Assembly: GCA_019747655.1 (NCBI GenBank)
Contig: JAIEQO010000635.1
Span: forward strand, 1-33,375
Reading direction: 5' to 3'
DNA length: 33,375 nt
DNA from: Gemmataceae bacterium
GTDB taxonomy: Bacteria; Planctomycetota; Planctomycetia; Gemmatales; Gemmataceae
Shown here: positions 1-33,375 of the stretch, piece by piece
Numbering within the stretch: position 1 is the first letter of the stretch
Layout of the letters: each line of letters begins with the position of its first letter
Notes under the pieces: model-generated
Database searches by the model: none
Told to the model about the DNA's origin: nothing
What the model saw: the letters and a program-made list of their open reading frames with translations, nothing else
Position numbers and translations under genes: made by a program

Positions 1-819
1 CCGGGCCGCGTTCCGCCCCGCGCCGGCCCGCCACGGCGGCTGCCAGTCGGCGGCCGCCAACTGGTCGGCGAACTCGGCCAGCGACGACACCACCAGGTCC
101 GGCCGGTAGGCGTACCGGGCCAGGTCCTCCCGCCGGGTCCCGCCGGAGAGCACCAGGACCGTCCGGAACCCGAGCTGGACCCCGCCGAGGATGTCCGTCT
201 CCATCGTGTCCCCGATCATCGTCGTCTGGTCGGTGGTCAGCCCCAGCTCCTTCCGGGCCGCCCGCATCATCACCGGGCTCGGCTTGCCGACGCTGAACGC
301 CTTCGCCCCGGTGGCCGTCTCCAGGAGGGCGACCAGGGCCCCGCACCCGGGCCGCACCCCCTTGTCGGTCGGGCAGCTCGGGTCGAGGTTGGTGGCCACC
401 AGCTTGGCCCCGCCGAGGATCATCCGGGTGGCCGCCTCGACCAGCTCCAGGTTGAACGTCCGCCCCTCGCCGACCACGACGTAGTCCGGGTCGTGGTCGA
501 CGACCGCGTACCCGCTCTGGTGCAGGGCGGTCAGCAGCCCGCCCTCGCCGATCACGAACGCCGTCCCGCCCGGCTTCTGGCCGGCCAGGAACCGAGCGGT
601 GGCCATCGCGCAGGTGTAGACGTGCTCCTCCTCCACCTCCACCCCCATCCGGGCCAGCTTGGCCACCACGTCCCGGCGGGTCCGCTGGCTGTTGTTGGTC
701 AGGAACCGGAACGGGATGTCCCGGTCCCGCAGGGCGGCGACGAACCAGTCGGCCCCGGGGATCAGCTCCGACCCCCGGTACAGCACCCCGTCCATGTCGA
801 TCAGGTATCCGTGCTTCAA
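1..819 (-). CDS. HAD-IIA family hydrolase (NagD/phosphoglycolate phosphatase-like), 3' end outside window
   Basis: Minus strand reads (TTG)KHGYLIDMDGVLYRGSELIPGADWFVAALRDRDIPFRFLTNNSQR, HAD motif I DMDG and the TNNS motif; TTG start at 819..817. Confidence 0.85.
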   Translation of the reverse strand, partial: MKHGYLIDMDGVLYRGSELIPGADWFVAALRDRDIPFRFLTNNSQRTRRDVVAKLARMGVEVEEEHVYTCAMATARFLAGQKPGGTAFVIGEGGLLTALHQSGYAVVDHDPDYVVVGEGRTFNLELVEAATRMILGGAKLVATNLDPSCPTDKGVRPGCGALVALLETATGAKAFSVGKPSPVMMRAARKELGLTTDQTTMIGDTMETDILGGVQLGFRTVLVLSGGTRREDLARYAYRPDLVVSSLAEFADQLAAADWQPPWRAGAGRNAAR

Positions 820-1148
820 GCGATCTCCGGAAAGCACCCGCGGCCCGGCCGGCGGGCCGGGGGTTAGGTATCGGGCAAGGCCGACCCCGCGTTGCGGGGC
901 CGACCGTTAACGGGAGGGAGATGGTGGGTGAAGGCGATTGCCGTGCCAACGCCGGGCGGCGGGGCCGGCGGGCACGCAAGGTGATCGGCCGAAGGGGGTT
1001 GCCCGGATCGGCCGGCCGCCGGGGGGCCGGCCGGGGTCGCGGCGGGTGCCCAACCCGCGGGCAACCGGTCCGTCCTGTTCCCCCCTCCCCGTTGCGAGGA
1101 GGGGGAAGGAACGGGGGTGGGGAAGGATTGGGGGAGGGGCCTGCTTGT

Positions 1149-1871
1149 CTACCGTCGCCGGCGGGGCCGGTCGTCGTCCGCGTCGTCCTCGTCGTCGTAC
1201 TCGTCGTCCCGTCGGCGGGAACGCGGCTGGTCGTCCTCCTCGTCGTCATCCCGGACCGACCGCCGCCGCGGACGGTCGTCCTCCTCGTACTCGTCGTCCT
1301 CGTACCGATCGTCCCGGACGGACCGCTTCCGCGGCCGGTCGTCGTAGTCGTCGTCCCGGTCGTACCCCTCGTCATCGGCGAGCTGCTTGCTGTACCCGGC
1401 GATCTTCACCCAGTAAATGATGAAGCAGACGAGCCCGCCCAGCGCGAAGAGCACCCCGATGTACGGGATGCCGCCGACCAGGTTCAGGACGCAGGCGGTG
1501 ATCCCGATCCCCCTGCCGTAATCGCCTTCCGTCCGGAGCCGGCGGTCTCGGAACTCCCGGTCGAGTGAGTCGGCCACCCGGGTCACGGTCAGGAACGACC
1601 AGACGAGGTTCAGACACGGGATCAGGTTCAGCCACACCTGTCCGGGGGACATAGCCCGGTTGTCCGGGTGGCAGCGGTTCAGCGCCTTCTGGAGTGTCAG
1701 CAAGAAGCAGATGGCTACCAGCAGCCAGCCCAGGACCACGACACCGACGCCGACGAGCAAGAGGGTTAGCGCTTCAGGTGACAGCTCTTTTGGGTCGTCC
1801 CCGCGTTGTTTTGGTTGTTGAACTGGGCGAAGAGCGGCGGCATCGGGAGTCCTCGGGTGGGGGCGGGTCAC
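1149..1871 (-). CDS. membrane protein with acidic/Arg-rich C-terminal tail; start ambiguous (GTG 1871 overlapping upstream stop, or ATG 1843 with a 1-nt frameshift)
   Basis: LTLLLVGVGVVVLGWLLVAICFLLTL...GQVWLNLIPCLNLVWSF...YIGVLFALGGLVCFIIYWVKIAGY then DDDYDDRPRKRSVRDD... tail; paralogous to the next gene. Confidence 0.75.
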   Translation of the reverse strand: MTRPHPRTPDAAALRPVQQPKQRGDDPKELSPEALTLLLVGVGVVVLGWLLVAICFLLTLQKALNRCHPDNRAMSPGQVWLNLIPCLNLVWSFLTVTRVADSLDREFRDRRLRTEGDYGRGIGITACVLNLVGGIPYIGVLFALGGLVCFIIYWVKIAGYSKQLADDEGYDRDDDYDDRPRKRSVRDDRYEDDEYEEDDRPRRRSVRDDDEEDDQPRSRRRDDEYDDEDDADDDRPRRRR

Positions 1872-2344
1872 CAGCCCTCGTCGGCCGGCGGGGCGTACCG
1901 GGGGGCGTCGTCCCGCAGCCGGCGGGCGTACCCGGCCAACTGCACCCAGTACACGATGGTGTAGACCAGGCCGAACGGCCAGGTCACGACGGCCGCCTGC
2001 GGCAGCAAAAAGATCGCGCTGTACAGGACCAGGGCGGTTAGCCCGGTCGTCTTGCCGTACCCCTCCCCCGCCCGCGGCCGGCCGCGGTCGGACAGTTCCG
2101 CCCGGATCGATTCGCCCACCCGCTCGACCGTGACCGGCAGCCAGACCAGGTTGAACAGCGGGATCAGGTTCAGCCACACCCCGGCCGGGCCGATCCGCCG
2201 GTTCCGCGGCTCGACCCGGCCGACGGCCAGGGCGGCCGTCGACAGCACCCCGACCAGCACCAGGAACAGGAGGAACCCGCCGCAGCAGAGCGCCTCGCCG
2301 AACTCGCGGAGGAACGGGTTGGGGCGGTCGAGGTAGAAGAGCAT
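1868..2344 (-). CDS. membrane protein, paralogue of the 1149-1871 product
   Basis: MLFYLDRPNPFLREFGEALCCGGFLLFLVLVGVL...GPAGVWLNLIPLFNLVWLPVTVERV...GLVYTIVYWVQLAGYARRL. Confidence 0.8.
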   Translation of the reverse strand: MLFYLDRPNPFLREFGEALCCGGFLLFLVLVGVLSTAALAVGRVEPRNRRIGPAGVWLNLIPLFNLVWLPVTVERVGESIRAELSDRGRPRAGEGYGKTTGLTALVLYSAIFLLPQAAVVTWPFGLVYTIVYWVQLAGYARRLRDDAPRYAPPADEGW

Positions 2345-2399
2345 GGGCGGCCGGTTTTCGTAGGGTGAGCGGGCCGTCGGAGCCGCCGCGGCGTTCGTC

Positions 2400-2492
2400 G
2401 GGTGTGTCGAGCCGGCCTCCGGGCCGGCGATGACGCACCGGGCGCTGTGTGGTGCGTCGTCGCGGACCGCGGACGGTCCGCTCGACACACCC
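2400..2492. repeat. cloverleaf-forming palindromic element (E1)
   Basis: Outer stem 2400-2411/2481-2492 (GGGTGTGTCGAG/CTCGACACACCC); hairpins 2412-2427, 2428-2462, 2463-2480 with no unpaired junction bases. Confidence 0.85.
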
Positions 2493-2500
2493 TACGAGCT

Positions 2501-5248
<2,748 letters not shown>

Positions 5249-5330
5249 CGGGGCACCCGCGCGAGAGGTTGCTGTACCGCTATTGTTGGGCATGAATCGG
5301 GTAACGGCAACCGAAGGGACCGCCGTATGC

Positions 5331-5445
5331 GGACCCAGGGCGTTGCCCTGGGCTATGTTGTCTCAGCCCTTCAGGCTGAGGGTTGACCGGCTCCCCGCAG
5401 GCTGAAGGCCTGCCACAGCATAGCCCAGGGCAACGCCCTGGGTCC
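5331..5445. repeat. palindromic element, family A (E2)
   Basis: 27-bp perfect arms 5331-5357/5419-5445 (GGACCCAGGGCGTTGCCCTGGGCTATG); inner hairpins 5362-5380 and 5397-5413. Confidence 0.9.
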
Positions 5446-5451
5446 GGAGCG

Positions 5452-7641
5452 TCATGCGATCGGCCGGTCGGCCTCCTCCAGCACCACCCCGACCTCGGCC
5501 AGCACCCGCCGCAGCGGCTCGAAGGCGTCCTCGTCCACCACCACCGCCGTCGGGCCGAGCCGCTCGGCCATCAGCCGCCGCGTCTCCGGCCACTGCATCA
5601 CCCCGTCGGTCAGCTCCGCGGAGGAGAACCGGACCACCAGCCGGCGGGAGGCTAACGGCGGCGGGAGCTTGCCGCCGAGCAGGAACAGCCGGCCGGCCGG
5701 CGGGAGCGGGCCGCCGGTCCGCTCGGCGAACCAGCCGTCGATGTCGGCGAACGACAGCCCGGCGTCGGCCGCCCGCCGGACCGACGCGGGCGTCAGCCGG
5801 AACCGCCGGACCCCGGGGGCCTCGTTCGTCAGCGGCTCGGCGTACCGGCCGATCTCGGCGTCGAGCAGGAGGTCCGCCTGGGCCGCGTCCACCGTCAGCG
5901 TCACCCCGTCGTCGCCGACCGAGACGCACCGCTGAGGCTTGGCCTCGTAGTCCCGGTTGCCGATGAGCCGGAGCTGACTCAGCCCGGGCTCGGCCCCGTC
6001 GGCGGACATCCCGACCCGGTCGGTCAGCTTGACGGACACGACGCCCCGGGCGAGGGCCGCGTCCAGGTCGGCCGGGGTCGGGAACTCGACCAGCACGGCC
6101 GACGCGAAGACGGTGATCCGGTCCCGCTTGTTGGCCCACCGCTGCAGCAGGTCGGCCACCCCCGGGGGGACCGGCCGGGTGCTGTGCCGGGCCAGGGTTT
6201 GCAGGACCATCGGCAGGGTCAGGCCGGATTCCAGCCCGCGGTACGTTTGCTCGGGGGTCAGCTCGAGGGTGCAGGCCGGGCCGATCCCCTTCCACCGGGC
6301 GAACCGCGACAACGACGCGATCAGCCCCGGCGTCAGCCCCTGCCGGAAGGCCAGCACCTCGGCGTTCGGCTGGACGAGCAGCGTCTGCGGCGGAACGGGT
6401 GACGCGACCGGCTCCGGCCCGCCGGCGAGCAGGTGCCGGCCGAGGTCGGACAGCCGCACGAGCCAGCCCTCGGTGGTCGGGGCCGCCTCGACCAGCCGGA
6501 GCGGGTACGCCACCCCGAGCAGGAACCCCTCGACCCACCTCGCCCCGCGGTCCGGGTGGGCGTCGGCCGGCAGCCCGCCGGCCCACGACGGGTGGTTCTC
6601 CCACAGCCACCCGGCGACCGCGGCCGGGGCAACCAATCGGGGCGCGGGGGGGGCGTCAGCCCCCTGATTCTTGATATCTGGGGGGTGCCGCCCCCCGCTC
6701 GCCAAGAGGAGGAGCGACAGTAATCCGGCGGTCGGGGCCGCCGACAGCCCGTTCTCGACCGGGGCGTACCCGGCTAGCGGGTCCCAGGCCTCGACGTGCG
6801 GGAGCGCCGCGAACACCTGCGTCACGGCCGGTGCCAGCCCGCCGTTCCACGACGCGGGGAACGCCCCGGCCCGGAGTTCGCCATCGGTCTCGGCGAGCAG
6901 CCCGGCCGCCTTCGCCCAGAACAACGACAGGATGCCGAGGTCCGGAACCGGGGCCAGTTGGTCGGCCGGCGGGGCGGCCAGCACCTCGTCCCCTTGTAGC
7001 CGGGTCTGGTCCCGCTTGAAGAGGGTGTTGGCCTGGGTCAGCCGGACCGGCGAGGCGTCGACCTGCTGCCACGCGGCCGCCAGCCGGAGCGGCCATTCCA
7101 ACCCATCAGCCTGGCGAGCGGGGGGCGTCAGCCCCCCGAGCCCGTCGGGGCTTCCCAAATCGGGCAGTTCCAGGTCTTCGCCCCGGGCCCGGGCGGCGAC
7201 GGCCGGGTGGGCGAAGGCAACCGCGGTGAGCGTCCCGCCGGCCCCGAGCCAGCGGTCGAAGTCGTCCAGCGGCGGACCGTCGGGCGGCAGCTCGGGATAA
7301 AGGAGCCCGGCGTCGAGGGCCGCCCGGACCGGGGCGAACCCCTCGGCGTGGCCGAGCGCCGCCAGCAGCGTGATGAGTTGCCCGACGGCCCACCGCGGCT
7401 GACGGCTCAGGCCCATCACGGCGAGCAGCTTGCGGGCGGCCGGGGGGAGGTCCTTGACCCGCCGGTCGACCTGCGGCGGGTTCAAGAGGACCGCCACCGC
7501 CTTGTCGAGCAGCTCCTCGGCCGGCTGCTGGGTCCGGGGCTTGACCAGCTTGCCGGCGACGGCCCGGAGGAGGGGTTCCGCGTACCGCGACAGGGCGTCG
7601 CGGACGCGGGGGGACCAGTCGTCGGGATCGGGAGACGGCAT
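5452..7641 (-). CDS. helicase-associated domain protein (XPB/Ssl2-like N-terminal / Helicase_C_3 type)
   Basis: 729 aa; LLVQPNAEVLAFRQGLTPGLIASLSRFARWKGIGPACTLELTPEQTYRGLESGLTLPMVLQTLARHS...; encoded near the XPB-type helicase. Confidence 0.8.
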   Translation of the reverse strand: MPSPDPDDWSPRVRDALSRYAEPLLRAVAGKLVKPRTQQPAEELLDKAVAVLLNPPQVDRRVKDLPPAARKLLAVMGLSRQPRWAVGQLITLLAALGHAEGFAPVRAALDAGLLYPELPPDGPPLDDFDRWLGAGGTLTAVAFAHPAVAARARGEDLELPDLGSPDGLGGLTPPARQADGLEWPLRLAAAWQQVDASPVRLTQANTLFKRDQTRLQGDEVLAAPPADQLAPVPDLGILSLFWAKAAGLLAETDGELRAGAFPASWNGGLAPAVTQVFAALPHVEAWDPLAGYAPVENGLSAAPTAGLLSLLLLASGGRHPPDIKNQGADAPPAPRLVAPAAVAGWLWENHPSWAGGLPADAHPDRGARWVEGFLLGVAYPLRLVEAAPTTEGWLVRLSDLGRHLLAGGPEPVASPVPPQTLLVQPNAEVLAFRQGLTPGLIASLSRFARWKGIGPACTLELTPEQTYRGLESGLTLPMVLQTLARHSTRPVPPGVADLLQRWANKRDRITVFASAVLVEFPTPADLDAALARGVVSVKLTDRVGMSADGAEPGLSQLRLIGNRDYEAKPQRCVSVGDDGVTLTVDAAQADLLLDAEIGRYAEPLTNEAPGVRRFRLTPASVRRAADAGLSFADIDGWFAERTGGPLPPAGRLFLLGGKLPPPLASRRLVVRFSSAELTDGVMQWPETRRLMAERLGPTAVVVDEDAFEPLRRVLAEVGVVLEEADRPIA
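6644..6699. repeat. in-frame intragenic palindrome
   Basis: gcggggggggcgtcagccccc-tgattcttgatatct-ggggggtgccgccccccgc; encodes SGGRHPPDIKNQGADAPPAP on the minus strand. Confidence 0.7.
7112..7139. repeat. second intragenic palindromic copy in the same gene
   Basis: tggcgagcggggggcgtcagccccccga; tggcgagcggggggc (7112-7126) is the exact reverse complement of 6691-6705. Confidence 0.6.
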
Positions 7642-7674
7642 CGAGGTGTTGTACGGCGGACGGCGGCCGTGTCT

Positions 7675-7814
7675 TCCGCCCTCTCCCCTTGCGGGAGAGG
7701 GCAGCGAGCCGCAGGCTCGCGGGTGAGGGGATAGGCCTCACGGCGCGGGCAGGTTCTTCCCCTCACCCGCCGCCCTGCGGGCGGCTGCCCTCTCCCGCAA
7801 GGGGAGAGGGCGGA
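7675..7814. repeat. cloverleaf-forming palindromic element (E3)
   Basis: 31-bp perfect arms 7675-7705/7784-7814 (tccgccctctccccttgcgggagagggcagc); inner arms CGAGCC-GCA-GGCTCG, CGGGTGAGGGG/CCCCTCACCCG, GCCGCCC-TGC-GGGCGGC. Confidence 0.92.
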
Positions 7815-7836
7815 GCGAGTCACCCCGACCGCTCGC

Positions 7837-8067
7837 CTACTTCCCGACCACCTGCGGGGTATGCCCCATCTTCCGCAGCTCGTCCAACACCGCCTCGACC
7901 CGCCCGGGGCGGACGAGCAGCACCTTGTCGGACAGCCGGCCGGCGACCTCGGCGGCCAGCTTCTTCCGGGCCAACAGCTCCTCGGCCAACACGGCGTCCT
8001 CGGTCAGCACCAGGCAGACCCGGCGGTGCAACTTCGCGGCCAGCCGGGCGTTCGGGTTCGGGCTCAC
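7837..8067 (-). CDS. small conserved-type hypothetical protein
   Basis: (GTG)SPNPNARLAAKLHRRVCLVLTEDAVLAEELLARKKLAAEVAGRLSDKVLLVRPGRVEAVLDELRKMGHTPQVVGK; GTGA overlap with the upstream GNAT stop. Confidence 0.65.
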   Translation of the reverse strand: MSPNPNARLAAKLHRRVCLVLTEDAVLAEELLARKKLAAEVAGRLSDKVLLVRPGRVEAVLDELRKMGHTPQVVGK

Positions 8068-8528
8068 GTCGGTCGGGTCTCCGGTGGTCGCAGGTACAGC
8101 CCGGGCCGGGCGATCTCCATGTACCGGTCCGGGTGAACTGCCGGGCCAAAGCCGAACGGTCGGTACAGGTCGTGGGCGTCCTTCGTCACCAGGACGAACC
8201 GCCGCAGACCTTGCAGGTCGGGGTGGGCGATCACATAGGCCATCAGCCACTTCCCCAGGCCCCGGCCGCGGTGGGCTTCGAGGACGTATACGTCGCACAG
8301 GTAAGCGAAGGTGGCCCGGTCGGTGACGACCCGGGCGAACCCGACCTGATCCGGACCGTGGTACAGCCCGAAGCACAACGACCCGGCCACCGCCCGGCGG
8401 ACGGTGTCGAGCGGGATGCCCTCCGCCCAGTAGGACCGGCTCAGGTACGCCTGCACGGCGGCCAGGTCGAGCCGGCCCGGGTCGGCCGACAGGGTGTAGC
8501 CGTCGCGGGTGTGGTCGGGGTAGGTCAT
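8064..8528 (-). CDS. GNAT family N-acetyltransferase
   Basis: VTDRATFAYLCDVYVLEAHRGRGLGKWLMAYVIAHPDLQGLRRFVLVTKDAHDLYRPFGF; acetyl-CoA loop RGRGLG. Confidence 0.93.
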   Translation of the reverse strand: MTYPDHTRDGYTLSADPGRLDLAAVQAYLSRSYWAEGIPLDTVRRAVAGSLCFGLYHGPDQVGFARVVTDRATFAYLCDVYVLEAHRGRGLGKWLMAYVIAHPDLQGLRRFVLVTKDAHDLYRPFGFGPAVHPDRYMEIARPGLYLRPPETRPT

Positions 8529-8550
8529 CGAATCTGCCGGACCAAAAACG

Positions 8551-8659
8551 TCGCACGCGGATGACGCGGATCGGAGCGCGGATGAAACGCGGATCAGACC
8601 CAGATCATGGGTTTCAATCCGCGTCCATCCGCGGTTTTATCTGCGTCATCCGCGTGCGA
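8551..8659. repeat. long palindromic element (E4)
   Basis: 21-nt arms 8551-8571/8639-8659 with one mismatch (tcgcacgcggatgacgcggat); nested GCGCGGATGAAACGCGGAT/ATCCGCGTCCATCCGCG stem. Confidence 0.88.
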
Positions 8660-8674
8660 TTTCCCCAACCCCAC

Positions 8675-10453
8675 TCACGCCGGGACCCGGTACTTGGCCG
8701 ACAGCACGTCCCGCTCGTCGAGGATTTCGTAGGCGTAGCCCTGCTCGGTCAGGAACATCTGCCGGTGGTGGGCGAAGTCGAGTTCCCGGGTGTCCCGCGT
8801 CACCAGCGTGTAGAAGTGGGCGTCGCCCTCGCCGCTACTCTTGGGCCGCAGGATGCGACCCAGCCGCTGCGCCTCCTCCTGCCGGCTGCCGAACGTCCCC
8901 GACACCTGGATCAGGACGTTCGCGTCCGGCAGGTCGATGGCGAAGTTCCCGACCTTCGACAGCACCAAATGCCGGACCTGCCCGGCCCGGAACCGGTTGT
9001 ACAGGTCCTCCCGCTCGGCGTTCCCGGTCGACCCGGTGATGAGCGGGATGTCGAAGCGTTCCGCGAGCCGCCGGAGCTGGGCCAGGTACTGCCCGATGAC
9101 GATCACCCGCTGGTCGTGGTAGCGGTCCAGGAGTTCCGCCACCACCTCGTCCTTCGCCTCGTTCTCGCTGGCGATCCGGTACTTGGCCCGGTGGTCCGCG
9201 ACGGCGTACTCCATCCGCGTCTTGTCGTCCGGCAGGGCGACGCGGATTTCGGTGCAACTGGCCGACGCGATCCACCCCTTCGTCTCCAGCTCCCGCCACG
9301 GCACGTCGTACTTCTTCGGACCGATCAGGGAGAACACGTCCCCCTCCCGGCCGTCCTCGCGGATGAGCGTCGCCGTCAGCCCTAGCCGCCGGCGGGCCTG
9401 GATGGTGGCCGTCACCCGGAACACCGGGGCCGGCAACAGGTGGACCTCGTCGTAGACGATCAGGCCCCAGTCCCGTTGGTCGAACAGCCCGAAGTGGGGG
9501 AAGTTCTCCGTCTTGTCCGGGCGGTAGGTCAGGATTTGGTACGTCGCCACCGTGACCGGCCCGATGTCCTTCGTCTCCCCGGTGTACTCCTTCACCTCTT
9601 CGGCCGTCAGCGTCGTCTTGTCGAGGATTTCCCGCCGCCACTGCTTCACCGCGGTGACGCTGGTGGTCAGGATCAGGGTGTTCTTCTTGAGCAGGGCCAT
9701 CGCCGCGATGCCGACGATGGTTTTGCCGGCCCCACAGGGCAGGACGATGACGCCGCTCCCGCCCCGGGCGTCGCCGCCGGCGTAGAAGATGTCGGCGGAT
9801 TCCCGCTGGTAGTCCCGGACCCGGAACGGCAGGCCGCTGGCGGCCACCTCCCGCAGGTCCAGCGGCAGGTCGGCCCCCTCGACGTACCCGGCCACGTCCT
9901 CGGCCGGGTAGCCGACGGTGATCAGGGCCTGCTTGAGGACGCCCCGGTGGGCCGGGCTGACGGCGAAGCTCGCCTCGTCCAGCCTGTCGCCCAGGTACTC
10001 CTTGACCTTCTTCTGCCGGGTCAGCTCCGCGAGCAGCGGCTTGTCCGGGCAGACCAGCTTGAGCGTGTCGGCGTCGACCCGCTCCAGCCGGACCCGGCCG
10101 TACCGGGACACCGTCTCGGCGATGTCCGCGGGCAGGGCCGGCGGGATCGGGAACTTGGTGTACTTCCGCAGGACGGCGACCATCTGGTCGGCGGTGAACC
10201 CGGCGGCCGCGGCGTTCCACAGCGACAGGTTCGACACCCGGTAGGTGTGGATGTGCTCCGGGCTCTTCTCCAGCTCCGCGAACGGGGCCAGGGCGTCCCG
10301 GGCCTCGGCGTACTTCGGGTTGTCCACCTCGACCAGGATCGACCGGTCGGACTGGACGATGAACGGGTTGGTCGGGTCGAACGTATCGGCGACCGGCGAG
10401 CCCGGGACGTGAGCCCCGGGGGTCACCGGTTTGGTCTTCGGCGGCATGGTCAC
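8675..10453 (-). CDS. DNA repair helicase XPB/Ssl2-type (SF2)
   Basis: Walker A LPCGAGKTIVG, DEVH, GLTATLIREDG (RED motif of XPB), QEEAQRLGRILRPK motif VI. Confidence 0.92.
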   Translation of the reverse strand: MTMPPKTKPVTPGAHVPGSPVADTFDPTNPFIVQSDRSILVEVDNPKYAEARDALAPFAELEKSPEHIHTYRVSNLSLWNAAAAGFTADQMVAVLRKYTKFPIPPALPADIAETVSRYGRVRLERVDADTLKLVCPDKPLLAELTRQKKVKEYLGDRLDEASFAVSPAHRGVLKQALITVGYPAEDVAGYVEGADLPLDLREVAASGLPFRVRDYQRESADIFYAGGDARGGSGVIVLPCGAGKTIVGIAAMALLKKNTLILTTSVTAVKQWRREILDKTTLTAEEVKEYTGETKDIGPVTVATYQILTYRPDKTENFPHFGLFDQRDWGLIVYDEVHLLPAPVFRVTATIQARRRLGLTATLIREDGREGDVFSLIGPKKYDVPWRELETKGWIASASCTEIRVALPDDKTRMEYAVADHRAKYRIASENEAKDEVVAELLDRYHDQRVIVIGQYLAQLRRLAERFDIPLITGSTGNAEREDLYNRFRAGQVRHLVLSKVGNFAIDLPDANVLIQVSGTFGSRQEEAQRLGRILRPKSSGEGDAHFYTLVTRDTRELDFAHHRQMFLTEQGYAYEILDERDVLSAKYRVPA

Positions 10454-10547
10454 CGGCGGGTGCGGTTCGGGATCAACCCACCTATGCTACCGGTCTGACG
10501 GAAGGGGTGAAAGCCGAAGTCTTTGGCAGATGGGGTGGCGCAAAAAC

Positions 10548-10592
10548 AAACCGGCCGGCTGACCACCTCTCCCTTGGTCAACCGGCCGGTTT
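10548..10592 (-). terminator. intrinsic terminator (minus strand)
   Basis: 18-nt arms with one mismatch AAACCGGCCGGCTGACCA/TGGTCAACCGGCCGGTTT; on the minus strand followed by GTTTTTG. Confidence 0.7.
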
Positions 10593-10693
10593 AGGCTCTC
10601 GCCGCCAGACAATAAAGCACGGTCGGTGCCGAATCCGCTTTATGCTCGACGGTGAAATGGAGCAATTTACAAAAATCTAACCCCGTTAACGAT

Positions 10694-10765
10694 TTATGCC
10701 AAATTGATTTCCAAGTTGAGTTCTACCCAACCGCCTTCGACTCCGGTGGCACGCCCACATTGCAT
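10694..10765 (-). CDS. candidate 23-aa small ORF
   Basis: ATG CAA TGT GGG...TAA = MQCGRATGVEGGWVELNLEINLA; lies between two terminator-like hairpins in an AT-richer interval; coding status unproven. Confidence 0.25.
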   Translation of the reverse strand: MQCGRATGVEGGWVELNLEINLA

Positions 10766-10778
10766 GCAACGACTGCCT

Positions 10779-10798
10779 AAAAAATAGGCGGTTCGCCT
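10779..10798 (-). terminator. short intrinsic-terminator-like hairpin touching the SulP stop codon
   Basis: Minus strand AGGCG-AAC-CGCCT-A-TTTTTT. Confidence 0.5.
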
Positions 10799-12465
10799 TA
10801 ACGCGTTGCATGGGCATGACCGTGTTCCGCTAACCCGTTCTGGTCCGCCGAGCCCAATGACGGCCGCTCCTTCGACCCATTTGGGTGGAGCTGGCCCCAG
10901 TTGATGAACACCCGGCCCCCGGCCGCCTCGTACTGCTTCTGGAAGTTTTCCAACAGTTGCATGATGGCGTGGTCGGCCAGCCGGACCCGGTCCAGGTGGA
11001 GGTGGAGCTTCTGGCCCGGCGGGACGGCCTCCAGCGCCTCGGCCAAGAGCGGCAGCCGCAGGAAGGTGGCCGCCCCGTCCAGGGTCAGGTGGACCCGCCC
11101 GGCCTCCGGCTCGTCCCGCCGCGCCACCTTCAGGTGGGAGAACAGGTAGAGCAGCTTGGCGGCCGACAGGAGGACGCCGAGGACGACCCCGGTGAGCAGG
11201 TCGCCGAGGACGATCCCGGCCGCGGTGGCCACGAAGACCAGCGCCTCGGACCGGCTCTCCCGCCACAGCCGGACCAGCCCGGGCAGGTTCAGCAGCTTCC
11301 AGCCGGTGTAGACCAGGATGGCCGCCAGGGCGGCCGCCGGGATGCGCGAAAGGACGCCCGGCAGCAGGGCGACGAACAGCAGCAGCCAGAGGCCGTGGAG
11401 GATAGTGGACAGGCGGGACCGGGCCCCGGCGTCGACGTTCGCGGAACTCCGGACGATCACCCCGGTCATCGGCAGGGAGCCGATCGCCCCGCAGACGACG
11501 TTCCCGACGCCCTGGGCCATCAGCTCCCGGTCGTACCGGGTGCGGGGGCCGTTGTGCATGGTGTCCACGGCCGTCGCGCACAAGAGCGACTCGGCGCTGG
11601 CGATGACGGCGAAGGTGACGGCCCCCTTCCAGATCAGCCCGAGGGTGAACACCTCCCACCCCGGCCAGGCGATCAGGTGGAAGGCGGCCAGCACGTTCGC
11701 CTTGATCTCCACCCGCTCGACCCCGATCCCGCCGTGGTCGTCGACGGCCGGGCCGATCTGGAACCCGAGCCGCTCGAACGGCACCCTACCGAACTCGTTG
11801 ATCAGGACGGCCACCACCACCGCGACCACCGCCGCCGGAACGATCGCCAGCCGCTTCGGGACGACCGACTTCCAGGTCGCCAGGATGAGGATCGTCACCA
11901 CCCCGATGAAGGCGGCCTCCTGGTGGTTCGGCTTGCCGGGCTCGTCCGACGGGTCGAACGCCTTGAGGACCGCCCCCGGGATGGTCAGGAGGGCGTCGAC
12001 CACCTTCTTCGGGGCGGTGTCGTCCACCATGTCGTGGAACTGCTTGGCGATGATGGTCAGGCCGATCCCGGCCAGCATCCCCTCGACCACCGCCGGCGAG
12101 ACCGCGCGGAACCACTGGCCGACCCGGAACGCCCCGGCGGCGACCTGGATCAGCCCGGCCAGGGCGATCGTCACCCCCATCAGGACGACCGCCCCGGCCC
12201 GGTCCCGGCCGGTCGCCTCGGCGTCGTCGAGGAACTGGATGACCAGGACGATCAACCCGGCGGCCGGGCCGGACACCTGGAGCGGGCTGCCGGAGAGCGT
12301 CCCGACCAGGATGCCGCCGACGATCCCGGTGACGATCCCGGCCATCGGCGGCAGCCCGCACGCCTGGGCGATGCCGATGCACAGCGGCAGGGCCACCATG
12401 AACACGACCAGGGACGACAGCACGTCGGCCCAGCCGGGGGATCCGGGGCGGCGGTCGGCGGGCAT
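10798..12465 (-). CDS. SulP family inorganic anion/bicarbonate transporter with C-terminal STAS-like region
   Basis: GWADVLSSLVVFMVALPLCIGIAQACGLPPMAGIVTGIVGGILVGTLSGSPLQVSGPAAGLIVLV...; GSLPMTGVIVRSSANVDAGARSRLSTILHG. Confidence 0.93.
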   Translation of the reverse strand: MPADRRPGSPGWADVLSSLVVFMVALPLCIGIAQACGLPPMAGIVTGIVGGILVGTLSGSPLQVSGPAAGLIVLVIQFLDDAEATGRDRAGAVVLMGVTIALAGLIQVAAGAFRVGQWFRAVSPAVVEGMLAGIGLTIIAKQFHDMVDDTAPKKVVDALLTIPGAVLKAFDPSDEPGKPNHQEAAFIGVVTILILATWKSVVPKRLAIVPAAVVAVVVAVLINEFGRVPFERLGFQIGPAVDDHGGIGVERVEIKANVLAAFHLIAWPGWEVFTLGLIWKGAVTFAVIASAESLLCATAVDTMHNGPRTRYDRELMAQGVGNVVCGAIGSLPMTGVIVRSSANVDAGARSRLSTILHGLWLLLFVALLPGVLSRIPAAALAAILVYTGWKLLNLPGLVRLWRESRSEALVFVATAAGIVLGDLLTGVVLGVLLSAAKLLYLFSHLKVARRDEPEAGRVHLTLDGAATFLRLPLLAEALEAVPPGQKLHLHLDRVRLADHAIMQLLENFQKQYEAAGGRVFINWGQLHPNGSKERPSLGSADQNGLAEHGHAHATR

Positions 12466-13184
12466 GGGGTGAACCTTGCGGTGGAGCCGGCGAGCGGCCG
12501 GACCCGGCCCCGGGCGGCCCCCGGCCCGCGGTACGACGGGAGCGGGACGACCGCCTCCCCCTCCCCGCGGGCCAGCGGGGCGAACTGGCCGGACTCCGGG
12601 TCGTAGGCGTACACCCGCCCGGTTTCCATCTCGTACACCCACCCGTGCAGCTTCAGCTCGCCCTTCGCCAGCCCGCCGGCCACCGCCGGGTGGGTCCGCA
12701 GGTGCTCGAGCTGGATCAGCACGTTCTCCTGGGCCATCACCCCCCACCGGTCGTCCGGCGGGAGCTGGTGGTAGCAGGTGGTGACGATCTCGGCCGCGGC
12801 GGCCGCGTGCCCGAGCCACTGCCGGACCCCGGGCATGGCGGCCGTCGCGTCCGGGTTCAGGGCCGCCTGCATGGCCCCGCAGCGGGTGTGCCCGCAGACG
12901 ATGATGTTCGGGATGCCCAGCCCCTTCAGCCCGTACTCGATGGTGGCCGCCTCGGCCGACGGGGCCATCGGGTTGTACGGGGCGACGATGTTCCCGGCGT
13001 TGCGGACGACGAACAGGTCGCCCGGGTCGGCCTGGCAGATCAGGTCCGGGACCATCCGGCTGTCCGAGCAGCCGATGAAGAGGGCCTGCGGCCGCTGCCC
13101 GGCGACGAGCTTCTGGAAGAAGTCCCGGCGGGCGGCGAACACGTCGTCCTGGAACCGGTGGATGCCGCTGATGAGCTTCTGCAT
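12252..13184 (-). CDS. beta-carbonic anhydrase; ORF continues about 214 nt past the SulP start
   Basis: QALFIGCSDSRMVPDLICQADPGDLFVVRNAGNIVAPYN...IIVCGHTRCGAMQAAL...LHGWVYEMETGRVYAYDPESGQF. Confidence 0.9.
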   Translation of the reverse strand: MQKLISGIHRFQDDVFAARRDFFQKLVAGQRPQALFIGCSDSRMVPDLICQADPGDLFVVRNAGNIVAPYNPMAPSAEAATIEYGLKGLGIPNIIVCGHTRCGAMQAALNPDATAAMPGVRQWLGHAAAAAEIVTTCYHQLPPDDRWGVMAQENVLIQLEHLRTHPAVAGGLAKGELKLHGWVYEMETGRVYAYDPESGQFAPLARGEGEAVVPLPSYRGPGAARGRVRPLAGSTARFTPCPPTAAPDPPAGPTCCRPWSCSWWPCRCASASPRRAGCRRWPGSSPGSSAASWSGRSPAARSRCPARPPG

Positions 13185-13302
13185 GGTGAGCCGTGTCCCC
13201 TGATTCGCGTGCCGGTGTGGGTGGCCCGGGCCGGGGCGTGAGGCCGCCGGGCCGGGGTGCCGGTGGGTGCGGGTGCGCCGCGGGGCGCGGGGCACGCGGG
13301 GA

Positions 13303-13653
13303 CTAGCAGCGGAAGGGGGAGCCGAGGCCGTTGCGGAAGGGGTCGGCGGCGGTCGGGCGGGCCAGGGCGGTCGACGGGTGGCCGGCCGGGGCGGTGGCGG
13401 CGAACGGGAGCCGGCCGAGGAGCGGCGGCAGGCGGACCGGCCGGCGGTCCGACCGGGGGTCGGCCTCGCCCGGCTTGGCCGCCTCGTCCCGCGGGGTCTC
13501 GTCCTCCTCCTCGTTGACCGGCCCGGCCGGGGCCGGGGTGGCGAGGCCGACGGAAGCGGTCGCGGCGGGGGCCCCGGCCAACAGCACACACCCGGCGACC
13601 AGCAGGAGTCGCAGGACCAAGCCGAACAGGTGTGTGGCGTCGAGGCGGGCCAC
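13303..13653 (-). CDS. small secreted or membrane-anchored hypothetical protein
   Basis: MARLDATHLFGLVLRLLLVAGCVLLAGAPAATASVG signal-like N-terminus then Pro/Arg-rich region. Confidence 0.55.
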   Translation of the reverse strand: MARLDATHLFGLVLRLLLVAGCVLLAGAPAATASVGLATPAPAGPVNEEEDETPRDEAAKPGEADPRSDRRPVRLPPLLGRLPFAATAPAGHPSTALARPTAADPFRNGLGSPFRC

Positions 13654-13739
13654 GGCGCAACGTCTCCGGACGAATCAGCACTATTCTAGCCCGGTATACC
13701 CGCCGCGGGCAACCGGATCAACCCACCGGCGACGAACTT

Positions 13740-13759
13740 CACAGGCAAGAATGCCTGTG
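13740..13759. repeat. short hairpin cacaggca-agaa-tgcctgtg
   Basis: 8-bp perfect stem, 22 nt downstream of the GT2 stop. Confidence 0.55.
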
Positions 13760-13781
13760 CCACTGGTGTCAACTCCCCGGA

Positions 13782-14732
13782 TTACCCGGTCGCCGCCCGC
13801 AGCCGGCCCAGCAGCCACGGCAGGAACTGCCCCTCCTGCCACCGCCGCACGGCCTTGCCGGCCAGGACCGCCGCGTGCCGGGGCAGGTATCTCAGCCGGT
13901 CCCGGCCGCGGGTGTTCCGCCAGAACACCCGCTCCTCGTTGCACGACTGCTGTTCGAGCGTCCGCCGCGGGGGCCGCTTCCCGTAGCTACCGGACACCCG
14001 GTGCCAGACTCTCACCGCCGGGTCGTAGAGGATTTCGTACCCGAGCCGGCGGAGCCGGAACGACAGGTCCACGTCCTCGAAGTACGCCCGGAAGTGCTCG
14101 GGGAACCCGCCGGCCTTCAGCAGCGCCTCGCGGCGGTAGAAGCCGGCCGCGGCACTCACACCCCAGACCGGACCGGGCGATTGGAGATTGGAGATTTGTG
14201 ATTGGCGATTTGAAACCGGCCGCGCTGCTGGCGATCCATTCTCTTCTTCAATCTTCAATCTCAAATCATCAATCTCCAACCCCCCGCCCCGCTTCCGCGC
14301 GAACCCGCCCGGGTCGTACTCGTCGCCGGCGGTGTCGATCACCGGTGGCAGCCCGCGTGCGACCCGCCCCGGGTCGTGCCGCAGCACGAGAGGCGCGACC
14401 GCCCCGACCCGGGGGTCGGCGAACCAACGCAGGGCGGTCTCGGCCCAGCCTTCCGTGACCTCGGCGTCGTCGTTGAGCAACTCGACCACCGGGGCCGTGG
14501 CCGCCGCGATGCCGGCGTTCGCGGCCACGCAGAACCCGCCCGGCTTCGGCCGCCGCACGACCGCCACCCCGGCGAACTCGGCCGCGGCGAGTGAGACTGC
14601 CCCGCCCCGCGAGCCGTCGTCGACGACGACCACCTCGGTCTCGGTCGGCGCGAACCGCGTGACGCTGGCGAGGCAGAGCCGGAGCAGGTCGGGGCGGGAA
14701 TGGGAGGGGATGACGATCGACAGGGCCGGCAT
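13782..14732 (-). CDS. GT2 family glycosyltransferase with an in-frame palindromic insert
   Basis: MPALSIVIPSHSRPDLLRLCLASVTRF...VVVVDDGSRGG...VELLNDDAEVTEGW...GVSAAAGFYRREALLKAGGFPEHFRAYFEDVDLSFRLRRLGYEI. Confidence 0.92.
   Translation of the reverse strand: MPALSIVIPSHSRPDLLRLCLASVTRFAPTETEVVVVDDGSRGGAVSLAAAEFAGVAVVRRPKPGGFCVAANAGIAAATAPVVELLNDDAEVTEGWAETALRWFADPRVGAVAPLVLRHDPGRVARGLPPVIDTAGDEYDPGGFARKRGGGLEIDDLRLKIEEENGSPAARPVSNRQSQISNLQSPGPVWGVSAAAGFYRREALLKAGGFPEHFRAYFEDVDLSFRLRRLGYEILYDPAVRVWHRVSGSYGKRPPRRTLEQQSCNEERVFWRNTRGRDRLRYLPRHAAVLAGKAVRRWQEGQFLPWLLGRLRAATG
14179..14280. repeat. in-frame low-GC palindromic element inside the GT2 gene (E6)
   Basis: gattggagattggagatttgtgattggcgatttgaaa versus reverse complement of ttcttcaatcttcaatctcaaatcatcaatctccaac; encodes LEIDDLRLKIEEENGSPAARPVSNRQSQISNLQSP. 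Confidence 0.88.
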
Positions 14733-14736
14733 GGCG

Positions 14737-14848
14737 CGACCCGGGGTTTCACCCCGGGCTACGATGTGCGACCCCTTCGGGGTCATTGGGTTTGGTTCCG
14801 CAGCCTGAAGGGCTGCCACAGCATAGCCCGGGGTGAAACCCCGGGTCG
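14737..14848. repeat. palindromic element, family A (E7)
   Basis: 25-bp perfect arms 14737-14761/14824-14848 (cgacccggggtttcaccccgggcta). Confidence 0.92.
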
Positions 14849-14856
14849 GTTACGAA

Positions 14857-15957
14857 TCAGGTCTTCCCGTCCTGCTCGGCGGCGATCGGGTCGAGGTGGC
14901 GGGCGGCCCGGCGGACCCGTCGGCGAACGTCGTCCGTTCGGCCCCGCCACAGGTCGCCGACCAGCCGGCGGAGGGCGCCAAAGCACCGGGCCGTGTGGGC
15001 GTCGCGGCGGAGGACGGCCCGCGCCTGTCGTAGCCCGGCCTCGGCCCACACCAGCCCCGACAGCACCCCGGCCTGCCACCGCGGCCAGTGCTTGCCGGCG
15101 TAGGTCAACAGCGCGTGCCGGGTCATCAGCCGCAACGGCGGCGGCACCCGGCGGGCGTGCAGCGGGCAGTGGTGGGTGACTTCGACGACCGGGTCGTACC
15201 ACACGGTCCACCCGGCCGCGGCCGCCCGGCGGCAGAAATCGACATCCTCGTAGTAGAGGAAGAAACTCTCGTCGAGGCCGCCGAGCTGGTCGAAGCACTC
15301 GCGGCGAACGAGCAGGCAGCCGCCCGTCGCCCACCCGACCGGCCGGCGGACCGTCGTCCCCTGGTGGCGGCACTTCCGCCGGGCCCGCGGCCGCAACAGC
15401 CCGGCGAGCGTGCTCCGGAGCGACGGGAACGGCCCGGCCGACGCCTGCCGCGACCCGTCCGCGTTGACCAGCCGGAAGCCGACGACGCCGGCCGCCGGGT
15501 CAGCCCCCGGCCCGCGCTCGGCCGCCGCCAGCACCTCGTCCAGGAACCCGTCCGGGACGGACACGTCCGGGTTGAGCAGCAGCACCCACGGGCTCCCGGC
15601 CCCGCGGCCCCCGCGACAGCCGCGGTTGACCGCCCGGGCGAACCCGTGGTTCCGGGTGTGCCGGCGGACGGTGACGCCCCGCAGCCGGGCCAGCCGGCCG
15701 CCGGCCGGGTGGTCGGGCGAGTTGTTGTCGACGACGACGATCTCGGCCGCCCCGGTCCGGACGGCGACCGCCTGACGGAGTTGGCGGACCAGCCGGTCGG
15801 TGTTCCGCCACTGGCAGAAGTTGACCACCACGACCCGCAGGTCGGGGACCCGGACGGCGGACCGGCGGGCGGCCCGGCGGACGGGTTGGCCGTCGGGCCC
15901 GCGGGCCGCGGGGTGCGGGTTCGGCGGCGGACCGCCGGGCGGGACAGCCAGGGCCAT
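14857..15957 (-). CDS. GT2 family glycosyltransferase (rhamnosyltransferase-like)
   Basis: LRVVVVNFCQWRNTDRLVRQLRQ...EIVVVDNNSPDHP...NHGFARAVNRGCRGGRGAGSPWVLLLNPDVSVPDGF...FFLYYEDVDFCRRAAAAGW. Confidence 0.92.
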   Translation of the reverse strand: MALAVPPGGPPPNPHPAARGPDGQPVRRAARRSAVRVPDLRVVVVNFCQWRNTDRLVRQLRQAVAVRTGAAEIVVVDNNSPDHPAGGRLARLRGVTVRRHTRNHGFARAVNRGCRGGRGAGSPWVLLLNPDVSVPDGFLDEVLAAAERGPGADPAAGVVGFRLVNADGSRQASAGPFPSLRSTLAGLLRPRARRKCRHQGTTVRRPVGWATGGCLLVRRECFDQLGGLDESFFLYYEDVDFCRRAAAAGWTVWYDPVVEVTHHCPLHARRVPPPLRLMTRHALLTYAGKHWPRWQAGVLSGLVWAEAGLRQARAVLRRDAHTARCFGALRRLVGDLWRGRTDDVRRRVRRAARHLDPIAAEQDGKT

Positions 15958-16064
15958 TCCGGGTTCCTTCCCGATGGCGGGCGGCGTCGTCACCGCCCGT
16001 GAGCCGCCCGGATTGTAGGCAGATCGGATTGGGGGCTGCAACAGCGGTTTACGGCGCCCGATCA

Positions 16065-16177
16065 GGCCCCAGGGCTGTCGCCCCGGGCTAGGTTGTCGCG
16101 GCCCTTCGGGCCTCCGAACCGGTGGATTGAGGGCCGAAGGCCCGACACATCGTAGCCCGGGGCGACAGCCCGGGGCC
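16065..16177. repeat. palindromic element, family A (E8)
   Basis: ggccccagggctgtcgccccgggcta / tagcccggggcgacagcccggggcc; inner cggcccttcgggcc and agggccgaaggccc. Confidence 0.88.
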
Positions 16178-16199
16178 GCGGACCGCTCCGACCCGGCGG

Positions 16200-16631
16200 T
16201 CATCCGCCCGCCACCCGCCGGCATTCGTCCAGGAGCTGCAGCGCCGTCGGGCTGTCGGCGTCGAACTCGTAGGTCGCGTGGCCGTCGCCGCGGGTGACGT
16301 GGATGTTGTGGCACTCCCAGCAGACCGACCCCTCGGCCAGCACCCGCCCACCGGCCAGGAACCGCAGGGTGAACGCCGGGTCGTGGCAGCGGCGCTCCTC
16401 GCCGGGCGGGAGCCGCCGCCACAGGTCGGCCACCCGGGCCGCGTCGCCGCCGGTCAGCCGGGCCGCCGGCCCCGCCGTCTCGGTCTGCGGGTCGAGCGGC
16501 ACCACCTCGACCGCGTCAGCGGCCGGCAGCCCGGCCGGGTCGTAGCCGTCGCACACGGTTGGCCTCGCTTCCCCCGACGGGGTGGGTGCGGACCCCGACC
16601 GGTCCCAGAGAAGCCGGCCCACCCATCCCAC
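16200..16631 (-). CDS. hypothetical protein with N-terminal hydrophobic segment
   Basis: (GTG)GWVGRLLWDRSG...RRCHDPAFTLRFLAGGRVLAEGSVCWECHNIHVTRGDGHATYEFDADSPTALQLLDECRRVAGG. Confidence 0.6.
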   Translation of the reverse strand: MGWVGRLLWDRSGSAPTPSGEARPTVCDGYDPAGLPAADAVEVVPLDPQTETAGPAARLTGGDAARVADLWRRLPPGEERRCHDPAFTLRFLAGGRVLAEGSVCWECHNIHVTRGDGHATYEFDADSPTALQLLDECRRVAGG

Positions 16632-16746
16632 GAGAATAACCCCGCCCCCGGCCCCGCCGCAACCGCCCGTCCTTCGGGTATCATCGAGTTCGCGCGACGC
16701 GCGGCGGCCCGGCCGGGGAGTACCCCGGCGAGACCGGAGGCGGCGG

Positions 16747-18777
16747 ATGGCGTCCCGAACCCGGCCGGCGGACCTCCTCCGGCAGCTCGACCCCGGCCCG
16801 GCCGCCGACGCCGAGTTGCTCGGCCGGTTCGTCGCCGCCCGCGACCAGGCCGCGTTCGCCGAACTCGTCCGCCGGCACGGGCCGCTCGTCCTCGGCGTCC
16901 TCCGCCGGCTGACGGGCCACCCGGACGACGCCGACGACGCCTTCCAGGCCGTCTTCCTCACCCTCGCCAAGAAGGCCGGAGCCGTCCGCCGGCCCGACCT
17001 GCTCGGCAACTGGCTCTACGGGGTGGCGGTCCGGGTCGGCCGGCGGGCCCGGCGGGGGGCCGCCCGGCGGAGGCGGCGGGAGGTGCCGGCCGTGAACGCA
17101 CCCGAGCCCGCGGCGATGGACCGGACGCCGTTCGACGCCGGCCCGGAGCTGTACGAGGAGTTGGACCGCCTGCCGGCCTGGTATCGGGACGCCGTCCTCC
17201 TTTGCGACCTCCAGGGGCTCTCCCGGGCCGAGGCAGCGAAGCGGCTGGGCGTACCCGAAGGGACGCTATCGAGCCGGCTGGCCGGCGGCCGGAAGCGGCT
17301 GGCCGACCGATTGGCCCGGCGGGGGGTGGCGCTGTCGACGGCCGGGGTGCCGGCGGTCCTCGGCGGCGGCCGGGCGACGGCCGCGGTGCCGGACGAACTC
17401 ATCACCAAAACCTGCGGGCTGGTGGCCGACTGGGCGGCCGGGGGCGCGGCCCCCGCCCCGGTGGCCCGGCTCGCCGACGGGGGGTACTCGATGCGACAGG
17501 TGATGCTGGCGGGGGTATGCGGGCTGGTGGTGGCGTCGGCCGGGGCGATGGTCGTCGGCCGGACCGACGACCCGGCCAAGCCGACCGACCCCGCGAAGCC
17601 GACCGACAAAGCCGTGGCAAAAGCTGAACCAAAGGGGGACGGAAAGCCCGTCGCCCTGACCGACCGGCCGCGGCTGCGGCACGCGATCGACCTCGAGTTC
17701 CCGGCCCCGGGGCAGGTCGTCTGGAGCCCGGACGGGGCGGCCTTCGCCGTCCGAGGGGTCGTGCCGCCTCCGCCCCTCCCGGCCGGCGCGGGCTTCGGCG
17801 GGGGCGGCTTCGGGCCGCAGAACGTGCTCAGCGTCTACCCGTACCCCGTGGTCGATGACAACAAGCTCGGGGCGCAGGTCCTCTACACCCCCTCCCGGCT
17901 CGTCGGGTTCACCTCGAACGGCAAGCAGGTCATCACCGACCTCCGCGAGTCGGGCCTGGTCAGCGGCAAGCACCAGCTCTTCTACGCCAACGTGGACGGG
18001 AGCAACGAAGGCAACCGGACGGTCGAACTCGACGCCGACCCGACCACCGGGTATGCCTTCGCCCCGGACGGCAAGACGTTCCGAACGGTCTACACCGAGG
18101 CGTTCGCCAACAAGCCAGGCCGGGTCGAGGTCCGGGAGGTGAGCACCGAGACCGGGCGGACGGTTCGGGTGCCGCTCACGGCCGAGGGGGCGTTTGGGGT
18201 GGTCGCGCTGTCCGCGAACGGGAAGCGGTTGGCCGGCATCGGGGCCGACGACCGGGTCACGGTGTACGACGTGGACGCCGGCAAGGAGCTGTGGTCGAAG
18301 GTAGTGGATTTGAAGCGGCTGGCGGCGGATCCGAAGGTGTATCAGCCGTTCGGCGTCGCCCTCTCGCCAGACGGCGGTTTACTCGTCGCTTCACACGGGC
18401 TGTGCATCCCAGCCGTGCTAGACGCCACGACCGGCGAGCAGGCCGCGGGGCTAGAGGGTGCCGAGCACGTCCAACTGCCCTCGCAGCCGGGCAGCCTGTC
18501 GGCCGACGGCCGGCTGTTCGCCGCCGCCGGCCTAAAGACCATCCGGCGGGACGACGACCCGAAACGGCCCGGGTCGAACAACGCTTACCCTGATGTGAAC
18601 CACTTCCTGACCGTCTGGGACACCCGGACCGGGAAGGTGGTGAAGACGTGGCGGGGCGGCCGCGGAGACGTGGCGTTCCACCCGTCCAAGCCCGTACTGG
18701 CGATCCTGGAACCGAACGGCGAGAAAGCCCGCCTCGGGCTATGGGACTTCGCGGCCGAGGGGCCAGACAAGAAGTGA
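16747..18777 (+). CDS. ECF-type RNA polymerase sigma factor fused through a TM segment to a WD40/beta-propeller-like region
   Basis: RRHGPLVLGVLRRLTGHPDDADDAFQAVFLTLAKKAG...LPAWYRDAVLLCDLQGLSRAEAAKRLGVPEGTLSSRLAGGRKRL; then VMLAGVCGLVVASAGAMVVG; then VVWSPDGAAFAV/ALSANGKRLAGIG/ALSPDGGLLVASH repeats. Confidence 0.9.
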   Translation: MASRTRPADLLRQLDPGPAADAELLGRFVAARDQAAFAELVRRHGPLVLGVLRRLTGHPDDADDAFQAVFLTLAKKAGAVRRPDLLGNWLYGVAVRVGRRARRGAARRRRREVPAVNAPEPAAMDRTPFDAGPELYEELDRLPAWYRDAVLLCDLQGLSRAEAAKRLGVPEGTLSSRLAGGRKRLADRLARRGVALSTAGVPAVLGGGRATAAVPDELITKTCGLVADWAAGGAAPAPVARLADGGYSMRQVMLAGVCGLVVASAGAMVVGRTDDPAKPTDPAKPTDKAVAKAEPKGDGKPVALTDRPRLRHAIDLEFPAPGQVVWSPDGAAFAVRGVVPPPPLPAGAGFGGGGFGPQNVLSVYPYPVVDDNKLGAQVLYTPSRLVGFTSNGKQVITDLRESGLVSGKHQLFYANVDGSNEGNRTVELDADPTTGYAFAPDGKTFRTVYTEAFANKPGRVEVREVSTETGRTVRVPLTAEGAFGVVALSANGKRLAGIGADDRVTVYDVDAGKELWSKVVDLKRLAADPKVYQPFGVALSPDGGLLVASHGLCIPAVLDATTGEQAAGLEGAEHVQLPSQPGSLSADGRLFAAAGLKTIRRDDDPKRPGSNNAYPDVNHFLTVWDTRTGKVVKTWRGGRGDVAFHPSKPVLAILEPNGEKARLGLWDFAAEGPDKK

Positions 18778-19040
18778 TCGGAAGAATCCGCACAGATCGA
18801 CTTGACCGGCCCGAACGGGAGTGTAGATTATAGTGAACGAGTGTTCCCTTATAGACGAGGGGCGTGACCGCCCTCGCGTTGGTCCATCGGCCGCCGATGA
18901 TGCGGGCGAACGGGTCGGGGAAGCGGGAACCGTGGCGGGATACGGGATCGGTCGCTCCCAGCTTCAACCCCGAACCGGCTAACGACTTCGGCGAAACTCC
19001 GTTGCCGAGCGTTGCAGCCCCACCTAGTACGGTCAGGTGA

Positions 19041-19067
19041 CGAACCCCTGGAATTTCCAGGGGTTCG
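19041..19067. terminator. hairpin cgaacccctgg-aattt-ccaggggttcg between convergent genes
   Basis: 11-bp GC-rich perfect stem, 5-nt loop; no strong U-tract. Confidence 0.5.
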
Positions 19068-19111
19068 TGGTTGTTCTGGGGGCGGAGAAAAAAGAGGGGG
19101 GGGGAGGGGTG

Positions 19112-19270
19112 TCACCGGGGCAGGTACGACAAGAGGTAGTTCACCAGGGCAAAGCAGATGATGAGTAGGAATAGCACCACCCACGCCTGGAACAGGATGC
19201 TGTCGGACTGGGTATACTCCGGCGGGGCCTCGGCGGCCGGGGCCGGGGTGAGCTTGGCGGGGTCGGCCAT
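19112..19270 (-). CDS. small single-TM protein (52 aa)
   Basis: MADPAKLTPAPAAEAPPEYTQSDSILFQAWVVLFLLIICFALVNYLLSYLPR. Confidence 0.6.
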   Translation of the reverse strand: MADPAKLTPAPAAEAPPEYTQSDSILFQAWVVLFLLIICFALVNYLLSYLPR

Positions 19271-19523
19271 CGCGGTTCCTCCGGGTGATGTCACTCCCTC
19301 CATCATCGGCCGTCCGGCCCGCACGGTTCCAGCCCGCCGGCCGCGAAACCGAACCCGGCTCTCCGTCCGCAGGAAATTTGACGGGTGGCCCGATTGTTCC
19401 CGGCGTCCGGCGGGGCCGGCCTCAAAACTGGCCTAGGGATTCGACCGGCCCGGGGTAGGATAAGGGGGTGGCGCCCCGTCGCCCGGCGGCCCCCAAACGG
19501 CTCCCGCCCCGGTCGGCCCGGCC

Positions 19524-20957
19524 ATGCAGACTCGCTCCGCCGCCGCCATCATCCAGGCCGTCCGCGACAGCGGCCTCGTCCCCCCGGACGACTTCCCGTC
19601 CGTGGAGCAAGAGCTGACCGCCCTCGGGGAGGACCCGCCGGCGGTCATGCGGCACCTCGTCCAGGCCGGCCGGGTCACCGTCCACCAGCTCCGCAAGGTC
19701 GTCCACGGCAAGACGGCCGAACTCTTCGTCGGCCCGTATGTGCTGCTCGACAAGGTCGGCGAAGGGGGGATGGGGAAGGTCTACAAGGGCCGGGATTCCC
19801 GCACCGGCCGGCTGGTCGGGCTGAAGGTGGTCCGCCCGCACCTGTTGGCCAACCCGGTCGTCCGGGGCCGGTTCCACCGCGAGGTCCAGACCGCCCACGC
19901 CCTGAAGCACCGGCACATCGTCGAGGTGTTCGACAGCGGGGAGGACGCCGGCCGGCACTACCTGGCGATGGACTTCGTGGACGGGATCGACCTGTCCCGG
20001 CTGGTCCGGGAGTACGGGGCGGTCCCGGTCCCGGAGGCGTGCGAGTACCTGCGGCAGGCGGCCCTGGGGTTGCAACATGCCCACGACCAGGGGATCGTCC
20101 ACCGGGACGTGAAGCCGTCGAACATCATCGTCAGCGGGGAGCGGTTCCACCCGGCCCAGACCGAGCCCACCCTGGTCCGCATCCTCGACATGGGGCTGGT
20201 CCGGTGGGTCGGGTTCGAGGAGGAGGACCACCCCGGGACCGACCTGACCCGGGACGGGACGGTGGTGGGGACGCCGGACTACATGGCCCCGGAACAGGCC
20301 AAGAACTCGAAGGCGATCGACCACCGGGCCGACCTGTACGCCCTCGGCGGGGCGTTCTACTTCCTCCTGACCGGGAAGCCGCCGTTCCCGGACGGCAGCC
20401 CGATCGAGAAGATTCTGAAGCACCAGATCGAGCCGCCGCCGCCGCTCCAGGCGGCCCGCCCGGACGTGCAGGACGGGCTGGCCCGGGTGGTCCGGAAGCT
20501 GATGTCGAAGAAGCCGGCGGCCCGGTTCGGGTCGGCCGCCGAGCTGGCCGAGGTGCTCCAGCCGTTCACCTGGTTCCGCCCGGACGACCGGGCCCCGAAC
20601 TTCACCCCGCTGCCGGCCGGGGCCCCGCCGGCCCCGCAGACGCTCTCCGGCGGGTCGTCCACGGCCGTCCCGACCCCGCTCCGGCCGAAGCCGACCGTGC
20701 CGACCACGCCGAAGCCGAAGACCCCCGCCCCGAAGCCGTCGACCGTGCCCCAGCCGCTCGTGACGGCGACCGACCGGACACCCAGCCCGCGGACCCCGCC
20801 CCCGGCACCCCGGCGGCCGACCCTGCGGCACCAGCCGCGGCGGCCGGAGCCGACCCGGGGCGTGTGGTGGGTGGTGCTGGCGGCCGTGGCCGTCGTCGCC
20901 GCCCTGACCGGGTCGGTGGCCCTGGTGGCGGCCCTGTTCGGGCTGCTCAAGAGCTGA
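19524..20957 (+). CDS. serine/threonine protein kinase (Hanks type) with Pro-rich linker and C-terminal TM
   Basis: YVLLDKVGEGGMGKVYKGRDSRTGRLVGLKVVRP...IVHRDVKPSNIIV...ILDMGLVRW...GTPDYMAPEQAKNSKAIDHRADLYALGGAFYFLLTGKPPF. Confidence 0.95.
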   Translation: MQTRSAAAIIQAVRDSGLVPPDDFPSVEQELTALGEDPPAVMRHLVQAGRVTVHQLRKVVHGKTAELFVGPYVLLDKVGEGGMGKVYKGRDSRTGRLVGLKVVRPHLLANPVVRGRFHREVQTAHALKHRHIVEVFDSGEDAGRHYLAMDFVDGIDLSRLVREYGAVPVPEACEYLRQAALGLQHAHDQGIVHRDVKPSNIIVSGERFHPAQTEPTLVRILDMGLVRWVGFEEEDHPGTDLTRDGTVVGTPDYMAPEQAKNSKAIDHRADLYALGGAFYFLLTGKPPFPDGSPIEKILKHQIEPPPPLQAARPDVQDGLARVVRKLMSKKPAARFGSAAELAEVLQPFTWFRPDDRAPNFTPLPAGAPPAPQTLSGGSSTAVPTPLRPKPTVPTTPKPKTPAPKPSTVPQPLVTATDRTPSPRTPPPAPRRPTLRHQPRRPEPTRGVWWVVLAAVAVVAALTGSVALVAALFGLLKS

Positions 20958-20965
20958 CGCCGGCC

Positions 20966-23041
20966 CTACCGGGTGGAATGCACGGTCAGGTAAACCGACC
21001 CGGTCACGTTCGCCCGGTCGGCCGCGGCCAGGTTGTAGGCCACCTGCATCTGCATCACCGGCCGGAGGTCGGCCACCGTCAGCTCGACCGTCCGGCCGTC
21101 GGGCATGAGCCGGGCCGCCGTCACCGGCACGTCGTCCTGCCCCTCGGCGTTCGGGTCCGACACCTTCCACCGCTTCGACCCGTAATCGCCGGACCAGCGG
21201 TAGTTCCACCGGGCCACCCGGTAGCGGGCCGGGTCGGTGGCGGCGGCCGGTTCGAGCGGCCGGCCGAAGGTCAGCCGGAGGGAGCTGCCATCCACCTTCA
21301 TGGCCGTCGGCACGTCGAGCGGCTTGCCGGTGTACCGCACCCTCTGAAGGCAGCCGTCGGCCTTCGCCGCGGTCTGCCAGCCGTTGAGGCCGCAGACGTA
21401 CAGATGGCCGTCCTGGGGGTGGAACCGGCCCCGGCAGACGCCCGACAGGAACCGGATGTCGAGCGGGGCAACGCCGCCCTGGGTGACGCCGGCGGCCGTC
21501 TTCTGGCGGAGCAGGACGAACGGCCGGCACCGGCCGTAGGAGAGGTGGATGGGCAGCCCTGCGAGCGGCCCGAACCGGCCGGGCGGGACCCACACCTGCC
21601 CGCCGGCCGAGTTGTCGACTTCCCGGGGAATCCAGCAGAGCGGGCCGTCGTAGGTCTTGGGCGGGTCCTTCCGGTGGTGGGCCCGCATGTCGCCGTAGAA
21701 GCCGCCCGGCTTGTACTCGTCGACCCGGGTGGCCGGCATCCAATTCCCCTCCTGGTCGGCCCCGGTCAGGATGCCGGCGGGCGACATGCCCATCCCGATC
21801 GGGTGGCGGAACCCGGTGCAGAGCGTCTCGGCCTTCGAGCCGTCCTTCGAGACCTTGATGAGGGTGCCGCCGGACGGCAGGTCGGTGTCGCCGGTCTTGA
21901 AGAAGTAGAAGTTCCCCTCGGGGTCGGTTTCGAGGCAGGTGTCGTAGGAGTGCTCGCCGGGGCCGGTGTGCCAGTCGTTACACAGGTTCTCGTAGAAGTC
22001 GGCCTCGCCGTCGGCGTTGAGGTCGTGCAGTCGGGTGAGCTGGCCGCGTTCGAGCACTACGACCTTCCCGTCCACGACCCTCAGGCCGAGCGGGTGGTAA
22101 AGGCCGGTGGCGTACCGCTGCCAGGAGCAGGTGCCGGCCGTCTCGTCGACGGCGACGAGCCAGACATCGCCGTGGCAGGTGGAGACGGCGACCCGGCCGT
22201 CCGGGAGGAAGTCGAGCCCGGTGCAGAAGAACAAGGCATTGAACCGGTTCTGGGTCGGTATCGTCAGTGTGTCGACGGCGAACGGCCCGTCACCGGTGCC
22301 ACGCTCCAGTTTGGTGACGATCGGCTCACCCCACCGCTTGGGGCCGGGCCGGGTCAGCGCGACGACCGGGTCGACGGTGTCCGCCGGCTCGCCGACCGGG
22401 GCCTCGGAATGCGCGGACACGACGACGGTGGGCCGGCCGTCCCGCCCCGGGGCGAGCCGGGTCGTCTCCCAGACCCGGCGGCCGTCACGGTCGTACTCGA
22501 ACACCACCCGGTCGGCGCGAACGTATTGCCCGCGGAACCGGCCGGCCGTCGGGACCGGGGCGGTCGCCCGGGGGTCGCCGGCCGGCCCGGCGAAGGCCAT
22601 CGTCCCGGCCGGGGTCGGGGTGTTCATCAGCCCGAACCGGACGTCGCTGTGGTTCAGCCAGCCGCCGGTCCAGCCGGCCGCCAGCCGCAGGGTGCAGCGG
22701 TCGAAGACCACGCCGGCGTCTCCCTTCTCCCCGAGCCGTACCACCGTGGCCTTGTACACCCTCTCCCGGCCCTTGCCGAGCGGGTAGGCCATCGTGCAGT
22801 TGAGGAACGGGCCGGTGTCCATCCGGCGGAACCGACCGTCCACCCAGTTCGCCTCGATGGCCTGTTCCCACGGCTCGGCCGGTCCGGTCGCCGGCCGCGG
22901 GGTCCAGTCGGCCAGGGCCGGGTCGATGCCCGGCGGGAGCCCCCGGGCCGGCCGCGGCGGCGGGGCGACCGGGACCGGATCGGCCGCCGGGGCGACCGGA
23001 ACCGCAACGAGTAGAAACAGCGGGAGCAGGCGAAGGCCCAT
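20966..23041 (-). CDS. secreted sorbosone-dehydrogenase-like/DUF6797-type beta-propeller protein
   Basis: MGLRLLPLFLLVAVPVAPAADPV signal; GLDFLPDGRVAVSTCHGDVWLVA...GLYHPLGLRVVDGKVVVLERGQLTRLHDLNADGEADFYENLCNDW...FRHPIGMGMSPAGILTGADQEGNWMPATRVDEYKPGGFYG. Confidence 0.75.
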   Translation of the reverse strand: MGLRLLPLFLLVAVPVAPAADPVPVAPPPRPARGLPPGIDPALADWTPRPATGPAEPWEQAIEANWVDGRFRRMDTGPFLNCTMAYPLGKGRERVYKATVVRLGEKGDAGVVFDRCTLRLAAGWTGGWLNHSDVRFGLMNTPTPAGTMAFAGPAGDPRATAPVPTAGRFRGQYVRADRVVFEYDRDGRRVWETTRLAPGRDGRPTVVVSAHSEAPVGEPADTVDPVVALTRPGPKRWGEPIVTKLERGTGDGPFAVDTLTIPTQNRFNALFFCTGLDFLPDGRVAVSTCHGDVWLVAVDETAGTCSWQRYATGLYHPLGLRVVDGKVVVLERGQLTRLHDLNADGEADFYENLCNDWHTGPGEHSYDTCLETDPEGNFYFFKTGDTDLPSGGTLIKVSKDGSKAETLCTGFRHPIGMGMSPAGILTGADQEGNWMPATRVDEYKPGGFYGDMRAHHRKDPPKTYDGPLCWIPREVDNSAGGQVWVPPGRFGPLAGLPIHLSYGRCRPFVLLRQKTAAGVTQGGVAPLDIRFLSGVCRGRFHPQDGHLYVCGLNGWQTAAKADGCLQRVRYTGKPLDVPTAMKVDGSSLRLTFGRPLEPAAATDPARYRVARWNYRWSGDYGSKRWKVSDPNAEGQDDVPVTAARLMPDGRTVELTVADLRPVMQMQVAYNLAAADRANVTGSVYLTVHSTR

Positions 23042-23198
23042 GAGGTGCGTTCCGGCGGGGAGGTCTGGCGGATGGAGTGATGATGACCGACCGCGACCGG
23101 GAATGCAACCGCCCCGGCCGGAACGACCCGGATACAATCCCCCGGGCGGCCATCCGACGCCGCCACCGCGACCCCTGTTCCCACGCAAGGAGTCGATC

Positions 23199-23657
23199 AT
23201 GTCCCGGGCCCGTTTCATCCCGTTCGCCGCAGCCATGGTCTTCGTCGCGCCGGCCGGGGCGGAGGACAAGCCGGCCAAGTTCGACCCGCAGAAGTTGCTC
23301 GGCAAGTACATCGACATCGAGGGGATGAAGGACGGCGAGAAGGCCGACCCTGACCGCCTCAAGGGGCAGTTCGTGACCGTCACCAAGGACGTCTTCAAGA
23401 TCGAGGGGGACCTGCCGCAGCAGACGTTCGAATTCGCCTACAAGCTGGACGTGACCAAGACACCGGTCGAGATCGACCTGGAAATCCAGTACCCCGAGGA
23501 CCTGAAGGGGAACAAGGCCCGGGGCATCATCGCCTTCGACGGCAAGACGCTGAAGCTCTGCTACCACAAGGACGACAAGGACCGCCCGAAGAAGTTCGAG
23601 GCGACGGCCGAGAACGGCTACTTCCTCTGGACGATGAAGAAGGCGGAGAAAAAATGA
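23199..23657 (+). CDS. secreted TIGR03067-like domain protein
   Basis: MSRARFIPFAAAMVFVAPAGAEDKPAKFDPQKLLGKYIDIEGMKDGEK...FEFAYKLDVTKTPVEIDLEI...GIIAFDGKTLKLCYHKDDKDRPKKFEA. Confidence 0.7.
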   Translation: MSRARFIPFAAAMVFVAPAGAEDKPAKFDPQKLLGKYIDIEGMKDGEKADPDRLKGQFVTVTKDVFKIEGDLPQQTFEFAYKLDVTKTPVEIDLEIQYPEDLKGNKARGIIAFDGKTLKLCYHKDDKDRPKKFEATAENGYFLWTMKKAEKK

Positions 23658-23682
23658 GCCGCGGGTGCCGCACGCACCCGGT

Positions 23683-23990
23683 TCAGGGGAGCCGCGACCG
23701 CCACGGCCGGCGGGCGGCACGGCCGTGGGTGATGGCCAAGATCACGGCCACCGTCCCGTCCACCGCGTAGGTGATGACGACCGGGAACCGCCGGGTGACC
23801 GTTCGCGGATCTCCCGGCCGCGCGGGGCACCCGTCACCGCGGCACCGGCGTGCGGGAAGGCCAGGATGCGGGCGATCGCGGCGCCGACCTCGGCGTCGAA
23901 GTCGCTGCCTAACCCAGGCTGTCGGGCCTCGTAGAACGCGACCAGATGAAGCTGGTCGGCGTTCGCCCCGGCGGTGTAGCGGTGGGTCAT
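23683..23990 (-). pseudogene. RelE/ParE-type toxin with a 1-nt frameshift
   Basis: Frame 1 MTHRYTAGANADQLHLVAFYEARQPGLGSDFDAEVGAAIARILAFPHAGAAVTGAPRGREIRER; continues in another frame as RRFPVVITYAVDGTVAVILAITHGRAARRPWRSRLP*. Confidence 0.8.
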
Positions 23991-24241
23991 TGCCCCCGCA
24001 TCCGCTTCAGGAGTTCCTGCACGTTCTGCTTCACCTGTTCGCCGTCGAGGAGCCGTTCCGGGTGGGCGTGGGCCTCATCCGACCGGCGGACGATCTCGGC
24101 CAGGTGTTCTGCGTAGTCGGGGTCCGAGGCCTGCCAGTCCCCGATGTCCACGCTCTCCGCGAGCCGCCCGACCATCTCCCGGCGGTCTTCCAGCGGCAGG
24201 TCGATGGCCTGCTCCAAAAGTTTCATCGCGGCGTCACTCAT
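23987..24241 (-). CDS. addiction-module antitoxin component (TIGR02574-like)
   Basis: MSDAAMKLLEQAIDLPLEDRREMVGRLAESVDIGDWQASDPDYAEHLAEIVRRSDEAHAHPERLLDGEQVKQNVQELLKRMRGQ; ATGA overlap with the toxin start. Confidence 0.75.
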   Translation of the reverse strand: MSDAAMKLLEQAIDLPLEDRREMVGRLAESVDIGDWQASDPDYAEHLAEIVRRSDEAHAHPERLLDGEQVKQNVQELLKRMRGQ

Positions 24242-24262
24242 CGCACACCTCCGGTTCCGGGT

Positions 24263-25834
24263 TTACAGCGTCGGGCCGATCCCCCACGGGGCGAACTCCT
24301 CCTCGCCCACGCCGTTGATCTCGCTCTTCGTCTTCTCCCCGCCGGCCACCCGCAACACCGTCTCGAAAATCTCCTGCCCGACCTCCTCGACCGGCACGCC
24401 GTCCAGAATCTTCCCGGCGTCGATGTCCATGTCGCCTTCCATGTGCCGGTACAGCGGGGTGTTCGTCGCCACCTTGATCGACGGGGCCGGTTTGCACCCG
24501 AACACGCTCCCCCGGCCGGTGGTGAACACGCACACGTTCGCCCCCCCGGCCACGATCCCCGTCATGCTCACCGGGTCGTACCCCGGGGTGTCCATCACCA
24601 CGAACCCCTTCGCCGTCACCGGCTCGGCGTACCGCACGACATCGACCATCGCCGTCGTCCCGGCCTTCGCAATCGCCCCCAGCGACTTCTCGTAAATCGT
24701 CGTCAACCCGCCCTCCTTGTTCCCGGGCGACGGGTTGTTGTTAATCTCGGCCCCGAAGACGCCCGCGTACCACTCCCACCACTTGATCCGCTCGACCAGT
24801 TTCTCGCCCACCGCCTTCGACACCGCCCGGCGGGTCAGGATGTGCTCGGCCCCGTAAATCTCCGGCGTCTCGCCCAGGATCGTCGTCCCGCCCTGCTGCA
24901 CCACCAAGTCGCTGGCCACCCCCAGGGCCGGGTTGGCCGTCACGCCGCTGTTCCCGTCCGACCCGCCGCAGTTGGTCCCCAGGATGATGTGCTTGGCCGA
25001 CACCGGCACCCGGCGGATGTCGTTCACCCGCGGCAGGACCTCGGCCACCGCCTTCACCCCGGCCTCGACCGTCTTGCCGATCCCGCCGCACTCCTGGATG
25101 TTCAGCACCACCGGGCCGCCCTTCGCCCCGCCCAACTGGATCACGTCCAGCTTCTCCCCCTCGATCAGGTGGTTCGCCTGGACGATCTCGCACCCCAGCC
25201 CCACCAGGATGTACGCGGCCACGTTCGCGTGCCGGGCGAACCCGGCCAGGGTGCGGTCGAGCTGCTTGTGGTCCGGGCCGTCGAACTGCATCGCGCACCC
25301 GCCCCGGTGCGTCACCGCCACCACCCCGTCCACGTTCGGGTACTGCTTCAGGACGCCCGACTCCCGCACCCGGTCGGCGATGTACTTGCTGGTGCTGGCC
25401 GAGCAGTTCACCGTGCTGATGACGGCCACGTAGTTCCGGGTCCCGTAGCGGAGGTGGTCCGGCCGGCCCGGGCCGCGGTCGAACCCCAGGAACGTCCGCT
25501 CCTCGGCCGGCGGGGGTAACGGGGCCGGGATCGCCGACGCATACGCGTAATCCCGCTCGAACGCCCCGACCTTGACGTTGTGGACGTGGACGTGCTCGCC
25601 GACCGCCACCGGCCGGGCCGCGAACCCGATCACCTGCCCGTACTTCGAGACCGGCTCCCCCTCACCGATCGGCCGGACGGCGAACTTGTGCCCCATCCGG
25701 ACGGCCGCCGGGACCCGGACGGCGTGGCCGTCGTGCCGCAACTCCGTCCCGGCCGGGATCGGCCGGCGGGCGACCGCCACGTTGTCCTGCGGGCGGAGGT
25801 GGACGGCGTAGTCCGGGAGCGGGGCGGCGGCCAT
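24263..25834 (-). CDS. UxaA/GarD family dehydratase (altronate/galactarate dehydratase-like)
   Basis: SAF-type N-terminus VHLRPQDNVAVARRPIPAGTEL; RYGTRNYVAVISTVNCSASTSKYIADRV...HRGGCAM...LILGTNCGGSDGNSGVTANPALG...VMDTPGYDPVSMTGIVAGGANVCVFTTGRGSVFGCKPAPSIKV. Confidence 0.93.
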   Translation of the reverse strand: MAAAPLPDYAVHLRPQDNVAVARRPIPAGTELRHDGHAVRVPAAVRMGHKFAVRPIGEGEPVSKYGQVIGFAARPVAVGEHVHVHNVKVGAFERDYAYASAIPAPLPPPAEERTFLGFDRGPGRPDHLRYGTRNYVAVISTVNCSASTSKYIADRVRESGVLKQYPNVDGVVAVTHRGGCAMQFDGPDHKQLDRTLAGFARHANVAAYILVGLGCEIVQANHLIEGEKLDVIQLGGAKGGPVVLNIQECGGIGKTVEAGVKAVAEVLPRVNDIRRVPVSAKHIILGTNCGGSDGNSGVTANPALGVASDLVVQQGGTTILGETPEIYGAEHILTRRAVSKAVGEKLVERIKWWEWYAGVFGAEINNNPSPGNKEGGLTTIYEKSLGAIAKAGTTAMVDVVRYAEPVTAKGFVVMDTPGYDPVSMTGIVAGGANVCVFTTGRGSVFGCKPAPSIKVATNTPLYRHMEGDMDIDAGKILDGVPVEEVGQEIFETVLRVAGGEKTKSEINGVGEEEFAPWGIGPTL

Positions 25835-26110
25835 CGCGGGGTCCTTGCGGCGGAGCGGCGGGATACCCTCAACCTACCCGAAACCGGCCACCGGGAGCAG
25901 CCCGACCCGGCCGGGGGTGCGGGTTGTGCGGCTCGCCCCGGCGGGGCGGTCTGGGCCGGCCCGAATCGGCAGTTGCACCCGGGCCGGCCGGAAGTATGAT
26001 GCGTCTAACTTCGGCGCCCGGCCGTGTCCGTGGCCGTGGTTTCCCCTATCGTAACGTGCTACATGACGCCGGCCGTGATAGGGTCCCTCGTGCCGCGGAA
26101 GGGTCGGTCG

Positions 26111-26302
26111 ATGGAAAAGTGGCTGATCTACGGGGCGCTCGGCGTCTCCGGCCTGCTGCTCCTGATCTTCCTGCTGGACATGTTCGTCGGCATCTTCGGC
26201 GGCGGGTCGCCGAACCCGTTCACCACCGTCGACGTGTTCGGCATCATCGCCGCGGGGGTCGTGGGCTACCTGGCGTACAACGCCTCGAAGGACTTGAAGT
26301 AA
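26111..26302 (+). CDS. small two-TM membrane protein
   Basis: MEKWLIYGALGVSGLLLLIFLLDMFVGIFGGGSPNPFTTVDVFGIIAAGVVGYLAYNASKDLK. Confidence 0.65.
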   Translation: MEKWLIYGALGVSGLLLLIFLLDMFVGIFGGGSPNPFTTVDVFGIIAAGVVGYLAYNASKDLK

Positions 26303-26483
26303 CTCCGGGGGAATGGCTCTGACCCCTACCCCCTCCCCCCCCCGCCGATCGCACCCCACCCCCTCTTCTGTCGCAACTCATTACAGACGACCGGCTTAAG
26401 CCCGGCTGGACCTACCCAATTTGCGGCACACCCGGCAACGGTGTGGTGTACAAATTCTTACAAAGTCGGTAGTTAGAACTCGC

Positions 26484-26513
26484 TCGTCCGTTGCCGTTGG
26501 CGGCAACGGACGA
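26484..26513. terminator. strong hairpin between convergent genes
   Basis: 12-bp perfect stem TCGTCCGTTGCC-GTTGGC-GGCAACGGACGA. Confidence 0.5.
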
Positions 26514-26550
26514 CGCCTTCTCCCGATCCCCTCCTTCGACCGATCGCCGG

Positions 26551-26577
26551 CCCCGAGGCAGGCCACGCCCCTCGGGG
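26551..26577. terminator. second hairpin between convergent genes
   Basis: CCCCGAG...CTCGGGG, close to an AT-rich tract (gaacaaattatcacatattttcc). Confidence 0.35.
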
Positions 26578-26655
26578 GCATTCTGAACAAATTATCACAT
26601 ATTTTCCCCATAGGTCAACCCCGTTCGGCCGGTTTCTTCGACCGCCGCCCCGGGG

Positions 26656-28200
26656 CTACCCGGCCCCGGCCAGCCCCAGCACCGCCTCGATCAGCCCGTC
26701 GGCGGTAAACGCCGTCGCCTCGGCGGCCACCGGGTAGCCCAGCTCCCGGACCACCCGCCCCGTCTCCGGGCTGATCGCCACCAGCTTCACCTCGCCGCGT
26801 TCCACCCGCCCGCGGATCGTCTCGTCGAACGCCCCGAGCAGCCCACGGGCGATGTTCGAGCTGCTCAGGGTGACGAACTCGACCTCCCCCCGGCGGAGGC
26901 GGTCCAGCACCGCGGCGTCCGGGTCGATCGCGTCGACTTGGTCGTAGGCCGTGACCTGCTCGACGCTGGCCACCTTCGCCAGCTCGTCCCGCAGCAGTTC
27001 GCGGCCGCGGTTGGCCCGGGCCAGCAGCACCCGGAACCCTGCGACGTGCGGTCGCAGGGCCTCGGCCAATCCCTCGGACGAGTACGCCGCGTCCGGCACC
27101 ACGTCGGCCCGCAGGCGGTACTCGCGGAGGGCGGCGGCCGTCTTCGGGCCGATCGCGGCGAACTTCACCCGCCCCAGGTCCCGCAGGTCGCGGCCGAGGG
27201 CGTCCAGCCGCCGCACCACGGCATGAACCCCGTTCGCGCTGGTGAAGACGAGCCAGTCCCACTTCCCCTCGCGGACCTCGCCGAGGGCCCGGTCGAGCGG
27301 CCCCCAGTCGGCCGGGTCGCGGACCTCGACCGTCGGCAGGCGGGAGACGACCGCTCCGAGGTGTTCGAGCTTCCGCACCATCTCGGCCGCCTGGTGGGCC
27401 GGCCGCGTCACCAGGACCCGGCGGCCGAACAGCGGCCGGGCCTCCCACCACGACCTCGGCGGCCGGTGGGCGACCGGCTCGCCCACGATGATGAGGCCGG
27501 GGGCTTCGAGCCCGGCCTGCCGGCGGGCCTCGTCGAGGTCGGCCAGCCGGGCCGAGACGGTCCGCTGGGCCCCGGTGCTGGCCCGCTCGACCACCGCGGC
27601 CGGGGTGTCCGGGCTCTTGCCGTGCTTGAGGAGTTCCGCAACCAGGACCGGCAGCCGGGCCACACCCATGTAGATGCACAGCGTCCCGGGGAACGCGGCC
27701 AGGGCCTTCCAATCCAGCGTGTTGCCGGTCTTGCCGGGCAGCTCGTGGCCGGTCACAAGGGCCACCGAGCTGGCGTAGTTCCGGTGGGTGAGGGGGACTT
27801 CGAGGTAGGCCCCGGCTGCGAGGGCGGCCGTCACCCCCGGGACGATCTCGTACCCCACCCCGGCCGCCCGCAGGGCCTCGGCCTCCTCCCCGCCGCGGCC
27901 GAAGATCAGCGGGTCGCCGCCCTTGAGCCGGACCACTGTTTTGCCGGCCTGCCCGGCGTCGATCAGGAGCCGGTGGATGTGCGGGTACTTGTCCGGGTGC
28001 TGGCCGGGGAGGTCGCGGACGCAGACCACCTCGGCGGCCGGGTTCACGCCGTCGAGCAGCCGGCGGGGGACGAGCTGGTCGTGGACGACGAGGTCGGCCC
28101 GGGCCAGCAGCTCGGCGGCCCGGACGGTGAGCAGGCCGGGGTTGCCGGGGCCGGCACCGACGAGGAAGACACGGGGTTCTTGGGGATCAGGCTGGGACAT
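26656..28200 (-). CDS. cobA-hemD: CobA-HemD fusion: uroporphyrinogen-III C-methyltransferase / uroporphyrinogen-III synthase
   Basis: [34 protein letters not shown]...[22 protein letters not shown]...[22 protein letters not shown]-terminal [19 protein letters not shown]...[17 protein letters not shown]. Confidence 0.95.
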
Positions 28201-28209
28201 CGGAGAAGA

Positions 28210-28364
28210 GACCCCACCCCCTAACCCCCTCCCCCGCGGGGGGAGGGGGGACCGGAGTTCGGTGGCCGGTGTTGTTCCCCTCCCCCCACGGGGCGGGGCC
28301 GGGGCGTCGGTTCTTTGTCCGGTCCCCCCTCCCCCCGCGGGGGAGGGGGTTAGGGGGTGGGGTC
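28210..28364. repeat. 44-bp perfect inverted repeat element (E11)
   Basis: 28210-28253 gaccccaccccctaaccccctcccccgcggggggaggggggacc is the exact reverse complement of 28321-28364. Confidence 0.95.
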
Positions 28365-28369
28365 CTGTT

Positions 28370-29536
28370 TCAAACCGCGATCTCGTCCGCGGCCGTCGCC
28401 TCTTCGTCCTCGGGGACGCCGGGGAAGAAGTGGCAGAACAGGATGCCGACCAGGTACAGCCCGAACATCGGGACGAACAGGTACGACATCGTCACCACGT
28501 CCGGGGTGGGGGTGATGACGGCCGACAGGACGGCCAGGATCATGCAGGCGTACCGCCACTTCCGCAGGTAGTCGGACGCGGTGAACAGCCCGATCCGGTT
28601 CAGGAAGATCATCACCAGCGGCGTCTGGAACGAGATGCCGAAGACCAGCGGGAGGATCAGGGCCAGCCCGAACCACTCGTTCATCCGGATGTCCGGGTCG
28701 AACCCGAGGAACTCGTTGAACCGCAAGAGCGCCTTGACCGCCCCGGGGAGGACGAGGAACTGGCACAGGAGGACGCCGCCGAGGAACAGGATTACGCTCG
28801 GCCAGAACATGACGGAGACGTACCGCCGCTCGTGGGGGTACAGCCCGGCCCCGACGAACGCCCAGAACTGGTACAGGATCCACGGGCTGGCGAGGACGAA
28901 CCCGCACAGGGCCTGGACCTTGAAGTACACCACGAACCCCTCCTGGACGGACAGGGTGGCGATGTAGTTCTTCGTCCCCAGCAGGGTCTCGCCCTTGACG
29001 TTCAGGTAGTTGATGTAGGCCGGGTAGACCCGCAGCCGGGTCTCGACCTCGGCCGGGGCCCCGTCCCGCGGCGGGCCGAAGGCCGCGGCCAGGTCGGCCG
29101 GCCGGACCCACACCGGCATCTCCTCCGGGGCCCCGAGGAGCTTCCGCCGCTCGTCCTCGGTCAGGCTGGTCAGCGACCCGCCGTTGGCCTTCAGCTTGTC
29201 CTGGATGGCCAGCACCTCGGCCGGGTCGGCGTTGGTCAGCTTGGCCAGCTTCTCGGCCGACTCCTTCTCGTTCCGCCGGCTGATGAAGTCCCGGACCTGG
29301 GACTCGACCGGCTCGGTGATGACGGCCAGCATCGGCCGGCCGATGCCGATGCTCTTGTCCCCGACCGACTCCCCGACCGCGTCCAGGACGAACCCGATGA
29401 CCATGAAGAAGATCAGCCCGAGGATGGCCCGGATCATCCGGGCGCGGAGTTCCTCGATGTGGTCCCCGAACGACATCCGGGTGCTGTCGAAGATGTCGTC
29501 CGGGTAGTCATGGGTGCGGGTGCGGCCGAACAACAT
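28370..29536 (-). CDS. tatC: Sec-independent protein translocase TatC with enlarged first loop
   Basis: [24 protein letters not shown]...; [25 protein letters not shown]...[18 protein letters not shown]...[22 protein letters not shown]. Confidence 0.93.
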
Positions 29537-29688
29537 GGCGGACCCTTGCGGCGGTGGGAGGCGGCTCCAACCACGAGGCGAGGGTGCCCGGCCGGTTGGC
29601 GGAACGGGTTGGACGGAAGGTCCGGGTTATGGTATCGGGCGGCCGCCCGGGGCTCAAGTTCGGGGCCGGCCGGTCGTGGACCGGTTCG

Positions 29689-29813
29689 GGTGGCCGGGGC
29701 AGAGTCCTCGATGCCCCGGCCCGGGTCGGTGGAGCGCGGGCCTCCGGCCCGCATGCGGCCGGGACGGCCGCGCTCCAAAGAACCGGGGCATCGAGGACTC
29801 CGCCCCGGCCACC
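29689..29813. repeat. palindromic element between divergent genes (E12)
   Basis: 31-nt arms ggtggccggggcagagtcctcgatgccccgg / ccggggcatcgaggactccgccccggccacc, one mismatch; inner GGAGCGCG/CGCGCTCC enclosing two hairpins. Confidence 0.92.
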
Positions 29814-29856
29814 CGGCATGAGGCGGTGCCCCTTACCCCGGCTCGGAGGCCGGCCG

Positions 29857-30105
29857 ATGCGGCGGATGTCGTTCCTGGTGCTGCTGTTCGGGGCGGCCGG
29901 CTGCCTCCGGTACGAGGGGCCGGTCGAGACGTACCGGGAGAACCGGGTCCGCCCGCCGGTCGACGCCCGGGACGACAAGGGCAACCCGCTGTACTCGATC
30001 GAGGAGCAGGAGAAGCGGGCCCGGTCGCGGCTGACGCTGTTCGACGACGACCCGCGGATCACCCCGCCGACCGGCATCTCCCGCCCGGGCGGCATCGGGC
30101 GGTGA
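29857..30105 (+). CDS. small lipoprotein
   Basis: MRRMSFLVLLFGAAGCLRYEGPVETYRENRVRPPVDARDD...; lipobox-like GAAGC. Confidence 0.65.
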   Translation: MRRMSFLVLLFGAAGCLRYEGPVETYRENRVRPPVDARDDKGNPLYSIEEQEKRARSRLTLFDDDPRITPPTGISRPGGIGR

Positions 30106-30119
30106 TCCGTTTTGAAGAC

Positions 30120-30228
30120 ATTCACCACAGAGTCACAGAGACCACAGAGCAGACTAAGACGATAGAGAATTTATTTAGATGTTCTCTGTCTTCGTTTGCT
30201 CGGTGTCCTCTGTGACTCTGTGGTGAAT
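30120..30228. repeat. palindromic element, low-GC family (E13)
   Basis: 21-bp perfect arms attcaccacagagtcacagag / ctctgtgactctgtggtgaat. Confidence 0.92.
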
Positions 30229-30339
30229 CTTCTCCCACATCTCCCGAATCCCCTCCCAGTGCGGCTATTTTCGTTGCCCCCCGGCCGGCCGGGGTGGCAC
30301 AATAGCCGCTGCCGCACACCCTTCCGACGGAGGCACGTC

Positions 30340-31470
30340 ATGGGGCTCTGGGACCGGATCACCGGCGAGTTCATCGACATCATCCAGTGGACCGAGCCCT
30401 CCCAGAACGAGGTGCTGTCGTACCGGTTTACCCGGTACAAGAACGAGATCAAGAACGGTGCCAAGCTGATCGTCCGGGAGGGGCAGGCGGCGGCGTTCGT
30501 CAAGGAGGGGCAGCTCGCCGACGTGAAGGGGCCGGGGACGTACACCCTGGACACCAACAACATGCCCATCCTGTCCACCATCCTCGGGTGGAAGTACGGG
30601 TTCGAGTCGCCGTTCAAGGCCGAGGTGTACTTCATCTCGACGCGGCAGTGGACCGACCAGAAGTGGGGCACCCAGAACCCGGTGATGGTGCGTGATCCCG
30701 AGTTCGGCCCGGTCCGGCTGCGGGCGTTCGGGTCCTACGCCTTCAAGGTGACGGACCCCGGCACCTTCCTCCGCGAGCTGGTCGCCACCGACCCGTCGTT
30801 CGAGGCCTACGAGGTGACGAACCAGTTCCGCAACGCCATCGTGTCGCGGTTCGTCGATGTCGTCGGGTCGGCCAAGATTCCGATCCTCGACCTGGCCGGG
30901 AACTACGAGAAGATGAGCAAGCTGGCCCTGGACAAGATCGGGCCGGAGCTGGCCAAGATGGGGATCAGCCTGACCCAGTTCTTCGTCGAGAACATCTCGC
31001 TCCCGCCCGAGGTGGAGGCGGCCCTGGACAAGCGGAGCCAGATGGGGGTGTTGGGGAACCTGGACCAGTACGCCAAGTTCCAGACGGCCGAGGCGATCCG
31101 GGACGCGGCCCAGAACCCGGGCGGGTTCGCCGGGCTGGGGGCGGGCATCGGGGCCGGGGTGGCCGTCGGCGGGCAGATGGCCGGCACGATCGCCGGGGCG
31201 GCGTCGGCCCCGGGGCAGGTGGCGGCCGGTCACACGCAGGCCCCCGCGACCCCGCCGCCGATGCCGACCGCGGCGAGCTACCACGCGGCCATCGACGGGG
31301 CGGCCGCCGGGCCGTTCGACTCGACGGCGCTCGCCGCCCAGATGAAGGCCGGGAAGGTCGGCCGTAGCACGCTGGTGTGGAAGCCGGGGATGGCCAACTG
31401 GGTGGCGGCCGACACGGTCGAGGAGCTGCGGCCGCTGTTCGCGCATCTGCCGCCGCCGCTGCCGACGTGA
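30340..31470 (+). CDS. SPFH domain (YdjI-like) protein with C-terminal GYF_2-like domain
   Basis: MGLWDRITGEFIDIIQWTEPSQNEVLSYRFTRYKNEIKNGAKLIVREGQAAAFVKEGQLADVKGPGTYTLDTNNMPIL...; C-terminal AAIDGAAAGPFDSTALAAQMKAGKVGRSTLVWKPGMANWVAADTVEEL. Confidence 0.9.
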   Translation: MGLWDRITGEFIDIIQWTEPSQNEVLSYRFTRYKNEIKNGAKLIVREGQAAAFVKEGQLADVKGPGTYTLDTNNMPILSTILGWKYGFESPFKAEVYFISTRQWTDQKWGTQNPVMVRDPEFGPVRLRAFGSYAFKVTDPGTFLRELVATDPSFEAYEVTNQFRNAIVSRFVDVVGSAKIPILDLAGNYEKMSKLALDKIGPELAKMGISLTQFFVENISLPPEVEAALDKRSQMGVLGNLDQYAKFQTAEAIRDAAQNPGGFAGLGAGIGAGVAVGGQMAGTIAGAASAPGQVAAGHTQAPATPPPMPTAASYHAAIDGAAAGPFDSTALAAQMKAGKVGRSTLVWKPGMANWVAADTVEELRPLFAHLPPPLPT

Positions 31471-31479
31471 TCCCGTTCT

Positions 31480-31547
31480 GGGCGAACCGCGAGCGTGAGC
31501 GAGCGGGTGCGACCCCAAACCCGCTCGCTCACGCTCGCGGTTCGCCC
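31480..31547. repeat. 28-bp perfect inverted repeat hairpin (E14)
   Basis: 31480-31507 gggcgaaccgcgagcgtgagcgagcggg / 31520-31547 exact reverse complement, 12-nt loop. Confidence 0.95.
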
Positions 31548-31557
31548 GGATGCTTCC

Positions 31558-32682
31558 ATGCCCGACGCGCCTCCTTCTGGTCGCCTGTTCCCGTGCCCGA
31601 ACTGCGGGGCGAAGGTCGAGTTCGACCCCGGCAGCCGGGCGCTCAAGTGCCCGTACTGCGGGCACTCGTCGGCCATCGCCCGGACCGCGGCGGCCGACCT
31701 CGCGGTCGAGGAGCGGGACTACGAGGAGTACCTGGCCCGCGAGGAGGACGGCGGCGGGGCGGTGATCGCCGGCCGGTCGTCCGAGACGCGGTGTACGGGC
31801 TGCGGGGCGATGGTGCTGCTCGAAGACAAGGTGGCCACCGAGGACTGCCCGTTCTGCGGGACGCACCTGGAGAACCAGCCGGAAGCCGCCCAGCGGATGA
31901 TCCCGCCGGAGTCGCTGGCCCCGTTCGCCCTCGACCTGCGGGCGGCCCGCGAATCCTTCAACAAGTGGCTTGTCAGCCTCTGGTTCGCCCCCACGGAACT
32001 GAAGACGGTCGCCAACCTCGGCCAACTGACCGGCGTGTACGTCCCGTACTGGACTTATGACGCCATGACCGAGACCCGCTACCGCGGCCAGCGGGGCGAC
32101 GACTACCAGGACACCGAGACGTACACCGACCGGGACGCCCAGGGGAACACCGTCACCCGGACCCGGACGGTGACGCGGACCCGCTGGTCGTCGGCGGCCG
32201 GTGAGGTCGAGCACTTCTTCGACGACGTGCTGGTGTGCGGGTCGAAGAGCGTCCCGGGGAAGCTGGTGGCGTGGCTGGAGCCGTGGGACCTGCGGAAGCT
32301 CGAAGGGTTCCGGCCGGAGTTCCTGAGCGGGTTCAAGACGGAGCGGTACGCGGTCGGCCTGGGCGAGGGGTTCGAGCGGTCGAAGGAGCTGATGGAGCCG
32401 ACCATCATCCGGCTGATCCAGGGGGACATCGGCGGCGACCACCAGCGGATCGACGCCAAGAAGACGCGGTATCTGGCCGTCACCTTCAAGCACCTGCTGC
32501 TGCCGGTGTGGGTCGCCCACTACCGGTATCACGACCGGCTGTTCCAGATTCTGATCAACGGCCGGACCGGGCGGCTGGCCGGGGAGCGGCCGTGGAGCGC
32601 CTGGAAGATCATCCGGCTGGTCCTACTGGTACTCGTGGTCGCCCTGGTGGTCGGGCTGGTGGTGTCGATGGCCCAACGTTGA
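31558..32682 (+). CDS. zinc-ribbon (two CxxC pairs per ribbon) protein with C-terminal TM
   Basis: FPCPNCGAKVEFDPGSRALKCPYCGHSSAIA; TRCTGCGAMVLLEDKVATEDCPFCGTHLE; C-terminal IIRLVLLVLVVALVVGLVVSM. Confidence 0.85.
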   Translation: MPDAPPSGRLFPCPNCGAKVEFDPGSRALKCPYCGHSSAIARTAAADLAVEERDYEEYLAREEDGGGAVIAGRSSETRCTGCGAMVLLEDKVATEDCPFCGTHLENQPEAAQRMIPPESLAPFALDLRAARESFNKWLVSLWFAPTELKTVANLGQLTGVYVPYWTYDAMTETRYRGQRGDDYQDTETYTDRDAQGNTVTRTRTVTRTRWSSAAGEVEHFFDDVLVCGSKSVPGKLVAWLEPWDLRKLEGFRPEFLSGFKTERYAVGLGEGFERSKELMEPTIIRLIQGDIGGDHQRIDAKKTRYLAVTFKHLLLPVWVAHYRYHDRLFQILINGRTGRLAGERPWSAWKIIRLVLLVLVVALVVGLVVSMAQR

Positions 32683-32691
32683 GGAGGCGGC

Positions 32692-33246
32692 ATGGCCGGA
32701 CGGATCGTATTGCGGACCGGGGAGGCGCTGGTCGAGGGCGACCTGGACTACCTGTGCGCCGAGCCGGAGGTGGTGATCGGCGAGCTGGACGGCCCGGTCG
32801 GGCAGGCCCTGGCCACGCTGGTCGGCGACCAGGTGAAGGGGCACACCCGGGTGTTCGCCATCCTGAACAGCGACGTGCAGGTCCGGCCGGCGACGCTGAT
32901 GGTCAGCAAGGTGACGGTCAAGGACGCCCGGTACACGAGCATCCTGATGGGGTCGGTGCAGGCGGGGATCGCCCACGGGGTGCTGGACGCGGTCCGGGCC
33001 GGCGACCTGCCGAAGGACAAGGCCAACGACCTGGGCATCATCTACTCGGTCTGGCTCGACCCGGCGGTGCTGAGCGTGCCCGAAGGCCAGATCGACCACG
33101 CCGGGCTGTTCCGGGTGAACCGGGAGGCGACGGCGAAGGTCATCCGCAAGGCCATGCGGAACGAGCCGTCGATCGACTGGCTGCTGGCGAACCAGGAGTC
33201 GGTGACGCACTACTTCCACCAGCTCGGCCTGGACGGGAAGGTGTAG
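32692..33246 (+). CDS. formaldehyde-activating enzyme (Fae)-like protein, divergent
   Basis: MAGRIVLRTGEALVEGDLDYLCAEPEVVIGELDGPVGQALATLVGDQVKGHTRVFAILNSDVQVRPATLMVSKVTVKDARYTSILMGSVQAGIAHGVLDAVRAGDLPKDKANDLGIIYSVWLDP; matches the remembered Fae layout. Confidence 0.8.
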   Translation: MAGRIVLRTGEALVEGDLDYLCAEPEVVIGELDGPVGQALATLVGDQVKGHTRVFAILNSDVQVRPATLMVSKVTVKDARYTSILMGSVQAGIAHGVLDAVRAGDLPKDKANDLGIIYSVWLDPAVLSVPEGQIDHAGLFRVNREATAKVIRKAMRNEPSIDWLLANQESVTHYFHQLGLDGKV

Positions 33247-33350
33247 GGCACGCCCTGCCTCCGCCATCACGAGCCGGAGGGGACTACACGTCTTCCGTGC
33301 TAGGTTCTGTCTGCTGAATCGGCGGGGGGCGGCCGTGCCTCTGATCTTGC

Positions 33351-33375
33351 ATGCACCGCCGCGACCTCTCCGACG
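33351..33375 (+). CDS. possible start of a further CDS (MHRRDLSD...), truncated
   Basis: ATG followed by open frame to the window edge only; too short to judge. Confidence 0.2.

Follow-up and report, generated by a model that had tools for sequence, protein, structure and literature searches.

The glycosyltransferase gene examined here, from a Gemmataceae bacterium, carries in frame a palindrome of about 100 bp that we conclude to be a non-autonomous (MITE-like) element of the S23/IVS class, RPE-like in its behaviour. We put at roughly 0.7 the probability that this insert is an ORF-less, in-frame member of a class of mobile elements whose complete form consists of an arm, an IVP/S23 ORF and the inverted arm. 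The copy in the window (the whole analysed stretch of 33,375 nucleotides) has only a short loop in place of the IVP/S23 ORF that the complete form has between its arms, and the arms of the window copy are inverted tandem arrays of 6-8 bp words like those of the cognate IVP element in the same genome.

A heptad-armed palindrome in a glycosyltransferase gene

The element spans positions 14179..14281 and lies in frame on the minus strand. It starts with an arm of five GATTNNN heptads on the plus strand (14179..14213; GATTGGA GATTGGA GATTTGT GATTGGC GATTTGA), continues with a 36-nt loop of 61% GC (14214..14249), whose sequence and length differ in the other copies, and ends with the inverted arm on the minus strand (14250..14281), composed of four AATCNNN heptads and a degenerate fifth. 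The arms are therefore of a tandem-heptad type, with GATTNNN repeated five times on one side and its reverse complement (NNNAATC) four times on the other, and they are 79% complementary across 42 nt. The GC content of the palindrome is 45% (40% and 34% in the arms) versus 71% and 78% in its flanks, and the minimum free energy of its RNA fold is -44.8 kcal/mol versus -28.5 +/- 3.1 for shuffled sequences (z = -5.2; none of 200 shuffles equalled it). These values agree with the initial annotation, which described a low-GC palindrome of about 100 bp with arms roughly three-quarters complementary; the palindrome itself stands, but the arms had been taken as plain sequence and their tandem heptads had gone unnoticed. 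With up to 3 mismatches allowed, the heptad pattern has 7 matches in the window, all of them inside the insert, against an expectation of 0.03. An Rfam scan of the insert gave nothing above the gathering score, and its sub-threshold matches were to microRNA models only and correspond to chance.

The host gene (13782..14732, minus strand) encodes a family-2 glycosyltransferase (GT2) of 316 aa, recognised by Pfam as Glycos_transf_2, and is interrupted in frame after GFARKRGGG. As had been proposed, the minus-strand reading frame remains open across 14179-14281 and translates without a stop into the peptide ...DPGGFARKRGGG LEIDDLRLKIEEENGSPAARPVSNRQSQISNLQSP GPVWGVSAAAGFYRREAL..., and alignment with more distant GT2 homologues showed that the linker at this position is about 25 residues shorter in them. 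Judged from the position of this linker in the alignment, the insert is a putative surface loop of the enzyme; PDB homologues did not serve to map it, as their matches end before the insert except for one, which is weak. No target-site duplication or direct repeat was seen at the ends of the element. Neither an exact empty site nor a target duplication could be recovered from orthologues, since the sister species (G004) holds an unrelated palindrome at the same place in its GT2 gene and the other relatives are too distant.

Other structures were noted in the window. A second, different palindrome (CGACCCGGGGTTTCACCCCGGGCTA..., 14737-14848), with 45-nt arms that are 87% complementary, immediately precedes the GT2 start codon, a short palindrome-like stretch (CACAGGCAAGAATGCCTGTG, 13740-13759) is located downstream of the GT2 stop codon, and a low-GC stretch near 10.6 kb is intergenic and contains an ordinary short hairpin.

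Gene-less copies and the ORF-carrying form

Searching the whole 7.3-Mb assembly (G000) with the element and the heptad pattern yielded about 17 GATTNNN loci, so that the window copy is accompanied by about 16 further ones, as the initial annotation had anticipated. These copies have the word in common and different loops, of 18-55 nt as measured. Five protein genes of the genome carry in-frame copies, which adds at least 4 coding insertions to that in GT2 and substantiates the proposal of a dispersed element that inserts in frame: besides GT2, they encode an HpnE-like flavin oxidase, a polyketide-type ketosynthase, a NuoG/FdhA-like protein and a kinase-receiver hybrid (HpnE and the receiver half were identified by eye). 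Their encoded peptides resemble one another (xIxDLRLxI...QSQIxNLKS), since an array repeats its phase every three heptads, or 21 nt, so that each of the three frames yields the same seven-residue cycle. Other species also have in-frame copies, in a DUF1549 protein (G018), in a polyketide carrier-protein linker (G057, assigned by eye) and in a protein of G040, while a Ser/Thr kinase of G001 carries one with another word between HRDLKPSN and DFG. A copy that lies within a psuG-like gene (G002) is apparently out of frame, and the share of in-frame copies is biased upwards because the coding ones were found through open frames. The other copies have no spanning ORF or lie at gene junctions, including those of ribosomal-protein operons; heptad palindromes were found between ribosomal-protein genes at L003 and L011 (G000:C972) and at L208 (genes named by eye). 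Opposite arms pair at their variable positions with a frequency of 0.505 versus 0.36 by chance (p 0.0025), indicating that stem and word are both kept.

Two side observations concern other genomes. G040 (L061) has 86 pattern matches, several with a near-identical loop (GGAAGAAAAGCACTTCTTC), which are perhaps a recently amplified set, and no PF05635 gene was found in this 82% complete genome. A reversed control pattern, CTAANNNCTAA...TTAGNNNTTAG, gave 48 matches in G071 and 5 in G094, which apparently represent a further inverted repeat family of the heptad type in family f6.

The ORF-carrying form lies on contig C397 (L091) of the same genome, where two arms of GATTNNN heptads, the same as those of the window element, are separated by about 410 bp and flank a 23S_rRNA_IVP/S23 four-helix-bundle gene (TIGR02436, E=3e-19; PF05635, E=1e-11). 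In total, the genome has seven PF05635 genes, mostly placed between inverted short-tandem arrays of their own words, such as GGACAGA, AAGTCNTC and AATGACC. Inverted short-tandem arms are general at IVP genes. Among 116 IVP loci examined in G000 and its relatives, 98 were scored for arms with a fixed score, and arms were present at 82% of these Gemmataceae and related loci versus 15% of random placements. The same was observed at 71 of 80 named IVP loci from Acidobacteria, Verrucomicrobia, Bacteroidota, Proteobacteria, Nitrospirae, Clostridia, spirochaetes, an ANME-1 archaeon and candidate phyla, versus 1 of 136 random placements (0.7%) in the same loci; random placements replaced an earlier null that was inflated by word-sharing loci. 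The dominant word period at these arms is 7, with periods of 8 and 6 also present and clustering on the tree, and the number of words per arm is variable, roughly 4-8. A fixed number of exactly five words per arm was considered and is unsupported, the method being blind below four words. No nuclease, recombinase or reverse transcriptase is encoded in the elements that were read.

Coupling of words to proteins and reuse of insertion sites

Next, we compared the words with the proteins that they flank. Within an element, the two arms have words in common with a Jaccard index of 0.50, versus 0.05 with other elements, a difference partly favoured by arm selection because word overlap enters the score. 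Word similarity between genomes drops with IVP distance from 0.32 to 0.05, and similarity within a genome is barely above that between genomes (0.078 vs 0.069); words follow the IVP phylogeny (Mantel r = -0.38, p = 0.0005), and GATTNNN words are largely confined to one IVP clade. GATT palindromes (at least 3 matches) were present in 9 of 10 genomes with a GATT-clade IVP versus 5 of 55 without one (Fisher 6e-7, a hand-made tally and a statistic that ignores kinship). A prediction made beforehand, that the word of two G005 IVPs (L141 and L193, with GGGATGA and AAGGATG arms) would also occur in gene-less palindromes, led to 7 distinct ones in G005; across the 17 genomes searched (G005 and 16 others), 13 had none, G000 among them, and a single locus was found in each of G045, G001 and G002. 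In G015, where an IVP has GGGATGA arms, the prediction failed, as matching palindromes were not found. These results indicate that gene-less palindromes tend to accompany the cognate IVP, against which speak G015 and also G040, with its many pattern matches and no PF05635 gene found. The coupling of word and protein could also arise if arms and ORF are simply inherited together and nothing is bound.

In the sister species, the corresponding positions in the GT2, NuoG-like and HpnE genes are each occupied by another insert, which indicates that insertion sites are reused or rewritten. The inserts in its GT2 and NuoG-like genes are strong hairpins, and the former belongs to a GC-rich GAGCGTGAGCGAGGGG hairpin family without heptad words that has 27 copies in G000 and 5 in G004 (loci L336, L338 and L340 in G000, and L213 at G004:C1182:2502-2540). 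At the HpnE site, G002 and G003 have yet other inserts, and G001, G005 and more distant genomes have none. Two junctions, whose gene names were assigned by eye, extend the comparison to complete elements: the moxR-DUF58 junction (L107, L108, L157, L182, L187, L192) harbours IVP elements of different clades and words across Gemmataceae-like genomes, whereas at the HPPD-FAH junction three species have retained related IVPs of the GATT type. Either few positions both tolerate and attract insertions, or new palindromes overwrite old ones. Neither transposition nor a precise empty/filled pair at the nucleotide level was seen.

Competing explanations, known systems and a proposed mechanism

The most serious competitor, which we regard as unlikely, is that the insert is an REP/RPE-like palindrome moved by an unrelated transposase, for example a REP-associated tyrosine transposase, and that it shares with IVP elements just a preference for tandem-word arms. 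The existence in the genome of at least 1 other palindrome family lacking heptad words (the 27-copy hairpins), together with the occupation of the same GT2 site by different families in G000 and G004, speaks in its favour, whereas the identity of the window word with that of an IVP element in the genome, the co-occurrence with the cognate IVP clade and the finding of the predicted second word in G005 all argue against it. Clearly less probable is that the arrays are satellite-like heptamer expansions at hairpins, produced by replication slippage and template switching without dedicated mobile machinery, where IVP genes are merely located. Tandem repeats do expand readily, word number per arm varies and heptamer number differs among Coxiella strains (PMC4990558), but such expansions fit poorly with arms at nearly nine-tenths of IVP genes across phyla and at hardly any random placements, with words that track the IVP clade and not the genome, and with dispersed copies that combine a common word with different loops and sites.

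The remaining alternatives concern the peptide. It is about as improbable as satellite expansion, if not slightly more so, that splicing or an IVS-like excision by RNase III removes the insert from the mRNA, so that the peptide is never made: RNase III does excise rRNA IVSs (PMC4990558) and the RNA fold of the insert is strong, but the five coding copies of the genome keep the frame and are free of stops, even if they were found by their open frames, and a cut without ligation would break the mRNA. That the extra residues are ancestral protein sequence, palindromic by accident, is scarcely credible and was rejected. Extra residues are indeed present at the same position in G004, but there they derive from an unrelated palindrome, more distant GT2 homologues are without them, and the same peptide pattern recurs in unrelated proteins. 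Taken together, we continue to favour an ORF-less member of the IVP/S23 element class.

RPEs are palindromes of about 100 bp that insert in frame in protein genes and exist in many copies. The window element resembles them as a multicopy palindrome of the 100-150 bp range lying in frame in protein genes, and differs, in a comparison made by description, in that its tandem-heptad arms connect it to an IVP-coding element and the relatives searched group with planctomycetes. No evidence was found for the kinship with Rickettsia RPEs suggested at first, and the closest relatives found are heptad-armed IVP/S23 elements. Like MITEs, the element is short, lacks an ORF, has inverted repeats and many copies and is paralleled by an ORF-carrying element; unlike them, it comes with no transposase (its relative on C397 encodes an IVP) and no target duplication was found, and its arms are word arrays instead of fixed terminal sequences. 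Avd of diversity-generating retroelements is a pentameric four-helix bundle related to IVP, but neither a reverse transcriptase nor a pair of template and variable repeats was noticed beside the IVP elements read.

The 23S rRNA IVSs of Coxiella, Leptospira and Brucella (PF05635 / TIGR02436) share with the class described here a long stem of inverted arms and, in the complete form, an S23/IVP ORF in the loop, whereas the window copy lacks an ORF, sits in a GT2 gene instead of a 23S rRNA helix, and leaves the reading frame open. The Coxiella IVS is bounded by a stem, contains an S23p ORF preceded by tandem GACAGAT heptamers and is excised by RNase III, and Xanthomonas S23p is a homopentameric torus (PMC4990558), in line with the five chains in each of PDB 2gsc and 2rld. 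The combination of heptamers, S23p ORF and stem in Coxiella with a pentameric S23p thus supports placing rRNA IVSs in the same class. Dispersed heptad arrays like those of the window family are also known as GGGANTN heptamers in Xanthomonas, often as inverted pairs, of which there are 70-75 (PMC4692102), and as the TAACTGA heptamers of Beggiatoaceae/cyanobacteria, which are abundant in Beggiatoaceae (PMC4679880). S23 is absent from the main texts of both papers, and we suggest that these heptamers may be linked to S23/IVP. The general, word-specific heptad-arm architecture with dispersed gene-less copies was not described in the papers found in the open-licence literature.

In the mechanism that we propose, the arms, each a run of roughly 4-8 tandem words of 6-8 bp, usually 7, flank the ORF of the S23 four-helix bundle, and classical 23S rRNA intervening sequences would be the members lodged in rRNA. 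The S23 protein, a homopentameric ring in a solved relative, would read the word array either on single-stranded DNA or on the transcript once folded, each subunit perhaps taking one word. It would thereby single out its own element, and any ORF-less copy that shares the word, to be copied to new sites, the copying itself being done by host or other enzymes. Insertions would survive at gene junctions, or inside genes if the frame stays open, and 7-nt words yield the same 7-residue peptide cycle in any frame. The data support the element class and the coupling of word and protein, whereas word binding by the pentamer, mobilisation in trans and movement driven by IVP are what we infer. We give even odds to a broader reading, namely that S23/IVP genes across bacteria and at least 1 archaeon constitute an unrecognised class of tiny mobile elements whose pentameric ring recognises the cognate arm words, that dispersed heptad palindromes, including those described for Xanthomonas and Beggiatoaceae and left unexplained there, are their non-autonomous copies, and that different elements and palindromes replace one another at the same permissive sites within genes.

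The S23/IVP protein, which has been described without a known function (PMC4990558), thereby gains a ligand that can be put to the test, namely its own word array, together with a role that is equally testable. The same framework offers a possible reason for the recurrence of S23/IVP genes across phyla and a possible source for the puzzling heptamer repeats of several genomes. It also shows that small palindromes become parts of proteins in a second setting besides Rickettsiales, here with a word length of 7 that makes the resulting peptide nearly independent of the frame.
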